64,000 bases of DNA, taken from positions 1,922,001 through 1,986,000 of the forward strand of contig NZ_JAZDDH010000001.1 of the NCBI RefSeq assembly GCF_037081715.1, in the 5' to 3' direction. A model generated the notes under the pieces. The model did not search any database and was not told the DNA's origin. It worked only from the letters and a program-made list of their open reading frames with translations. The translations under genes and the position numbers were made by a program. Of this stretch, positions 1-64,000 are shown in pieces. Source of the stretch: Halalkalicoccus sp. CG83. Its GTDB lineage: Archaea; Halobacteriota; Halobacteria; Halobacteriales; Halalkalicoccaceae. Position 1 is the stretch's first letter, and each line of letters starts with the position of its first letter.

Positions 1-785
1 AGATGCAGCGGATCACCCGCGAGACCAACTTCTCCGAGGCGGCGTTCGTCGAGTCCGAGGGGATACGGGGGGACGGATACGACGTTCGGATCTTCGACCC
101 GATCGAGGAGCTCCCGTTCGCCGGCCACCCGACGCTCGGCACCGCGTTCGTGATCCGGGAACACCTCCGCGAGGACCGACCCGACGAGATACCGCTCGAT
201 CTGGGCGTCGGACGGATTCCCGTCCGGGTCGAACGCGACGAGGCGGGAAACGAACGCTTCTGGATGCGCCAGATCCCGCCCTCGTTCGAGGAGACGTTCG
301 ACCGATCGCTCGTCGCCCGCGTCCTCGGCCTCGACGAGGAGGACGTCGACGGGCGGTATCCCGTCCGGTTCGTCTCGACCGGCCTCCCGACCGTCGTCGT
401 CCCGCTTCGAACCCTCGAGGCCGTTCGGCGAGCGGAGACGAACCTCGAGCCCTACTACGAGGAACTCGTCGAGCCGTACGGTAACCTGAACCTCCTGGTG
501 TTCGCGCCCGAGACCTACGAGGGAAACGACCTGAACGCACGGGTGTTCGCGGACTGCGCCGGCGTTCCCGAGGATCCGGCGACGGGCTCCTCGAACGGCT
601 GTCTGGCCGCCTACCTCGTCGAACACGACTACTTCGGCGCCGACGAAATCGACGTGCGAGTGGAGCAGGGATACGAGATGGACCGTCCGTCGCTGCTCGG
701 CTTGCGAGCGACGAGGACGGCCGACGGGATCGAGGTCCACGTTGGCGGACGGGTGATCCCGACGATGGAGGGGCGGCTCGTCTAA
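1..785 (+). CDS. PhzF family isomerase/epimerase (5' end outside the window)
   Basis: PhzF-fold proteins are two-lobed isomerases related to diaminopimelate epimerase; most have no known substrate. The visible 260 residues carry the N-lobe run NFSEAAFVE, the PFAGHPTLGTAF segment and the C-lobe signature EDPATGSSNGC around residues 190-200, all typical of the family. The normal first 30 or so residues (the DAFT...GNP part) are missing because the reading frame enters from before base 1, so the ATG at base 3 is internal. The gene stands alone before a divergent-looking gap. Family assignment is firm; no substrate can be inferred. Confidence 0.85.
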   Translation, partial: MQRITRETNFSEAAFVESEGIRGDGYDVRIFDPIEELPFAGHPTLGTAFVIREHLREDRPDEIPLDLGVGRIPVRVERDEAGNERFWMRQIPPSFEETFDRSLVARVLGLDEEDVDGRYPVRFVSTGLPTVVVPLRTLEAVRRAETNLEPYYEELVEPYGNLNLLVFAPETYEGNDLNARVFADCAGVPEDPATGSSNGCLAAYLVEHDYFGADEIDVRVEQGYEMDRPSLLGLRATRTADGIEVHVGGRVIPTMEGRLV

Positions 786-892
786 CACTATCACGGGGCG
801 ACCGGAACGGCGTCCTCGGACGCCGTATTCGACCGGACCGGGGGCTCGATCGGTACGGCTCGTTTTTGTCCGGGCGGAGCATACCGTCACCC

Positions 893-1360
893 ATGTCAAT
901 GGAGGAGTCTCCGATGCCGACCGGATTCGCGGACACGTTCTGGCGTCGCCACTCCAACCCGAAGAGCGGCTGGAGTCGAGCCCTGACGCTGCCCGCCGTT
1001 CTCTACGCGGTCTACCACCGGAACTGGCAGTTCCTGGCCGCCGCCGTCGTGTTCGTGGTCCTCAATCCGCTGTTGTTCCCTCCGCCGGAGACCGAGGACG
1101 CGTGGATGACTCGGGTCGTGCTCGCGGAGCGGTGGTGGACCGGCGAGATGGGGCGGGGAGTCCTCAACCTCTCCTATCCGAAGGTGCTCAACGTCCCCAC
1201 GTCGGCGTACGCGCTGCTGTCGGCCTACCGCCGACGACCGATCCGAACGGTCCTGGCCGGCGGGGCCTCGATGGCGCTGAAGTTCTGGTTCGTCGGCACA
1301 CTCGTCAGGCGCTACTATCGACGGACGCCGGGGAGTTCGGAGGAGAACGGCTCGGGATGA
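893..1360 (+). CDS. Small membrane protein, probably DUF6653 family
   Basis: A protein of about 155 residues with two to three hydrophobic segments (ALTLPAVLYAV, FLAAAVVFVVLNPLLF and one near the C-terminus) separated by Trp/Arg-rich loops such as ERWWTGEMGRG. The WRRHSNPKSGWSR start and NPLLFPPPE run match what I recall of the haloarchaeal DUF6653 membrane family; the function is unknown. A TTG at 866 could extend the frame, but the ATG at 893 follows a short T-rich stretch and fits better. It is monocistronic as far as can be seen. Confidence 0.65.
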   Translation: MSMEESPMPTGFADTFWRRHSNPKSGWSRALTLPAVLYAVYHRNWQFLAAAVVFVVLNPLLFPPPETEDAWMTRVVLAERWWTGEMGRGVLNLSYPKVLNVPTSAYALLSAYRRRPIRTVLAGGASMALKFWFVGTLVRRYYRRTPGSSEENGSG

Positions 1361-1791
1361 CGCGACGAGACGCGCTCACCGGCTCCCGCGCTGCTGGGCC
1401 GACGATCGCTGGAGTAGTCCACGGTTCGGCCCGATCGTGAGTCCGGCATATCGTTCGTGGTGCGTTCACTTCCTACGTAGCCGTCGTCGGCAGCGTGGTG
1501 AACGGGTGGACGGCGACCGACGCCTACGTCCCGGCACGGTGTTGCCGAGGTCGGGCATGACGATCGGCCTTGACCGACCGTCCGATCCGACTCGAGCTAT
1601 CACTTTCGCGATGAGGGAGATGACGACGGTACCCGCTCCATTGGCACCCAGGTGCCGGAGGAACCGTCTCTGGCTTACCAACTGATCCGAAACGTGATCT
1701 CGTTATTGTCGTCTCTCTCTCGGAGGTTTCTCCGTTGGACGACGAAGCCACATCAATCGCCATCACTCATACATCTCGTCGGATAGTGGCC
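1361..1791. other. Intergenic stretch without a recognisable gene
   Basis: Between the small membrane protein and the end of the histidine kinase gene. Short frames exist on both strands, but their translations are Arg/Ser/Pro-rich with no hydrophobic or conserved pattern and look like chance frames in GC-rich DNA. No RNA gene or clear repeat was seen. Confidence 0.5.
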
Positions 1792-3327
1792 TTATCCCGT
1801 GATGCGTCCAACGCCGGTGATTTCAAATCTTGCACCACCGGAAGCTCCCTCACCTACGAAGATTTTCCAACCATGAGCCTCGACGATCTGTTTGACGATC
1901 GGTAGTCCGAAACCCGTTCCGTCGGAGGTGGTCGAATAACCGCTTTTGAATACTTCTTCACGTTCGTCTTCAGGAATTCCCGGTCCGTCGTCTTCGATGA
2001 AGAATCCCCTCTCGTCTTCGAGTGCCCCTACGGTGATCGTCACATCGTCGTTGCCGTGTTCGATGGCGTTTCGGAACAGGTTCTCGAAGACCTGTGCTAA
2101 GCGACTCTCGTCGGCCTGAACGGCGAGGTCGGTGTTAGTGCGCAACGACGCGTGGCGGGTTTCGACGGTTGACCAACACTTTTCGACGAACGCGGGTATC
2201 CGAACTGGCTCAGTCTTTCCAACGGCCTCCCCTTCGCGAGCGAGCGTAAGCAGATCTTCGATGAGCTGTTCCATGCGGTAAAGCGCGTGGTCGGCGTGAA
2301 CCAGATGCTCGGTGTCACACTCCTCACTGGCGAGTTCCAGCCGTCCCATCGCTACGGTCAGTGGAGTTCGGAGATCGTGAGATACGAGGCTGGCAAACTG
2401 TTCGAGACGGTCGCGTTCCCGCGTGAGTTCTCGTTCGCGTTCGTGGAGCCTCCACTCGCGCTTGATCTGGCTGAGAACCTGCGTTACTGTAACCGCCCAG
2501 ATCTCCGCCAGAGTTACGTCGGTCTCGTCAAACGCGTGGACCTCCGTCGCGCCGATATTGAGCACTCCATGTGGGCCCAGCGGCAAAATCATCTCACTTC
2601 GGATGGGCGTTTCGAGGTTATATCGTCCCGGGGTCTTCGAAAGCTCATCGAAGACGTACGTGGTGTCCTCGGCGAACGCCTGCCATGAGAGACTCTCCTC
2701 GCTACGGTACGTCGGATGGTCACCAACGAGCGTTTCGGCTTCTTCCGTCGCGGCAGCTGGTTCCAAGACGTGGCGGTCCGGAGCGTAGAGCCAGAGACCA
2801 CCTATCGGCATTTCGAGTACCTCTTTGAGGGTCGTGACGGCGAAGGTGACTGCCTCTTCTTGCGACTCGATCTGCAGTAATTCTTGAGCGGCGCCGTGAA
2901 GGGCTTCGAGCCGTTCACTCTTCTCGCGTACCATCAGTTCCGCTAGCTTTCGGCCCGTAATGTTCAAGTGCTCCATCACGATATACCGATCGCCACCGTG
3001 CTCGAGGAGCTTCGCGGACATCCGAAACCAGCGTCGTTCATCGGGGGAGTGACAGGGATATTCTACGGTGAACCGTGACTGCTCTCCCGCCAAAAGCGCT
3101 CGTAAGCCGTCAAATGCCCGTCGAGCGTGTTCGTCGTCAGCACCCTCCGTGATCTCGAGATAGTTCTCCCCTAACGAGGCCGCACTTTCTCCGACGAGGC
3201 CATTCTCGCGTCCGAAATCTCGCCACTGTCGATTCGTAAAGAGAATCGTCCCGTCAGAATCCAAAAGAGCGATCTCAGAGGGAAGGGCCTCGATCGTCTC
3301 CCTCCAGAGCCTCTCAGGCAGGTCCAT
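1792..3327 (-). CDS. PAS-GAF sensor histidine kinase
   Basis: A soluble sensor kinase of 511 residues. Residues 10-130 form a PAS domain, 140-290 a GAF domain, and a short coiled linker (290-310) leads into the dimerisation/phosphoacceptor motif FASLVSHDLRTPL with His317. The ATPase part shows the N box (NLFRNAIEHG, 416-425), G1 (DDGPG, 446-450) and G2 (GTGFGL, 470-475), so the catalytic set is complete. There are no membrane segments, so it probably senses a cytoplasmic cue. No response regulator lies beside it, which is usual for orphan haloarchaeal kinases. The signal is unknown. The ATG at 3327 is followed directly by the PAS fold. Confidence 0.92.
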   Translation of the reverse strand: MDLPERLWRETIEALPSEIALLDSDGTILFTNRQWRDFGRENGLVGESAASLGENYLEITEGADDEHARRAFDGLRALLAGEQSRFTVEYPCHSPDERRWFRMSAKLLEHGGDRYIVMEHLNITGRKLAELMVREKSERLEALHGAAQELLQIESQEEAVTFAVTTLKEVLEMPIGGLWLYAPDRHVLEPAAATEEAETLVGDHPTYRSEESLSWQAFAEDTTYVFDELSKTPGRYNLETPIRSEMILPLGPHGVLNIGATEVHAFDETDVTLAEIWAVTVTQVLSQIKREWRLHERERELTRERDRLEQFASLVSHDLRTPLTVAMGRLELASEECDTEHLVHADHALYRMEQLIEDLLTLAREGEAVGKTEPVRIPAFVEKCWSTVETRHASLRTNTDLAVQADESRLAQVFENLFRNAIEHGNDDVTITVGALEDERGFFIEDDGPGIPEDEREEVFKSGYSTTSDGTGFGLPIVKQIVEAHGWKIFVGEGASGGARFEITGVGRITG

Positions 3328-3511
3328 ACCGTCGTAGCGTACAGTACATACGTAAGTTTTCTTACGTCATGCGTATGACGTTCGATCGGTGGCCAGTCTA
3401 CCGAGACATGTCTATGCGGAGCTCCCGTTTAGGACCTACCTCTCGTGATTGAAGCGCAAAAACGGATCGTCGCGAGAGGTAGATCGGCTCTCCGAGGCTG
3501 GCAGGAGAGGA

Positions 3512-3817
3512 CTAGCTGCTGAAGTCGCTATCGCCGCTCTGTCTATCGGCTTGTGCATGCTGATTTTGCTCTATCTTGTTCAGCTCGATCAACAGTCGAA
3601 AGACCGCCTTCACGAGGTTGGAGTCGACGTCGAAGCGTTCGGCGTTCTCGCCGGCGCGGTCCATCACGCGCTGTTCCTGGGACTCGTCGGTCGTCGGCAG
3701 GTCCCGTTCCTGCTTGACGTCGGCGATCGTATCGGCGACGTAGGTGCGTCGCGCGATCAGTTCGACGATATCGTGGTCGATCTCCTCGATCTCCTCGCGC
3801 AGTTCGTCGAGACTCAT
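3512..3817 (-). CDS. Chorismate mutase (AroQ class)
   Basis: Converts chorismate to prephenate at the start of phenylalanine and tyrosine synthesis. The 101-residue protein is a stand-alone AroQ helical domain: MSLDELREEIEEID, then LIARRTYVADTIADVK with the conserved basic residues, then a C-terminal helix. A longer frame opens upstream, but the ATG at 3817 overlaps the upstream stop as ATGA and is preceded by a GGAGG ribosome binding site, so this start is preferred. It is translationally coupled to the shikimate kinase gene, giving a small shikimate-pathway operon. The last 15 residues are polar and probably disordered. Confidence 0.9.
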   Translation of the reverse strand: MSLDELREEIEEIDHDIVELIARRTYVADTIADVKQERDLPTTDESQEQRVMDRAGENAERFDVDSNLVKAVFRLLIELNKIEQNQHAQADRQSGDSDFSS

Positions 3818-4668
3818 CCCCTCCGGGCGCCCTCGTTCCGCGTCGTTGTCAACCATGTAGTGCCGTCTCGTATCTCCCACTCCGATCGGAGCTCAGTTAA
3901 AGCGTGTCGGTCCCCGACCGCGACGTAGCTCGGCCCGGTCCCCGAGAGGGAGACGCCCTCACACTCGGGAAGCGCCTCGACGAGCGGCGCGGTCGGAAAG
4001 CCGAGCGCCCCACAGAACGCGAACCCGTTGATCGACATCGCCACGCCGTAGCGCCCCTGCATGGCGAGCTCGCCGACCACGTCCGCGATCGGCGCGATCT
4101 TCCGACAGGCGTCGACGTCTGCGTCCGCGCTGAACGCCCGCTCCGGCGGGCTCCAGACCAGTACGTCGCGCTCGAACGCCTCGTTGGCGAGCAGCTCGTC
4201 TGCCGAGTTGTCGGTCACCGTGACCCCGCCGAGCATCGACGCCGAGGCGTCGTCGAACGCCCCCGTTACCGTGACGCCGGCCTCCCGAGCCGCACGGACG
4301 CCGAGCCGACAGGCCTCCAACCGGTCGATCTCGGCGTCGAGCGCGTCGAGCGTCGCGAGCACCGTCGCGTTCGCGGCGGCGCTCGAGCTCTTGAGTCCCG
4401 CTGCGAGCGGTACCTCGCTCTCGGTGCGCACGCGACCGCCCAGCGCGTGGTCGGCCTCGGCGTACTCCTCGACCGTGAGCTCGACGCAGCGCTCGATCAG
4501 CGCCGTGTCGGCCCCGGGCGCGCCATCTATCTCGCCCGTGACCCCCCCTTCCTCCGCGAGGCTAACGGTAGCGGTCGTCTCGAGGTCGATCGCGAAGGCG
4601 GAGCCCGTCCCGTTCGCGAGCGCGTTCAACACGGTACCGGCGGCGGGGGCGCTGGCGCGGCCGTTCAT
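3814..4668 (-). CDS. aroK: Archaeal-type shikimate kinase (GHMP family)
   Basis: Phosphorylates shikimate to shikimate 3-phosphate with ATP. Archaea use a GHMP-superfamily enzyme rather than the bacterial P-loop AroK, and this 284-residue protein matches it. It has the N-terminal APAAGTVLNALANGTGSAFAIDL segment, the phosphate-binding loop VPLAAGLKSSSAAANA near residues 86-101 and the C-terminal GHMP motif SLSGTGPSYVAVG. Its stop overlaps the start of chorismate mutase (ATGA), so both are co-expressed from one minus-strand operon. The start is the ATG at 4668; the protein has the expected length. Confidence 0.93.
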   Translation of the reverse strand: MNGRASAPAAGTVLNALANGTGSAFAIDLETTATVSLAEEGGVTGEIDGAPGADTALIERCVELTVEEYAEADHALGGRVRTESEVPLAAGLKSSSAAANATVLATLDALDAEIDRLEACRLGVRAAREAGVTVTGAFDDASASMLGGVTVTDNSADELLANEAFERDVLVWSPPERAFSADADVDACRKIAPIADVVGELAMQGRYGVAMSINGFAFCGALGFPTAPLVEALPECEGVSLSGTGPSYVAVGDRHALTELRSEWEIRDGTTWLTTTRNEGARRG

Positions 4669-4820
4669 GTCCCGACCAGGCCGGGTCGGCTACTTATACT
4701 GTCGGTCGTGATCCGACGAACGGGTCCGCCGAGGGGTCGGCGGGTTCGCGCGGACGATCGGAGGGTGGCGCCGCCGACGCGAACACGGCGCTTTTCCCCC
4801 ACGCCGTCCAACCCTCGCCG

Positions 4821-5255
4821 ATGAGCCAGCGAAGCAACGTTTCGCCCTCGACGTTAGGCGTCGAACTCCAGGAGAGCGGGATCGCGGTGCGCTACACCGA
4901 CGGGCGCGAGGCGTTCTACCACGGCGTCCCCCGAAAGGTGAGCGGGACGCTCAAGACGCCGCCCGGCAAGGAGGTCCACGTCCTCGTCACCGACCCCACC
5001 GAGACCGAGGGCGTGATGATGTACGTCAACGACCGGAAGACCCACGACGACGTCCTTGAGTCGACGGGCGTCGGGCGCGTACTGCTGGGGTCGGAGGAGT
5101 CCGAGGAGGTCTTCCCCGGCGTCGAGGTCGCGACCGAGGGACACAGCGTCCTCGTCGACGCCGATCCCGAGGTCGCCCGCGGTCGGGTGTTCGTCTTCGC
5201 CGAGGACGACATGAGCGAACACGCCTACGAGATGGTCAACGAGACCGAGGAGTGA
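4821..5255 (+). CDS. Conserved haloarchaeal protein, probably DUF5796
   Basis: A 144-residue acidic soluble protein without membrane segments. It has a beta-rich pattern (GVELQESGIAVRYTDGREAFYHGVP, then HVLVTDPTETEGVMMYVNDR) and an acidic C-terminus. I recognise it as a conserved haloarchaeal family, probably DUF5796, with no known role. The start ATG at 4821 follows a T-rich segment (gcgcttttcccc), consistent with a leaderless or short-leader transcript. No operon partner lies downstream on the same strand. Confidence 0.65.
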   Translation: MSQRSNVSPSTLGVELQESGIAVRYTDGREAFYHGVPRKVSGTLKTPPGKEVHVLVTDPTETEGVMMYVNDRKTHDDVLESTGVGRVLLGSEESEEVFPGVEVATEGHSVLVDADPEVARGRVFVFAEDDMSEHAYEMVNETEE

Positions 5256-5378
5256 GCGGGCCCCAGCGTAGCGCTCGAGCAGTCGTCCCGGTGTGGACGT
5301 TCGAACGGCCGTTTTCCTCGGTGGACCGGGAGCCGGAGAGCCCGATCCGCAGGGCACCCTCGGCGAAGGGAAGCCGGC

Positions 5379-5513
5379 CTACTGGATGTACGACGGCTCC
5401 TCGGCGTCGCAGTTGTCCTCGTGTTGGCGGGCGTCCTCCTCGTCGTCGAACAGGAGACCACAGCCCTCGCACTCGTACCACGTCATGTCGTCGCGCTCGG
5501 TCCGTTCCACCAT
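5379..5513 (-). CDS. 44-residue zinc-finger-like protein (DUF7128 type)
   Basis: A very small gene encoding 44 residues: a polar start (MVERTERDDM), then the metal-binding pattern WYECEGCGLLFDD...ARQHEDNCDAEEP with Cys-X2-Cys and His-X3-Cys, as in a single C2HC zinc finger, ending SYIQ. I recall this pattern as haloarchaeal DUF7128. Such tiny zinc proteins are common in haloarchaea, and several affect growth or stress traits, but the role of this one is unknown. It is transcribed towards the DUF5796-like gene and away from the AAA+ gene at 5600. The perfect ligand spacing and family resemblance support it despite its size. Confidence 0.8.
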   Translation of the reverse strand: MVERTERDDMTWYECEGCGLLFDDEEDARQHEDNCDAEEPSYIQ

Positions 5514-5599
5514 GTGAAGTAGTGTGACGGCGCGGACCAAATGCGTTGCCCCGCACCCGAAGCCGAACGATAAAGGCCGTACGTCGCCGAGGAGCCGAC

Positions 5600-7771
5600 A
5601 TGAACGAGACGGAGGTGACGCTCACGGTCCGGGGCGCGGAGAAGCGTGACGCGGGCCGCGGCGTCGCCCGGCTGCCCGAGGCCGCCCGCCACGCCCTCTC
5701 GGTGCTCTCGGGCGACACCGTGTTGATCGAGGGCGAGCAGACGACCGTCGCGAAGGTCTGGCCCGCCGATCCCGACCTCGATGACGGCGGGATCCAGGTC
5801 GACGCCGACACCCGGTCGAACGCCGGCGTCAGCATCGGCGACAGCGTCACCGTCCGCAAGCAGACCGTCGAGGACGCCCGATCAGTGACGATCACGCCCC
5901 CGGTGTCGATCTCCGCCGAGGACGCAGAAAGCGTCGAGCGCGCCGTCAAGCGCGATCTGCGCGACAGGCCGGTCCGGGTGGGCGAGCGCATCCGCATCGA
6001 GCGTCTCGGCGTCGGCCCCTTCACGATCACCGACACCGACCCCGACGGCACCGTCAGGATCGACGACGGAACGACCGTCACTGTCCCCGCCGACGTCGAG
6101 GCGGCCGCCACCGAGACCGAATCCGACGAGCGGGTGAGCTACGAGGACATCGGCGGTCTCGACGAGGAACTCGACATGGTCCGCGAGATGATCGAGCTCC
6201 CCCTCTCGGAGCCGGAGCTGTTCCATCAAGTCGGGATCGACCCGCCGAAGGGCGTGCTGCTCTACGGACCGCCCGGAACGGGCAAGACGCTGATCGCCCG
6301 CGCGGTCGCAAACGAGGTCGACGCGAACTTCCACCACGTCTCGGGCCCCGAGATCATGTCGAAGTACAAGGGCGAGTCGGAGGAGCAGCTCCGCGAGGTG
6401 TTCGAGCGGGCTCGAGAGAGTTCGCCGAGCATCGTCTTCTTCGACGAGATCGACTCCATCGCCGGCAAACGGGAGGACGGCGGCGACGTCGAGAGCCGCG
6501 TCGTCGCCCAGCTGCTCAGCCTGATGGACGGGCTCGACGCCCGTGGCGACGTCGTCGTGATCGGTGCCACGAATCGGGTCGACGCGCTCGATCCCGCGCT
6601 CCGCCGGGGCGGACGCTTCGACCGGGAGATCGAGATCGGCGTCCCCGCGGTGGCGGGTCGCCGCGAGATCTTCGAGGTCCACACCAGAGGAATGCCGCTG
6701 GCCGACGACGTCGACCTCAACCGGCTGGCAGAACACACTTACGGCTTCGTCGGCGCCGACATCCACGCGCTCTCGACGGAGGCCGGAATGAACGCGCTGC
6801 GGCGCTTTCGCGGCCACCGCGCGGAACGGGGTTCCACGGATCGCTCGAGCGGGGACGACCAGCGAGACGGCGGGACGCTCTCGGAGCTGACGGTCACCCG
6901 CGAGGACTTCGACGTGGCGCGGGCCGCGGTCGACCCCTCCGCGATGCGCGAGTTCGTCGCCGAGACGCCCCAGACGAGCTTCGACGACGTCGGCGGGCTG
7001 GAGGAGGCGAAGGCGACACTCAGGGAGGCCGTCGAGTGGCCCCTCTCGTACGCGGAGCTGTTCGAGAAGACGGCGACCGAACCGCCCTCGGGCGTGCTGC
7101 TCTACGGGCCGCCGGGCACCGGAAAGACGATGCTCGCGCGCGCAATCGCGAGCGAGAGCCAGGTCAACTTCATCCACGTCGCGGGTCCCGAACTGCTGGA
7201 TCGGTACGTCGGCGAGTCGGAGAAGGCCGTCCGAAAGGTGTTCGAGCGCGCCAGACAGTCCGCGCCGAGCATCGTCTTCTTCGACGAGATCGACGCGCTC
7301 GCGACCGAGCGTGGCGAGAGCCACGAAGTCACCGAGCGGGTGGTCTCACAGCTTCTGACCGAACTCGACGGCCTCGCCGACAACCCCAACCTCGTCGTCC
7401 TCGCCGCCACCAATCGAAAGGAGGCGCTCGATCGGGCGCTGATCCGCGCGGGTCGCCTCGAGACCCACATCGAGGTGCCTGCCCCCGACGAGGCCGCCCG
7501 CCGCGCGATCCTTCGCGTCCACACCGAGGGCAAGCCGCTGGCCGAGGAGGTCGATCTCGACGCGCTGGCGGCCGACCTCGAGGGGTATACCGGCGCTGAC
7601 CTCGCAGCGCTCTGTCGGACGGCCTCGATGCGTGCGATCCGCGAGATGGCGACCGAGTACGGCCCCGAGGAGGCGACGCGGCGCGCGGACGAGATCCGTA
7701 TCCGTGAGGAGCACTTCGCGGCGGCGCTCGAGACGGTCGAGCCGACGCTCGGTCCGTCGACTGCGGGTTGA
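5600..7771 (+). CDS. CDC48/p97-type AAA+ ATPase with two ATPase domains
   Basis: An ATP-driven unfoldase of the Cdc48/VAT family; archaeal members feed proteins to the proteasome or remodel complexes. The 723-residue product has an N-terminal double-psi barrel region (about 1-180), D1 with Walker A GPPGTGKT at 223-230 and Walker B FFDEID at 280-285, and D2 with Walker A at 503-510 and Walker B at 560-565. Both domains look catalytically intact. A short charged insert ([16 protein letters not shown]) separates D1 from D2. Haloarchaea usually have several Cdc48 paralogues, and this may be one of the less studied ones. The ATG at 5600 gives the normal N-terminus; the longer upstream frame is Arg-rich and unlikely. 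Confidence 0.92.
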
Positions 7772-7937
7772 GTTCGTGACCTCGATCCGCCATCCGGACA
7801 CCGGACGGTCCCCGTACCGGGTATGAGATACGGAGGGAGGGCCACCGAATCGAGATAGACGAATAGCGCTGTGAGATACTATCGTGCCCGAGAGTGGGGT
7901 TCGTCGAGCGCGATGGGGTCAAACACGGGGTTCGGAC

Positions 7938-8945
7938 TCACTCGTCTTCCACGGGTGGCCAGTACCGCGCGTCGGCCTCGATCATGGCGAGCAGTCTCCG
8001 TCGACGCTCGTCTAGATCCTCCATCGCGTCATCGAACTCCTCGTCCGATACCGTCGGGATACCGGCGTCGCGAAGACGGTCGAGGTCCGGCGCCGGTGGC
8101 AACTGATCGGCGGGATCGATGAACGCGTTGTCGAGCGTCTGAAGGTAGTCGAACGTGCTCGAACGTGCATCCTCGACGAGAGCGGTGTTGGGTTTGTGCT
8201 CCTCGGGGACGCCGAAACGAATGAGCGTCAACGCGTCGTCGAAGATGGCGACGGCCATCTTCGAGGCGTCCGCGTCTCTTTCGCTGTGGTAGTAGTGCAG
8301 GATCGGGTACGATTTGTGCTGTTCCGCGAGGCGGTTGACGTCCGACGCGAGCGAGTTGAGCGGCAGATCGAGCTGGTTGAGGTCCTCGCCGTCCCAGCCG
8401 GTCCGAACGAACGCTTCACCTCGACTCCCCAGCCCGGTCACGCTGCTGGCGAACGAACGCTTGTCGGAGACCGCTCCGAGGACCGAGAGGATGTAGCTGA
8501 CGGCGATCGTGACGAAGAGCATCCCGCTGGCCGTGGTCAGCGCGGAAGCGATCTGCCAAGGAGCGCCGTTGGGAGCGAAGTCGCCGTTCCCATCGGTGAA
8601 CATCGTGTACGCGACGTAGTAGCCTCGTCCGGGCCAGGTGAGGGGGCTGTTCGGGGCGTTCATGGGGATGAGCGCTCTCTCACCGCCGGCGGCGAAGACG
8701 AACGTCCATCCCGCCCAGATGAGTCCGATCCACATGACGATGCTCAGTGTAAGGATGAGTGGGCCGGCGAGGCTCAGTACTCGGGGATGGTCGCTCCCGA
8801 CCGTCTTGAGCCCGCTCCACGTCCCCGCCGACAACCGAGACGAGAGGGGGCCGGCACCGCCGTCTACCCAGAGTGCCGTCCAGAGAAGGTCGACGATGGA
8901 GGCAATCAGAAGGCCAGTGCCAAGGAGGAGATAGAACGGATTCAT
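7938..8945 (-). CDS. Membrane protein with K+-channel-like pore loop
   Basis: A 335-residue protein with an N-terminal helix (residues 3-27), a second helix (58-86), then a re-entrant loop and a final helix (about 135-160), like a two-TM potassium channel with an extra N-terminal segment. The pore-loop equivalent reads YTMFTDGNGDFAP (TDGNGD at 117-122), resembling the K+ filter TVGYGD but with Asn in place of Tyr. About 170 soluble residues follow. The start at 8945 (MNPFYLLLG) is chosen because the frame upstream to 9119 has no hydrophobic or conserved content. It could be a nonselective or modified cation channel; selectivity cannot be inferred. Confidence 0.7.
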   Translation of the reverse strand: MNPFYLLLGTGLLIASIVDLLWTALWVDGGAGPLSSRLSAGTWSGLKTVGSDHPRVLSLAGPLILTLSIVMWIGLIWAGWTFVFAAGGERALIPMNAPNSPLTWPGRGYYVAYTMFTDGNGDFAPNGAPWQIASALTTASGMLFVTIAVSYILSVLGAVSDKRSFASSVTGLGSRGEAFVRTGWDGEDLNQLDLPLNSLASDVNRLAEQHKSYPILHYYHSERDADASKMAVAIFDDALTLIRFGVPEEHKPNTALVEDARSSTFDYLQTLDNAFIDPADQLPPAPDLDRLRDAGIPTVSDEEFDDAMEDLDERRRRLLAMIEADARYWPPVEDE

Positions 8946-9402
8946 AACGACGCTCCAACGCTTCTGCCCGCAACTGAGCGGGATCGTTTCGATCCGGGTC
9001 CCCGAGTACGCATGGCTCGTACCGTACCCTGTGTGAGCATATGTACCTTCCAGCCTCGGTCGCGTTGGGATCGCTGACAGTGGAGTAAGATGGCTGCTTG
9101 GTCCTCCGACCGCCGGCAACTTGGATATACCGGAGCGACGACCGTGTTCGCCGTTGGTAGCTGCGTTCGTCTGCGCGTTCTCCTACCGACGTCTACTCCG
9201 AGGTTGGTCGAAAGAATCGAGTTCTCGCGGGGTAGCGAATTCGTGAACCGGTCGCGAGTGGAGGAAGGGGGACTCCCGCTTCTGACCGGGCTTCGTGTCG
9301 AATACGTGCCCTCCATCTCGTCCGTAATTTCCGCTGGATGCAGCGCGTTGTGCATTCCGTCGGCGTAGGGAACGATGGACCCTCCGAGCGAGGACGGGAT
9401 CC
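8946..9402. other. Intergenic stretch upstream of the channel gene
   Basis: A span of 457 bases between the channel gene start and the end of the phosphatidylserine decarboxylase-type gene. Frames of 92 (plus) and up to 158 (minus) codons are present, but their translations lack family-like patterns. I see no RNA gene and no clear promoter motif beyond short AT-rich patches. Confidence 0.45.
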
Positions 9403-10023
9403 CTACTGGCTCCCCCACTCCATGTCGCCGGTCGTGCCGTCGTCCGCGATCGCGGTCTCGCCGGCGGTCACCTTCTCGCCGTGTTCGACCTGGAGGTCCG
9501 CGTGGTCGATCTCCGGGGGCAACAGCGCGTCGACGCGGCTGCCGAACGCGATGTGACCGAGGCGTTCGCCGCGTTCGAGCTCGTCGCCGGCCTCGACGTA
9601 CGGGGTGATTCGCCGGGCGAACACGCCGGCGATCAGCGTCACCTCCGAGTCGGAGAACCGGACGTGGACCTTCTCGTTTCTGTCGGAGTCCTTCGAGAAC
9701 GCCGGCCGATACCCGCCGGACTCGTGTTCGATGCTCTCGACGACGGCGTCGTCGGGCGAACGGACCACGTGGACGTCGTGGACGTTCATGAAGATGCAGA
9801 CCCGGATCCGATCACCCTCGGTGCGGATCTCCGAGATCGTGCCGTCGGCGGGCGAGACGATGCCCGAAAAGGGCGGCGTGCGTTCGGGGTCGCGGAAGAA
9901 GAAGAGGGTGGCGCCCGCGGCGGCGAGGAACAACAGGCTGAGGGTCGGGCTGACCACGAACGCCGGGAAGACGAGCAACAACGGCGGGAGCGCGTACCAC
10001 CAGACGCCGGGAGCGAAGTCCAT
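9403..10023 (-). CDS. asd: Archaetidylserine/phosphatidylserine decarboxylase proenzyme
   Basis: Decarboxylates the serine headgroup of archaetidylserine to archaetidylethanolamine at the membrane. The 206-residue protein is of the short class: two N-terminal hydrophobic segments (residues 8-42), FFRDPERTPP, the SPADG motif (57-61), and the self-cleavage site FGS (160-162), where Ser162 becomes the pyruvoyl cofactor. The start at 10023 is the ATG in front of the first membrane segment; the frame upstream is polar and probably noncoding. It is divergent from the antiporter gene. Haloarchaea often place asd next to pssA, but pssA is not seen here. Confidence 0.9.
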   Translation of the reverse strand: MDFAPGVWWYALPPLLLVFPAFVVSPTLSLLFLAAAGATLFFFRDPERTPPFSGIVSPADGTISEIRTEGDRIRVCIFMNVHDVHVVRSPDDAVVESIEHESGGYRPAFSKDSDRNEKVHVRFSDSEVTLIAGVFARRITPYVEAGDELERGERLGHIAFGSRVDALLPPEIDHADLQVEHGEKVTAGETAIADDGTTGDMEWGSQ

Positions 10024-10129
10024 GGATTCGAGGTTCAACCCCCTGTCATACGGGTCTTTCGCTTGCTGGTTTTCTCGGCTTTCCAGCCAGCCCCGAGTCT
10101 TTACCGGTACGTGCTCCATGTCAACACAC

Positions 10130-11386
10130 ATGGTCGAAACGGCTGGTCTCGATCTTTTGAACCTGCTGTTAGTACTCACGCTCGCGTGGACGTTCGGCCT
10201 CCTCGTCGAACGCGTCGGCTATCCGGCGCTGATGGGGGAACTCCTCGCGGGCATCGTCTTCGGTCCGACGGTCCTGGGACTGATACACCCGACGGAGGCG
10301 CTCGACGTGTTCGCCGAACTCGGCGTCTTCCTGTTGATGATCTACGTCGGCATGGAGGTCGATCTTCACGACCTGTTCGAACTCGGACCGCAGGCGCTGA
10401 TGGTCGCGTTCGGCGGCTTCGTCGTCCCGTTCGGGCTCGGTTATCTGGTGGGCGACCTCATCGGCCTGGCGATCGAGCAGTCGCTGTTCGTCGGTATCGC
10501 GATGGCCGCCACCTCGCTGGCGACGAAATCCCGAATCCTGGTCGATCTCGACATCCTCGATACCCGCATCGCGGGCGTCCTGCTCGGCGGGGCGTTGCTG
10601 TCCGACGTGGGCGTGATGGTCGTGTTCGCCGGCATCATGGGCTTCATCGAAACCGGCGACGTGACCCCGCTCGATCTCGGTCTGGTCGCGGGGAAGGCGT
10701 TGCTGTTCTTCGCGGCGGCGCTCGTGTTCGGTGATCGATTCCTCCCGTATCTCTGGACACAACTGGAGACCTGGATGGAACGCCACGAGTTCGTCGATCC
10801 GACCTCGGCGTTCACCGTCGCACTCGTCGTCGCGCTGGTCTTCGCGTTCTTCGCGGCGCTCGTCGATCTCCACATGATCATCGGCGGGTTCATAGCCGGC
10901 CTGTTTCTTCGGCAGGCGCAGCTCGACCCCGACATCTACGATCACATGTACGACGTGATGTACGATCTGGCGATGGGCTTCTTCGCGCCGATCTTCTTCG
11001 TCACCGTCGCGTTCGAACTCACGCTCGACGTGTTCACAGGAGGATTGGACCTCCTCGTGCTCGTTTTGGCGGTGGCTTTCGTCAGCAAGATCGTCGGGAG
11101 CTGGCTGTTCGCCCTCCCGACGAAGCTCTCCCCGCGGGAGGGACTCGTCATCGGATTCGGGATGAACGGCCGCGGGACCGTCGAGATCGTCATCGTCTCG
11201 ATCGCCCTGTCGGCGGGGGTTATCGGCCAGGAACTCTTCTCCGTTCTCGTCTTCACGGCGATCTTCACCACGACGCTCGTTCCGCCCACGGTCAAATGGG
11301 GCGTCGACTGGCTCGAGCGGGCGGACGAACTCGTCTACACGGACGGTATCGACGTCGACGCGAGTTCCGAGGGGGCCGGCCCGTAG
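10130..11386 (+). CDS. CPA2-family cation:proton antiporter (KefB/NapA-like)
   Basis: A monovalent cation/proton antiporter of about 418 residues with 11-13 hydrophobic helices. Family marks include ERVGYPALMGELLAGIVFGP, FAELGVFLLMIYVGMEVDL and GMNGRGTVEIV near the end. There is no C-terminal TrkA-N/RCK domain, so it resembles short Na+/H+ or K+/H+ exchangers. An in-frame ATG at 10118 would add MSTH; both starts sit about 30 bases after a TTTA patch, so the choice is uncertain. The ion cannot be told from sequence. It probably contributes to Na+/K+ homeostasis, as does the TrkH gene at 14.6 kb. Confidence 0.88.
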   Translation: MVETAGLDLLNLLLVLTLAWTFGLLVERVGYPALMGELLAGIVFGPTVLGLIHPTEALDVFAELGVFLLMIYVGMEVDLHDLFELGPQALMVAFGGFVVPFGLGYLVGDLIGLAIEQSLFVGIAMAATSLATKSRILVDLDILDTRIAGVLLGGALLSDVGVMVVFAGIMGFIETGDVTPLDLGLVAGKALLFFAAALVFGDRFLPYLWTQLETWMERHEFVDPTSAFTVALVVALVFAFFAALVDLHMIIGGFIAGLFLRQAQLDPDIYDHMYDVMYDLAMGFFAPIFFVTVAFELTLDVFTGGLDLLVLVLAVAFVSKIVGSWLFALPTKLSPREGLVIGFGMNGRGTVEIVIVSIALSAGVIGQELFSVLVFTAIFTTTLVPPTVKWGVDWLERADELVYTDGIDVDASSEGAGP

Positions 11387-11493
11387 TCCGCCCTGACGTT
11401 CGACCAGGTCCCGACCCGTGACCGTTCGGCATCGCCCCGTCCGATGAACGCAGAGGTCGTGACCCGGGACTACCGTGATCGCGTGTGGATCGC

Positions 11494-14337
11494 TCAGTCC
11501 CAGAACGCCTGCGTTCTGGCGTACTCGCGCTCCTTCTCGAGGACGTCCCGGTAGAAGTCGTCCTCGCTCTCGCGGTGGTTGTTGATGATCAGCGCGGCGT
11601 TCCGGGGGCCGACGCCGCGGGCGGCGAGCGCGATCACCGCCTGCTTGCCGTGGCTCTGGACGAGGCTCGCGGCCCGGTAGGCTCTTTGAGTGGCCTTCTC
11701 CTCCTCGCCGTCCTTCTCGTCGGTTCGGACGGCGTCGACGACCTCCTCGGCCCACGGGTTGAGCGCGGCGATCCGCGTCGAGCCACACGAGGGACACTCG
11801 GGCTGCTCGGGGACGCGTTTCACCTGCTGGGTACGGTCCCACTCCCGACAGTGGAGACACGCGAGCAGGACGCGGTCCTCCCGAATGCGCTCCCTGACGG
11901 TCTCGATCACGCTCGCGTCGGCGTTCTCGGGGGCCAAGAGTTCGGTACTCGAGGACCGTCCGCTCAGTCCGAGCGGCGTTCGCTCGCCGACGCGCTCGAC
12001 CGCGAGGTCGCTCGACTGGATCCGCTCGAGAACGTCCGCCGCGCCCGGCACGTCGAGGTCCTCGTGGAACACCTCTCTCACCGCTTCCTCGTAGATCGGG
12101 GTGTCCTCGAGCGCGCCCAGCAGCCGGTCCATCGAGATCCCTCCTTTCGAGCGCTGCCAGGACTTGAGCGCGCCGAACTTCGTCGCGACCTGCGCAAGAC
12201 GGAACTTGAGCGCATCCGAGTTCTTCAGGCTGAGCTCGATCAGCGCCTCGACGTGGTCGGGGTCCGTCCCCTCGAACGTCTCGACGACGTCCCGAGCGGC
12301 GATGCCCGAGGGGATCGTGAGCTCGATCCGGTAGGGATCGGTCTCGAGGCCGACCGACGATCCGGTCCGCTGGCCGATCAGCGCCGAGAGCAGCCGCCCG
12401 AGCGTCTCGTTGACCTTGTGGCCGAGACACGCGTCGACGACGACGGTCCCCCGGGAGAACTCCACGAGGAGTCGGTCGTCCGCCGGAAGCGGGTGGCCCG
12501 TCTCGACGTGGCGCTCGATCGGCGAGAGCGCCTCGCTCGCGGTGTGCTCATCGGTCGGGTAACGCGAGGTGAACTCGCGGGCGACCGCCTCGCGAGAGGC
12601 GCCGTTCTCGAACTGCGAGGCCGCGATCCGCCGGAGCTCGCCGACGCCCTGTGCGATCGCGTATGGGACGGGGATCTCCTGGCCGACCCACGAGGGGACC
12701 TCGCTCGCGGGGTCCTCGACGGGGCTCACCCGCACCTTCTCGTCCTCGTCGTCGATCTCGACGATCCGCCACATCTCGCCACGCTGGATGAACGTCGCGC
12801 CGGGCTCGACGAACGTGGTGACGAAGCGCTCGTCGAGCGTCCCAACCTGCCGGCCGCTCGCGACGTCGTGGACCTCGAACGTCGCCTCGTCGGGGATCAT
12901 CGAGAGATTGGCGTAGACGTACTGCCACGTCCCGCCCGACTTCTCGAGCGTGTCGGCCTCCTCGTCGAGCCAGAGGATCCTGTTGCTACTCAGCTCCCGG
13001 ACCACCTCCCGGAACGTCTCGCGCGAGGTGTCGGCAAAGGGCGCGGCGCGCGTACAGATCTCGTAGGCCTTCGACGCCGAGATCTCGCCGTGACCCATCA
13101 CGAGCCCCGCGATCTGGTTGGCGAGCGTATCGAGGCTACCCGCGTGGATGCGGGCCGGCTCGACGTCGCCGCGTTCGGCGCGCTCGACGATCGCCATCGC
13201 CTCGAGCGCGTCGTCGGGGGTGGTGGCGATCACCGTTCCCGACGACACCTGATCGCTCCGGTGGCCCGCCCGGCCCACCCGCTGGAGCAGGCGCGCGACC
13301 TCGCGTGGGCTCGCGTACTGGACGACGTGATCCACGCGGCCGACGTCGATACCGAGCTCCATCGAGGAGGTACAGAGCAGCCCGTCGAGCTCGCCGGCCT
13401 TGAACGCGTCCTCCACCTCGACGCGGGCGTCACGCGAGAGCGAGCCGTGGTGGACGCCGACGTTCGCGTCCATCGCCTTGAACCGCGAGCCGAGCGCCTC
13501 CGCGGTCTGTCGCGTGTTGACGAAGATCAGCGTGGATTCGTTCGTCTCGACGATCTCGTTGATCGCCCGGACGTGGCTCGCCATCTCGGGCTCGGTGACG
13601 AGCTCGCTCGCCAACCGCTCGTCGCCAGCCTCGATCTTGGGGGTGAGCACGCGCAGATCGAGTCGGCTGCCGGCGTCGGCCTCGCAGACGGCACACGGGC
13701 GGTTGCCGGTGAGAAAGGCGCCGACCTCCTCCGGATCGCCCACCGTCGCGGAGAGGCCGATCCGCTGGAACGGACCGGCGAGATCAGCGAGGCGCTCGAG
13801 GGCCACCGCGAGCTGGGCGCCGCGTTTCGAGCTCGCGAGCTCGTGGACCTCGTCGACGACGACGTGTTCGAGGTCCGAGAGCGCCTCCCTGAGCTTCGAT
13901 CCGGTGAGCATCGCCTGGACCGTCTCGGGAGTGGTCACGAGCACGTCCGGCGGGTCGTTCGCCTGCTTCTGTCGCTGGTAGTCCGTGGTGTCGCCGTGGC
14001 GGACGTCGACGTCGATCCCCAACGTCTCGCCCCACCAGTCCAGCCGCTCGCGCATGTCGCGGTTGAGCGCCCGCAGCGGGGTGACGTAGAGCGCGGAGAT
14101 GCCGAACCGGTCCTCGGATCGCGCGATGTAATCGAACACCGGCAGCATCGCCGTCTCGGTCTTGCCAGTCCCGGTGGGGGCGATCACGAGCGCGTTCTCG
14201 CCCGCGGCGAGCGGCGGGATGGCGGCCCGTTGGGGTGCCGTCGGCGTCTCGAACCCCCGCTCGGAGAGCGCCGATCGAACCGCGGGTCCCAGCCGCTCGA
14301 AGACCGCAGGGTCGGTCGCGGTCCCTGCCTCAGTCAT
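11494..14337 (-). CDS. Lhr-type superfamily 2 DNA helicase
   Basis: A large ATP-dependent helicase of 947 residues related to Lhr/ASCC3, implicated in archaeal and bacterial DNA repair. Motif I is APTGTGKT (53-60), motif II DEVH (162-165), motif III LSATV, and the helicase C domain has TLIFVNTRQ and QRVGRAGH. The middle holds the winged-helix and Lhr core segments. Near the C-terminus a zinc ribbon (CLHCREW...CPSCGS) is followed by a helical end with GVGPRNAALIINN, which resembles a helix-hairpin-helix. The start at 14337 (MTEAGTATDP) is chosen because the extension to 14481 lacks conserved pattern. Confidence 0.9.
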   Translation of the reverse strand: MTEAGTATDPAVFERLGPAVRSALSERGFETPTAPQRAAIPPLAAGENALVIAPTGTGKTETAMLPVFDYIARSEDRFGISALYVTPLRALNRDMRERLDWWGETLGIDVDVRHGDTTDYQRQKQANDPPDVLVTTPETVQAMLTGSKLREALSDLEHVVVDEVHELASSKRGAQLAVALERLADLAGPFQRIGLSATVGDPEEVGAFLTGNRPCAVCEADAGSRLDLRVLTPKIEAGDERLASELVTEPEMASHVRAINEIVETNESTLIFVNTRQTAEALGSRFKAMDANVGVHHGSLSRDARVEVEDAFKAGELDGLLCTSSMELGIDVGRVDHVVQYASPREVARLLQRVGRAGHRSDQVSSGTVIATTPDDALEAMAIVERAERGDVEPARIHAGSLDTLANQIAGLVMGHGEISASKAYEICTRAAPFADTSRETFREVVRELSSNRILWLDEEADTLEKSGGTWQYVYANLSMIPDEATFEVHDVASGRQVGTLDERFVTTFVEPGATFIQRGEMWRIVEIDDEDEKVRVSPVEDPASEVPSWVGQEIPVPYAIAQGVGELRRIAASQFENGASREAVAREFTSRYPTDEHTASEALSPIERHVETGHPLPADDRLLVEFSRGTVVVDACLGHKVNETLGRLLSALIGQRTGSSVGLETDPYRIELTIPSGIAARDVVETFEGTDPDHVEALIELSLKNSDALKFRLAQVATKFGALKSWQRSKGGISMDRLLGALEDTPIYEEAVREVFHEDLDVPGAADVLERIQSSDLAVERVGERTPLGLSGRSSSTELLAPENADASVIETVRERIREDRVLLACLHCREWDRTQQVKRVPEQPECPSCGSTRIAALNPWAEEVVDAVRTDEKDGEEEKATQRAYRAASLVQSHGKQAVIALAARGVGPRNAALIINNHRESEDDFYRDVLEKEREYARTQAFWD

Positions 14338-14620
14338 CACGGGAAATAGTGTCCAGCGGTGGATAAGGGCTCCGTTCACGCCGATTTCCCCGTGTGGATT
14401 TCGATCCGATCGTCCCGAATCCTCCTCGGCGTTCGACGGGTTCACCCCTCGGAGACGGGAGGGACGTAATCCACATAGCAACGCTCAAGGAACTCCCCGA
14501 GGGGACTGTAAACGAGCGCTTTCCACATCGGCGTCCCCGCCCGATCCGATGCGGAGAGTACGATATCGAGGGAGACGTCACCGGACGAACGTCGCTCGGC
14601 CTTACCTACCCTACCCATCG

Positions 14621-16153
14621 ATGAGAACTCACGTCGACCACGAAGCCTGCCTGAGCCTCGTCGGAACCGTGCTCAGATACATGTCCGTCCCGTTGTTCGT
14701 TCCGGTCGCGATAGCGCTCGTCTATCGCGAGAGCGTCCTCCCGTTCGTCGCGACGATCCTCGTCGCGTTCGTCCTCGGTACCGCGCTCGAACGGCTCGAT
14801 CCCGAACCGGACCTCGGCCACCGCGAGGGGTTCCTGTTCATCGGCCTGACGTGGCTCGCGGTCCCGCTTCTCGGCACCCTGCCCTATCTCATCGCGGGAC
14901 AGGGAACGGTGGCCCACCCCGTGAACGCGCTGTTCGAGAGCATGAGTGGCTTCACTACCACCGGCGCGACGGTGCTCGGCGAGATCAGCGTCGAGCAGCA
15001 CTCGCGCTCGCTGCTGATGTGGCGCCAGCTCACCCAGTGGCTCGGCGGCATGGGGATCGTCGTGCTCATGGTCGCCATCCTTCCCGAACTCTCCGTGGGC
15101 GGGGCACAGCTCGTCAAGAACGAAGCGCCCGGCTTCGGCATCGACAAACTCACGCCACACATCAAGGAGACCGCACGCGCACTCTGGACGGTCTACATCG
15201 GCTTCACCCTCCTCGCCTGCCTTCTCTACTACGGGCTCCATCTCGCCGGGCTGGCACCCAATATGGACCTCTACAACGCCGTCGCCCACGCGTTCACGAC
15301 GATGCCGACCGGCGGGTTCTCGCCCGAGGCCAGGAGCATCGAGGCGTTCTCGCCCGCGATCCAGTGGGCGGTGATGCCGTTCATGATCGTCGCCGGCACC
15401 AACTTCGCCCTGCTCTGGTACGCGTTTCACGGCCATCCGGACCGGCTGTTCGGCAACTCCGAGTTCCGCACCTATCTCGGCGCGATCGGCGTCCTCGGCA
15501 CGCTCGTCGCGATTCTCCTGTTCGTGGACGTCGGCCTCGCGGAGGTCCCCGCCGAGATCGACCCCATCCCGGGCGACGCCGAACACTCCGCTCGCCAGGC
15601 GCTGTTCCAGGTGATCGCCATCGTCACGACAACCGGGTACGCCAGCATGGACTTCAACACGTGGAGCGCACCGACGCAGTCGATCCTCATGTTCGCCATG
15701 TTCCTCGGGGGTTCGGCCGGATCCGCGGCCGGCTCGATAAAGATCATTCGGTGGTACGTGATCGGCCGGTCCGCCGGCCGAGAGCTGTTCACGACGGTCC
15801 ATCCCGAGGCGGTGCGTCCGATCCGGATGGCCAACGAGATCATCGACGAGGAGGCGATCCGTGGCATCTTCATCCTCACGCTTGCGTTCTTCGCCGTCTT
15901 CGCCCTGTCGACGGTACTGATATTCCTCGACGGGGTTCGGACCGGAATCTCGCTGACGACGCTCGAGGCGATGAGCGTCGCCATGGCGACGCTCGGGAAC
16001 ATCGGACCCGGGTTCGGTATCGTCGGACCGATGGACAGCTACCTGCCGTTCTCCGACACGGCGAAGCTCTACATGGTGTTTCTCATGTGGATCGGTCGAC
16101 TGGAGATCCTCTCGGTAGTGGTGATCCTCACGCCGTCGTACTGGCGGAGCTGA
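14621..16153 (+). CDS. trkH: TrkH-type potassium uptake protein
   Basis: The membrane subunit of a Trk/Ktr K+ uptake system, essential to haloarchaea that keep molar K+ inside. The 510-residue product contains the four pore repeats: SGFTTTGATV, FTTMPTGGFS, VTTTGYASMD and LGNIGPGFG, each with the filter glycine, separated by paired helices. The fold-typical QWLGGMGIVVL is also present. Its regulatory TrkA partner is not adjacent; the TrkA-N/DHH gene at 34.2 kb has a different domain set. The ATG at 14621 follows a clean upstream region of about 280 bases; the longer frame is unlikely. Confidence 0.94.
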   Translation: MRTHVDHEACLSLVGTVLRYMSVPLFVPVAIALVYRESVLPFVATILVAFVLGTALERLDPEPDLGHREGFLFIGLTWLAVPLLGTLPYLIAGQGTVAHPVNALFESMSGFTTTGATVLGEISVEQHSRSLLMWRQLTQWLGGMGIVVLMVAILPELSVGGAQLVKNEAPGFGIDKLTPHIKETARALWTVYIGFTLLACLLYYGLHLAGLAPNMDLYNAVAHAFTTMPTGGFSPEARSIEAFSPAIQWAVMPFMIVAGTNFALLWYAFHGHPDRLFGNSEFRTYLGAIGVLGTLVAILLFVDVGLAEVPAEIDPIPGDAEHSARQALFQVIAIVTTTGYASMDFNTWSAPTQSILMFAMFLGGSAGSAAGSIKIIRWYVIGRSAGRELFTTVHPEAVRPIRMANEIIDEEAIRGIFILTLAFFAVFALSTVLIFLDGVRTGISLTTLEAMSVAMATLGNIGPGFGIVGPMDSYLPFSDTAKLYMVFLMWIGRLEILSVVVILTPSYWRS

Positions 16154-16186
16154 TCGCCTGCGCCGGGCCGTCTCCCGACTCGACCC

Positions 16187-16960
16187 TCAGATATCGACGT
16201 AGGAGCCGAGTCTCGTTCCGTCGAGCAGGTACGCCTCGCCGTCGGCGAGGCCGTCGGGGAGGAACGGACAGAGGAACTCCTGGTCGGCGTTGATCCAGGT
16301 CCCGCCCACGAGGTCGTTGAACGCCGGGAAGACGACGAGTTCGGGGTCGTTCCACGACACGCCGGTACGGCCCTCGAAGGTCTCGCGAACGAGCCGGCCT
16401 CGCAGCCAGGCGCGTTCGACGCGACTCCCGCCCACCTCGTCGGTCAGCCGGACGCGGGGGTGTTCGTGGCCCATACAGACGGTCCGCGCGCCGAGCACCT
16501 CGCCATCGGGCCAGCTATGCCCGTGGACGAACCCCACGTCGCCGAGCCGGCGACCGCTCCCGTCCGTGACCGTCACCTCGGGGATCGATCCCGGGGTTCG
16601 GGGCGAGCGTGCCTGCTCGATCACCGACTCGACGTCGCCGTCGTGGTTGCCCTTTACGATCGTCACGGGGGTAGAAAGCGACTCGAGAAGGACCTCGATC
16701 TCGCCGCGCTCGGCGCCGCCGGGCCCGCCGATCGAGTGCATGAAGTCGCCGAGCACGACCAGGCGATCCGCCTTCGCTCGGCGGAGCAGTCGATGGACGT
16801 GCTCGCGGCGTCGTTCCGCCCGGCTCGAGACCTCGACGCCGTTCTCGTATCTGAGCGCCTGCTCGATCCCGGCGTGGTAGTCGGCGATCACGAGCGCGCG
16901 CTCGTCGCCGAGGTCGGCGACCGCCGCCGGCTCGTCGGGGATCGGATCGACGCGCCCCAT
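16187..16960 (-). CDS. rpe: Calcineurin-like phosphoesterase of the RPA operon (Rpe)
   Basis: A metallophosphoesterase of 257 residues with the full metal-site set: DYHAG, GDFMHS, GNHDGD, HGHSWPDG and GHEHP. In Haloferax the phosphoesterase Rpe is co-transcribed with rpa1 and rpap1, and the same order is seen here (rpa1, rpap1, rpe, minus strand, 4 bases after rpap1). This suggests a link to single-strand DNA handling; its substrate is unknown. The last residues (YLLDGTRLGSYVDI) are intact and the ATG at 16960 is well placed. The operon context raises confidence beyond the generic family. Confidence 0.88.
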   Translation of the reverse strand: MGRVDPIPDEPAAVADLGDERALVIADYHAGIEQALRYENGVEVSSRAERRREHVHRLLRRAKADRLVVLGDFMHSIGGPGGAERGEIEVLLESLSTPVTIVKGNHDGDVESVIEQARSPRTPGSIPEVTVTDGSGRRLGDVGFVHGHSWPDGEVLGARTVCMGHEHPRVRLTDEVGGSRVERAWLRGRLVRETFEGRTGVSWNDPELVVFPAFNDLVGGTWINADQEFLCPFLPDGLADGEAYLLDGTRLGSYVDI

Positions 16961-16964
16961 CCGG

Positions 16965-18560
16965 TCAGATCGGCTTCAGCACGCCGTCCTGGGGCTCGTA
17001 GCACCGACCGCTCATCAGCGCGCTCTCGATGGCGTCGTCGACGGCGTCGGCGTCGACCCCGTGCTCCTCCGCGACCCGGGAGACGACCTCCGAGCGATCG
17101 GCGCCGTCGCCGCCGGCGAGCTCTCGCATCGTCTCCATCGCGGCGTCCTCGACGTTGACGTCCGACCCTTCCTCCTCGTCCTCCGATTCGGCCTCGGCGT
17201 CCTCCTCGGGAGCGCCGGCCGATACCTCCTCGGTTTCGGTCTCGGCCTGGGCTTCGAGGTCGGCCAGTTCGTCCGCATCGGGGACGTCGATCCCCGCCTC
17301 GCCGGGCTCGTCGACCTCCCCGCCGGTCGAGAAGTCAACGCCGAACTCCTCCTCGACCTCGGCGCGTTCCTCGTCGTCGAGCTCGTAGAACGCCTCCTCG
17401 TCGGCTGCTGCCGTCGGCTCGTCGGACGCGGGCGTCGCTTCCGCATCGGGCTCCGACGCCGTTTCCGGCTCGGACTCCTCGGTCGACGTCGAACCCGACG
17501 GCTCGAAGTCGCCGAGATCGTCGGTCGTTCCTTCGGTCGTCGGCTCCGACTCCGCTTTCGTTTCCGTTTCCGCGCTCGCTTCGGCGTCCACGTCCCTCCC
17601 GACGGCCGAACCGGACGGTCCCTGTTCGCCCTCTCCCGGCCCGGTGCCGGTCTCCGATGTGTGCGTCGCGTCCGGCTCCACTGCCTCGGGTTCGGGGGCG
17701 GTCGTCTCGGCTTTGGCCTCGATCTCGGCCTCCGACGGCTCGGAGCCGCCCGTGGCCGGTTCGCTTCCCGATTCCTCGGGTTCGTGCGCGGTGACGGGTT
17801 CGTCCTCGGTGTCGACGGCGGTCGGTGCCGCCTCCACGGACCCCTGCAGCTCCGAGATCGAGGTCTCGCGACCGTCGTCCTCGTCCGGAGCGATCCCGGG
17901 GGCGTCGACGGAGTCGACCTCGCCGGCGACCTGTCTCGCGGCGTCGAGCGCGCTCTCGCGCAGCGCGTCGAGGTAGGCCGGCGTTGTCCCGTAGTGGTCG
18001 CGAGCGAGCGCGATCCCGCTCGCCCGTTCGGAATCGAGCCCGGCTTCGATCAGCGCCTCCTCCAGGTCCCCCCCGTCGACCTCGAACGACTGGGCGAACT
18101 CGGCGATCCGATCGAGGGTGTGGGCCGCGGCCTGGACGGTCCAGCGGTCGCGGGTCTCGGCGTCGACTTCCGCGACGCTCTCGGGCCGGATCGACGTGAA
18201 CACGCGATCGGAGTCCTCGGGCTGGAAGGCGTTGGCCTTCCCCGTAACCGCGACGAACGCCGGCGGCTCCGTGCGTTCGAGGAAGGCGAGCGCGTCGGGC
18301 TGGTACTGGCCGGCGTAGACCACGAACGCGCCGGTCGGATCGACGACCCGGGCGCGGACCACCTCCTCGTTGACGCGTTCGAGTTCGGTGAGGACGCCGA
18401 CGACGAACAGCCGGTTGACCCGCGCTCCCGTGGGGACGATCACGTACTTCGGGGCGCGCTCCTCGTCGCTGTCGGCGTACTCGAGGTCGGCGGCGTCGAA
18501 CTCCGCGGCGAACAGCCGGTGGGCGACCTCGCGTCGTCCCGGCGCGTCGCTTCCGCTCAT
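16965..18560 (-). CDS. rpap1: RPA-associated protein RPAP1 (OB-fold, acidic linker, C-terminal winged-helix-like part)
   Basis: The partner of RPA1 in haloarchaea; deletion studies in Haloferax indicate the pair acts together in DNA replication/repair. Residues 1 to about 140 carry an OB-fold-like region (RVNRLFVVGVLTELERVNEEVVRARVVDPTG, here split over strands), followed by a helical part to about 210. A low-complexity Glu/Asp/Ala/Thr-rich stretch of about 250 residues follows. The C-terminal 60 residues (DRSEVVSRVAEEHGVDADAVDDAIESA) look like a winged helix, as in eukaryotic RPA32. Its ATG overlaps the rpa1 stop (ATGA), so the two are translationally coupled. The acidic linker is unusually long. 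Confidence 0.88.
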   Translation of the reverse strand: MSGSDAPGRREVAHRLFAAEFDAADLEYADSDEERAPKYVIVPTGARVNRLFVVGVLTELERVNEEVVRARVVDPTGAFVVYAGQYQPDALAFLERTEPPAFVAVTGKANAFQPEDSDRVFTSIRPESVAEVDAETRDRWTVQAAAHTLDRIAEFAQSFEVDGGDLEEALIEAGLDSERASGIALARDHYGTTPAYLDALRESALDAARQVAGEVDSVDAPGIAPDEDDGRETSISELQGSVEAAPTAVDTEDEPVTAHEPEESGSEPATGGSEPSEAEIEAKAETTAPEPEAVEPDATHTSETGTGPGEGEQGPSGSAVGRDVDAEASAETETKAESEPTTEGTTDDLGDFEPSGSTSTEESEPETASEPDAEATPASDEPTAAADEEAFYELDDEERAEVEEEFGVDFSTGGEVDEPGEAGIDVPDADELADLEAQAETETEEVSAGAPEEDAEAESEDEEEGSDVNVEDAAMETMRELAGGDGADRSEVVSRVAEEHGVDADAVDDAIESALMSGRCYEPQDGVLKPI

Positions 18561-19828
18561 TCGCCCGCCTCCGCGAGGAGCGCCTCGGCGCGTTCGGCGG
18601 GCGTCTCCGAGACGGCCGCGAACTCGGTCGCGTTGAGGTTCGCGCCGTAGTCGTCGATGCTGAGCGAGCCGCGGATGGCGTACTCCCGTCCGACGAGTGT
18701 CTCGCGGATCGAGTCGGCGACGACCTCCTGGTCCATCGCCTCACGGGCCTGTTCGCGCGCGGCCTCGATGCCGCCGCCGTAGATCTCGCGGGTGAGATCG
18801 GTGCCCAGGATCGCCGTGACGGTACCGGTGCCGTCGTCGAGGATCGCCTTCACCCGGAGGTCGTCCTCGCCGTCGACCTCGCCGTGGCTGCGACACTGGC
18901 CCTTCTGGACCATTCGGCCGCACTCGGGACAGCGCTGGATCAGTCCGGAGCCGTCGCGCACCGCGACGACCGTCCCGACGAGTTCGACGTCGAAGGCGCC
19001 GCCGCCTTCGATCGCCTCGCCGATCGGCGCGCGGGGGGCGTCCTCTGTCACCTCGACCGGTCGGTCGAGCGCCGAGACCGTCGTGAACTCCGAACAGTTG
19101 ATCGAGGGGGCGCCGCGGAACTCCCGGACGTAGACGTTCTCGAACCGGAGGTCCGCGCCCTCCTCGATCTCGGGGCGGGGCTCCCAGTCGGTAAAGGGTA
19201 GGCGCGCGCTCTCGTCGGCGAGCACGCCGCTGAGTATCTCCGTCTCGCCGTCGCGGCCGTCGATCGTTCGAGTCTCGACCTCGATCACGCGGGCCTCGAC
19301 GCTGAGTCCGCGGTCACCGGGCTCGGCCTCGTCGAGGGCGATCTCGCCGCCGACGTCGTAGGGCACTTCTAACGAGCTGTCCTCGAAGACGAGCGTGGTG
19401 CTCTCGCCGAGGTTGAGCTCAGGCTGGTCGTCCCACTCGCGGACGCCCGCGTTGCCCGCGGTGATCGTATCGCCCGGCGAGAGGCCGAACTCCTCCCAGG
19501 CGGTGTAGTCGATCCGCCCGCTCCCATCGGCGAGTACGCCCTCCGTGATGACCTGTTCCTGGCCCTGATAGCGGATCGAGCGCTTGCCGGCCGTGAGCAC
19601 CCGCGCGGTGACGGTCACGTTCGAGTCCTCGGTCGTGATTCGGCCGATCTCCTTCGATTCGGGCTCGCCGCCACCACCGCCGCCTCCGCCGTACTTCCGG
19701 CGGAGACTCTGGACGGCCTCGTCCATCGGCACGCTGTAGGAGACGAGGTTTTCGAGATCCTGTCTGACCTCCTCTTTGTCGACACCGAGGTCGGAGGCGA
19801 GCTCCTCGGCGCGGTCCTCTACGCTCAT
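18557..19828 (-). CDS. rpa1: Single-stranded DNA-binding protein RPA1 (OB-folds plus zinc finger)
   Basis: Replication protein A homologue that coats single-stranded DNA in replication and repair. The 423-residue protein has an N-terminal helical part, a Gly8 linker (47-54), then repeated OB folds (about 60-160, 170-260 and 275-400). Inside the last is a zinc finger formed by Cys300, Cys303, Cys312 and His315 (CPECG...CRSH). The frame is open to 20140, but MSVEDRAEEL at 19828 is the family start and lies just after a polar intergenic gap. It heads the operon rpa1-rpap1-rpe. Three OB folds plus a zinc finger match the Haloferax RPA1 type rather than the shorter RPA3. Confidence 0.92.
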   Translation of the reverse strand: MSVEDRAEELASDLGVDKEEVRQDLENLVSYSVPMDEAVQSLRRKYGGGGGGGGEPESKEIGRITTEDSNVTVTARVLTAGKRSIRYQGQEQVITEGVLADGSGRIDYTAWEEFGLSPGDTITAGNAGVREWDDQPELNLGESTTLVFEDSSLEVPYDVGGEIALDEAEPGDRGLSVEARVIEVETRTIDGRDGETEILSGVLADESARLPFTDWEPRPEIEEGADLRFENVYVREFRGAPSINCSEFTTVSALDRPVEVTEDAPRAPIGEAIEGGGAFDVELVGTVVAVRDGSGLIQRCPECGRMVQKGQCRSHGEVDGEDDLRVKAILDDGTGTVTAILGTDLTREIYGGGIEAAREQAREAMDQEVVADSIRETLVGREYAIRGSLSIDDYGANLNATEFAAVSETPAERAEALLAEAGE

Positions 19829-19909
19829 CACTCCTCCTTGATCCTGCCCGGTTAAAAAGAGTCGGACGGCGCACCGAAAGTGGTTATCGCCGGCTCTCGT
19901 AGTGGGGCC

Positions 19910-20572
19910 ATGCACGTCGTCGTCAACGCCGCGATCAGCGCCGACGGGAAGCTCTCGACTCGCCGGCGCGAACAGCTCACGATCAGCGGCCCCGCCGACT
20001 TCGATCGGGTCGACGAGCTTCGAGCCGGGAACGACGCCGTGATGGTCGGCGTCGGCACCGTACTGGCGGACGACCCCCATCTCACGCTCGACGACGAGGA
20101 GCGGATCGCCGCTCGCGAACAGCGGGGCGAGTCGCCCCACCCCGCACGGGTGGTCGCCGACTCGCGGGCCCGGACGCCGCCCGACGCACGGATCGTCGAC
20201 GAGAGCGCGACGACCTACCTGCTCGTGAGCGAGGCCGCCCCCGCCGAACGAACCGAGACGCTCGCGGAGCGGGGAGCGACGGTCGTCGTCGCGGGCGAGG
20301 AACGCGTCGACCCTCTCGAGGCGCTCTCCGCGCTCGAGGCCCGAGGGATCGACCGGTTGATGGTCGAGGGCGGTGGCGAACTGATCTTCTCGCTGTTCGA
20401 GGCCGGGCTGGTCGACGAGCTCTCGACGTTCGTCGGACCGACCGTCGTCGGCGGACGGGAGGCGCCGACGCTCGCGGACGGCGAGGGGTTCATCGAGGGA
20501 TTTCCCGACCTCGAACTGGCGACCGTCGAGCGGATCGACGGGGGTGTGTTGCTTCGTTGGCGCGTCCGGTGA
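19910..20572 (+). CDS. Diaminohydroxyphosphoribosylaminopyrimidine reductase (archaeal riboflavin pathway)
   Basis: A RibD C-terminal-type reductase. In archaea the stand-alone enzyme reduces 2,5-diamino-6-ribosylamino-pyrimidinone 5'-phosphate early in riboflavin synthesis. The 220-residue sequence starts VVVNAAISADGKLSTR and contains DAVMVGVGTVLADDPHLT, RVVADSRARTP and the NADPH-binding VEGGGELIFSLF, all typical. The ATG at 19910 is preferred to the upstream in-frame start. It is divergent from rpa1, with only 81 bases between, so the two probably have back-to-back promoters. No other riboflavin gene is in the window. Confidence 0.88.
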   Translation: MHVVVNAAISADGKLSTRRREQLTISGPADFDRVDELRAGNDAVMVGVGTVLADDPHLTLDDEERIAAREQRGESPHPARVVADSRARTPPDARIVDESATTYLLVSEAAPAERTETLAERGATVVVAGEERVDPLEALSALEARGIDRLMVEGGGELIFSLFEAGLVDELSTFVGPTVVGGREAPTLADGEGFIEGFPDLELATVERIDGGVLLRWRVR

Positions 20573-20647
20573 TCGACCTGACGGCTCGTCGGCGGAGCCG
20601 TACGTCGTCGGAGAACGGCGAAGGATCGAACGCGAGGTGGTTCCGGA

Positions 20648-20887
20648 CTACCCGGTCAGGTGTCGGTACTCGGCCATGGCCTTGTCGCTCAGCACGAGGT
20701 AGGCGAAGACGAGCACCACGAGTCCGATGACCGCCATCCAGCCGGCGAGGAGGACGTCGCCCGAACTCACGATCGTATAGCTTCTGTACTCGACGAGCGC
20801 GCTCGCCGCAGTAAGCGAGACGGTGAGAACGCTGTAGAATACCAGCAGAACTGCGTGAACGGCTACCTCGATCAGCTCCTCGTACAT
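20648..20887 (-). CDS. Small two-helix membrane protein, unknown
   Basis: A 79-residue protein with two clear membrane helices (VAVHAVLLVFYSVLTVSLTA and AGWMAVIGLVVLVFAYLVL) and a short polar C-terminus (SDKAMAEYRHLTG). I do not recognise a family. The composition is normal for haloarchaeal coding DNA and the start ATG at 20887 is followed by MYEELIEVA. It is convergent with the riboflavin reductase gene. It may be a small subunit or a stand-alone membrane peptide; no context helps. Confidence 0.6.
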   Translation of the reverse strand: MYEELIEVAVHAVLLVFYSVLTVSLTAASALVEYRSYTIVSSGDVLLAGWMAVIGLVVLVFAYLVLSDKAMAEYRHLTG

Positions 20888-21064
20888 ACCGTTCTCCAGT
20901 CGACAGCTAAAAATAGTCTTTCTGGTCTGCCGCGCGGGATCTGAGCGCTCGACCCTCCCCGGTCCGTGGACGGGTACGACACCCCACGCCGGATCGGGTC
21001 TCGAACGTGCTGCTCGCCCGGAGATGAATACCCTGATATAACAGCAACGCTACCGTATTCGATA

Positions 21065-21256
21065 ATGAGCGAGACGACGGAGGAGGGTGAGAAAACCAAG
21101 GCGGTAGCGATCTGTGACGGTTGCGGTGAGATCACGCCGGTTCGGGTCTGGGAGGACGGACACATCCACCCGATCGGCGCGGACGAGGGGCGGTGCTGTG
21201 ACGACGCGGAGTACCAGGTCCTCGAACAGGGCGAGAACGCCGACGCGTTCGAGTGA
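21065..21256 (+). CDS. 63-residue protein with zinc-ribbon-like cysteines
   Basis: A small acidic protein with the pattern AICDGCGEITPVRVW...GRCCDDAEYQVL: a Cys-X2-Cys knuckle and a later Cys-Cys, which could bind one zinc. It resembles other haloarchaeal small zinc-ribbon proteins but I cannot name its family. The ATG at 21065 is preceded by an AT-rich run (ctgatataacagcaacgctaccgtattcgat, split here by position) with a TATA-like ATATAAC about 27 bases upstream, consistent with a leaderless transcript. It stands alone. Confidence 0.7.
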   Translation: MSETTEEGEKTKAVAICDGCGEITPVRVWEDGHIHPIGADEGRCCDDAEYQVLEQGENADAFE

Positions 21257-21700
21257 CGCTGGTAGGGGCCCTCATCTACGACCTCGAATAACGTTCGTCG
21301 AGCGCGATCGTCGAGGGTCGTATCGCCGCCAGCCACACGGACCGTTGCCATCCGGTCCGACGTCGATCGACCCGTGATCGCGCAACTGGTTGCGTCCGCG
21401 TTCGTGCTCGGGTGAACGTGAGTGATTCATACCCCTTCATACGCGTTCATTCCCGTTCTCAACAGGCTTTTTGACGTGTTCCGTGGAAGGGAAAATGCTG
21501 TCAGTCGGAGGCACGACGGACTCTCGGAGCGGACCGGGAAAGCTCATCCACCGAAGGGGCGTGCGATCCGTCTAACTCTCATCCACCTGGGGTTCGAAAC
21601 AACCCTCACCTTCGATCCGTCTCCGCGAGCTACCCGCTGACCCCTCGGTCTACGCCGTTCGGCCACCCGACCGGCGGGACGGTTCGTTTAACGGGAACGG
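21257..21700. other. Intergenic stretch with no supported gene
   Basis: A span of 444 bases between the small zinc-ribbon gene and the CinA-like gene. A 72-codon plus-strand frame (from 21422) has no recognisable pattern. The part around 21590-21680 looks superficially tRNA-like on the minus strand but does not fold into a proper cloverleaf. No repeats were noticed. Confidence 0.45.
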
Positions 21701-22435
21701 CTACTCCCGGGGGACGACCTCGATTCGTCCGCGCAACCAGGAGACTGCCCGATCGAGGTCGTCGGGATCGGTGGCGGTCAGCTTCAGCCGGTTTCGCTCC
21801 TCCGTCGAGGGGTAGCTCCCGACCGACACGTCGAACCGATCCCGGACGCCCGCGAGCGCGTCGATCATCGACCCCTCCGGCTGGGGGGTATAGAGCGTCG
21901 CCGAGAGTACGTCGCCGTCGAACTCCGCGGCGACCCGTTCGAACAGCGCCTTCATCTCGTCAGGCACCCCCGGAAACGCGTAGACGTTCTCGAGGACGCA
22001 CCCCGGGCAGAGTCCCTCCGGGTTGAGCAGCGCTCGGCTCCCCGCCGGCAACGCTGCCCACGCGTCGACGTCGATCTCCACGTCGTGGGCCTCCATCACG
22101 TCGGGGTTCTCGTCCCGGTACGCGGCGACGGTCGCGATCACGTCCTCGCGGACGCTCTCGTCCACGACGAGCTCCCGATCGAACGCGTCGGCGATGGCGT
22201 CCGCGGTGACGTCGTCGTGGGTACCGCCCAGCCCGCCCGTCACGATCACTGCGTCGAAGGTCTCGGCCCACCTGCGAATCGTCTCCGTGATGAGCCGGCG
22301 GTCGTCCGGCACCGTGAGGATGCGGGCGACCGTCGCGCCGGCCTCGGTGAGTCGGCCTGCGAGCCACGTCGCGTTCGTGTTCGCCGTATCGCCCGCGAGC
22401 ACCTCGTCGCCGACGGTGAGAATGGCGACTTCCAT
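21701..22435 (-). CDS. CinA-like molybdopterin-binding domain protein
   Basis: A stand-alone MoaB/MogA-fold protein related to the N-terminal half of bacterial CinA. Signature segments are VAILTVGDEVLAGDTANTNA at the start, then VIVTGGLGGTHDDVTADAIA (the TGG-GTxDD motif) and VYAFPGVPDEMKALFE. At 244 residues it has the COG1058 domain plus a short C-terminal domain, but no nicotinamide-nucleotide amidase (CinA C) part. Its function in archaea is unsettled; nucleotide pyrophosphatase activity is known for related proteins. The ATG at 22435 starts exactly at the fold; the frame upstream is noncoding in character. Confidence 0.88.
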   Translation of the reverse strand: MEVAILTVGDEVLAGDTANTNATWLAGRLTEAGATVARILTVPDDRRLITETIRRWAETFDAVIVTGGLGGTHDDVTADAIADAFDRELVVDESVREDVIATVAAYRDENPDVMEAHDVEIDVDAWAALPAGSRALLNPEGLCPGCVLENVYAFPGVPDEMKALFERVAAEFDGDVLSATLYTPQPEGSMIDALAGVRDRFDVSVGSYPSTEERNRLKLTATDPDDLDRAVSWLRGRIEVVPRE

Positions 22436-22869
22436 CGACGGATACGACGCCCGCCGAGGAGGAAAAAGGCGCGGTCGAGCGCCGATACCCGTGCGACTCG
22501 ACACCGAGCCGGACGTTCGACTGTCAGAAAGACTTATAGTGATACGTGGTATACTACCACATGCGTCCGCCGACACAGGATCGGTGGGCAAGAACGAGAT
22601 CGTTGCACCGTCAGACGACCAGATCAGATCTGACCTGAGACACCACATTCAGCACACGACACGCACACCGCGCCCGTATCGCCCGCTGACCGCCGCACCG
22701 CTCGCCAATCACGTACCGCTCGCCGACCACCTTTCGAGGCGATCCGATCGCCGGACCGCCTCGCCGGGTACATCGATCACTTCCGGCGTTACAGTACCGA
22801 CCGCGACGGACTCTTGCTCTAGACGATCACGAAGTCTTAGGAAGCGTCACCCTCTATCATTGTAGTATC
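22436..22869. other. Intergenic stretch; possible decayed small gene
   Basis: A span of 434 bases between divergent genes. At 22530-22561 there is a good promoter-like block (see separate entry) leading straight into an ATG at 22561, but that frame closes after 24 codons. A neighbouring frame (from 22541) reads more protein-like (SVGKNEIVAPSDDQIRSDL), so a frameshifted gene remnant is possible. The last 30 bases are the promoter region of the aspartoacylase-like gene. Confidence 0.4.
22530..22560 (+). promoter_or_regulatory. TATA-like box plus inverted repeat before ATG 22561
   Basis: A TTATAGT box lies about 26-30 bases before an ATG, the distance expected for a leaderless haloarchaeal transcript. 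Between them is the inverted repeat GTGGTA-TAC-TACCAC (22546-22560), abutting the ATG. This looks like a promoter with an operator over the start site, although the downstream frame is very short. Confidence 0.45.
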
Positions 22870-23721
22870 GTGGAAACTAACTCCGGACCACTCGACGTGA
22901 CCGTTCGGGGCCCAGGGGAGCCCGAGGTCGTAGTTATCGGCGGCGTCCACGGCGACGAGCGAAGTGGCATCCGTGCGGTACGCCGCCTGCGTGAGGCCGA
23001 GTTGGACCTTCAGCGAAGTGTCGCGTTCGTGCTCGCCAATCCGGCCGCGATCGAGGCCGGCGAACGCTACCTCGACTCGGATCTCAACCGCGTGTTTCCC
23101 GGCGATCCGGACGGTGATCGAGAAGAACGGATCGCCGCCCGCCTCTGCGAGTTCGTCGAGGGCCGGACGACGCTCTCACTGCACGCTACCGAGGCCGAGC
23201 CCACGCCGTTCGCGCTCATACACAGCTCCCAACCCCGAGAGTTCGACCTGGCCGCACGGCTGCCCGTGCCACACGTCGTCGATCACTGGGGGGTGAACGA
23301 GCAGACGATCACTACCTGTGGCTTTAGCGTCGAGATCGAGCTCGCTTCGGAGGACTCCGAGGAAGCGGCTGCGGCCGCTGAACACCAGGCCCGTGCGTTC
23401 CTCAAGCGAGTGGACGCGCTCCCCAACGAGCCACCCGACGCCGATCCGGACTTCTTCCATATGTACGAGCCCGTTCCGAAGCCTTCTGGAACGTGCTACG
23501 AGTTATACGTTGAGAACTTCGAGCGTGTTCCCGCGGGGGCTACCTACGCGAACGTCGACGGGGAAGATCTGATCGCCGACGAGCCGTTCTGGCCGATAAT
23601 GATGTCCGAGCACGGCTCAGAAGACGTCTTCGGCTACAAGGGACGCAAGATCGGCGAATCGCTCGAGGAGGTAAAAGAGACGTGGCTCGACGAGGATCGA
23701 AGACGGGAGACCCCTGGGTAG
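22870..23721 (+). CDS. Succinylglutamate desuccinylase/aspartoacylase family zinc hydrolase
   Basis: A zinc carboxypeptidase-fold deacylase of 283 residues. The metal motif GGVHGDERSG (His and Glu ligands), the substrate-arginine segment DSDLNRVFPG and the third ligand in TLSLHATEAEPTP are all present. Family members remove acyl groups from amino acids, but the haloarchaeal branch has no assigned substrate. It uses GTG as its start (22870); there is no better ATG nearby. It ends 40 bases before the truncated glycohydrolase on the other strand, which appears to have lost its tail at this point. Confidence 0.85.
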   Translation: METNSGPLDVTVRGPGEPEVVVIGGVHGDERSGIRAVRRLREAELDLQRSVAFVLANPAAIEAGERYLDSDLNRVFPGDPDGDREERIAARLCEFVEGRTTLSLHATEAEPTPFALIHSSQPREFDLAARLPVPHVVDHWGVNEQTITTCGFSVEIELASEDSEEAAAAAEHQARAFLKRVDALPNEPPDADPDFFHMYEPVPKPSGTCYELYVENFERVPAGATYANVDGEDLIADEPFWPIMMSEHGSEDVFGYKGRKIGESLEEVKETWLDEDRRRETPG

Positions 23722-23759
23722 CCGTCGTCCCGGTCAGCGTTCGGAGTAGGAGGTAACTC

Positions 23760-24211
23760 ACGGCCGCTAATTCGTCGGGTGCATGGGTATACGCTACAGC
23801 GAGCGGGGCACATCGCATTACGCTCCCGTTGCCTGCGTTCCGCCCCTCGGGGCTTACCTCCCAGACGTCTTCACTCACCTGATCCCAGTGATCACCGTCA
23901 GCAAGCCGGCTGAGAACGCGACGCGTCAACCCACCGATGCCGACAGCCCCACTTTCGAACCACTCGACGAACCGTCGAGAGACGTCGTCCGGGTCGAACT
24001 CGTTACACTCGACGAGACTCCGGGCCAATCGGAGTGCTTGCTCCGTATCATCGGTGAGTCCGCCAGGCGGGACGCGACCGGTGACGAATTCGGTGAGTGT
24101 TCCATGTTCCGCGGTGATACGATCAGGCGACCACCCTTCGACCGGTTCGCCGAGTGCATTACCACAGGCTAGTCCCAACAAAACACCTGCTCCGTGATCC
24201 ATTGGGACCAT
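23760..24211 (-). pseudogene. ADP-ribosylglycohydrolase (DraG) N-terminal fragment
   Basis: About 145 residues match the front half of ADP-ribosylglycohydrolases: GVLLGLACGNALGEPVEGW, GGLTDDTEQALRLARSL (metal-binding TDDT) and EGRNAGNGSVMRCAPLA. The match ends near YTHAPDELAA; beyond that the open frame merely runs through the reverse of the aspartoacylase-like gene and turns Arg/Ser-rich. Family proteins normally continue for another 120-150 residues, with the second half of the metal site, so this copy cannot be functional. The 3' part has been deleted, probably in the event that brought the two genes end to end. Confidence 0.8.
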
Positions 24212-24275
24212 ACGACTGATTTCGGGTATCCCTCTCGTTCTTTTCGCTACAACAACTACCGTTGATACGACGTGG

Positions 24276-24398
24276 TCATCGGGATCCAGCGTTACTGCTC
24301 TTCTTCGTCTTTTCCGTTAGATCTTGCTCGTTGAAGTGGGGTTCCTCTCCTGAGCGAGGTTCGATGTAATTCGAGTCGTCGTGAGAGCTATATCCCAT
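24276..24398 (-). CDS. Possible 40-residue protein, unknown
   Basis: A short frame starting MGYSSHDDSNYIEPRSGEE and ending in a Lys/Ser-rich tail. Its start overlaps the end of the frame at 24388-24522, which would fit coupled translation of two small genes. There is no family match I can name and no cysteine pattern. It is listed because the composition is not the usual Arg/Pro-rich shadow type. Confidence 0.25.
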   Translation of the reverse strand: MGYSSHDDSNYIEPRSGEEPHFNEQDLTEKTKKSSNAGSR

Positions 24399-24522
24399 AT
24401 CGTGACCCCTCGTCGTTTATGAGTACGACCCTTTTCTCATATCCTCTGAAATCAGCACGATTGATCTCCTCGTAGGCGCTCCCTGGCTTAAATATGGTCA
24501 GTAGACGAGGCCCGCTAACCAT
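24388..24522 (-). CDS. Possible 44-residue protein, unknown
   Basis: A short frame from ATG 24522 reading MVSGPRLLTIFKPGSAYEEI and ending VVLINDEGSRYGI. The codon composition and alternating charged/hydrophobic pattern look protein-like. A TTTAAA patch lies about 10 bases before the ATG. It could be a real small gene or the tail of a decayed one. I recognise no family. Confidence 0.3.
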   Translation of the reverse strand: MVSGPRLLTIFKPGSAYEEINRADFRGYEKRVVLINDEGSRYGI

Positions 24523-24777
24523 GTACACTGGTTTAAATCTCCGTCTGCAAGGTACTGGTCAGAGCTGATCTACCGGTGAATTTCCTTCGGAGGATCACGA
24601 GAGGGGTTAAGAGGTTCACAGATCCATAAGGTCTATACGCCGGTAGAGGATACGAGATTATAAGGCCCGATGAGATCAGCGTGATCGAGGGCAATCCACT
24701 GGAGTCTCCGGATGTCCAGGATCTGCTTCCTGCGTTACCATTGACATCCGGTTTCCTGAGGAAATAGTCACTAGACT

Positions 24778-25053
24778 CTAACCACGATAAGACCCGTTCT
24801 GATGAACAAGTGGAGGAAGTGACGGAAGAGAGTGTGGGATTGGATCATTAACGGCATCGATCGAGGTCTCATTCGCCGATGTCTTCACCTGGTCGCCCTC
24901 TCCGTGTAAACGAATCCGTCGCCGTTTCCGTTCTTTCGGACAACCTGCACGGAACGTTCCCTCTTTCTCTACCTGGAGTGGCTGTACAGATCGTCTATAG
25001 ATGGTGATTCGTTCAGATAGTTGCCTGGATTCTACGTTACGATCACCGGACAT
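24778..25053 (-). CDS. Possible 91-residue protein, unknown
   Basis: A frame starting MSGDRNVESRQLSERITIYR, basic in the middle (CPKERKRRRIRL) and Pro/Ser-rich at the end. The basic part is unusual for a haloarchaeal protein, which argues either for a nucleic-acid-binding mobile-element protein or against real coding. No family is recognised. Kept as a low-confidence candidate because it is the longest frame in the AT-richer stretch. Confidence 0.25.
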   Translation of the reverse strand: MSGDRNVESRQLSERITIYRRSVQPLQVEKEGTFRAGCPKERKRRRIRLHGEGDQVKTSANETSIDAVNDPIPHSLPSLPPLVHQNGSYRG

Positions 25054-25301
25054 ATTGAAAACGGCGTGATGAATACAGAGCGCGTATCTTGCAGGGGTCC
25101 TGTTCAGATCGGATCCGTAGAGATCGGGGTCGGATCGTCCAGTGCAGCCTATCTCTTCCGTTGGTGATTGAAGCAGCAGTAATCGCCGTAAAATGCGAAG
25201 TGTTATCGTTCACCACGACTTAAGAGAGGTGAGCGTTCTCCGATCCGGTGGACAGACACCATGTCCTGGGCCGATGAGTTCTCGCGATAAAGAGGTCTTC
25301 C

Positions 25302-26135
25302 ATGACAAACGTAACGAAACCAGATACGGACGAAGAAATGGAACCAGTCACTTCAGCGGATGGCACGTCGATCGCGTTCGAACGATCAGGGAGTGGACCA
25401 CCGCTCGTGCTCGTCCACGGGATGGCTAGCAATCACGCGCGGTGGGAACTGTTCGACGTACGGCCTACGCTCGCGGAACACACAACGGTGTACGCCATCG
25501 ACCGACGTGGACACGGCGAAAGCGGTGACATCGACGAATATACGCTGGAGCGGGAATTCGAAGACGTGGCCGCAGTCGTAGATTCGATTGACGGTCCGGT
25601 TCATCTCCTCGGGCATTCCCACGGCGGCCTCTGTGCGCTCGAGGCAGCGCTACGAACCGACAATTTGCGTAGTCTCATCGTATACGAACCCGCTGGGCCG
25701 TGGGAGGAAGGGCATATCTACTCCGAGGCGACATACGAGGAGTTAGTGGCGCTGGTGGAAGACGGTGAGAACGAACGGGCGCTACTGTTATTCCTACGCG
25801 AGGTCGTCAGACTGCCAGAATCACAGATCGATGACCTTCAGACAGCCCCGAATTGGTCGGCCCGCGTGGACGAGGCCGATACGTTGCCCCGTGAGTATCG
25901 AGCGCCCATATCCTACGAGTTTGAACCGGAGCGATTCGCGAACATGACCACACCGACCTTGTTGTTAGTCGGTGGTGAAAGCCCACAATGGGTCAAGGAC
26001 GCGACGAACGCAGTCAACGACGCGCTCCCGAACAGCCGGATATCGACGTTAGAGGGCCAAGAACACGTGGCGATGAACACCGCACCGGACCTCTTCATCG
26101 ACGAAGTGGTCGCGTTCGTTCAGGAAATCCGGTAG
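25302..26135 (+). CDS. Alpha/beta hydrolase, copy 1
   Basis: A 277-residue alpha/beta hydrolase fold protein. It has the oxyanion segment LVLVHGMASNHARW, the DRRGHGES motif, the nucleophile elbow GHSHGG with Ser106 and the catalytic His255 in EGQEHVAMN. The acid residue is not at a standard GxxD; the equivalent stretch reads LLVGGESPQW. There are no signal or membrane segments, so it is cytoplasmic; the substrate is unknown. It is a tandem duplicate of the gene at 26225, with which it shares most motifs and parts of its DNA sequence. Its N-terminus has 12 extra residues; the ATG at 25338 (MEPVTSADG) would align with copy 2. Confidence 0.85.
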   Translation: MTNVTKPDTDEEMEPVTSADGTSIAFERSGSGPPLVLVHGMASNHARWELFDVRPTLAEHTTVYAIDRRGHGESGDIDEYTLEREFEDVAAVVDSIDGPVHLLGHSHGGLCALEAALRTDNLRSLIVYEPAGPWEEGHIYSEATYEELVALVEDGENERALLLFLREVVRLPESQIDDLQTAPNWSARVDEADTLPREYRAPISYEFEPERFANMTTPTLLLVGGESPQWVKDATNAVNDALPNSRISTLEGQEHVAMNTAPDLFIDEVVAFVQEIR

Positions 26136-26224
26136 TATTTCTGAATGTTTCCCTGCTGTAACTGTTCGCCCAACTGTGCGGAAGGGTCACATGGACCGCA
26201 AGCGTAGTTATCGAGTGAGAGAGG

Positions 26225-27016
26225 ATGGGAACAGTGACTTCAGCGGATGATACGCCGATCGCATTCGAACGATCAGGGAATGGGCCACCACTCGTACTCG
26301 TCCATGGGACGACCGCGGACCACACCCGGTGGGCACCAGTTCTCCCCGCCCTCGAAGAACACTTCACCGTCTACGCGATCGACCGACGTGGACGGGGCGA
26401 GAGCGGCGATACCGAGGAGTACGATCTCGAGCGAGAGTTCGAGGACGTGGCGGCAGTCGTCGAGTCGATCGATGAACCCGTGATCTTGCTCGGCCATTCC
26501 TACGGGGCGCTCTGTTCACTGGAGGCAGCCCTGCAAACCGACAATCTTCACAAACTCGTCCTGTACGAACCGCCACTACCGGTCAGCGATCACGACCCCG
26601 ATACCGAGGACGTCCTCGACGAGATGACGGCTCTCGTGGACGACGGTGAGAACGAGCAGGCACTGGTCCGGTTCTTCAGCGGGATCGTCGGGGTTCCTCC
26701 GGCGGAACTCGACGCGCTTCGCGTGGCACCGAACTGGCCGGCCCGCGTGGATGCCGTCCATACGGCCATCCGGGAGGAACGGGCGCGGAAGGGATACGAG
26801 TTCGATGCTACACGGTTTGCAGAGGTGACCATCCCGACTTTGCTATTGTCCGGGAGCGAGAGCGCCCCGTTTCTCAAGGACGCGACGGACGTGCTCGACG
26901 ACGCCCTTCCGGACGGTCGGATCGCCGTCCTCGACGGGCAGGCGCACGCCGCGATGAATACCGCACCCGACCGCTTCATCGACGAAGTACTCGCGTTCAT
27001 CCGTGGATCGAGCTAA
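26225..27016 (+). CDS. Alpha/beta hydrolase, copy 2
   Basis: A 263-residue paralogue of the preceding gene. Matching landmarks are TSADDTPIAFERSG, LVLVHGTTADHTRW, DRRGRGES, GHSYGA with nucleophile Ser92, and DGQAHAAMNTAPDRFIDEV with His241. As in copy 1, the acid position is a GSES-like stretch instead of GxxD. The middle cap region differs most between the two copies, which suggests divergence in substrate. The copies are 89 bases apart and could be read from one transcript. Function beyond hydrolase is not inferable. Confidence 0.85.
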   Translation: MGTVTSADDTPIAFERSGNGPPLVLVHGTTADHTRWAPVLPALEEHFTVYAIDRRGRGESGDTEEYDLEREFEDVAAVVESIDEPVILLGHSYGALCSLEAALQTDNLHKLVLYEPPLPVSDHDPDTEDVLDEMTALVDDGENEQALVRFFSGIVGVPPAELDALRVAPNWPARVDAVHTAIREERARKGYEFDATRFAEVTIPTLLLSGSESAPFLKDATDVLDDALPDGRIAVLDGQAHAAMNTAPDRFIDEVLAFIRGSS

Positions 27017-27163
27017 CGGACCGACGATCATTCACCCCCAGCTCCGACAACTGTTCGATCTGCTCCCCGTACCGAGCGGCCGTTCCATACGATTTGATCC
27101 GAACAAATTCCGACCATCGTTCTTCATCCACTCTCCGTATTCAGCAGGACGTTGAAAATCAAA

Positions 27164-27358
27164 TCAGGTGCTCGCATAGCCCTCGCTCCTCGCGTGAGCG
27201 CTCGGAGCGAAATATGGGGTCGGAGGGACATATAGTATCCCGAAAACTCCGAGTGGAATCAGACTCAGATGCAGGAAACCAGCGATTCTGGCAAGCCTAT
27301 TCGGCGATATTCCAAGGCCGGTGCTCCCCACACCAGTTTCTGCATTTCTAGTCTCCAT
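27164..27358 (-). pseudogene. DUF4386-type membrane protein, N-terminal fragment
   Basis: The first 45 or so residues (SPNRLARIAGFLHLSLIPLG) look like the start of a DUF4386 membrane protein, whose members normally have about 220 residues and six or more helices. The similarity stops at ILYVPPTP, where the DNA becomes the 15-base copy of the tRNA-Trp 3' end, and the frame ends shortly after. It follows the DUF6326 gene by three bases, a pairing I recall as common for these families. The gene was therefore cut at the repeat. Confidence 0.6.
27214..27228. repeat. 15-base copy of the tRNA-Trp 3' end (attachment-site-like)
   Basis: The sequence ATGGGGTCGGAGGGA is identical to bases 28349-28363, which are the last 13 bases of the tRNA-Trp gene plus two flanking bases, in the same orientation. 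A repeat of this kind, downstream of the tRNA 3' end, is the expected product of integration by a tyrosine recombinase. The interval encloses about 1.1 kb. Confidence 0.6.
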
Positions 27359-27361
27359 AGT

Positions 27362-27799
27362 TTAAACACTCCCTGTAGTCCGAGGCCATTTCCAGGCGAG
27401 CCAGATAACGAGTGCAAGAAGAACAACTTCTACACCAGCACCAAAGTAATAATGTGGCCAACCTGCAGCACCCGCTAAATTGAATAAAGAATATGGAATA
27501 TAGAGTATTGCCACGACGATATTCGTCCAGCGATTCACTCTTGCCGGCAATGCCAGAGACAGGAAAATCATCAAACCCGGAATTGTCACTGATACTAGTG
27601 CAACCGATATAAATGTTGGCGTAATTTGGAACGTGAATACTTTTCCGATTAGTATATCCTCAATAGTCCCTGGCTTATAAAACCCCAAAAGATCTACGTA
27701 TACATATAAAAACATAAACGATGTCCACAAGGCGGCCAGCTTCAGTTTCACATCGATCTTCGCGTCTTCTAACAGCCTTGTCTTGTTTTCGGTTTTCAA
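27362..27799 (-). CDS. DUF6326 family membrane protein
   Basis: A 145-residue protein with four hydrophobic helices: LAALWTSFMFLYVYVDLL, ISVALVSVTIPGLMIFLSLA, TNIVVAILYIPYSLFNLA and VVLLALVIWLAWKW. The KLKLAALWTSFMFLYVYVD start is typical of the DUF6326 family, whose function is unknown. The gene has markedly lower GC than its surroundings and lies between the two copies of the tRNA-Trp end, so it is probably cargo of a former integrative element. The DUF4386 fragment follows immediately downstream in the same operon. Confidence 0.75.
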   Translation of the reverse strand: MKTENKTRLLEDAKIDVKLKLAALWTSFMFLYVYVDLLGFYKPGTIEDILIGKVFTFQITPTFISVALVSVTIPGLMIFLSLALPARVNRWTNIVVAILYIPYSLFNLAGAAGWPHYYFGAGVEVVLLALVIWLAWKWPRTTGSV

Positions 27800-27884
27800 G
27801 TCGTTCTATCATGATAGACTACTCGCTAGGGGATAACGCTATGCTTTTGAGGCGAAACGGGGCTGCTGGATTCACCCTCTGTAT

Positions 27885-28220
27885 TCAGCATAATTGTAGC
27901 TGGTGGCTATACCACTGTTTCCAGCCATGCCCTTTGTCCATTCCTGCCTTCCACCTGCTCGACGTCCAGAGAAGTGCGAGATCTCCTTCGAGGTAATCGG
28001 CCTCAAAACCCTCAACGAGCGCAATTTTATCACCCGGAGAAAGATCGCGTTCACGCCAGAGATCACGGAAGGCGTTATAGATGGCGACGTCGTCATCAAG
28101 TGTGGTCGACACGCCAGCGCCGTGGGATACTGGCGTCGGCAGTGACTTTCGAGTCGTTCCGTTTCCAGCAGAGAGGTCTGCCGGTGTGGTCTCGCCGACC
28201 GGGGTCGACTCGATACTCAC
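27885..28220 (-). CDS. Hypothetical protein, possibly a remnant
   Basis: A 111-residue frame. The front is Thr/Ser/Pro-rich, the centre (DDDVAIYNAFRDLWRERDLS, then PGDKIALVEGFEADYLEGDLALL) looks like folded haloarchaeal protein, and the last 25 residues are Trp/His/Gln-rich and do not look conserved. The tail may be a read-through after a break. It lies inside the interval bounded by the tRNA-Trp end repeats. No family is recognised; the SPGDKIALVEG part vaguely recalls AbrB-like or toxin-antitoxin beta structures, but this is speculative. Confidence 0.35.
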   Translation of the reverse strand: MSIESTPVGETTPADLSAGNGTTRKSLPTPVSHGAGVSTTLDDDVAIYNAFRDLWRERDLSPGDKIALVEGFEADYLEGDLALLWTSSRWKAGMDKGHGWKQWYSHQLQLC

Positions 28221-28348
28221 GCTAGTCCACCTCCGCTATACTGCACCAGTCGGTGGAAATGGGCTATCCAGCGGTTGAGCTGCGTCGATAACAGGTATTT
28301 TTTCTCAAATATCTCTCTAGGTAATAATGGGAAAGAATTAAATTCCGA

Positions 28349-28363
28349 ATGGGGTCGGAGGGA
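28349..28363. repeat. tRNA-Trp 3' end, inner copy of the 15-base direct repeat
   Basis: Identical to 27214-27228 in the same orientation. It covers the discriminator-proximal 13 bases of tRNA-Trp plus two flanking bases. See the finding on the tRNA-Trp-linked remnant. Confidence 0.6.
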
Positions 28364-28604
28364 TTTGAACCCCCGATCGACTGATATCTCCGGTCACGCC
28401 TCGGTACTCCAGAGGGTCGTCAACGCGGCCGATGATCAGTCGGCCGCTCGGTATATCAGTCTGGAGTATCGTCACCGAGCGTGTACACCGGCAGCCGACC
28501 GTCGTCGGACGGGTCGCAGTACGGTCAGCGACCCCGTTCGACGGGCGCGGCCGACGGTGTATACCTCTGGAGTCAGTCGCCATTCCGGGCTTGGCCACGA
28601 CCCC
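28351..28604 (-). tRNA. tRNA-Trp (CCA), intron-containing
   Basis: Exon 1 (28604-28567, 38 nt) starts GGGGTCGTGGCCAAGC and carries the anticodon stem ACTGA and loop with CCA. Exon 2 (28385-28351, 35 nt) starts ATCAGT, completing the stem, continues with the T-arm (GGGGGTTCAAATCCCTC) and ends with CGACCCC, which pairs perfectly with the 5' GGGGTCG. The mature tRNA would be 73 nt; CCA is not encoded. The intron sits after position 37, the site known for haloarchaeal tRNA-Trp. The acceptor end doubles as a presumed integration site, as a 15-base copy lies about 1.1 kb downstream. Confidence 0.95.
28386..28566 (-). ncRNA. tRNA-Trp intron with box C/D methylation guide
   Basis: A 181-nt intron. 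C-box-like GTGACGA (28475-28469) is followed by a guide (28461-28452) and the D'-like CCGA (28451-28448); the fifth base before D' pairs with U39 of the pre-tRNA. C'-like GTTGACGA (28424-28417) is followed by the guide CCTCTGGAGTA (28415-28405) and D-like CCGA (28404-28401); the fifth base before D pairs with C34. These are the two known targets (Cm34, Um39) of the Haloferax intron. An additional hairpin domain (28484-28561: TACACCG/CGGTGTA base stem, GGGTCGC/GCGACCC tip) makes this intron larger than the roughly 100-nt introns I know. Confidence 0.88.
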
Positions 28605-28650
28605 GCGTCCTCCGGTAGGTCCAATCGCCCTAAAGGGGTTTCGATCCGCG

Positions 28651-28896
28651 CTACTCGCGGTCGGTCTCGTACCAATCGCACTCCTGGCACTTGCGTCCGG
28701 TTACGAACTCAGTGACGCTCGGCATGTAGCCCACCTCGAGGACGTCTCCGCCGCAGTCGGGACACTCCCGGTCGGCGTCCTCGATTCCGTCGGTCTCCAT
28801 CACCTCGCCGTCGCCTCCTTTTTCGGCCTCCTCGATGATCTCGGCGAGTCCCTGCGGATTCACCATTCGTCCCTGGACGACGCGGTTCTGATCCAT
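28651..28896 (-). CDS. Small zinc-ribbon protein, probably DUF5795
   Basis: An 81-residue protein. A helical start (MVNPQGLAEIIEEAEKGGDG) precedes a four-cysteine ribbon, ECPDCGGDVLEVGYMP...GRKCQECDWYETD (two Cys-X2-Cys knuckles). I recall this as the haloarchaeal DUF5795 family; function unknown. The ATG at 28896 (MDQNRVVQGR) is preferred to the frame start at 28920. It lies between tRNA-Trp and the DUF5794-like membrane gene, on the same strand as both. Confidence 0.75.
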   Translation of the reverse strand: MDQNRVVQGRMVNPQGLAEIIEEAEKGGDGEVMETDGIEDADRECPDCGGDVLEVGYMPSVTEFVTGRKCQECDWYETDRE

Positions 28897-28932
28897 GTCC
28901 GGTGACGGTCCGCCGACCACAAAAAGACCGCG

Positions 28933-29811
28933 TTACAGCCAGGGTTCGCGCTCGTCGTCGGTCGTGTAGGTGACGTCGTCGTCACCGTCGTCCCACCGAT
29001 CGGATCGGTCCTCCTCGACGTCCTCGCCCCCGTTCGCGAGCGCCTCCCGTCCCGTCTCGCGCTCGACGCCGGAGCCCGGATCGAAGGCGAGCACGCCCGC
29101 GACGACGAGCACCGCGAGCGGCGCTTGATCCGGCGTCACGCCGAGAAGCGTCAGCGGGAGTACGCCCAGTGCGACCGCGCTGCCGAAGCGAAACCGATCG
29201 ATGTCGACGTTCTCCCGAAGCCACGGCCCCAGCAGGGCGATGCCGAGCGCGAAGGCGACGCCGACGCCGGCGGCCGCGACCGCTCGGACGACCAGGGCCG
29301 GATCCGGCAGGAACACCAGTTCCGCGCTCCCGGGGTCGACGCTCGCGACGAAGCCGAGGCCGACGATCACGGCGGGCGAGGGGAGGTACTCGCCGATGCG
29401 CGCGCTCGCGGTCTTCGCGGCGATGGCGGCGATCACCAGGGCGGCGAAGCGTTCGAAGATCACCAGATCGAGCACGCTCGCGATCGTCGGCGCGAGCGCG
29501 GCCTCGAGCGCGGCCAGCGGCAGCAGCCCGGCGGCGACCAGCAGAACGACCCTCGCCTGCTCTCGAGGGGTGCCGTCCATCTCGGCGAGGATCACCGCGA
29601 GCGTCGCGCTGCCGCCGAACACCAGCAGTCCGACCTGAACGATGCCCGCGACCGTGTCGATCCCGCCCGCGAGGATCAGCGCGGGGAAGATCCCGTCGAT
29701 CAGGGGCAGGAACATCACGAGCGCGAGGAGCTTCGTCGGCCCCGAGACGGTGCGGTGGAGACCGAACGCGCGCTCGAGCGTGAGCGCGACGGGGTGTTGG
29801 GAGCTACTCAT
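28933..29811 (-). CDS. Polytopic membrane protein, probably DUF5794
   Basis: A 292-residue protein with about seven membrane helices, e.g. LLALVMFLPLIDGIFPALILA, TVAGIVQVGLLVFGGSATLAVIL and AVIVGLGFVASV, followed by an acidic soluble tail (residues 245-292) ending in DDEREPWL. It fits what I recall of DUF5794, found next to DUF5795 genes in haloarchaea; the two are 36 bases apart here and likely form an operon. The ATG at 29811 (MSSSQHPVALTLERAFG) is the first start with a family-like sequence. No transport or enzyme motif is visible. Confidence 0.75.
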   Translation of the reverse strand: MSSSQHPVALTLERAFGLHRTVSGPTKLLALVMFLPLIDGIFPALILAGGIDTVAGIVQVGLLVFGGSATLAVILAEMDGTPREQARVVLLVAAGLLPLAALEAALAPTIASVLDLVIFERFAALVIAAIAAKTASARIGEYLPSPAVIVGLGFVASVDPGSAELVFLPDPALVVRAVAAAGVGVAFALGIALLGPWLRENVDIDRFRFGSAVALGVLPLTLLGVTPDQAPLAVLVVAGVLAFDPGSGVERETGREALANGGEDVEEDRSDRWDDGDDDVTYTTDDEREPWL

Positions 29812-30190
29812 GCCGAGAGCGTAACGAACGCGACGGTCGGCGGCCCACGCGCGCGGCGCTCGCTCGCGTCGCCCCCTGGCACCCGTTCTGCGTTCCGAAC
29901 GTAGTGAACCGGCTGCCGAAGTCCTCGCTCGTTCGGCCGGCGATCCACCGTGGTTCGGAGTCGGGTGCGTCCATACTGAAACGATCATGATGAATGCTGA
30001 TAAGCGTTGTGTGGGGACTGTCGGCACTCTGCAGGACGTACGACCAGGAATATCCGTACTGAATCGACCGAACGTCCAGAGATCGAGCGGACGACCGGGA
30101 GCGACCGGCGGTGAGACCTCTCAGGACCTCGTCTCCCCCGCTGCAGTGGTTTCTCGTAATCCTTTTGCGTCGGGGTCGCAGACGCTTTAT

Positions 30191-31690
30191 ATGGCGAGAA
30201 ACGGATCGAACCCACCGTCCTTCCTGGAGAAACTCGACGTACCGGAGGCGCTGACCTTCGACGACGTACTGCTCCGACCCAGAGAGAGCCGTGTCGAACC
30301 CGACGACGCCGACCTGAGCACCCGTATCTCGACGAACGTCCGCATCAACACGCCCGTGCTCTCGGCGGCGATGGACACCGTCACCGAGGCCAGTCTCGCG
30401 ACCGAGATGGCGCGCCAGGGCGGTCTGGGCGTGCTGCATCGGAACATGGACGTCGACGACATGGTCGAGGAGATCGAGCAGGTGAAGGCCGCCGACGAGC
30501 TCGTCATCCCCCTCGAGTCGGTCGTCACCGCCGATCCCGAGATGACCGTCCGCGAGGCCGACGAGATGATGGAGCGTGCCGGCGTCGGCGGCGCGCCCGT
30601 CGTCAACACCCGTGGCGAGGTACTCGGAATCATCTCCTCGACGGACATCCGTCCGCACCTCGAGGTCGGTGAGAACGACCCCGTCCGCGAGGCGATGACC
30701 GACGAGGTGATCACCGCCCCCGAGGACACCGACGCCCGCGAGGCGTTCGAGCTGATGTACGACCACAAGATCGAGCGCGTGCCCGTCGTCGACGACGAGA
30801 ACCTCCTCGTGGGGCTGGTGACGATGCAGGGGATCCTCCAGCGCCGAGAGTACGAGGACGCCGTCCGCGACGATGAGGGCCGGCTCCGACTCGGCGTCGC
30901 CGTCGGTCCCTTCGAGGCCGAACGCGCCGCGGCCGCCGACGAGGCCGGCGCGGACGTGCTGTTCATCGACTGCGCCCACGCCCACAACCTGAACGTGCTC
31001 GACAGCGCCCGCGAGATCAAGGCCGAGGTCAGCGCGGACGTCGTCGTCGGCAACGTCGGCACCCGCGCGGCCGCCGAGGACGCCGCGGAGTTCGCCGACG
31101 GGTTGAAGGTGGGCATCGGCCCCGGCTCGATCTGTACCACCCGCGTCGTCAGCGGGGCGGGCATGCCCCAGATCACCGCCGTCGCCGAGGTGGCCGACGC
31201 CGCCCGCGAGCACGACGTTCCGGTGATCGCCGACGGCGGCATCCGCTACTCGGGCGACGCGATCAAGGCGATCGCGGCCGGCGCCGACGCCGTGATGCTC
31301 GGGTCGTACTTCGCGGGCACCGACGAGGCGCCCGGACGCGTCATCACGATGAACGGCAAGCGCTACAAGCAGTACCGCGGGATGGGGAGCGTCGGCGCGA
31401 TGCGCTCGGGCGGCGGCGATCGGTACCTGAAGGACGAGCCGACCGACAACGAGGAGTACGTCCCCGAGGGCGTCGAGGCCGCCACGCCGTACAAAGGAAG
31501 CGTCGAGAGCGAGCTCCACCAGCTGGTCGGCGGGATGAGAAGCGGGATGGGTTACGTCGGCGCGGGGACCATCCCCGAGTTCAAGGAGCGCTCGCGGTTC
31601 GTTCGCGTCTCCTCGGCGGGCCAGACTGAGGGCCACCCCCACGACGTCGTCATCACCGACGAGGCACCGAACTACAGCCCCGAGACCTGA
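30191..31690 (+). CDS. guaB: IMP dehydrogenase
   Basis: Oxidises IMP to XMP with NAD+, the committed step to guanine nucleotides. The 499-residue protein is of standard length: [12 protein letters not shown] near the start, two CBS domains (about 107-217), the catalytic loop GPGSICTTR with Cys315, the [12 protein letters not shown] phosphate site, and the flap region [15 protein letters not shown]. The ATG at 30191 follows a TTTAT patch directly, suggesting a leaderless transcript; the frame upstream to 29987 is noncoding in character. It stands alone, without guaA. The assignment is certain. Confidence 0.97.
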
Positions 31691-31718
31691 TCACGCGGTT
31701 CGTGCCGGATCCGACGGT

Positions 31719-32873
31719 TCAGAACGTGTAGCCGTACCGCTCGTGGAGGACGTATGCGCCGGTTCCCCAGACGTAGTCCTCGCCGGGCCACCACGTCCTG
31801 GCGGTGTTCATCCCACAGACCAGCACTCCCTCGTCCGGGTTCTTCGGGTCGGGACGGTAGGAGACGGAACCGCTGTCGCCGTCGGCGAAGTCGGACTCCC
31901 GACCCCACTTGAGTTGACCGCGCTTGCACGGGTCGCCGTAGACGCAGGAGATCCCGTCGACGGCCTGGATCCGTCCCGAGGAGTGGCCGGTCGTCGCGCC
32001 GATCTTGTGGATCTCCACGCCGCGGGCCTTGAGATCCGCGAGACCGATCCGTGAGAACTGGCCGACGACGCGGTTCGGCAGGGCACCTTCGAGGGCGTGG
32101 GTCGGCTCGAACTCGCCGGTCGCCCGAACCAGCACGACGTCCTCCTCGCCATGCCGGCGATGGACCTCCCCGATCGGCGTCCGGCCGCCGTCGACCAGTA
32201 CGCTGAGCTCGCTTCTGACACTGGCGCTGCCGGCGTACAGGTGGTCTGCGGTGGCGAAGAACCGCTCGTCGACCTCGGGATCGTAGAGCGCCGGCGTGAG
32301 CGTCGCGATGCCGTTGGCGTCACCGACCGGGACCCCACCCGGGACGGCGGGACCCTCCGTCGGGTCGTACCGGTGTCTCGGGGTGGCCGATTCGTCGTCC
32401 TCCTTCCCGAGGCCCTCCACGACCGAACCCTCGATCGGTACCTCGTCGGTCAGTCCGTCGAGCTCCGCGAGGACCGAATCGCTTCGTACGTTGACGGCGA
32501 TCGATGCGGACGTCCCGTCGTCGTGGTCGCCCGGCACCACGTAGACGTCGAGCACGCCGTCGGTGTCGGTGAGATCGAGGGTGTCACGGGCCGACAGCGC
32601 CGCTCTGAGGTCGTCGTACCACTCGGCAGCGACTGTTCGAACCCGAGGCGTGATCTGAGTGGGGTCGTCGGGGTCGTCGCGGGCGATCGCGTAGACGATC
32701 GGCACCCGATCCTCGTCGATCCCAGCGAAGTCCCCGGCGGAGAGGTGGCTGGCGCTGGCCGCGCCGAACCCCGCCGCCGCTAGCGTCTTGACGAACCGCC
32801 GACGCCCCATCCGCGAGAGCGGCCGCTCGTGGACGCGCTTCGTCTCGGGCGTTGCCGGGTCGTCGCTGCTCAT
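31719..32873 (-). CDS. Tat-exported chymotrypsin-like serine protease (putative)
   Basis: A secreted protein of 384 residues. The twin-arginine signal GRRRFVKTLAAAGFGAASAS (residues 23-42) routes it through Tat. The catalytic triad of a trypsin fold is visible as ATADHLY (His211), EEDVVLV (Asp245 likely) and DGDSGSV (Ser334); GATTGHSSGRI resembles the strand before the Ser loop in alpha-lytic-type proteases. Two Cys (310 and 316) flank a short loop. The 150-residue N-terminal part may be a propeptide or an interaction domain. No partner gene is apparent. The mechanism is inferred from motifs only. Confidence 0.75.
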   Translation of the reverse strand: MSSDDPATPETKRVHERPLSRMGRRRFVKTLAAAGFGAASASHLSAGDFAGIDEDRVPIVYAIARDDPDDPTQITPRVRTVAAEWYDDLRAALSARDTLDLTDTDGVLDVYVVPGDHDDGTSASIAVNVRSDSVLAELDGLTDEVPIEGSVVEGLGKEDDESATPRHRYDPTEGPAVPGGVPVGDANGIATLTPALYDPEVDERFFATADHLYAGSASVRSELSVLVDGGRTPIGEVHRRHGEEDVVLVRATGEFEPTHALEGALPNRVVGQFSRIGLADLKARGVEIHKIGATTGHSSGRIQAVDGISCVYGDPCKRGQLKWGRESDFADGDSGSVSYRPDPKNPDEGVLVCGMNTARTWWPGEDYVWGTGAYVLHERYGYTF

Positions 32874-32974
32874 CGACTCGTTGCTCGGTAGGGCGTCCAG
32901 TTACTTTAGTCATGATTGACATGCCTCCGGTTTCCACGGGAGCGGTTATGCAGGCTCCTGACCTCGGTGTCGGT

Positions 32975-33358
32975 ATGACTGTCCCCGACGCCGTCGAATC
33001 GCTGATCGCCGACGCACCGCTATCCGCGCACCTCGCCACCGCCGCCGACGACCGTCCGCACGTCGCGCCCGTCTGGTACGACTACCACGACGGGCGCCTA
33101 CGGCTGCTCACCGGGGGTAGAAAGCTCGAGAACGTCGAGCGAAACCCGCGCGTAGCGGTTTCGATCGAGGAGGCCGACGGTCCCGCCGTCGAGTGGAGCG
33201 TCACGCTGCTCGGTACCGCCCGGATCGTGGAGGACCCCGATCACGTCCGAGAGGTCTCCCGACGGATCAACGCCAAGTATCGCGGCGAGGACGTCGGCGA
33301 CGCCGCCGGTCCGATGATCGAGGTCGAGATCGGCTCCACGACGGTACAACGGTACTGA
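32975..33358 (+). CDS. Pyridoxamine 5'-phosphate oxidase-family flavin protein
   Basis: A 127-residue split-barrel flavoprotein. AHLATAADDRPHVAPVWYDYHDGRLRLLTG (written here as overlapping strands) and NPRVAVSIEE are typical of small FMN- or F420-binding PNPOx-like proteins. These reduce or bind flavins and rarely make pyridoxal phosphate. The ATG at 32975 puts the first helix at the proper distance; an in-frame ATG at 32948 is an alternative. It is divergent from the protease gene. The real substrate is unknown. Confidence 0.82.
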   Translation: MTVPDAVESLIADAPLSAHLATAADDRPHVAPVWYDYHDGRLRLLTGGRKLENVERNPRVAVSIEEADGPAVEWSVTLLGTARIVEDPDHVREVSRRINAKYRGEDVGDAAGPMIEVEIGSTTVQRY

Positions 33359-33480
33359 CGCGGACGGAGCGAACGGGCCGAGCACGAGAACGCCGAGTCG
33401 CTCCTCTCGTTTCGGTACCTGCATTCAAATCGGCCGGTTTCGTCACCTGTCGCTCGCGAACGTGCTCGCGACGGAATGAA

Positions 33481-33503
33481 CGGGCCGGGCGCGATTTGAA
33501 CAC
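33481..33503. repeat. 23-base copy of the tRNA-Lys 3' end
   Basis: Bases 33481-33503 are identical to 33596-33618, the 3' terminus of tRNA-Lys from discriminator into the T-loop, in the same orientation. Flanks beyond also resemble each other (ccctgcatccaaatcg versus cctgcattcaaatcg), so a unit of roughly 85 bases seems duplicated. It is either a scar of integration and loss or a tandem duplication. Confidence 0.7.
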
Positions 33504-33595
33504 CCACTCGTTCCGCTCACTTCGCTCGCTTCACTCCCTGCATCCAAATCGCTTCATGGCCGCTTCGCTCCTCGCGATAGTGCTCGGAACGTAAG

Positions 33596-33669
<74 letters not shown>

Positions 33670-33783
33670 TCACTCACGTCTCCACGGTGCGGACAAAAGA
33701 GGTTTCCCCTTTCTGCAGGCCGAACGCGCCGAACCACGACCGACCGGGTTATCGGCGTGGGCCCCGACGGCCACACGAGAGCC

Positions 33784-34050
33784 ATGTCCGAGGACCGCAT
33801 CAGGGACCACGTCGACGGACGGCGACGGAGCGGCGGATCACGGACCCCGGCGGAGCCGGATCCCGGCGACCGGGTCACGCTGTATCACCTCGATCCGAAG
33901 GGGTTCGGCGACGGTCGGGTGGCCGAGGGAACGCTCGTCCGGTTCGACCCGGAGACGGTCACGATCCGACGGGAGGGCGGTCGGAAGCTCGGCGTTCGGA
34001 CGGAGGCGCTGGCGTCCTGGGAGTGGGAGCCGAGCGGCGGCCGCCGGTAA
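33784..34050 (+). CDS. Small conserved-looking protein, unknown
   Basis: An 88-residue protein. The first 30 residues are charged and probably disordered; the rest (DRVTLYHLDPKGFGDGRVAE, then GTLVRFDPETVTIRREGGRK) alternates as in a small beta barrel. I do not recognise a family. The ATG at 33784 is preceded by a haloarchaeal-type intergenic region after tRNA-Lys. It is on the same strand as the Rossmann-DHH gene 105 bases downstream, but a separate promoter is likely. Confidence 0.6.
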   Translation: MSEDRIRDHVDGRRRSGGSRTPAEPDPGDRVTLYHLDPKGFGDGRVAEGTLVRFDPETVTIRREGGRKLGVRTEALASWEWEPSGGRR

Positions 34051-34154
34051 CGGGGACCCTACCGGGAATCGGTCGATGATCGCCCGACGGCGAAGCCACC
34101 GCCGTCGTTCCGAAAAGCAGGGGGTTAAGTGTCGGCCGCGACTACGCAGACGCC

Positions 34155-35621
34155 ATGAGCACCGGCGTCAGTATCTCTTCGATGTCCCGATACGCCATTC
34201 TGGGCTGCGGGAGCGTCGGGCACGCCGTCGCCGACGAGCTGATCGATCAGGGCAAGGACGTCCTGATCATCGACCAGGACGACGACCGCGTCGAGACGCT
34301 CCGCGACCGCGACATGAACGCACAGGTCGGCGACATCCGCGAGCGGGAGACCCTCGAATCGATCGCCGAGCGCAACGTGGTGCTGGTACTCTCCTCGGAC
34401 GTCGAGGCGAACAAGGCCGCCGTCTCGAACCTCCGCGAGATCGGCGACGATCAGTTCGTCGTCGTCCGAGCGAGCGATCCCGTCACCGGCGACGAGCTCG
34501 CGGATCTGGGTGCCAACAGCGTCATCAACCCCTCGACGGTGATCGCCGAGTCGGCGCTCCGTCTGCTCGAGTCGGGCGAGCTGGAGCATAAGGCCCGACA
34601 GCTCGCCGAGATCATCACCCGAACCCAGCAACGGGTCGCGATCGTCACCCACGAGAACCCCGACCCCGACTCGATCGCGAGCGCCGTCGCGCTGCGTGCG
34701 ATCGCACGGTACCTCGACGTCGAGGCGGACATCTTCTACTTCGGCGACATGGGCCACCAGGAGAACCGGGCGTTCGTCAACCTGCTAGACGTCGAGATGA
34801 CGTCGGCTTCGCGCGACGACAGGGACGTCTTCTCCGAACACGACACGATCGCGCTGGTCGATCACGCGATGCTCACCGACACCGGCGCCGAGTTCGACCA
34901 CGAGATCGACGTCCTCATCGACCACCACGACGTCGAGCTGGAGCAGGACATCCCGTTCGTCGACACCCGGCCGCAGATGAACTCCACGTCGACGATCCTC
35001 ACGAAGTACGTCCAGGAGTTCGACCTCTCGCTCGAGGAGTCGGTCGCGACCGCGCTGCTCTACGGCATCCGCGCCGAGACGCTCGACTTCAAGCGCGACA
35101 CTACGCCCGCGGACCTCACCGCGGCGGCCTACCTCTACCCCTTCGCGAACCACGACACGCTCGAGCAGGTCGAGTCACCCTCGATGAGCCCCGAGACGCT
35201 GGACGTGCTCGCCGAGGCGATCACGAACCGCGAGGTTCAGGGCAGTCACCTCGTCAGCAACGCGGGGTTCATTCGTGACCGCGAGGCGCTCGAACAGGCC
35301 GCCCAACACCTCCTCAACCTCGAGGGGATCACCACCACCGCGGTCTTCGGCATCGCTAACAACACGATCTATCTCGCGGCGCGTTCGAAGGACATCCGGC
35401 TGAACATCGGTCGCGTGCTGCTCGACGCGTTCGAGGGGATCGGCGAGACGATGGGCCACTCGACGCAGGCGCGCGTCGAGATCCCGCTCGGCATCTTCAC
35501 CGGGATCGAGACCAGCGAGGACAACCGCGCGACGCTGCTCGAGCTCACCGAGGAGGCGGTTCGAAGGAAGCTGTTCGACGCGATGGGCGTCGAGAGCGGG
35601 GAGGGATCGAACGGGACGTGA
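34155..35621 (+). CDS. TrkA-N (Rossmann) plus DHH/DHHA1 phosphoesterase
   Basis: A 488-residue fusion. Residues 10-135 form an NAD-binding TrkA-N domain (YAILGCGSVGHAVADEL, glycines at 17-22). Residues 160-330 form a DHH phosphoesterase domain with HENPDPD (166-172), LVDHA and IDHHD (DHH at 256-258). DHHA1 follows to the end (the stretch around GIGETMGHSTQARVEIPLG). Related DHH-DHHA1 enzymes hydrolyse nanoRNA or cyclic di-AMP; the Rossmann domain suggests ligand control. Its substrate in haloarchaea is not established to my knowledge. It is convergent with the PRC-barrel gene, one base apart. Confidence 0.88.
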   Translation: MSTGVSISSMSRYAILGCGSVGHAVADELIDQGKDVLIIDQDDDRVETLRDRDMNAQVGDIRERETLESIAERNVVLVLSSDVEANKAAVSNLREIGDDQFVVVRASDPVTGDELADLGANSVINPSTVIAESALRLLESGELEHKARQLAEIITRTQQRVAIVTHENPDPDSIASAVALRAIARYLDVEADIFYFGDMGHQENRAFVNLLDVEMTSASRDDRDVFSEHDTIALVDHAMLTDTGAEFDHEIDVLIDHHDVELEQDIPFVDTRPQMNSTSTILTKYVQEFDLSLEESVATALLYGIRAETLDFKRDTTPADLTAAAYLYPFANHDTLEQVESPSMSPETLDVLAEAITNREVQGSHLVSNAGFIRDREALEQAAQHLLNLEGITTTAVFGIANNTIYLAARSKDIRLNIGRVLLDAFEGIGETMGHSTQARVEIPLGIFTGIETSEDNRATLLELTEEAVRRKLFDAMGVESGEGSNGT

Positions 35622-35622
35622 G

Positions 35623-35922
35623 CTACGCGACGACCTCCTCGCCCTCCTCGTCCGGCGTCTCGAGTCGCTCGATCACGTCGTTGACGAGGACGACGTCGCC
35701 GACCGCCCGGACCCACCGATAGGGGATGAGGACGCCGCGAGCGCCCCGGATCTCCTCGCCGAACAGCTCCTGGTTGGGGTCGCGAATCGCGAGCCCGGTG
35801 ACGACCTCGGTGCTCAGGTCCAGCTTGATGTCCTCGACCTCACCGACGAACACGCCGTTGTTCGAGTAGACCTCGCGTCCGACGAGTGAGGTGATCTCCT
35901 GTGGGGAGCGTTCCTGATCCAT
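35623..35922 (-). CDS. PRC-barrel domain protein (possibly the CdpB1 cell-division type)
   Basis: A 99-residue protein consisting of one PRC-barrel: ITSLVGREVYSNNGVFVGEV, DIKLDLSTEVVTGLAIRD and RGVLIPYRWVRAVGDVVLV, then an acidic tail. In Haloferax, the PRC-barrel proteins CdpB1 and CdpB2 bind SepF in the FtsZ division machinery, and CdpB1 lies next to a DHH-family gene as I recall; the same neighbour is found here. That makes CdpB1 plausible but not proven. The start at 35922 (MDQERSPQ) is preferred to the GTG at 35931. Confidence 0.8.
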   Translation of the reverse strand: MDQERSPQEITSLVGREVYSNNGVFVGEVEDIKLDLSTEVVTGLAIRDPNQELFGEEIRGARGVLIPYRWVRAVGDVVLVNDVIERLETPDEEGEEVVA

Positions 35923-36339
35923 ACCGTTCACTTGAACGGAGGGGTATTAACCGTTGGCGGCTCGGGACTCTAGCCACGGCTGCGCACGGAATCCTCGCGG
36001 GCACCGATACGTCTCGAACCCCGATCGGGTCCCGGTTCGAACGCTCGCGAGCCCACTCGGCGCCCCCGCCCCGAGGACCGTCGATCCGTACGAGGCATTT
36101 ATGTAGTGTCGTTCACCGACTGATCGGTTCCTCAAGCGGTGACGTGATGTCGTGAACCGCCGTACGACCGATGCCGGGTGCCTCTGACGTAACCGGTAGG
36201 AGCCGACCGCCGCCCTGCCCGGACCGGCGGTCGGTTTCCGTTCTCCGCGGATGCTACCTCCGGAGACCGCTTCACGTTCCGAACCGGACCCGACCGCGGA
36301 CGACCCCGAGCCGTCTCCGTTCGGTACCGACCCGGGAGC
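35923..36339. other. Intergenic stretch with a GC-rich inverted repeat
   Basis: No gene supported. At 36203-36234 a 9-10 bp inverted repeat (CCGACCGCC...GGCGGTCGG) is followed by TTTCC on the plus strand. It could be a weak terminator or an RNA hairpin, but no plus-strand gene ends here. Short frames are Arg/Pro-rich and not believable. Confidence 0.4.
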
Positions 36340-37272
36340 TCATCGTCGCCTGATCGCCGCCCTGACCTGCGGGATCGGGTCGTACCGTCCGACGGTATCA
36401 CCCAGCACGAACAGCTCGATGTAGCGCAGGTACGCGACCGGCGCGACGTGGACGAGTAGGACCGTTCCGAGGACGGACGCGAGGTACGGCACCGCGAGGA
36501 CGCCGGCGACGACCCGACCCACCGTCGTCGTCGACAGTCCCCGTTCGATCAGTGCGGTGCCGACGGCCGCCCCGAACGCCGAGAACGGCAGCGCGAACGC
36601 GACGGCCACCAACGCGGCCAACAGTCCGCCGGCGAGCGCGATCAGCCCTCCCAGCGCTCCCGCGACGAGCAGGTAGGCGACGTACTGATGCCACTCGTTT
36701 CGCAGCGTCGGCAGAAAGGCACGCCAGCCCGCCGAGAGCGAGCGACCGTCGACGAACATGATCGGAACGACGAACGCGACGGTCAGCCGGTCGAGGACGG
36801 CGAGCACGACCGCGACGAGCGCCAGCGGGACGAGGACGAGCGGTCGAGGGCGCCCGGTTCGGAGGGCCGCCGACCCGATCAGACTCAGACAGACCAGAAC
36901 GGCGAGTCTGAAGCCGAACAGCTGTACGCCGGCGCGCCACCACTGTCTCCCGTCAGCCGCGAACCGAACCGGTTCGCCGCGTAGGGCGTCGAGAAACACG
37001 AACTCGAGGACGCTTCCGACGAACAGGACACCCAGACCGATCGCCACGCCGGTCGCCGCGATCGCTGCGGTCGTCGGGACCGACTCGATCCCTCCGGCGG
37101 CGTCGAGGACGGCGGACCCCCGGTTGAAGTCGATCAGAAAGGGCGTCGTGAGCCCCCCGACGAAGAGGACGAGAACGGCGAGCCTGCCCCAGGTAGCGAG
37201 GGTCGAACCCGCGAGCAGGCGCCGGGTCGCCGCCGCCGACTCGCTCGCCGCCCGAAGCGCGTACCACGCCAT
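36340..37272 (-). CDS. Polytopic membrane protein, unknown
   Basis: A 310-residue protein with six to seven hydrophobic helices, e.g. LAVLVLFVGGLTTPFLI, TGVAIGLGVLFVGSVLEFVFL and VVLAVLDRLTVAFVVPIMF. The layout (YALRAASESAAATRRLL start, repeated paired helices, short Arg-rich C-terminus) resembles a family of haloarchaeal membrane proteins without known role. It lies 40 bases upstream of the znuB-like gene's end on the opposite transcription order (all minus strand, so it is upstream of nothing in that operon). No catalytic motif seen. Confidence 0.65.
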   Translation of the reverse strand: MAWYALRAASESAAATRRLLAGSTLATWGRLAVLVLFVGGLTTPFLIDFNRGSAVLDAAGGIESVPTTAAIAATGVAIGLGVLFVGSVLEFVFLDALRGEPVRFAADGRQWWRAGVQLFGFRLAVLVCLSLIGSAALRTGRPRPLVLVPLALVAVVLAVLDRLTVAFVVPIMFVDGRSLSAGWRAFLPTLRNEWHQYVAYLLVAGALGGLIALAGGLLAALVAVAFALPFSAFGAAVGTALIERGLSTTTVGRVVAGVLAVPYLASVLGTVLLVHVAPVAYLRYIELFVLGDTVGRYDPIPQVRAAIRRR

Positions 37273-37312
37273 GCGTCCGCTACCCGTGGCGGCTACTTAT
37301 CGACACGGAAAA

Positions 37313-38290
37313 CTACCCGCCTCTCGGGGCGATCCCGCGGCTCGAGGCGACGACCGCGAGCAGGTAGACGGCGATGGCGACGACGACGATCGTCGCCCCC
37401 GGTGCGAGCGAGTAGCGCCACGACAGGACCAGTCCGGAGACGGCGGCGATCTCGCCGACGACGACCGAGGCGTACAGCGAGTCGCGAAAGCCGTTCGTCA
37501 CCTGCGAGGCCGCGGCGACGGGGACGACGAGCATCGCCGCCACCAGAATGACGCCGAGGATCTGCATCGAGCCGACGACGACCATCGCGGTCAGGACGAT
37601 CAGCATCGCGTTGTAGCCCGAGACGTTGAGCCGTGCGACGCGGGCGGCCTCCTCGTCGAACGTGACGAACAGTAACGGCTTGTACGTCAGCGCGACCGCC
37701 GCGACGACGACGAGGCTCAACACCCCCATCAGCAGGACGTTCCCGCCGCTGACGGTGGCGATCGAGCCGAAGAGGATGCTGTTGATGTCGACGGTCGCGA
37801 GGCCACCGCCGAGGCTGATCACGAGCGTGCCGAGCGCGAAGCTCCCGGTGAGCATGATCGCGATCGGGACGTCGCCGTACGATCCGGTTCGGTCGGCGAG
37901 ATACTGCACCCCGAGCGCGCCGACGACGCCAGCGACGAGCGCGCTGAGCAGCAGTGCCGGCGACCAACCCGAGCCCGCGAACAGCAGGGTTCCGACGGCG
38001 ACACCCGCGAAGGCGGCGTGGGCGAGCGTCTCGCCGATCAGCGCCATCTCGCGGTGGACGAGGTAGGTGCCGATCACGGGGCCGACGACGCCGATGAACA
38101 CCGACGTCGTGAGCGCGTTCCACATGAAGCCGTAACAGGCCATCCGCGTGCCGAACGACCGTCCGACCGCACACGTCGCCTCGAAGAACGGCGCGGGCAT
38201 CAGTCCGAACGCGATCGGGAGGAACAGCCCGACGATCGAGAGCGCGAACGCACCGAGCGCGAGCCGCCGAGCGAGGGGGGTCCGTCGCAT
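37313..38290 (-). CDS. znuB: Metal ABC transporter permease (ZnuB/MntB type)
   Basis: Membrane subunit of a manganese/zinc-type importer, 325 residues with eight or nine helices. Typical segments are FMWNALTTSVFIGVVGPVIG, ALIGETLAHAAFAGVAVG and QILGVILVAAMLVVPVAAA. Its ATG overlaps the znuC stop (TGATG), placing it last in the order znuA-znuC-znuB. The His-rich binding protein next to it favours zinc, but manganese or iron cannot be excluded. About 30 residues near the start contain a Cys pair (ATCAVGRSFGTRMACYGF) not usual in the family. Confidence 0.9.
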   Translation of the reverse strand: MRRTPLARRLALGAFALSIVGLFLPIAFGLMPAPFFEATCAVGRSFGTRMACYGFMWNALTTSVFIGVVGPVIGTYLVHREMALIGETLAHAAFAGVAVGTLLFAGSGWSPALLLSALVAGVVGALGVQYLADRTGSYGDVPIAIMLTGSFALGTLVISLGGGLATVDINSILFGSIATVSGGNVLLMGVLSLVVVAAVALTYKPLLFVTFDEEAARVARLNVSGYNAMLIVLTAMVVVGSMQILGVILVAAMLVVPVAAASQVTNGFRDSLYASVVVGEIAAVSGLVLSWRYSLAPGATIVVVAIAVYLLAVVASSRGIAPRGG

Positions 38291-39033
38291 CAGTGGTCGT
38301 GTTCGATCAGCCGACCGGTCGACCCGTACGCCCGCTCGAGCGCGTCGCTCTCGACGAACGTCTCCGTGTCGCCGTGGTGGTAGATCGTCCGGTTGATGCA
38401 GGTGATCCGGTCGGCGTGCTCGGTGACGACGCCGATGTCGTGTTCGATCAGGACGATCGTGATCCCCTGGTCGTTCAGTCCGTCGAGCAGGTCATAGAAG
38501 TCGTCGCGCGAGTCGGCATCCACCCCCACGGTGGGCTCGTCGAGCGCCAACAGGTCCGCCTCCGAGGCCAGCGCCCGCGCGATGAACGCTCGCTGTTTCT
38601 GGCCGCCCGAGAGCGTGTTGACCCGCCGGTCGGCGAGATCGGCGATGTCGACCCGCTCGAGCGCCTCGTCGACGATCTCGCGGTCGCGATCCCGCAGCCA
38701 GCCGAACCGGGTGTGTGGATATCGGCCCATGGTGACGACCTCCCGGACCGTGATCGGCATCGTCCGATCCCTGTCCGTCGAATGCTGGGAGACGTAGCCG
38801 ATGCGCTCGCCCTCGTCGAACGCCTCGACAGGCCGGCCGAACAGCTCGATCCGACCCTCGTCGGGGCTCACGAGCCCGAGCATCAGCTTCAACAGCGTCG
38901 TCTTGCCTGAGCCGTTCGGTCCGACCAGTCCGAGGAACTCCCCCTCCTCGACCGACAACGAGACGTCCTCGACCGCCGGCCGACCGTCGTAGGCGTAGGT
39001 GACGTCCTCGACCGTGATCGCGGCGTCACTCAC
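38290..39033 (-). CDS. znuC: Metal ABC transporter ATP-binding protein (ZnuC type)
   Basis: ATPase subunit of the metal importer, 247 residues. Walker A GPNGSGKT (38-45), signature LSGGQ (141-145), Walker B LLALDEP (161-167) and the switch EHD near 204 are all present. The GTG at 39033 overlaps the znuA stop by one base (TAGTG), so translation is coupled; the longer frame upstream is antisense-like and unlikely. The last residues are His-rich (EHDH), as in several zinc ATPases. Confidence 0.92.
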   Translation of the reverse strand: MSDAAITVEDVTYAYDGRPAVEDVSLSVEEGEFLGLVGPNGSGKTTLLKLMLGLVSPDEGRIELFGRPVEAFDEGERIGYVSQHSTDRDRTMPITVREVVTMGRYPHTRFGWLRDRDREIVDEALERVDIADLADRRVNTLSGGQKQRAFIARALASEADLLALDEPTVGVDADSRDDFYDLLDGLNDQGITIVLIEHDIGVVTEHADRITCINRTIYHHGDTETFVESDALERAYGSTGRLIEHDH

Positions 39034-40115
39034 TACTCTGCCCCCAGCGCCCGCCGGAGCGACGGGAGGTTGATCTCCTCCATCTGTCCGACGTAGTCGA
39101 GCCCTTCCGCCTCCCATTCCTCGGTGACGCTCTCGGCGGGCGAGAGCCTCGCGACGTCGGTCGCGGTTTCGGCCTCCTCGACGATCGTTCGTGCGAGGGT
39201 GTCGCCTTCGAAGTGGTCGTAGAGGACGTATTCGATCCCCTCGCGTTCGACGAGGTCGACGGTCTCCGCGATATCGCCGGGGCTCGCCTCGGCGTCAGGC
39301 GAGACGCCCTGGGGCGTGTGGATCTCGAAATCGTAGCGCTCGGCGAGATAGCCGTAGGAGTCGTGGCCCGCGACGACGACGACGTCACGCTCGCGTCCGG
39401 CGAGTTCCTCCTCGAAGCGCCGGTCGAGCGCCTCGAGCTCGTCGAGGTACGCCGCCGCGTTCTCCTCGTAGGTCTCGGCGTTCTCCTCGTCGGCCTCGAC
39501 GAGCCCGCCCCGGACGTTCTCGACCGCCTGCCGGGCCCGCACGGGATCGACCCAGAGGTGGGGATCGTAGTCGCCGTGATCGCGTCCGTCCTCCTCCTGG
39601 TGATCACCCTCGCCGCCGTGCTCGTGGTCGTCGTGTCCGTGTTCTTCGTCGCCGTCATGATTCCCGTCCTCCTCGCCGTCGTGGTGGTCCGACTCGTGGC
39701 CGCGGTCGCCGTACTCCGAGAGTTCGATCCCCTCGGCGACGGGGATCAGCGTAACGTCGTCGTGGTTCGCCTCGATCTCGGCGACGATCTCGTCGGCCCA
39801 GCGCTGGAACCCCTCGATGCCGAGGTGGACGAAGGCGTCGCGCTCGACGACGTCCGCGGTGATGTCCGACTGGGGCTCCCAGCCGTGGCCGTGCTGGCCG
39901 GCGGGGACCGCGTTCTCGACGGCGAACGCGTCGCCGCCGACGTTCCGCACGAAGTCGTAGAGCGTGAAGAACGACGCCGTCGCCGAGGTGCCCTCGCTCT
40001 CCTCGCCTCCGGCGTCGCTCGCCCCGCTTCCGAGCGAACCGGTACAGCCCGCCACGCCGGCCGCCGCGATCGCTCCCGCGCCGAGCCGCAGAAGCTCCCG
40101 CCGGGTCTCGTTCAT
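39033..40115 (-). CDS. znuA: Metal-binding lipoprotein of ABC importer (ZnuA type)
   Basis: Cluster A-I substrate-binding protein, 360 residues, exported by Tat (RRELLRLGAGAIAAAGVAGC, lipidation at Cys24). Ligand segments are GQHGHGWEP (about residue 75), YDPHLWVDP (His186) and AGHDSYGYL. Between them, residues 138-182 are a His/Asp/Glu-rich loop with over ten His, the hallmark of zinc-specific members. First gene of znuA-znuC-znuB. The AT-rich 40139-40175 region upstream is the likely promoter and operator; no TTAGG-N4-CCTAA iron box is there, which agrees with zinc rather than iron control. Confidence 0.92.
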   Translation of the reverse strand: MNETRRELLRLGAGAIAAAGVAGCTGSLGSGASDAGGEESEGTSATASFFTLYDFVRNVGGDAFAVENAVPAGQHGHGWEPQSDITADVVERDAFVHLGIEGFQRWADEIVAEIEANHDDVTLIPVAEGIELSEYGDRGHESDHHDGEEDGNHDGDEEHGHDDHEHGGEGDHQEEDGRDHGDYDPHLWVDPVRARQAVENVRGGLVEADEENAETYEENAAAYLDELEALDRRFEEELAGRERDVVVVAGHDSYGYLAERYDFEIHTPQGVSPDAEASPGDIAETVDLVEREGIEYVLYDHFEGDTLARTIVEEAETATDVARLSPAESVTEEWEAEGLDYVGQMEEINLPSLRRALGAE

Positions 40116-40200
40116 ACACGTCCCGAACCGACGTCAGGGTAAAAGAGTTATTATCGAGGGAAGTAAGGTTAACAACTCCTGCCGAGCGGGGTGTTGCGGA

Positions 40201-40776
40201 TCACTGGTCGGCGACGCTACAGGGGGTCGCGTCGGCCAGTTCGACGAGCGACGTGGGGTCGATCGGGAAGACGGCGTCGGGCGTGCCCGCGGCCGCCCAG
40301 ACGGTTTCGAACCCCGTGAGGGTCTCGTCGAACAGGACCGGGACGTCGGTCTCGTGACAGATCGGCGGTACCCCGCCGATCGACCAGCCGAGCGTCTCCC
40401 GGATCGCGTCCGCGTCGGCCATCCGGACCTCCTCGACGCCGAGTTCCGCCGCGACCCTCGTCTCGTCGACGCGGTTAGCCCCGCTCGTGACGACCACGAC
40501 CGGCTCCCCGTCGGCGTCCCCGCCGGCACGCTTCGGACTGGCGTCGTCAGAACTCTCCAGTTCTGACTCATCAGGATCGTCCTCCGATCCCGAGACGGCA
40601 GTAGCCGTCCCGTCGGCCACCATGACGATGCTGCTCGCGATCTGGGCGACGTCGCAGCCGACGGCATCGGCGGCGTCGGCCGCGGTCTTCGTCCCTTCGT
40701 CGAACTCGTGGACCTCGATCTCGAGGCCGTAGCGTTCCGCCGCTCGCTCGCGGAACTCGGCTGCGCGCGGATGCAT
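40201..40776 (-). CDS. YbaK/EbsC-family aminoacyl-tRNA deacylase
   Basis: Proteins of this fold remove wrongly attached amino acids from tRNA (Cys-tRNA-Pro, Ala-tRNA-Pro). The 191-residue product has KTAADAADAVGCDVAQIASS, GEPVVVVTSGANRVDETRVA and the GWSIGGVPPICHE active-site loop. Between the second and third strand, an insert of about 37 residues (VSGSEDDPDESELESSDDAS and following) rich in Asp/Glu/Ser interrupts the fold at a surface loop. The start at 40776 (MHPRAAEFRERA) is the family start. It overlaps nothing; the sugar kinase gene is 30 bases upstream on the same strand. Confidence 0.85.
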   Translation of the reverse strand: MHPRAAEFRERAAERYGLEIEVHEFDEGTKTAADAADAVGCDVAQIASSIVMVADGTATAVSGSEDDPDESELESSDDASPKRAGGDADGEPVVVVTSGANRVDETRVAAELGVEEVRMADADAIRETLGWSIGGVPPICHETDVPVLFDETLTGFETVWAAAGTPDAVFPIDPTSLVELADATPCSVADQ

Positions 40777-40806
40777 GGCCTCCGTTCGGTCGCCGAGCCC
40801 CAAGTA

Positions 40807-41787
40807 TCACTCGTCCCCGGCGAGCGGGGTCGCCTCGCGGAAGCGCGCCACCGCGTCCCGGTCGGGCAGCGCGGTCATCGCCCCCTCGGCGGTCGTCGTG
40901 GTCGCCGCCACCGCGTTCGCGAAGCCCAGCGTCTCCTCGAGGTCCTCGCCCGCCGAGAGCGCGGCGAGCGCTCCCGCGGTGAACGCGTCACCCGCGCCCG
41001 TCGTGTCGACCGGCTCCACCGCGTAGCCCGGGTGGGACGTCTCGCCGGTCCACGGGGAGTCCTCGGTGGCGAGCGCGGCGGCACCCTCGCGGCCGAGCGT
41101 GAGCAGTGTCGTGTGTGGCCCCCGATCGCAGGCGGCGCGGACGAGCGCCGCCGGTTCGTTCCCGGAGTCTCCCACGTCGGCCTCGGCGAGGTCCTCCGGG
41201 GTCGCCTTCAGCACGTCCACCCGGGGGAGTAGTTCCCCGATCAGCGTCGCGAACTCCTCGCGATCCGACCAGAGCTCGGGGCGCGCGTTCGGGTCGAACG
41301 AGACCGTACAGCCGTGCTCGCGCGCACGCGCAGCGAGATCGATCGTCGCCTCGCGGGCGGGTTCGCTCGCGAGCGTCACCCCGCCGAGGTGGACCCAGGA
41401 GACCGTCTCGAGCGCCTCGTCGTCCACGAGACCGGGCTCCATGCGGGTGTCGGCGGTGCCGTCGCGGTAGAAGGTGAAGGCGCGGTCCGCGTCCTCGTCG
41501 TGGCTGACGAACGCGAGCGTCGTCTTCGCCTCGGGGTCGCGCTCGACGAACCGGTCGGGCAGGCCGTGCTCACCGAGGGTACGAGCGAGCAGGTCGCCGA
41601 ACGGATCGCTCCCGACGCGCGTCCAGAACCAGGGAGTCGCCTCCAGGGTGGCGAGGCCGACGGCCACGTTCGCGGGCGCGCCGCCGGGTCTGCGGGTGAA
41701 CGTCTCGACCGCATCGAGGCCCCCCGGTCGGTCCGGAAGGAAGTCGATCAGCGTCTCGCCGGCGACGAGGATCTCGGGATCGGCCAT
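40807..41787 (-). CDS. PfkB-family sugar kinase (fructokinase/KDG kinase-like)
   Basis: A ribokinase-fold sugar kinase of 326 residues: ILVAGETLIDFLPDRPGGLD, RRPGGAPANVAVGLA, the SFDPNARPELW segment and the ATP/catalytic motif DTTGAGDAFTAG (Asp base). Closest in pattern to fructokinases, but KDG or ribose kinase activity is possible. The ATG at 41787 directly precedes the first strand. Followed by the YbaK gene after 30 bases, so co-transcription is likely without an obvious functional link. Confidence 0.87.
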   Translation of the reverse strand: MADPEILVAGETLIDFLPDRPGGLDAVETFTRRPGGAPANVAVGLATLEATPWFWTRVGSDPFGDLLARTLGEHGLPDRFVERDPEAKTTLAFVSHDEDADRAFTFYRDGTADTRMEPGLVDDEALETVSWVHLGGVTLASEPAREATIDLAARAREHGCTVSFDPNARPELWSDREEFATLIGELLPRVDVLKATPEDLAEADVGDSGNEPAALVRAACDRGPHTTLLTLGREGAAALATEDSPWTGETSHPGYAVEPVDTTGAGDAFTAGALAALSAGEDLEETLGFANAVAATTTTAEGAMTALPDRDAVARFREATPLAGDE

Positions 41788-41865
41788 GCGCCACCTCTAC
41801 GCGGCGTCGTCAAAGGCGTGGTGGATGACCGGCGACGTTTTACACCCGGAACGACGACGCGACGC

Positions 41866-42645
41866 ATGACTGCGCCGACCGTCGCCGCCTGCCAGATGCC
41901 GGTCGCCGACCTCGACGTCGAAACCAACCTCGAGCGGATCCGACGGCGCGTCTTCGACCTCTCCCCGGCCGTCGACGTCGCGGCGTTTCCTGAACACGCG
42001 CTGACGGGGTTCGTCCCCGACGAGCGGCTCCACGAGCACGCGATCGCCCGCGAGGACGGCACGCTCGATCACGTACGAGCGCTCGCCGCCGACGTCGACC
42101 GTGCGATCGTCGTCGGCTTCGTCGAACGGGCCGACGGGACCTACTACAACGCTACCGCGTACGTCGGCCCGGAGTCGACGGCCGTCTACCGGAAACGCCA
42201 CCTCTGGGGCGCCGAGCGCGCGCTGCTGTCGCCGGGGACCCGACGGGTGGTCGTCGAGACACCCGTCGGACGCGCGGGGCTGCTCACCTGTTACGACCTC
42301 AACTTCGTCGAGGAGAGCGCGGCGTTCGTTCGAAGGAACGTCGACGCGCTGTTCGTCGCCGGCGCGTGGCCGAGGGCGCACGCCGAGAACTGGCGACTGC
42401 TGCTTCGCGCCCGCGCGCTCGACGGCGCCCGGTGGGTCGTCGGCGCCGGACGTACCGGCCGGCGGGACGTCGAGCGCGCACCCACGGCGGAGTACGCCGG
42501 AGGATCCTGCATCGTCTCCCCGGACGGGAGCGTCGCGACCGAACTCGACCGCGAGTCAGACGACTGCGTTCGGACGCTCGACTCGGCGACGCTGGCGGAG
42601 CATCGATCGACCGTCTTTCCCGACTCGGACCCGTCGAACCCGTAA
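41866..42645 (+). CDS. Carbon-nitrogen hydrolase (nitrilase superfamily)
   Basis: An amidase-type hydrolase of 259 residues with the Glu-Lys-Cys triad at Glu43 (AFPEHALTGF), Lys110 (YRKRHLWGAE) and Cys142 (LLTCYDLNF). Such enzymes hydrolyse small amides or omega-amides; the substrate here is unknown. The ATG at 41866 gives the standard MTAPTVAACQMPVADLDVE start. The gene is divergent from the sugar kinase gene with 78 bases between, and ends shortly before the dpsA promoter. Confidence 0.9.
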   Translation: MTAPTVAACQMPVADLDVETNLERIRRRVFDLSPAVDVAAFPEHALTGFVPDERLHEHAIAREDGTLDHVRALAADVDRAIVVGFVERADGTYYNATAYVGPESTAVYRKRHLWGAERALLSPGTRRVVVETPVGRAGLLTCYDLNFVEESAAFVRRNVDALFVAGAWPRAHAENWRLLLRARALDGARWVVGAGRTGRRDVERAPTAEYAGGSCIVSPDGSVATELDRESDDCVRTLDSATLAEHRSTVFPDSDPSNP

Positions 42646-42657
42646 CGGGGAAGAATT

Positions 42658-42669
42658 CTTTTCGAAAAG
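42658..42669. promoter_or_regulatory. Perfect palindrome upstream of dpsA
   Basis: CTTTTCGAAAAG is a perfect 12-base palindrome, extended by an imperfect GAAT(T)...GATTC arm. It lies about 26 bases before the TATA-like TTTAAGAG (42696-42703), which is itself 26 bases before the dpsA ATG. The place is right for an activator or repressor site of an iron- or peroxide-responsive regulator. It differs from the TTAGG-N4-CCTAA boxes elsewhere in the window. Confidence 0.55.
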
Positions 42670-42728
42670 AAAAGATTCGTTCCATCGAACCAAGCTTTAA
42701 GAGGGTGGCCGTCGTATCTCGGGACGAG

Positions 42729-43277
42729 ATGAGTACCCAGAAGACCGTCCGTCAGCAGGCCGATCAGGTAGAGGAGAACCCCATCCGGCTCGACCAGGAG
42801 AAGGCCGAACAGGTGATCGACGCGCTGAACACCGACCTCGCGAACCTGTACGTGCTGTACCACCAGCTCAAGAAGCACCACTGGAACGTCGAGGGCGCGG
42901 AGTTCCGCGACCTCCACCTGTTCTTCGAGGAGGCCTACGAGCACGCCGAGGAGCAAGCCGACGCGATCGCGGAACGCGCCCAGGCGATCGGCGGCGTTCC
43001 CGTCTCGGGTCCCTCGAACCTCGAGGAGCGAGCGACCGTCGAGTTCGAGGGTGAGGACGTCTACGACATCCGAACCATGATGGAGAACGACCTCGAGATG
43101 TACGCCGAGACCGTCGAGACCGTCCGCGAGCACGTTCGACTCGCGAACGACCTCGGCGACTACGGCAGCGAGGAGATCCTGCGCCACACCCTCACCCTGG
43201 TCGAGGACGACGCCCACCACATCGACCACTACCTCGAGGACGACACCCTCGTCACCGAGGAAGCGATGGAGCGGTAG
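42729..43277 (+). CDS. dpsA: DNA-protecting ferritin-like protein DpsA
   Basis: Haloarchaeal DpsA oxidises and stores iron in a 12-subunit shell, protecting DNA from oxidative damage. The 182-residue protein shows LYVLYHQLKKHHWNVEGAEF and LHLFFEEAYEHAEEQADAIAER, the ferroxidase-site helices (His, Asp, Glu ligands at the dimer interface), and the C-terminal EEILRHTLTLVEDDAHHIDHYL helix. The ATG at 42729 lies 26 bases after a TTTAAGAG TATA-like box. A perfect palindrome further upstream may be its operator. Assignment is certain. Confidence 0.95.
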   Translation: MSTQKTVRQQADQVEENPIRLDQEKAEQVIDALNTDLANLYVLYHQLKKHHWNVEGAEFRDLHLFFEEAYEHAEEQADAIAERAQAIGGVPVSGPSNLEERATVEFEGEDVYDIRTMMENDLEMYAETVETVREHVRLANDLGDYGSEEILRHTLTLVEDDAHHIDHYLEDDTLVTEEAMER

Positions 43278-43369
43278 GACGGCTTCCGACCGGAACGAGT
43301 TTTCAGCGCGTCATCGAAGCGAACCGGAGTGATCTCCACTGTTTTATCGGTAGCGAATCGATCCGACGT

Positions 43370-44056
43370 ATGGTATTCGATCCGAATCGTGTCGAGGCGA
43401 TCGCGTTCGACTCGTACGGTACGATCGTCGACGTCACCGCCGTCGAAGAACCCCTCGCCGAGTACGTCGACGAGCCGGAGCTGGTGTCACAGCTCTGGCG
43501 AAACCGATCGCTCGGCTACGCGATGGTGGCTAACGCCATCGAGGAGTACGATTCGTTCTACCAGATGAACCGCACCGCACTCCGGTACGCACTCAACGTC
43601 GCCGGCGTCGACGTCAGCGAGGACGAACGCGAGGAGATCCTCTCGACGTACGACGAGCTGGCCGTGTTCGAGGACGCCGTTCCCGGTATGGAACGGCTTC
43701 GAGACATGGGATACGACCTGTACGTGGTCTCGAACGGGAGCTACGAGATGCTCGACGGCCTCGTCGAGCACGCCGGCATCGGTGATCTGATCGAGGAAAC
43801 GATCAGCGCCGACGAGGTCGAGACGTTCAAACCCGTAGACACACTCTACCGACACGCTGCGGACGAGATCGGCGTGCCGATCGAGGAGATCACCTTCGTC
43901 GCCGCGGGATGGTGGGACGTCCCGGGAGCGATTCACGCCGGCATGCAGGGGGTCTGGATCAACCGTCAGGACACGATCTGGGGACCCTATGAGACCGAGC
44001 CGGCCCTGACCATCGAGACGTTCCACGATCTGGCGGACGAGCTCGAAGAGGGATAG
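43370..44056 (+). CDS. Haloacid dehalogenase type II-like HAD hydrolase
   Basis: A HAD-superfamily protein of 228 residues. Motif I is FDSYGT with Asp14 as nucleophile (family DxYGT as in L-2-haloacid dehalogenases), motif II VSNGS, and the Lys (TFKP) and motif III part (FVAAGWWDVPGAIHAGM) follow. The WWDVPGA stretch corresponds to the usual HxWDxxGA of dehalogenases. Substrate unknown; phosphatase activity is equally possible. The ATG at 43370 is well placed. It is convergent with the DUF7331 gene, 4 bases apart. Confidence 0.85.
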   Translation: MVFDPNRVEAIAFDSYGTIVDVTAVEEPLAEYVDEPELVSQLWRNRSLGYAMVANAIEEYDSFYQMNRTALRYALNVAGVDVSEDEREEILSTYDELAVFEDAVPGMERLRDMGYDLYVVSNGSYEMLDGLVEHAGIGDLIEETISADEVETFKPVDTLYRHAADEIGVPIEEITFVAAGWWDVPGAIHAGMQGVWINRQDTIWGPYETEPALTIETFHDLADELEEG

Positions 44057-44060
44057 AACC

Positions 44061-44225
44061 CTACCGCCGAGGTTCGACGACGAAGTCCGTCGCGATCCAT
44101 CCGTCGCTGTTGTCTTCTTCCGTGAACACGGTTCTCTCGGGGGACGTCCGGAGGGCGGAGACGAGGGCTTCGGGCTCCTCGTTCTCGTCGTTCAGGTCGG
44201 CATCGTGTGCGTCCGTGACAGCCAT
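44061..44225 (-). CDS. 54-residue acidic protein (DUF7331 type) under an iron box
   Basis: A small acidic protein: MAVTDAHDADLNDENEEPEA, then ALRTSPERTVFTEEDNSDGW and IATDFVVEPRR. The ERTVFTEEDN-DGWIATD core is what I recall of the haloarchaeal DUF7331 family; function unknown. No cysteines. Nine bases before its ATG (44225) lies the perfect palindrome TTAGGTGGACCTAA (44234-44247), in the same relation as the other iron boxes of the window to their genes. Thus it is probably expressed under iron limitation. Confidence 0.78.
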   Translation of the reverse strand: MAVTDAHDADLNDENEEPEALVSALRTSPERTVFTEEDNSDGWIATDFVVEPRR

Positions 44226-44233
44226 GTCTCGAG

Positions 44234-44247
44234 TTAGGTGGACCTAA
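44234..44247. promoter_or_regulatory. Iron-box-like palindrome (TTAGG-N4-CCTAA)
   Basis: TTAGGTGGACCTAA lies just upstream of the 54-residue gene at 44061-44225. A weaker half-matching copy (TTGGTCCGCCTAA, 44261-44273) is 14 bases further. The motif equals that of DtxR/IdeR-type iron regulators, of which haloarchaea have Idr1/Idr2/SirR. Confidence 0.7.
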
Positions 44248-44269
44248 AGGTAAATAGATTTTGGTCCGC

Positions 44270-45106
44270 CTAACTCTCGCGCCCGATCCCGCAGCCCGAG
44301 ACCGGGGTGCAGTCGACGCCGCGCTCCTCGAGCGCGTCGATCAGCGCGTTCATCCCGATCGCATCGCTCGCGATATGACCGGTGACGACCAGGTTCTTCG
44401 CGTCGCCGAACTCCTCGCGGAGTTCCCGGGGATCGTCCCCGCCGGCGTGGATGTAGATCACGGTGTCGACGCCGTGTTCGAAGTACGTACGGGCGACCGG
44501 GGCGCCGCCGTTGGTGCCGGCGGCGTGGTGGATCGCGACCTCGCCCGCGGCGTTGTCCGTGCGACCGACCCGCACCTCGACGTCGGTCCGTGCCGTGGCG
44601 AGTTCGGGAATCGTCGACAGGCGCTCGACCAGATCGCCGACCGTCGCCTCCTCATCGAGCGATTCGGCGGCGTCGACGAACGCCCGACGACCGACCTCGT
44701 CGGGCGCGAGGTGGACGTTCATGTAGGGCTGTTCGAGCAGTTCCGCGATGCTCGGGTCGTGGCGGTAGTTCGCCGCGTGGGCCGAGAGTTCGGTCCGTTC
44801 GCGGAGTTCGGCCACGGCCTCCTCGGCCTCGTCCTCTGGTACGCCGTGGTCCGTGAGGAACGTCACCTGTCGGTCGAGCACTGCTGGGAACTCGAGACGA
44901 GCACGGCCGCCGACGGGGTGGTGGGCGAGCGCCAGGTCGTAGCCCTCGCTCGCCGCGAGCCGGAGCTCCGGGCTCTCGAGGTCGATCCCGACGAGGGCGG
45001 TCTCGATCCCGTCGCCGGGGACGTAGATCGTGCTGTCGGCCGGCACGTCCTCCCAGCCGACGAGGTCGAGGCTGGCGTCCATGATCTCGCGCGTGGAGAG
45101 TCCCAT
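44270..45106 (-). CDS. Nif3-like dinuclear metal centre protein (DUF34)
   Basis: NIF3/DUF34 proteins are conserved in all domains, bind two metals and have been linked to GTP cyclohydrolase-like chemistry, without firm function. The 278-residue product shows LALAHHPVGG (the HH metal site), SAHAANYRHD and the C-terminal VVTGHIASDAIGMN (His ligand, later acidic ligand). The protein ends GCGIGRES. The ATG at 45106 is the family start (MGLSTREIMDASLDLVGWED, split by hydrophobics). A degenerate iron-box half overlaps its 3' end. Confidence 0.88.
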   Translation of the reverse strand: MGLSTREIMDASLDLVGWEDVPADSTIYVPGDGIETALVGIDLESPELRLAASEGYDLALAHHPVGGRARLEFPAVLDRQVTFLTDHGVPEDEAEEAVAELRERTELSAHAANYRHDPSIAELLEQPYMNVHLAPDEVGRRAFVDAAESLDEEATVGDLVERLSTIPELATARTDVEVRVGRTDNAAGEVAIHHAAGTNGGAPVARTYFEHGVDTVIYIHAGGDDPRELREEFGDAKNLVVTGHIASDAIGMNALIDALEERGVDCTPVSGCGIGRES

Positions 45107-45212
45107 ACCTCGTCCCCTCGCTCGGGAGGCGTGTATGCCCGGGAACCGGCAAGGACGTTCGTCGGGAGTCGACGTGCTCCGCCGGCCGCGAGCCGATCGA
45201 CGACTCCGCCGC

Positions 45213-45881
45213 TCAGCCGTCGTCGCCGTCGATACCCTCGCCGATGATCACGGCGTTCTCGATCAGCGCCCTGTGGCTGCGTCGGAGCCGCTCGGAGAGC
45301 GCCTGGTGGGAGACGTCGAGCGTTTCGGCCAGTTCGCTGAGCGAGACCTCTCGGGGAACCGCGTAGTAGCCGTGGTTGTACGCCTCGGTGAGGGTGGTCT
45401 CCTGGCTCTCGGTCAGCCCGAACCGGCCCTGCTTGCCGTCGTCGACGTTGTAGATCCGCTGGACGTCGATCTCGAGGTCGTGCTCCCGACAGAAGTCGTA
45501 GGTGGCAGAGAGCGCCTCGCGGGCCGGAAAGAGCACCCGGAGGAACCAGCCTTCGGGGGTCCCCTCCGCCGCGAGCACGGTCCCCTCCTCGTCGACCAGG
45601 ATGTGGATGAGCGCCTCGATCGAGGCGATCCACTTCATCTGATAGAGGACGGAGTCCCCCGGACGCGCGAGCGTTTCGGCCACCTCGACGCTCGGGTCGT
45701 CCCCGAGCACCCGTTCGAGGTCGTCGGGATCGACGCCGGTCGCCCAGACGTACGGCATCACGTGCTCCGCCTCGTGGGCGACGATCCGCTCGATCTCGAA
45801 ACGCGTGTCCTCGAGCGTCGTCAGAGTGTGATGGAGCGCGAACTGGGCGGACGGAATACGAACCTCGGCGATGGTGGCCAC
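45213..45881 (-). CDS. Bat-type (HTH-10) transcription regulator
   Basis: A bacterioopsin-activator-like regulator of 222 residues. The N-terminal 150 residues form the sensor-type domain usual in these proteins (AEVRIPSAQFALHHTLTTLE), and residues 155-210 the HTH-10 domain (GLTESQETTLTEAYNHGYYA, then SLSELAETLDVSHQALSERL). Such proteins bind promoters of diverse haloarchaeal genes; its targets are unknown. It starts with GTG at 45881 (VATIAEVRIP); the extension to 45938 does not look coding. No membrane segments. Confidence 0.87.
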   Translation of the reverse strand: MATIAEVRIPSAQFALHHTLTTLEDTRFEIERIVAHEAEHVMPYVWATGVDPDDLERVLGDDPSVEVAETLARPGDSVLYQMKWIASIEALIHILVDEEGTVLAAEGTPEGWFLRVLFPAREALSATYDFCREHDLEIDVQRIYNVDDGKQGRFGLTESQETTLTEAYNHGYYAVPREVSLSELAETLDVSHQALSERLRRSHRALIENAVIIGEGIDGDDG

Positions 45882-45966
45882 ACCTCTCCATACGACGTTC
45901 CACCGGATATACACCGCCGTCGGAGGCGGCCGTCGCACGCTCTCGATCCGACCCCCGAACGGGGGG

Positions 45967-46602
45967 TTACTCGTCGGGATCCGCGGCGACGCCGAGCGTG
46001 GCGATGGCGTGGAACGCGTCCTCGACCGTCAGATCGACGTCGTGGACGCGGTCGGTCGGGAAGTGCATGATGAACCCGTTGGACGTCGGGTTCGGCCCCA
46101 GCGGGATCATGATCGTCTGCATCTCGTCCGCGCCGACGCCCTCGCGGATCTCCGGCGGCGTCTCGGCGGTCAGGAAGCCGAGCATGTAGGCGTCCTGGTG
46201 GGGAAACTCGACGAGCTTGACGTCCCGGAACTGCTCGTTCTCGTCGTCGAAGAGGACGTCGCTCGCCTGGCGCACGCTCATGTAGAGCGAGCCGAGCACG
46301 GGAAGCGCCTCCATCCGGCTGTGAAACGCCGACGCGATCGAGGAGCCGGAGGTACGGTCGGCGACGAACCCCACGAACAGAAAGAGGCCGATCAGCGAGG
46401 CGAGCGTCGACAGCTGGATGAGCACCGCGGGTGGTGAGCTCCCTGGCCAGAGGAACTCGACGGCCCCGACCACCGGTGAGAGCATCCCGAGGATGAAGTC
46501 CAGAACGAACAGCAGTATCATCAGCGTGATGACCAGCGGAATCGTGATCGCGATGCCCTCGATGAGCCACCTCCACAGCGTCGACCGCGAGTCGTCGGCC
46601 AT
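45967..46602 (-). CDS. DUF502 family membrane protein
   Basis: A 211-residue protein with two N-terminal helices (IAITIPLVITLMILLFVLDFI and LASLIGLFLFVGFV) followed by a soluble beta-rich part (EALPVLGSLYMSVRQASDVL and LVEFPHQDAYMLGFLTAE). This is the DUF502 pattern (plant LCV-like homologues); function unknown. The ATG at 46602 (MADDSRSTLW) begins just before the first helix. It lies between the HTH-10 gene and the divergent OYE gene. Confidence 0.85.
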   Translation of the reverse strand: MADDSRSTLWRWLIEGIAITIPLVITLMILLFVLDFILGMLSPVVGAVEFLWPGSSPPAVLIQLSTLASLIGLFLFVGFVADRTSGSSIASAFHSRMEALPVLGSLYMSVRQASDVLFDDENEQFRDVKLVEFPHQDAYMLGFLTAETPPEIREGVGADEMQTIMIPLGPNPTSNGFIMHFPTDRVHDVDLTVEDAFHAIATLGVAADPDE

Positions 46603-46718
46603 AGCCGACGATACGATCCACCGTCTCGAAGTCCTTTTTCGTTTTCGCCGACGGCGCGACCCCGGCAAGGCCGTCGTCGGTCGTCACGGCTTTTCCCCGT
46701 CCCGCCGTAACGGACTCC

Positions 46719-47816
46719 ATGACCGAAGACCTCTTCAGCCCGCTCGAACTCCGCAAGACGGAGCTACCCAACCGGGTAATGGTCTCGCCGATGTGTCAGT
46801 ACTCCTGTGAGGACCGGGACGGGATCGCCACCGAGTGGCACCACGTCCACCTCGGCTCCCGCGCGGTGGGCGGGGCGGGCGTCGTGATGGCCGAGGCGAC
46901 CGCGGTCTCCCCCGAGGGTCGAATCACCCCCGAGGACCTGGGAATCTGGAGCGACGAGCACGCCGAGGCGCTCGCGCCGATCGCCGAGTTCGTCCGCGAG
47001 CAGGGGAGCGTGCCCGCGATCCAGCTCGCCCACGCCGGTCGCAAGGCGAGCAAGACCCGACCCTGGGAGGGGAGCGAACCTCTCCAGCCCGACGAGGGGG
47101 GCTGGGAGGTACTCGCGCCGAGCGAGGAGCCGTGGCCCTACGACGACGAGCCGCCCGAACAGCACGCGATGGAGCAGGGGGAGATCGAGGGGCTCGTCGA
47201 GGACTACCGCCGAGCGGCCGAGCGCGCGCTCGATGCTGGCTTCGAGGTCGCGGAGGTCCACGCCGCCCACGGCTACCTGCTCCACGAGTTCCTTTCGCCC
47301 GTGACCAACGACCGCGACGACGAGTACGGCGGGAGTTTCGAGAACCGCACCCGGCTGGTTCGGCAGGTCACCGAGGCCGTCCGCCAGGTGTGGCCCAACG
47401 AGAAGCCCGTGTTCGTCAGGATCTCGGGCACCGACTGGCTCCCCGACAGGGAGTCGTGGACGATCGAGCAGTCGGTCGAGCTGGCCGACGAGCTTCACGA
47501 ACTGGGCGCGGACCTGATCGACGTCTCGAGCGGGATGCTCCACCCCGATCAGCAGCTCCCCGAGGAGGGATCGAGTGCCCAGCTTCCCCTCGCCGAGCAG
47601 GTCAGCGAGGAGCGCGAGTCGGGGATCGCCGTCGGCGCGGTCGGCGGGATCACCGACGCCGAGCAGGCCGACGAGCTGGTCCGCGAGGGGACGGCCGATC
47701 TCACGATCATCGGCCGCGAGCACCTCCGCGATCCGTACTTCACGCTCCACGCCGCGAGCGAACTCGACGCCGAGGACCGCGTCGCGCCGCCGACGCAGTA
47801 CCAGCGCGGCTTCTGA
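46719..47816 (+). CDS. Old-yellow-enzyme-family NADH:flavin oxidoreductase (YqjM-like)
   Basis: FMN-dependent ene-reductase of 365 residues. It begins LFSPLELRKTELPNRVMVSP, continues with PMCQYS (Cys near the flavin as in YqjM), IQLAHAGRKAS, VHAAHGYLLHEFLSP and EYGGSFENRTRL, and ends with the phosphate-binding IGREHLRDPYF. The HAAHGYL His and the downstream Asn typical of the active site are retained. Substrates are alkenes with electron-withdrawing groups; the physiological one is unknown. Start ATG 46719. Confidence 0.92.
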   Translation: MTEDLFSPLELRKTELPNRVMVSPMCQYSCEDRDGIATEWHHVHLGSRAVGGAGVVMAEATAVSPEGRITPEDLGIWSDEHAEALAPIAEFVREQGSVPAIQLAHAGRKASKTRPWEGSEPLQPDEGGWEVLAPSEEPWPYDDEPPEQHAMEQGEIEGLVEDYRRAAERALDAGFEVAEVHAAHGYLLHEFLSPVTNDRDDEYGGSFENRTRLVRQVTEAVRQVWPNEKPVFVRISGTDWLPDRESWTIEQSVELADELHELGADLIDVSSGMLHPDQQLPEEGSSAQLPLAEQVSEERESGIAVGAVGGITDAEQADELVREGTADLTIIGREHLRDPYFTLHAASELDAEDRVAPPTQYQRGF

Positions 47817-47853
47817 ACTGAAGCTATTTGACCGCCCTCGCCGTCGAACGGGT

Positions 47854-49020
47854 ATGGAGTACCGCCCGATCCCCGCCGATCGAAGCGACGAGTTCCGCCG
47901 GCTCGTCTCGTACGCCTTCTCGCCGGAGTCCGGTCCAGAGATCGACGACGAGGAACGGCCCCATCCCGGCGAACGGTACGGTCTCTTCGAGGGCGAGACG
48001 CTGCTGTGTGTCTGTCGCCACTACGACCTCACCGTCCGCGTCCGTGGCGAGGACCGGCGGGTCGCCGGTCTCTCGGCGGTCGCCTCGCCGCCGGAACACC
48101 GCCAGCGAGGCTACGTCGCCGAACTCCTCAAAGAGAGCCTCGCCGACTACCGCGAGCGCGGAATCGACCTCTCACTGCTGTGGCCGTTCGAACACGCGTT
48201 CTACCGGCGCTACGGCTGGGGAACGGTCAACGAGTACGCCCGTTACGCGACGGCTCCCGAAACGCTCGCGTCCGCGGCGGGGCCCGACCGGGGGCGGTTC
48301 CAGCGGATCGAAGCCGACGAGTGGGCGTCGCTCGACGCGATCCACCGCGCACACGGCGATCGCGCCGATCTCTCGATTCGGCGGACCGAGGAGTGGTGGC
48401 GAAGACGCGTCTTCGAACGCTGGTCGGAGACACCCTACGTCCATCGGTGGGACGAGGAGGGCGAACCCAGGGCGTACCTCGCCTACGCGGTCGACGACGA
48501 CGGCGAGAGAACGCTCCGCGTCACCGATATGGCCTACACCGACCACGCGGCACTACGCCAGCTCCTGCGCTTTCTCTCGGTCCACCGGAGCCAGATCGAC
48601 CGTATCAGCCTTCGCGCGCCGCCGGACTTCCCGCTGTTCGAGATGGTCGATGCACCGGGGGAGATCGAGTGTACGCTCCATGCGGGGCCGATGCTCCGGC
48701 TGGTCGACGTCGCTCGTGCGCTGGAACGGCTCGAGACATCCGACGGGTTCGAGAGACGGATGACGATCTCGGTCTCGGATCCGTCCGCCCCGTGGAACGA
48801 CGGGACGTTCTCGCTCTCGGGCGAGGGGGTGGCCCGCGAGCCGACCGAGACGGCGGCGGTCGAAACCACCGTCGAGACGCTCTCGCAGCTGTATGCCGGC
48901 TACCGGCCGCTCGAAACGCTCGAACGGGTCGGCGACCTCCGTATCCACGACGAGTCCGTCCGGCCCGCGATGGAGGCGCTGTTCCCGGCCCGTCGAACGT
49001 ATCTCGGCGAGCACTTCTGA
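47854..49020 (+). CDS. Eis-like GNAT N-acetyltransferase
   Basis: A 388-residue protein of the Eis type: two GNAT domains plus an SCP2-like C-terminal domain. The acetyl-CoA site is AVASPPEHRQRGYVAELLKE (residues about 75-95), and the C-terminus ends in a Phe carboxylate (YLGEHF), used as the catalytic base in Eis. Bacterial Eis proteins acetylate amines such as aminoglycosides; the haloarchaeal substrate is unknown. The ATG at 47854 gives the proper MEYRPIPADRSDEFRRLV start. It is 34 bases after the OYE gene and could be co-transcribed with it. Confidence 0.87.
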   Translation: MEYRPIPADRSDEFRRLVSYAFSPESGPEIDDEERPHPGERYGLFEGETLLCVCRHYDLTVRVRGEDRRVAGLSAVASPPEHRQRGYVAELLKESLADYRERGIDLSLLWPFEHAFYRRYGWGTVNEYARYATAPETLASAAGPDRGRFQRIEADEWASLDAIHRAHGDRADLSIRRTEEWWRRRVFERWSETPYVHRWDEEGEPRAYLAYAVDDDGERTLRVTDMAYTDHAALRQLLRFLSVHRSQIDRISLRAPPDFPLFEMVDAPGEIECTLHAGPMLRLVDVARALERLETSDGFERRMTISVSDPSAPWNDGTFSLSGEGVAREPTETAAVETTVETLSQLYAGYRPLETLERVGDLRIHDESVRPAMEALFPARRTYLGEHF

Positions 49021-49057
49021 TTCGACCCTTTTTGTGCTCGGCACCCGAGGAACGAAC

Positions 49058-49705
49058 ATGACACGCGACGACGACCTCGAGGAACGGGTCGACGAGCTTC
49101 AGCGCTCGCTCGAGGAGCTCCGCCGCGAGATCGAGCCCCGACCGCCGCGCGGTCCCGGCGGGCTGCCGCGTCCGCCGACGCCACGCGAACTCGTCCGGTT
49201 CGCCGATCGGCAGGCGATCCCCACGGCGATAGCGGTGCTCGAGGCGAACGTCCGCGCGCTCGAACTGCTCCAGGCGGCACTTCGGCTCGCGGATCCCGAG
49301 CGCGCGGCCGCCGAAGGGGCCGACCACACCCGCGTGCGGGCCGAGGACCTGAGCCGGCGGAGCCTCGACCGGCTCGACGACGTACTGCGCGACCTCCAGG
49401 AGGCCACACGGGGCGATACGCTCCCGCGGGACGGCGACGCCCGCGAGATCCTCGAGGAGGCTCGCCGACTGCGCGAGGAGATCGCCGAGGGGATCGGCGA
49501 TGCGGAGCGGGAACGAGAGCGAAACCGTACACGAAGCCGGGAACGGGACCGCGATCGGGACGCCAACGCGGAGCCGGAGGACGAGGGCGTCGAGATCGAC
49601 GTCGAGGACGAACTCGACTCCATCCGTGCAGAGCTAGACGGGGATGGGGACGACGAAGACGAGGACGAGGCGGAGGACGACGGGAACGAGAAAGACGCGA
49701 CGTGA
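49058..49705 (+). CDS. Coiled-coil haloarchaeal protein, possibly DUF7547
   Basis: A 215-residue protein made of an N-terminal coiled coil (DDLEERVDELQRSLEELRRE), a Pro-rich link, a helical bundle (PTAIAVLEANVRALELLQAA and LSRRSLDRLDDVLRDLQEAT), and a highly charged tail with Arg/Glu repeats followed by an acidic end. I believe it belongs to a conserved haloarchaeal family (DUF7547). No enzymatic motif. The ATG at 49058 follows a TTTTTG patch by about 28 bases, giving a convincing promoter. Confidence 0.65.
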   Translation: MTRDDDLEERVDELQRSLEELRREIEPRPPRGPGGLPRPPTPRELVRFADRQAIPTAIAVLEANVRALELLQAALRLADPERAAAEGADHTRVRAEDLSRRSLDRLDDVLRDLQEATRGDTLPRDGDAREILEEARRLREEIAEGIGDAERERERNRTRSRERDRDRDANAEPEDEGVEIDVEDELDSIRAELDGDGDDEDEDEAEDDGNEKDAT

Positions 49706-49783
49706 CCGGTCCGGACCGTCGTCTTCTCTCCAATCGCAGTTACGGACACGCGACCGATGCGGCCGATTCGATCGGCCGCGTTC

Positions 49784-50143
49784 TCAGACCGGCTCGAACC
49801 GGTAGCCGTCCCACTCCTGGCTCTCGGGTTCGCGGATGCCCGCGCCGGGCTCTCTGAGTTCCTCCTCGTAGACCGGTCGGACCTCGTCGCCGACCTCGAC
49901 CTCGCCGGTCGTCAACTGGCCGAGCGCGCGCACCGACTGGTCCTCGACCTCGAATTCGACGATCGCGAGGTGGTTGGGCTGGCGCACCCCCGGCGGGGTC
50001 GCCTGCGAGGTCGTCCACGTGATCACGGTCGCGGTGTGCTCGCTCAGATCGATCTCCTCTACCGGTTCGCCGCCCTCCGGCCCCACGGGGTGGCCGGGGT
50101 ACGTGATCGTACCGTCGTCGTACTTGGTTGCCTTCAGTGTCAT
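49784..50143 (-). CDS. OB-fold (DUF35-like) small subunit of two-subunit thiolase
   Basis: A 119-residue OB-fold protein (SEHTATVITWTTSQATPPGV, HLAIVEFEVEDQSVRALGQL) without the four-cysteine zinc ribbon of many DUF35 proteins; it has no cysteine at all. Its ATG overlaps the thiolase stop (ATGA). In Haloferax mediterranei, the beta-ketothiolases for PHA precursors need such an OB-fold beta subunit for activity. The position beside phaB and phaC fits this role; DUF35/thiolase pairs also serve the mevalonate route in archaea, which is the alternative. Confidence 0.82.
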   Translation of the reverse strand: MTLKATKYDDGTITYPGHPVGPEGGEPVEEIDLSEHTATVITWTTSQATPPGVRQPNHLAIVEFEVEDQSVRALGQLTTGEVEVGDEVRPVYEEELREPGAGIREPESQEWDGYRFEPV

Positions 50144-51294
50144 TGTGGACCCTCCAGAATCGCGGTGAGAACGCAGTTGCCAAAGCCGCCGACGTTACAC
50201 GCCAGGCCGACGTCGGCCTCGACCTGTCGGGGGCCCGCCTCGCCGCGGATCTGCTGGTATATCTCGTAGATCTGTGCCACGCCGCTCGCCCCCAGGGGAT
50301 GGCCCTTCGACTTCAGCCCGCCGGAGGTGTTTATCGGGAGGTCCCCGTCCCTGTCGGTGACGCCCTCCTCGACGGCCTTCCAGCCCTCGCCCTTCTCGAA
50401 GAAGCCGAGGTCCTCGCTCTGGAGGAACTCGAGGATCGTGAACATGTCGTGGAGCTCCGCCACGTCGATGTCGTCGGGTCCTCGACCGCTCATCTCGTAG
50501 GCCTCGCGGCTGCTCTCGACGACCCCGCCCATCACGGTCGGATCGTCGCGCTCGTGGACGACCTGGGTGTCGGTCGCGCCCGCGATGCCCGTGAGCAACA
50601 CGTAGTCGTCGGTGTACTCCTCGGCGACGGATTCGGGACACATCAGCAGCGCCCCCGAGCCATCAGTGATCGGGCAGAAGTCATAGAGCCGAAGCGGGTC
50701 GGCCACGATCGGCGACTCGAGCACCTCCTCCAGCGAGACCTCCTTCTGGAACTGCGCGTGGGGGTTGTCGACGCCGTTCTTGTGGTTCTTCACGGCGACC
50801 TTCCCGAGGCTCTCGCGGGGGGCGTCGTACTTATCGAGGTAGTGGCGTGCCGTGAGCCCCGCGAAGGAGGGCAGCGTGACGCCGTGTTTGTACTCGACGG
50901 GGTGGGTGATCGAGGCGATCACGTCGGTCGACTCGCCGGTCGATCGGTGAGTCATCTTCTCGCCGCCGACCAGCAGCGTGAGGTCGCTCGCTCCGCTCGC
51001 GACCGACTGCCAGGCGGCGTACGCGCCCGCGGCACCTGAGGAGCTCGTCTGGTCGATCCGCTGTGTGTAGGCGGGCATCGCCCCAAGATCGTGGGCTAGC
51101 ATGTTCATGATGCCCGTCTGTCCCTCGAACTCCCCGCTCGCCATGTTCGAGGTGTACAGGTGGTCTAGCTCGCTCGGTTCCACGTTCGCATCGTCGAGAC
51201 AGTCGATCGCGGCCTCGGCGAGGAGGTCGCTGAGCCACCCCTCCCGTTGTCCGAACTGGGTCATCGACGCGCCGATGATCGCTACGCGGTCCAT
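50140..51294 (-). CDS. Thiolase catalytic subunit, two-subunit type (PhaA/BktB-alpha-like)
   Basis: A thiolase-fold protein of 384 residues that probably condenses acyl-CoA units for PHA. The usual Cys nucleophile is absent: the loop reads IDQTSSSGAAG (Ser84-86). His282 (AELHDMF) and His332 (SGGLKSKGHPLGASG) are kept, while the second catalytic Cys near the end is replaced in GFGN. This Ser-His-His set is what is known for the Haloferax mediterranei two-subunit beta-ketothiolases. The DUF35-like subunit follows with an ATGA overlap. The start is ATG 51294 (MDRVAIIGASMTQFG). It could alternatively act in beta-oxidation. Confidence 0.85.
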   Translation of the reverse strand: MDRVAIIGASMTQFGQREGWLSDLLAEAAIDCLDDANVEPSELDHLYTSNMASGEFEGQTGIMNMLAHDLGAMPAYTQRIDQTSSSGAAGAYAAWQSVASGASDLTLLVGGEKMTHRSTGESTDVIASITHPVEYKHGVTLPSFAGLTARHYLDKYDAPRESLGKVAVKNHKNGVDNPHAQFQKEVSLEEVLESPIVADPLRLYDFCPITDGSGALLMCPESVAEEYTDDYVLLTGIAGATDTQVVHERDDPTVMGGVVESSREAYEMSGRGPDDIDVAELHDMFTILEFLQSEDLGFFEKGEGWKAVEEGVTDRDGDLPINTSGGLKSKGHPLGASGVAQIYEIYQQIRGEAGPRQVEADVGLACNVGGFGNCVLTAILEGPQ

Positions 51295-51374
51295 ACACCC
51301 CACTCACGGAGGAGGGATTTATTTGCTATGTTCTCCCATGGGATGCGGGTAGCTCCGGGACGTCCGCCGATCGC

Positions 51375-51620
51375 GTGATCCGTCGGCCGTGGGTTCGACT
51401 GAGCGGACGGCTCGAGGATCGCTCCGTCGGTATCCGCCTCACGGACGTCGAACACGAACCGTGGACGCTCCATCCGGCGACGGTCCCGGTCGCGGGGAAC
51501 ACGCTGTTCGAGGCGAACGGGTTCGGTCGCCCCATGGACGAACCGGCGTACTACTACGGTCCCGGCGTGGACGTGGTCACGACTCGAAGCAGGCGGTGGG
51601 ATCGAACGGACACCACGTGA
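51375..51620 (+). pseudogene. DUF2071-like C-terminal remnant
   Basis: An 81-codon frame that reads like the end of a COG3361/DUF2071 protein: HEPWTLHPATVPVAGNTLFE, then ANGFGRPMDEPAYYYGPGVDV. Family members have about 230 residues, so only the last third remains. There is no sensible start. It sits between phaB and the thiolase gene on the opposite strand and has no visible function there. Confidence 0.45.
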
Positions 51621-51632
51621 TCGATCGGCCGC

Positions 51633-52376
51633 TCAGAGATCCATCCCGCCGTTGACGTCGAGCACCTCGCCGGTGATGTAGGACGCCTCGGGACTGGCGA
51701 TGAACCGGACCGTCGAGGCGACCTCCTCGATGGTCGCGAACCGCCCGAGCGGGATCTCCGAACGGATCCGGTCGCGGACCCGTTCCGGTATTCCCTCGAT
51801 CATCGCCGTCTCGGTGAAGCCCGGCGCGACGCAGTTCGACGTCGAGCCACTCTCGGCGAGTTCGATCGCGAGCGTCCGCGTGAGCCCGAACATCCCGCTC
51901 TTCGCCGCGGCGTAGTTCGCCTGCCCGAGGTTGCCCTGCTTGCCGACGACCGAGGAGATGTTGATCAGCCGTCCCTCCGGCGCCTCCGCGATGTCGTCGA
52001 AGAACTCCTTCGTACAGACGAACGCGCCGGTGAGGTCGACCTCGATGACACGGTCCCACTCGGCGCGGGTCATCTCCGAGAACATCGTGTCGACGTTGAT
52101 GCCGGCGTTGTTGATGAGGACGTCGACCGAGCCGTACGCGTCGTCGACCTCCTTGTGCATCGCCGCCACCTCCTCCTCGTCGGTGACGTCCGCCTGCGCG
52201 ATCATCGCCTCGCCCCCTTGTTCGCGGATCCCGTCGGCGACCTTCTCGGCCGCGCCCGCCGAGGCGCGGTAGTTGATGACGACGTTCGCGCCCTTGTCGG
52301 CGAGCTCCTCAGCGATGCCGCTACCGATACCCCTCGACGATCCTGTTATCAAACAGGTACGATCTTCGAATCCCAT
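51633..52376 (-). CDS. phaB: Acetoacetyl-CoA/3-oxoacyl reductase (PhaB/FabG-type SDR)
   Basis: Short-chain dehydrogenase of 247 residues that would reduce 3-ketoacyl-CoA to (R)-3-hydroxyacyl-CoA, the PHA monomer. Cofactor loop TGSSRGIG (11-18), NNAG (89-92), catalytic Ser near 141, Tyr155 and Lys159 (YAAAK), and the C-terminal SYITGEVLDVNGGMDL are standard. Context with phaC, phaE and a thiolase supports PhaB over a fatty acid FabG role, which haloarchaea rarely need. The ATG at 52376 is the only plausible start. Confidence 0.9.
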   Translation of the reverse strand: MGFEDRTCLITGSSRGIGSGIAEELADKGANVVINYRASAGAAEKVADGIREQGGEAMIAQADVTDEEEVAAMHKEVDDAYGSVDVLINNAGINVDTMFSEMTRAEWDRVIEVDLTGAFVCTKEFFDDIAEAPEGRLINISSVVGKQGNLGQANYAAAKSGMFGLTRTLAIELAESGSTSNCVAPGFTETAMIEGIPERVRDRIRSEIPLGRFATIEEVASTVRFIASPEASYITGEVLDVNGGMDL

Positions 52377-52466
52377 TGTTGTACGGAGTCGGACTCCCCG
52401 CTCCGGATGGGATATGCTACCGTCTTCCCCGTAAGTGTTGCCTAGAAACGACCGGAACGCGGCCGT

Positions 52467-54158
52467 TCAGTCCTCGTCGCGTCGCGCGTTCTCGGCCCAC
52501 GTCTCGATCTGCATGGTCGAGACCTCGATGTGTTCGGCGAGCTCCTCGGCGTCGGCGTTGACGAGCTCCTCGGCGCTCGAGACGCCGGCCTCCTGGAGAC
52601 GCTCGGCGTAGGAGTCGCCGATGCCCGGGATCGTTCGGAGATCGGTCCGCGCCGCGCTCTCGACGACCGGCTCCTCGTCGCCGTCGCGGTCGGCTCGTTC
52701 CGCTACCTCGGTCTCGAGGTCGGCCCCTTCCTCGGAGTCGGGTTCGCTCTCGAGTCCCGCGTCGGCGTCTCCCGCCCCGATGTCGGGTGCCGCCTCGTCC
52801 TCGTCGGTTTCGGCCGCGACGTCGACGCCTCCGTCGGTCCCGTTCTCGGTCGGAGCGTCGACGTCGACGCCGGCGTTCGTGTCTTCGTCCGAGTCCGCGT
52901 CGGTCTCGACGTCGTCGAGTTCGTCGGCCTCGAGATCGATGTCCTCCTCGTTCTTGATCTCGGGCTCCTCCTCGAGATCGGCCGCGTCGACCTCGACGTC
53001 CTCCGCGAGAGCGGCGTCGGGCTCCTCGCCCTTCTCGATCGACTCGGCCTCGGGTTCCTCGGCGCCCGAGCGCTCGGCGTACCACTCACACACCTGCGGC
53101 CAGAGCTTGGCGTGGGACTTCGAGGAGACCGACAGCCCGATGTGGCCCGTCGGGAACTCCATGACCTCGGTGTCCTCGCTCGCGGCGAGCTCGTTGAACG
53201 GCGTCGAGGCCTCCGGCGGGATCAGGTGGTCGTACTCGCCGACGATCTGGACGATCGGCATCTCCAGGTTCGAGAGGTCGACGTGCTCGTCGCCGACGTA
53301 GAGCTCGTTCTTCGCGAGCTTGTTGTTCTGGTAGATGTCGATCAGGAACTGCTTGTAGGTCTCGCCGGCGACGTCGATCCCGTCGTTGATCCACTGTTCC
53401 ATGCGACCGAAGTTCTCGACGAACTCCTCGTCCTCGATGTTGTCGTAGAGCTGGACGTACTTCGTGACGAAGTTCTGCACCGGGTCCATGATCGCGAACC
53501 CGATGTCGAGGAAGTCGGCGGGGACGTTCCCGAAGGTGTCGGTCACCGTCGAGGGCGAGTAGTACTCCTCGTCACCCCACTGCTCGAGGACGCCGCCCGT
53601 GCCCGTAAAGCAGAGCCCGGCGGCCATCAGCCCGAGGTTTCTGACCTTCTCGGGGTGGAGTGCGGCGTACATCACGCTCATCGTTCCGCCCATGCAGTAG
53701 CCGAGGATGTTGATCGAGTCCTGGCCCGAACGCTCGCGGACCACGTCGACGCAGTTGTCGGTGTAGCGCTGGACGTAGTCCTCGAGGGTGAGCCCTGCGT
53801 CCATCGCCGAGGGCTCGTTCCAGTCGATCATGTAGACGTCGAAGCCGTTCTCGAGCAGCGTGCGGATGACGCTGCGGTCGGGCTGCAGGTCGAGGATGTA
53901 CGGCTTGTTGATCAGCGCGTAGACGATGAGGATCGGGACGTCGTGTTGCTCCTCGGTCTGGGACTCGTAGTGGAGCAGTTCGAGCTTGTTCTCCTCGTAG
54001 ACGACCTCGCTCGGCGTCTGGCCGACGTCGACATCGGCCAGCCGTTCGAGCTGTTCGGGCGCGTCGGCGCCCTTCTCGAGCGCGTCGGCGGTCTTCTCCC
54101 AGCTCTTCCGGTAGAGGTCGAGCCCGGCGGTGAAGGGGTTCGGGTTGGAGGCCGTCAT
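52467..54158 (-). CDS. phaC: Class III PHA synthase PhaC with acidic tail and HhH module
   Basis: Polymerises (R)-3-hydroxyacyl-CoA into polyester together with PhaE. The 563-residue protein has the alpha/beta hydrolase core (1-365) with lipase-like box GYCMGG (nucleophile Cys155), Asp310 (GEYDHLIPP) and His339 (PTGHIGL). From 366 to about 500 the chain is a Glu/Asp-rich, Gly-containing low-complexity stretch. The last 60 residues ([38 protein letters not shown]) form a helix-hairpin-helix pair of the type in DNA-binding proteins. The core is of normal length; the tail is an addition. ATG 54158 overlaps the phaE stop. Confidence 0.93.
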
Positions 54159-54712
54159 TCTTCGTCTTCGAGGTGGTCGATGACCGTGTCGAGTTTCCGC
54201 TCGACGGCGTGCTGGCGGCGCTCGAGTTCGATCAGTCGCTCGCCGACCTCTTGGACGTCGCGCTTGGTGGCGAAGCCGAGGGTGTGGAGCGTCTCGTCGG
54301 CGAGATCGTCGATCTGCTGCTGATACTCGAGTGCCTCCTCGACGGTCTGGCCCGTCGTCGCCGCGAACGCCGTCGTATCGGCGACCTCCTTGAACGCCTC
54401 GTTGGCTGCGTTGAGCCAGATGTCGCGGAACTCCTCGGGCTCGACGTCCTCGCCGCTCATCGCGTCCATCGAGCGCTCGTAGGCCTGCTGGGACGCCTCC
54501 ATCCACGTCGTGTACGCGTTGGCGGTTCCCTCGAAGGCCTCACCCATCTGTTCGGGATCGCTCGTCTGCTCGAGCGTCTCGAACCAGGACTCGACGAACT
54601 GGGTCTGGGCCTCGACGTTCTGTTCTAGACTCTGTGCGAACTGCTGGTTCATGGCTTGCATGAACTCGTTCCACTGGTTTGGTTCTGACATGGGTAGCTC
54701 CGTTTCGCTCAT
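54155..54712 (-). CDS. phaE: Class III PHA synthase subunit PhaE
   Basis: The non-catalytic partner needed for class III PhaC activity. At 185 residues it matches the short haloarchaeal PhaE. It is helical throughout, with [20 protein letters not shown] near the start, [20 protein letters not shown] in the middle and a coiled C-terminus ([20 protein letters not shown]). ATGA overlap with phaC couples the two. The start ATG 54712 ([13 protein letters not shown]) is taken; the ATG at 54691 is an alternative. Preceded by AT-rich bases, so an own promoter in addition to phaRP read-through is possible. Confidence 0.9.
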
Positions 54713-54752
54713 CGTTTGTAGTATGGTCGGCCGCATTGAAAAGGCTAAAGGT

Positions 54753-55199
54753 TCATCGCTCGTTCGCGTCCTCGGCTGGCTCGACGACGACCTCGGTTCG
54801 CGCTCGCGTCCGATCCGCGGCGTCTCCCCTCGGGCGAGCGTCGACCATCGAGGCGTACTGTTCGACGAGTTCGTCGTAGGCTGCGGCGTTCTCCGCCGCG
54901 AGCCGGTCGACGGCGTCCCACGACTGCGCGTGGAACTCGAGCAGCGTCGTGAACCCCTCGTCGACGGCCTCCTGGCCTGCCGCGGCGCCCGCGCCGGGGA
55001 GCGCCTCGAAGTAGGCGTCGACCGCACGCTGGGTCGCCTCGACGTTCCGGCGCTGAGTCTCCTCCTGCGCGTCGAGGACGTCGCGAAACGCCTCGACGGC
55101 CTCGCGCTGAGTCGCGAGTCCGCGCCCGAACGCCCAAGTGCTCCGCCGCAGCATCGTCGACTGTGCGTCGAACGCTCGTTCCATGGGCGTCTCAGTCAT
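54753..55199 (-). CDS. phaP: PHA granule phasin (PhaP-like)
   Basis: Phasins coat PHA granules. The 148-residue protein is a string of amphipathic helices (RATWAFGRG-like start as MLRRSTWAFGRGLATQREAV, QRRNVEATQRAVDAYFEALP, DAVDRLAAENAAAYDELVEQ) with a charged tail, as in Haloferax mediterranei PhaP. Its start overlaps the end of the AbrB-type phaR gene by 8 bases, the same phaR-phaP order known there. Sequence conservation among phasins is low, so context carries much of this call. Confidence 0.8.
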   Translation of the reverse strand: MTETPMERAFDAQSTMLRRSTWAFGRGLATQREAVEAFRDVLDAQEETQRRNVEATQRAVDAYFEALPGAGAAAGQEAVDEGFTTLLEFHAQSWDAVDRLAAENAAAYDELVEQYASMVDARPRGDAADRTRARTEVVVEPAEDANER

Positions 55200-55533
55200 C
55201 GTCGTCGCCTCCCGTATCGAGGGGAATGACTATCGTCTGAACGATGTCGCCCTCGTCGATGTCGAGCGCCTCGCGCTCCGCGTCGGGGATGCTGATGCGC
55301 CCGCCGCTCTGGACGCGCGTCTTGAACGTCGCCGCCTCCATGCTCATCGCCGAGAGCCCGGAGAGCCCGCCCAGACCGCCCGTCGGTACGGACGGGGCCG
55401 CGCCGTCGTTCATCTTCGACATCCACTCCGCGAACAGCTTCTGTTGCTGTCCGACGGCCTCCTCGCTCGCCTCCTGCATCTGGTTCGCGAACATCGCAGG
55501 CGGCCACCACGGATTGTCACCCTCGTTCGTCAT
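55192..55533 (-). CDS. phaR: AbrB-domain PHA regulator (PhaR-like)
   Basis: A 113-residue protein. The N-terminal half (NPWWPPAMFANQMQEASEEA, VGQQQKLFAEWMSKM) resembles a granule-associating helix, and residues 70-108 form an AbrB/MazE DNA-binding beta module (FKTRVQSGGRISIPDAEREA, LDIDEGDIVQTIVIPL). In Haloferax mediterranei, PhaR of this layout represses phaRP and associates with granules. It heads the minus-strand cluster phaR-phaP-phaE-phaC, so it probably senses free polymer and tunes the whole set. Confidence 0.83.
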   Translation of the reverse strand: MTNEGDNPWWPPAMFANQMQEASEEAVGQQQKLFAEWMSKMNDGAAPSVPTGGLGGLSGLSAMSMEAATFKTRVQSGGRISIPDAEREALDIDEGDIVQTIVIPLDTGGDDDD

Positions 55534-55635
55534 CTATTCGTGAGAAGGGACGCCACCGGGATAAGCGTTACCTAGAGATGCCACGAGATACCCTCAAGTG
55601 GTGTTCAATGTCGAATTCGGGGGCCTCGCTCGGGG

Positions 55636-57237
55636 TTACCGACCCGCCTCGCCCTGCGAGAGGAGCACGACCATCGACAGCCCCGAGACGACCACGAGCA
55701 ACAGCGCGGGAACCGCGGCGTACTGGAAGTACGCCGCCTCCTGTGCGCGCCAGATGTGGGTGACGAGCGACTCGAAATCCGTCGGTCGGAGGATCAGCGT
55801 CGCCGGCAGTTCCTTCATCGTCGTCAGGAAGACCAGCGCCGCTCCGGCGACCACGCCGGGGGCGATCAGTGGGAGGGTGACCCGGCGGAAGGCCCGGTGG
55901 GGGGTCTCGCCGAGCGTGCGTGCTGCCTCGACGAGGCGTGGATCTACCTGTCGGGTGGTGGTCCGGATCGCGCCGACGGCCTGGGGCATGAACCGGACGG
56001 TGTAGGCGAACACCAGAAGCGGGATCGTCTGGTAGAGCCCCGGCAGGTAGCCCGCGCCGAAGTAGACCAGCGCGAGCGCCAGGACGACCCCCGGAACCGC
56101 GAAGCCGACGTACGTCGCGCGCTCGAACACCGTCGAAAGCGGGCCGTCGTCGGTGGCGGCGAAGTACGCCACCGGCAGCGCCGCGAGCGTGGCGACGAGC
56201 GCCGCGACTCCCGCGACCCAGACGGAGTTGAACGCGAACGCCCACTCGAAGGCGAGCGACGGCCGTCCTCCGGTCTCGGCGGTGACCAGCCACAGACCGA
56301 GGATCCAGATCGGTACGACCAGCGCGAACACGGCGATCGACGCCGGCAACAGCGTCGCGGGCCAGCGAAGCCTCCCGAGCGGGACGACGGCCTCGCCGGG
56401 GGTCTCGCCGAGGTCGCCGTGGATCGTTCGCTCCGACCGGACCCACCGTTCGAGCGCCAGCACGGCGATCACGATCACGAGCAGCTGCAACGAGAGCAGC
56501 GCCGCGTAGTCCTGTCCGAAGGCGTTGTACTCGACGTAGATCTGCCGGGTGAACACGGGCAGGCGCATGATCGTCGGCGTCCCGAAGTCGGAGACGGCGT
56601 ACAGCGCGGCCAGCAGCGCCCCCGCGGCGATCGCGGGGCGGATGTGGGGGAGCGTCACCCGCCGGAACGCCGACCACCGCCCGTGGTTCAGCGTCCGCGC
56701 GGCGTCGACGAGCGTCGTGTCGAACGAGAGCAGCGCGGCCCGAGCCGTGAGGTAGACGTAGGGATACGTGTAGAGCGTGATGACGGCGACCGTGCCCGGG
56801 AAGCCGTAGATCTCGGGCAGGCGCTCGATCCCCAGCGGGGCGAGCAGCGAGTGGAACTCGCCTCGTGGACCGAACGCCGAGACGAACGCGAACGCGCCGA
56901 TGTAGCTGGGGATCACGAGCGGCAGCGAGACGACGATCGACCAGAACCGCCGGAACGGCAGGTCCGTCCGAACGGTGAGGAACGCCAGCGGAACGCCGAT
57001 GAGAACGGATAGAACGGTGACGGCGGCCATGAGCAGCAGGCTGTTGACGACCACCTCGACGGTCGCGGGACGGGCCAGCATCGACAGCGCGCGCTCGGGA
57101 TCGACGGTCGCCGCCTGGAGGACGAGCCACGTCAGCGGGAACACGACGATCGCGGCGATCGCGCCGCATAGAAGCGCCAGTCCGAACGGGAGACCGTGGA
57201 TTCGCGAGCGCAGCGAGGTGGGAACGACTGATCTCAT
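55636..57237 (-). CDS. Iron(III)-type ABC transporter permease (FbpB-like, fused)
   Basis: A 533-residue permease with about 12 helices and two binding-protein-dependent transport domains, as in FbpB/SfuB. EAA-type loops are seen in each half: AARTLNHGRWSAFRRVTLPHI and AARTLGETPHRAFRRVTLPL (overlapping sections given). The ATG at 57237 (MRSVVPTSLRSRIHG) is preferred; the frame upstream to 57327 is polar. It is divergent from the dehydrogenase pair, sharing an intergenic region with the iron box at 57340. No ATPase gene lies next to it. The FbpA-type lipoprotein at 62.5 kb is the likely partner. Confidence 0.87.
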   Translation of the reverse strand: MRSVVPTSLRSRIHGLPFGLALLCGAIAAIVVFPLTWLVLQAATVDPERALSMLARPATVEVVVNSLLLMAAVTVLSVLIGVPLAFLTVRTDLPFRRFWSIVVSLPLVIPSYIGAFAFVSAFGPRGEFHSLLAPLGIERLPEIYGFPGTVAVITLYTYPYVYLTARAALLSFDTTLVDAARTLNHGRWSAFRRVTLPHIRPAIAAGALLAALYAVSDFGTPTIMRLPVFTRQIYVEYNAFGQDYAALLSLQLLVIVIAVLALERWVRSERTIHGDLGETPGEAVVPLGRLRWPATLLPASIAVFALVVPIWILGLWLVTAETGGRPSLAFEWAFAFNSVWVAGVAALVATLAALPVAYFAATDDGPLSTVFERATYVGFAVPGVVLALALVYFGAGYLPGLYQTIPLLVFAYTVRFMPQAVGAIRTTTRQVDPRLVEAARTLGETPHRAFRRVTLPLIAPGVVAGAALVFLTTMKELPATLILRPTDFESLVTHIWRAQEAAYFQYAAVPALLLVVVSGLSMVVLLSQGEAGR

Positions 57238-57339
57238 CGGTGGTGAATTCGAGGAGTCCGGACGGACGCGGCCCCGTCGCGTTCCGATCGCGCCGCAGCC
57301 CCTCTCTCGGAAGGGATCGTGGTTCAACGGATATAAGGT

Positions 57340-57353
57340 TTAGGTTAGCCTAA
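57340..57353. promoter_or_regulatory. Iron-box-like palindrome (TTAGG-N4-CCTAA)
   Basis: TTAGGTTAGCCTAA lies 9 bases before the ATG of the dehydrogenase small subunit (57363) and about 100 bases before the divergent permease gene. It is nearly identical to the IdeR/DtxR consensus half-site arrangement and could control both directions. Confidence 0.75.
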
Positions 57354-57362
57354 TCGCCTCGC

Positions 57363-57902
57363 ATGGAGCTGACCAGGCGGGACGCGCTCGTCGCGCTCGG
57401 CGCCGTCGGTGCCATCGGTGCCATCGGTGCCGGCACGGCCGCGGTCGGGGTCCGCGACCTCGACGACGGCGAGTCCGACGAGAACGGCGAGCGGATTCGG
57501 GAGACGCTGGTCGCCGCCGCCGAGGTCGTCTATCCGAGCGAACTCTCCGGCATCGAGACGTTCGTCGGGACGTTCCTCGATGGCCGTCTCGATCGGGAGG
57601 ACCACGCCGCCGGTCTGCACGACGCCGTCGAGGAGCTCGACGATCTGGCCGCCGAGTGGTACGACGGCCGGTTCGCCACGCTCTCTCGGGAGGACCGCGA
57701 CCGCCTCCTCCGGGAGGTCGGAGCACACACGGCCGAGGAGAATCCCGACGGCACGACCGCCCAGCGGGTTCGCTACTACGTGGTCAACGAGCTGCTGTTG
57801 GCGCTGTACTCCTCGCCGACCGGCGGCGAGCTGGCCGGCCTCGAGAACCCACAGGGTCACCCGGGCGGGATCGACTCCTACCGGCGGGGGCCGAGCGCGT
57901 GA
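57363..57902 (+). CDS. Gluconate 2-dehydrogenase subunit 3-type small subunit (Tat signal)
   Basis: A 179-residue protein of the gluconate 2-dehydrogenase subunit 3 family: Tat signal TRRDALVALGAVGAIGAIGA, then VYPSELSGIETFVGTFLDGR and AEENPDGTTAQRVRYYVVNE. Such gamma subunits escort and stabilise the FAD subunit encoded next door, here with a GTGA overlap. The pair is therefore exported folded by Tat on one signal. The ATG at 57363 lies 9 bases after an iron box, so synthesis is probably iron-dependent. Confidence 0.87.
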   Translation: MELTRRDALVALGAVGAIGAIGAGTAAVGVRDLDDGESDENGERIRETLVAAAEVVYPSELSGIETFVGTFLDGRLDREDHAAGLHDAVEELDDLAAEWYDGRFATLSREDRDRLLREVGAHTAEENPDGTTAQRVRYYVVNELLLALYSSPTGGELAGLENPQGHPGGIDSYRRGPSA

Positions 57903-59482
57903 GCGCCCGAACCCCCGTCGAGGCCGACGTCTGCGTGATCGGGGCCGGGCCGGCCGGCGCGCTGGTGGCCGATCGGCTCGCCGGCGCGGGCCACGGCGTC
58001 GTGATCCTCGACGCCGGTCCCCGGTTCGACGACGCCGACCGGATCGAGCGCATGGAACGAGCGATTCGCCCGGCGTACGACCGGCCGGACGTCTGGGAGA
58101 TGGACGGCGAGCGCGACGCCCACTCGAACTCCGGCGAGCGATCCTACCCGCTGAACCACGCCCGCGTCAAGGGGATCGGCGGCTCGACGCTCCACTGGCA
58201 GGGGATGGTGATGCGGCTTCACGAGGCGGACTTCGAGACCCGGAGCCGGTACGGCGTCGGCGTCGACTGGCCGCTCTCCTACGACGACCTCCGGCCGTAC
58301 TACGCCACAGCCGAGCGGGAACTCGGCGTCGCTGGCGCCGACGACAACCCGTTCGGCCCGCCCCGCGAGGAGCCGTTTCCCATGCCCGCGTTCGCGCCCT
58401 CCTACAGCGACGGGCTGTTCGCCGAGGCCTGCGAGGAACTCGAAATCGCGATGCACTCGGTCCCGAACGCCCGCAACTCCGAACCCTACGGCGATCGAGG
58501 TGCCTGTGTCGGCTACGGCACCTGCCAGCCCGTCTGTCCGTCGGGAGCGAAGTACGACGCCTCGGTCCACGTCCGGGCCGCCGAGCAGCGGGGCGCGACC
58601 GTGATCGATCGCGCCCCCGTCCAGCGCCTCGAACACGGCGCCGAGAGCATCGAGGCCGCGACCTACGCGACGCCCGACGGCGAGACCCACAGACAGGAGG
58701 CCGACGCGTTCGTGCTGGCCTGCGGCGGCGTCGAGACGCCTCGACTACTACTGCTCTCGGACTCGGAACGCTATCCCGACGGCCTCGCCAACTCGAGCGG
58801 CCTCGTCGGGCGATGCTTCATGGATCACCCCTTCGCGGGGATGGGCGGCACGATCGACGAGCCGACCCGCCAGAACCACGTCGGCTTCCTCACCAGCGAG
58901 AGCCACCAGTTCTACGACGACGCCGATAGCGAGGTCGGCCCGTTCAAACTGGAGTTCTTCAACTACGCCGGTCCCTCGCCCGTCGAGACGGCTCTCGGGG
59001 GAGACGAGTGGGGCGACGCCCTGCTCGATCGACTGCGGTCCGAGTACGGCACCCACGTCGGGTTGGGCGCGCTGGTCGAACAGCTCCCCCGCGAGGAGAG
59101 CTACGTCGGGCTGGATCCCGACCGGACCGACGATCACGGCAACCCCGTCCCCGAGATCCACTGGGACCTCGACGACCGCGCGCTGCGCACCCTCGAACGC
59201 GCGAACGAGGTGCAACGCTCGATCCTCGAGGAGATGGGCGCCGAGATAACCTGGACCGTCAGCCCCGAGAACGCCGGTCCGGCCTTCCATCACATGGGGA
59301 CGACCAGGATGGGCGAGGACCCCGACGAGAGCGTCGTAAACCCTCGGCTGCGAACCCACGACCTCTCGAACTGCTGGATCGTCGGAAGCAGCGTCTTCCC
59401 CACCGGCGGCGCGGTCAACCCGACGCTCACCATCGCCGCGCTCGCGCTCCGGGCCGCGGAGGCGGTCGACGAAGCGCTCTGA
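57899..59482 (+). CDS. GMC-type FAD dehydrogenase with 3Fe-4S-type cysteines
   Basis: The catalytic subunit of a membrane-type sugar/alcohol dehydrogenase, 527 residues. FAD loop CVIGAGPAGALVADR (GAGPAG 15-20), KGIGGSTLHWQG, and the catalytic FHHMGTTRMG with the later AVNPTLTIAA are GMC landmarks. Cys203, Cys209 and Cys213 form C-X5-C-X3-C, the signature that binds a 3Fe-4S cluster in FAD-glucose dehydrogenase. It starts with GTG overlapping the small subunit stop. The usual cytochrome c subunit is missing nearby, so its electron acceptor is unclear (halocyanin or quinone?). The sugar or alcohol substrate is unknown. Confidence 0.88.
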   Translation: MSARTPVEADVCVIGAGPAGALVADRLAGAGHGVVILDAGPRFDDADRIERMERAIRPAYDRPDVWEMDGERDAHSNSGERSYPLNHARVKGIGGSTLHWQGMVMRLHEADFETRSRYGVGVDWPLSYDDLRPYYATAERELGVAGADDNPFGPPREEPFPMPAFAPSYSDGLFAEACEELEIAMHSVPNARNSEPYGDRGACVGYGTCQPVCPSGAKYDASVHVRAAEQRGATVIDRAPVQRLEHGAESIEAATYATPDGETHRQEADAFVLACGGVETPRLLLLSDSERYPDGLANSSGLVGRCFMDHPFAGMGGTIDEPTRQNHVGFLTSESHQFYDDADSEVGPFKLEFFNYAGPSPVETALGGDEWGDALLDRLRSEYGTHVGLGALVEQLPREESYVGLDPDRTDDHGNPVPEIHWDLDDRALRTLERANEVQRSILEEMGAEITWTVSPENAGPAFHHMGTTRMGEDPDESVVNPRLRTHDLSNCWIVGSSVFPTGGAVNPTLTIAALALRAAEAVDEAL

Positions 59483-59492
59483 CTCAGGTGAT

Positions 59493-59506
59493 TTAGGCAA
59501 ACCTAA
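59493..59506. promoter_or_regulatory. Iron-box-like palindrome (TTAGG-N4-CCTAA)
   Basis: TTAGGCAAACCTAA, extended to a 16-base TTTAGG...CCTAAA, lies 10 bases after the dehydrogenase stop and 33 bases before the glycosyltransferase ATG (59540). It could regulate the latter. Confidence 0.7.
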
Positions 59507-59539
59507 AAAGACAAGTACGAGCGCTCGGAAGGGGCGGTC

Positions 59540-60271
59540 ATGAGCGATCTCCTGCGATCGATCCGGCGATCCGCGACGACCGACGAGCCCGGAGAGTTCA
59601 CCTTCGAGGACGTGAGCGTCGTGATGGGAACGTACGATGAAGAAGAGGCGATCGGGACGGTGCTCTCCGATATCGAGCGCGTTACCGACGGGAAGGCCGA
59701 GGTCGTCTGCGTCGACGGTTCCTCGGACCGCACGCCCGAGATCGCGCGCGAGCATGGCGCGCGCGTGATCGAACAGGAGCCCCAGGGTTACGGCGTCGCC
59801 GTGCGCGAGGCGATCCTCGCGCCCGATCGGCCCGTCGTGGTGACGACCGACTGCGACGACACCTATCCGATGGAGGCGCTCCCCGACTTCCTCGAGTTGA
59901 TCAACGAGGGCTACGACGTCGTGAGCGGCGATCGGCTCTACTACGGCGCCGACGCGATGCCGGCGGCAAACAGGCTAGGAAACGAGGCGTTCGCGCTGCT
60001 CACGAGCGTCCTCTCGGGGAACCGCGTCCACGACACCACCACTGGGATGCGCGCGTATCGCCGCGAGGTCGTCGAGTCGATCGAGTGGACCGAGAACACC
60101 GGGCTCTCGGCCGAACTCCTCATCCGTCCGGTGCTGCGCGGGTACGACGTCCGCGAGCGTCCGATCGAGTACCGCGAACGCGCAGGCGAGACCAAACTCG
60201 ATCCCGTTCGGGGCGGCGCCGAGATCGCCGCGTCGATCGTGAAGGTCTGTCTCGAAGAACGGTTTCGCTGA
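59540..60271 (+). CDS. Family 2 glycosyltransferase (dolichol-phosphate mannosyltransferase-like)
   Basis: A GT-A-fold glycosyltransferase of 243 residues without C-terminal membrane helices: VSVVMGTYDEEEAIGTVLSD, VVCVDGSSDRTPEIA, the metal-binding TTDCDDTYPMEALP and the acceptor part SGDRLYYGADAMPAANRLGN. Such enzymes transfer sugars from nucleotide donors to dolichol phosphate or glycans. An iron box 33 bases upstream suggests iron-dependent expression, which would be unexpected for a basic glycosylation enzyme. Convergent with the following membrane glycosyltransferase-type gene. Confidence 0.87.
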   Translation: MSDLLRSIRRSATTDEPGEFTFEDVSVVMGTYDEEEAIGTVLSDIERVTDGKAEVVCVDGSSDRTPEIAREHGARVIEQEPQGYGVAVREAILAPDRPVVVTTDCDDTYPMEALPDFLELINEGYDVVSGDRLYYGADAMPAANRLGNEAFALLTSVLSGNRVHDTTTGMRAYRREVVESIEWTENTGLSAELLIRPVLRGYDVRERPIEYRERAGETKLDPVRGGAEIAASIVKVCLEERFR

Positions 60272-60349
60272 CGGGACGGACGCGGGTGATCGATCCCGTC
60301 CTTCTCGAGATCGGCGGTGAACGCACCGAAGATGCCGGACGCAAATACG

Positions 60350-62512
60350 TCAGCGCGATCCCGATTCCGTCTCGTCGCTCTCCTCGACGTTCGTCTCGAA
60401 GACGACGCCCTCCCGATGTGCGTCGGGCCGATCCGGCAGGTACGTTCCCTCGTTGCCACAGTCGTCAACCAGCGGACAGACCGTCCGTTCGGGCGGCCAG
60501 AGCGCCTCGACGCTTCCATTGGTCGTGCGTACCGTCGTCGCCTGTCGATAGGTGAGCGTCGAGCCGTCGTGCCCGACGAGCCGAACGAGGACGACGATTT
60601 CGTCGGTGGCGCCGACTGCGACCGACGGCTCGTCGTTCGCCTCGATCCCGCCGGTCGCCGGCGTCCCGCCCTCGACGGCGACGAGCCGCGCGGCGTCGGA
60701 ATCCAGCGTCCACTCGACGGCGATCCTCTCGCCGGGATCGTCGATCGCGTACGTCGCACGGTCGCCGGCTCGGTTCTCCACCTGTACGGTCACCCGATCG
60801 ACGTTCGCGGAGTCGGGCACGCCGATAGCGGTCTCGCCCGCGAGGCGCTCGCCCTCCCGCACCGTGAGGGATTCGAGCTTCGGGACGACGTGGCGATCCG
60901 GCTCCGGCGTCCACTCGCCGCGGTAGGCGTAGCGGTGGTACTCCCGGTCGGGGTAGGCGTCGACGACGGCGAAGTCCTCGGCCGGCTCGCGATCGAGCGC
61001 GTAGACGACCTCCCCGTCGAACCCCGGCTCGTTGCGGAGGTACTGGAAGGGGTGGTTCTGCCACTCGCCGTACGGCGTCGGAAGGAACACCACCGCGTCG
61101 TCGAACTCGGCCGTCTCGAACGGCTCGTAAGCCCGCTCGAACTTCTCGGTGTGGGCGGCGTTTCGCTCGAGCGGAGCGCCGACGAGGGCGGCGTTCGCGA
61201 CGCCTCCGAGCGCGAGGCCCGCGACGAGCACGATCGCCAGCACGAGGCGGGTGCCGCGCCGGGAGAGTCGATCGAAGAGCAGTTCACGCAGCCGGCGCCA
61301 GCCGGCGACGACCGCGACCGCGGCGAAGACCGACAGGGGGACGAGCAGATCGAAGTGATAGACCGGGCCGATCAGCGCGATCAGGCCGTCGGTGGGATCT
61401 CCCATCGTCGCGAGCACGTTGCGGTTCCCCCAGAAGGCGACGTTCCCGGCCGTGACCGTCACGAACAGGCCCGCGAGCGCCGAGACGGCGACCGCGTCGG
61501 CCTCGTACAGCGCCGAGGTCGCCCCTCCGTTCAGTCGGCGACGTATCGCGATCGCGAGCCCGCAGAGCGCACACGTGGTCCCGAGGAGGCCGGCGGTGAA
61601 CCAGCGCGTCGCGAGGTACCACAGCACGTACCCGTTCGCGCGCAGCCCCAGTTCTGGCGTGTACTCGATCGAGTGATCGAGGAGCCGGCGCCGGCCGAAC
61701 CCGGGGCCGTCCATCGGCGCGAACGCTTCGAAAGGGAACACGAGTGGCGAGCCCGTCAGGTGGGCGTTGTACGCGAGCGTCAGGCCGACGAACGCCAGTC
61801 CGCCGGCCGCCGTCAGTGCCTGCCTTCGAACGGGTTCGGGAGGCGGTCTGAGACCCCGCTCGCGGAGCGCTCGACCGACCGACCACAGCGCGTGGGCGAT
61901 GAACGGCACGGCGAAGAGCACGGCCGTGTAGGGTCGCGCGAAGAAGGCGAGGCCGACCGCGATGCCGGCGCCGACGGCGTACCGGGGATCGCGTCGACGG
62001 ACGCCCCGGAGGTAACAGACGGCGAACAGCAGGTTCAACAGCGTGGTCGGTGCGTACGGCAGGAAGACCGACCCCGTGACGAGCGAGAGCGGCGCGGCCG
62101 CGAACAGCGCGGCGGCGACGATGCCGACCCGTCGGTCGAACGCCATCGATCCCAACAGATAGACCAGCGCGGCGTTGCCTGCCGCGACGGCGGCGAGCGT
62201 CACCCGCGGCTCGCCGAACAGCGCGATCGAGACGGCGTACATCGCGGCCGGCACGGGCGCGTACTTCGGGTAGAGCCGGCCGCCGTCCTCGACGAAGAAC
62301 CAGGGGCGAAACGCGCCCGCGAGCTCGCCGGCGTACAGCTGGAGCTGCCCCTCTAGAAGCATCGCCGCCTGCTGGAGGTATACCGCCTCGTCGTGGTTGT
62401 TCGAGTGGTAGGGAAAGACCTCGCGAGCGACGACGAAAACGGCGACGGCGGCGACCGCCGCGACGAACGCGGCGGCGAGACGTTCACGGTTCGATCGCCA
62501 AACGGGGACCAT
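60350..62512 (-). CDS. GT39/ArnT-like membrane glycosyltransferase-type protein
   Basis: A 720-residue membrane protein. The first 430 residues hold 10-12 helices and the motif NNHDEAVYLQQA (the Asp-Glu pair of lipid-linked-sugar glycosyltransferases); the last 280 residues form a soluble, beta-rich extracellular part (e.g. VTVQVENRAGDRATYAIDDP). This layout matches haloarchaeal GT39-like proteins. It likely uses a dolichol-phosphate sugar on the outside of the membrane. It may work with the family 2 enzyme that converges on it. Start ATG 62512 with a signal-like first helix. It is 11 bases downstream of the FbpA-type gene on the same strand. Confidence 0.8.
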   Translation of the reverse strand: MVPVWRSNRERLAAAFVAAVAAVAVFVVAREVFPYHSNNHDEAVYLQQAAMLLEGQLQLYAGELAGAFRPWFFVEDGGRLYPKYAPVPAAMYAVSIALFGEPRVTLAAVAAGNAALVYLLGSMAFDRRVGIVAAALFAAAPLSLVTGSVFLPYAPTTLLNLLFAVCYLRGVRRRDPRYAVGAGIAVGLAFFARPYTAVLFAVPFIAHALWSVGRALRERGLRPPPEPVRRQALTAAGGLAFVGLTLAYNAHLTGSPLVFPFEAFAPMDGPGFGRRRLLDHSIEYTPELGLRANGYVLWYLATRWFTAGLLGTTCALCGLAIAIRRRLNGGATSALYEADAVAVSALAGLFVTVTAGNVAFWGNRNVLATMGDPTDGLIALIGPVYHFDLLVPLSVFAAVAVVAGWRRLRELLFDRLSRRGTRLVLAIVLVAGLALGGVANAALVGAPLERNAAHTEKFERAYEPFETAEFDDAVVFLPTPYGEWQNHPFQYLRNEPGFDGEVVYALDREPAEDFAVVDAYPDREYHRYAYRGEWTPEPDRHVVPKLESLTVREGERLAGETAIGVPDSANVDRVTVQVENRAGDRATYAIDDPGERIAVEWTLDSDAARLVAVEGGTPATGGIEANDEPSVAVGATDEIVVLVRLVGHDGSTLTYRQATTVRTTNGSVEALWPPERTVCPLVDDCGNEGTYLPDRPDAHREGVVFETNVEESDETESGSR

Positions 62513-62523
62513 GACGCGCCGCG

Positions 62524-63672
62524 TCAGACGTCGATCCCGACGTCACGCATCAGGTTGATCGTCGGCTCGAGATCCGACAGCTGGGTCAGATCCAGCTCCG
62601 AGGGCGGGTTGAGCTCGTCGATCGTCGGGAGGTCGCCGACGGGCTCGACGTCGGGGATCAGCGGGTACTCGAAGGTGGTCCGGGCGAAGTAGTCCTGGGC
62701 CTCCGCGGAGAGCAGGTGTCGGATGAAGTTCGCGCCGAGGTCGACGTCAGCGGCGGCGTCGGTGACGGCTCCCCCCGCGACGTTGAAGATCGCCCCGGCG
62801 TCGCCCTGGGTGAACGACGTCTCGATGGGCGCGTCCGGCGAGCCGTCGAGCACGCGCTGGATGTAGTAGTGGTTCGTGAAGCCGGCGTCGATCTCGCCGT
62901 CGGCGATCGCCTGACACGTCGCGAACTCGTCGGGGTAGTCGGTGATCCCGCTCTCGACGACGCCCTCCAGCCACTGGCGGGTCTCCTCCTCGCCTCTGAG
63001 CAGCCGCATCGCGGTGACGAACGCCTGACACGAGCCGTAGGAGGGCGCCCAGCCGAGCGATCCCTCGAAGCCGCCGGAGTAATCGTCGATGCTGTTCGAC
63101 ATGTCGTCGGCCGAGAGCGCCTCGGTGTTGAACGGGACCGTCCGAGCACGACCCGAGGTGCCGATCCAACTCTCGGCGCGGAACTCCTCGCGAACCAGTT
63201 CGAGCAGGTCGTCGGGAAGCGATCGGGTGCGGCCCTCGTCGGCGAGCGCGCCGAGCGACCCGGCGTTGACCGAGTAGAACACGTCGGCGGGCGTCCCCTC
63301 GCCCTCGGTGATGATCTGGTTGACGAGGTCGGTCGAGTCGCCGTAGCGCACGTCCACCGAGAAGTCGTCGTACTGCTCCTCGATGTACTGGAGGAGGTCG
63401 CCGACGAGGAACTCACCGCGACCGGAGTAGACCGTGAGTTCGCCCTCGAGCGGCGGCATCTCGTCCATCGGCGTCCCGCCGGGCGCGTCTCGCCCCTCGC
63501 GGCCCGAACCGATCTGGCCGATCTCGGACTCGTTCCCGCTCTCGTTTCCGTTACCCTCGTCCCCGTCGTCGCCGAACAATCCCGTACATCCCGCCACGCC
63601 CGCGGTTCCGAGAGCCGTCGTCCCCAGTAGGAACCGCCGGCGAGTGCTCGAGTCGAGGTTTCGTCGCGTCAT
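62524..63672 (-). CDS. Iron(III)-binding ABC lipoprotein (FbpA/IdiA-like)
   Basis: A 382-residue substrate-binding lipoprotein. Tat signal TRRRFLLGTTALGTAGVAGC with lipidated Cys29, an Asn/Glu/Gly-rich linker, then ELTVYSGRGEFLVGDLLQYI and GFTNHYYIQRVLDG. The paired tyrosines of NHYYIQ are the iron ligands of FbpA proteins. An iron box (63678-63691) lies 5 bases before the ATG. It should feed the permease encoded at 55.6-57.2 kb. The C-terminal segment is complete. Confidence 0.92.
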   Translation of the reverse strand: MTRRNLDSSTRRRFLLGTTALGTAGVAGCTGLFGDDGDEGNGNESGNESEIGQIGSGREGRDAPGGTPMDEMPPLEGELTVYSGRGEFLVGDLLQYIEEQYDDFSVDVRYGDSTDLVNQIITEGEGTPADVFYSVNAGSLGALADEGRTRSLPDDLLELVREEFRAESWIGTSGRARTVPFNTEALSADDMSNSIDDYSGGFEGSLGWAPSYGSCQAFVTAMRLLRGEEETRQWLEGVVESGITDYPDEFATCQAIADGEIDAGFTNHYYIQRVLDGSPDAPIETSFTQGDAGAIFNVAGGAVTDAAADVDLGANFIRHLLSAEAQDYFARTTFEYPLIPDVEPVGDLPTIDELNPPSELDLTQLSDLEPTINLMRDVGIDV

Positions 63673-63677
63673 GTGTT

Positions 63678-63691
63678 TTAGGCTCCCCTAA
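63678..63691. promoter_or_regulatory. Iron-box-like palindrome (TTAGG-N4-CCTAA)
   Basis: TTAGGCTCCCCTAA, extended to 16 bases as TTTAGG...CCTAAA, lies 5 bases upstream of the FbpA-like ATG at 63672. In this position a bound regulator would block the start site of a leaderless transcript, as expected for iron repression. Confidence 0.78.
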
Positions 63692-63711
63692 ACGAACTTA
63701 TACCTATTGTT

Positions 63712-64000
63712 TCAGTCGTCGGCGACCGCGGGGACCCGGGAGAGCGCGTCGAGACACTCGAGCCAGTCGAGCATGGACTCGCCGACGTGGTTGAGAAAGG
63801 CCCCGTTTCGGTACTCGTCGAACTCGCCCTCGGCGAGCCGCCGGCCCATCGCCTCGTAGACCGCGGCGTAGTCGTCGGCGTCCCTTCCCACCCCGTCCTC
63901 GGACGATCCGTCCGTCCGAGCGGCCCGTGGAACCGGAGGTTCCACGCTGTCGATCAGTTCCCAGAGGTGTTCGTTGAGCTCCAGGCCAGCGACCTCGTTG
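63712..64000 (-). CDS. Partial gene, unknown protein (C-terminal part)
   Basis: The frame runs in from beyond base 64000 and ends at 63712, giving the last 95 residues. Visible parts are NEVAGLELNEHLWELIDSVE, a Ser/Asp-rich link, then YAAVYEAMGRRLAEGEFDEY and FLNHVGESMLDWLECLDALS. It is acidic and helical. A GTG at 63945 would be an internal start. I do not recognise the family. It ends about 40 bases before the FbpA-like start, upstream on the same strand. Confidence 0.6.
   Translation of the reverse strand, partial: NEVAGLELNEHLWELIDSVEPPVPRAARTDGSSEDGVGRDADDYAAVYEAMGRRLAEGEFDEYRNGAFLNHVGESMLDWLECLDALSRVPAVADD

Follow-up and report, generated by a model that had tools for sequence, protein, structure and literature searches.

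An enlarged tRNATrp intron in Halalkalicoccus pairs a predicted self-guiding C/D core with a lineage-specific hairpin arm

In Haloferax volcanii, the tRNATrp intron is 103 nt long and is a dual box C/D guide for Cm34 and Um39 (PMC2584109, PMC7714728), and its guide pairings require the unspliced precursor (PMC2584109). In the archaea examined so far, tRNATrp introns leave as circles (PMC12558985, PMC7714728, PMC9014305). H. volcanii is viable without this intron, according to Joardar 2008 as cited in PMC7714728, and the intron therefore tolerates change. For archaeal tRNA introns in general, a 2014 review gives a size range of 11-129 nt (PMC4090602). We analyzed a stretch of 64,000 nucleotides from Halalkalicoccus sp. 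CG83, hereafter the window, which carries a tRNATrp(CCA) gene whose intron resembles that of H. volcanii in its location at position 37/38, its BHB, its C/D and C′/D′ boxes, its guide targets and its occurrence in a single gene. It differs from the H. volcanii intron in being 181 nt long and in bearing an additional arm at a three-way junction of the BHB inner helix and the C/D stem.

The gene occupies positions 28604-28350 on the minus strand, as do all the elements described below. Exon 1 (28567-28604; GGGGTCGTGGCC...GACTGACTCCAG) ends in ...CUCCAG at position 37 and was assigned from its sequence, its pattern being unique in the genome; exon 2 (28350-28385; ATCAGTCG...GACCCCA) runs from position 38 to the discriminator base. 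Between them lies the 181-nt intron (28386-28566), as the preliminary description had placed it. A search with the exon 1 pattern, allowing up to three mismatches, recovered this gene as the sole tRNATrp of the genome, so the gene is needed. Neither ARAGORN nor the Rfam tRNA model detected it, both yielding tRNALys alone in the window; the gene thus escapes routine annotation and, as a practical point, such a genome may appear to these tools to lack tRNATrp. We consider it very unlikely that the long intron results from misassembly or from decay of the tRNA gene: the 78-nt form of the arm does occur in one genome only, but the gene is the only one for tRNATrp, its exons and all boxes are perfect, and a 24-nt form of the arm is present in five other genomes. 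On the same strand, a small zinc-ribbon-like open reading frame (CPDC...CQEC; window 28651-28920) ends approximately 47 nt upstream of the tRNATrp gene, and this upstream flank is common to the window species and its congeners.

Within the intron, the boxes follow the order C, D′, C′, D, as in other haloarchaeal tRNATrp introns that act as C/D guides. Box C (GUGACGA, 28469-28475) is followed by guide 1 (GACUGAUAUA, 28452-28461), which addresses U39, and box D′ (CCGA, 28448-28451); box C′ (UUGACGA, 28417-28423) is followed by guide 2 (CUCUGGAGUA, 28405-28414), which addresses C34, and box D (CCGA, 28401-28404). Guide 1 forms nine continuous base pairs with the intron end and exon 2 across the 3′ splice site, and guide 2 forms ten with the end of exon 1 and the intron start across the 5′ splice site; in each case the nucleotide at +5 lies opposite the target, in agreement with the earlier proposal that two self-guides preceding CCGA boxes select U39 and C34. 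Because both pairings span splice sites, the unspliced precursor is required. The motif ACUCCAG 3′ of box C (28468-28405) is conserved in all relatives beyond what guiding needs. Its sequence complements that of guide 2 (CUGGAGU), which can accordingly pair either within the intron or with the exon; judged from these complementarities, the alternative pairing is a possible switch.

Folding of the precursor returned an intact BHB at position 37/38, with 3-nt bulges and a 4-bp central helix CUCC/GGAG. The 3′ end of the intron (28386-28394) comprises the AU of the 3′ bulge (28386-28387), the strand GGAG (28388-28391), which pairs with CUCC of exon 1, and the 3′ strand ACC of the inner helix h′ (28392-28394), which pairs with its 5′ strand GGU (28563-28565) at a probability of 0.82-0.87. 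In the predicted fold, the central helix has a pair probability of 0.99 and the anticodon stem of 0.98-1.0. The C/D terminal stem is formed by CACGC (28479-28483) and GCGUG (28395-28399).

To place the CCGA boxes in context, we compared them across haloarchaeal tRNATrp introns. Box D reads CCGA in 117 of 118 introns, and box D′ reads CCGA in 68, CTGA in 39, and CAGA or CGGA in 11 of the 118. Hence both boxes of the window intron do read CCGA, as initially reported, but the suggestion that this is unusual does not hold. Almost all of these introns have GACGA as box C. At C′/D′, the second base of D′ and the fifth base of C′ were C with C in 58 introns and U with U in 32, the other 28 being discordant or different; at C/D, the corresponding bases were C with C in 117 of 118. 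The C′/D′ pattern looks as though C-C had replaced the U-U pair of the K-turn. In addition, the base preceding GA of box C was linked to the base preceding D (G/U in 60 introns, U/A in 44, and the swapped combinations in only 8), a linkage compatible with formation of a helix CGG(U/G):(A/U)CCG, an alternative to the K-turn in which the D box would be concealed.

The additional arm is a 78-nt hairpin (28484-28561) with a basal 7-bp stem, UACACCG/CGGUGUA, and a distal portion of 64 nt that is private to the species. It is predicted to branch off where the inner splice helix (GGU/ACC) meets the C/D terminal stem (CACGC/GCGUG), forming a three-way junction. Its computed folding energy was -47.4 kcal/mol, compared with -34.1 ± 3.3 in shuffled sequences (z = -4.0), and none of 200 shuffles matched it, which bears out the claim that this segment folds on itself; the whole 181-nt intron gave a z-score of -4.6 against shuffles. 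As the distal 64 nt are known from one sequence, their fold rests on energy and not on covariation. Removing 28484-28561 in silico left 103 nt, as had been calculated before, with the probabilities of the central splice helix and the anticodon stem unchanged. The arm is thus a folding module of its own, specific to a taxon and leaving the core undisturbed, as an expansion segment would be; we use that term by analogy, since the RNA is not ribosomal.

Given that the 78-nt hairpin overlaps an ACA at its 3′ end (GUGUACACG), we considered whether an H/ACA-like pseudouridylation guide had been fused to the C/D guide. From base to tip, the unpaired positions of the arm are bulges of 1-2 nt only, leaving no internal loop of the size of a pseudouridylation pocket; the GA half of a K-loop is missing from the apical loop, and the short arms of the congeners have no room for a pocket and no ACA after them (GUGUACGCG). 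For want of a pocket-sized internal loop we rejected an H/ACA domain, which we regard as extremely unlikely.

Comparison with six other Halalkalicoccus genomes showed that the arm has shorter counterparts. Four of these genomes carry introns of 128 nt, G391 one of 130 nt and G225 one of 105 nt. A 24-nt hairpin, consisting of 10 bp and a UACG loop, is located at the insertion point of the window arm in five of the six, and the same three-way junction is predicted for the window and these five congeners; G225 has no arm and retains all other helices. The 24-nt arm has the same seven basal pairs in the same place as the window arm, whose distal part is longer, and approximately 54 nt of extra length are private to the window species. 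The presence of a short arm at the same site therefore indicates that the 78-nt domain is an enlarged feature of the genus and not a new insertion. The preliminary description was thus right that the domain is extra and without a counterpart in most haloarchaea; its notion of a single discrete insertion has to be given up. The absence of the arm in G225 could be either a loss or the sign of a late gain. Trees of aEF-2 alone, and of aEF-2 together with the tRNA flank and 23S, did not resolve the branching within Halalkalicoccus; a tree of a 15-kb block was well supported but mirrored differing gene content upstream of aEF-2 and was discarded.

The 24-nt arm is fully paired (10/10) in each of the five genomes, and both bases of several pairs have changed, among them A-U/G-C/C-G and C-G/G-C exchanges. 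In G391, the stem differs from the others at nearly every pair and is still fully paired, with the UACG loop kept; only 4 of 20,000 permutations of the G391 arm reached 10/10 pairs. Pairs were scored along the stem in a gap-free register, used because MAFFT misplaced G391, and the register of G391 against the others is structural, being set by the loop. Compensatory changes, whose absence would have spoken against the preliminary description, are therefore found in the genus-level stem of the 24-nt arm, to which this comparison applies.

Clean boundaries and a long inverted repeat would also be expected of a hairpin element, mobile or dispersed, that had entered the intron. No second copy of the arm was found in its own genome or in the six congeners, the next best match having an E value of 0.04 over 20 nt; searches of phages gave no match, and in plasmids the sole match was the core intron of a Natrinema megaplasmid, which did not cover the arm. 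Moreover, the base of the arm is common to the congeners, so the site was occupied beforehand, which argues against a mobile insertion. A dispersed-element origin was rejected, there being no second copy in the genome, congeners, plasmids or phages, and we hold a mobile origin to be very improbable.

Next, we determined how widespread such enlargement is among haloarchaea. Among 119 distinct introns from approximately 90 haloarchaeal genera, 110 were 96-109 nt long, so the domain is not shared by most haloarchaeal tRNATrp introns; at 181 nt, the window intron falls outside this range, which is typical of these introns and does not define them. The exon pattern matched 346 of 391 Halobacteria genomes. 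Using two gap patterns, and after setting aside two chance hits, we detected an enlarged 5′ part in 8/391 genomes, five of Halalkalicoccus and three of genus g66, a count that could miss some enlarged introns because the patterns need exact anchors. Groups of family f3 without an exon match, sampled through five loci, all had introns of 103-107 nt. In this sample, enlargement was thus rare and confined to Halalkalicoccus and g66, the latter, a genus of f3, being the only case outside family f1.

Intron lengths in g66 are graded (109, 146, 158 or 195 nt), the longer introns having one or two modules of two hairpins before box C. The enlarged g66 introns (L024, L026, L027, L200 and L201; 146-195 nt) are expanded in the same 5′ linker as the window intron, with the core unchanged; they differ in carrying several short hairpins in modules beside box C, unrelated in sequence, whereas the window intron has a single arm. 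Since these modules resemble the Halalkalicoccus arm neither in sequence nor in architecture, the same linker was probably expanded independently at least twice, which makes it a likely hot spot of expansion. Two g66 species genomes, G276 and G402, have identical tRNATrp coordinates and introns (C1:3563259) and may therefore share a chromosome record or derive from a mixed assembly. The 181-nt and 195-nt introns exceed the longest length of 129 nt reported in PMC4090602 and extend the size range of archaeal tRNA introns beyond 11-129 nt. None of the papers retrieved in our literature search describes the arm.

Halalkalicoccus also has an expansion in another RNA, a 108-nt expansion segment of 5S rRNA reported in every species of Halococcus and Halalkalicoccus (Stepanov and Fox 2021, PMC7812874). 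This segment is visible in the window genome, whose 5S rRNA measures approximately 229 nt (L186); in G256, the sister genus, the 5S segment is absent and the tRNATrp arm is absent too. The segment and the arm are alike in being lineage-specific, helix-forming inserts that leave a conserved core intact in the same genus. They differ in the RNA that carries them, and their local similarity score was equalled by 221/500 shuffles; homology of the arm to the 5S expansion segment was rejected, there being no sequence similarity. The Rfam 5S model aligned the Halalkalicoccus 5S genes (L186-L191) end to end over 114-119 nt and in this way places their 3′ end wrongly.

Collectively, our findings make it likely that the window carries a standard haloarchaeal self-guiding tRNATrp intron with a tolerated structural expansion arm. 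Judging from the sequence, guiding, splicing and circularization would still work. The precursor would fold and L7Ae, Nop5 and fibrillarin would load onto the C/D core; U39 and C34 of the same precursor would be 2′-O-methylated before excision; and EndA would cut at the BHB bulges, the intron leaving as a circle. The arm would point away from the core and ride along, with the splice motif, the C/D and C′/D′ boxes and the guides unaffected. On this account, a short 24-nt arm present in most of the genus would have been elongated to 78 nt in the window species, and we infer that selection maintains the folding of the arm, which would have no specific target itself.

That the arm has instead gained a specific function, as a protein-binding site, as protection of the circular intron or as a second regulatory RNA released with it, strikes us as unlikely. 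A hairpin is present in six of the seven genomes, with compensatory change in the 24-nt arms, and the window arm folds strongly; such pairing in a hairpin of imperfect symmetry could reflect selection for function. Haloarchaeal tRNATrp introns are also retained as circular RNAs (PMC12558985, PMC7714728), and a domain added to them would travel on a stable RNA. However, the loops of the short arms have nothing conserved beyond UACG, which the window arm does not carry at its tip; G225, one of the congeners, has no arm, and the stem sequence is nearly free to change.

The introns form a natural series, with no arm, 24 nt and 78 nt in Halalkalicoccus and total lengths of 109, 146, 158 and 195 nt in the second genus, which shows where a methylation-guiding tRNA intron can enlarge while keeping its core. 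A bolder reading, which we consider unlikely, is that the linker is a hot spot for the repeated expansion of selected, structured domains and that the Halalkalicoccus arm is functional on the circular intron RNA. If this were true, the arm and the 5S segment together would mark a lineage in which RNA expansion is unusually permissive or actively used.
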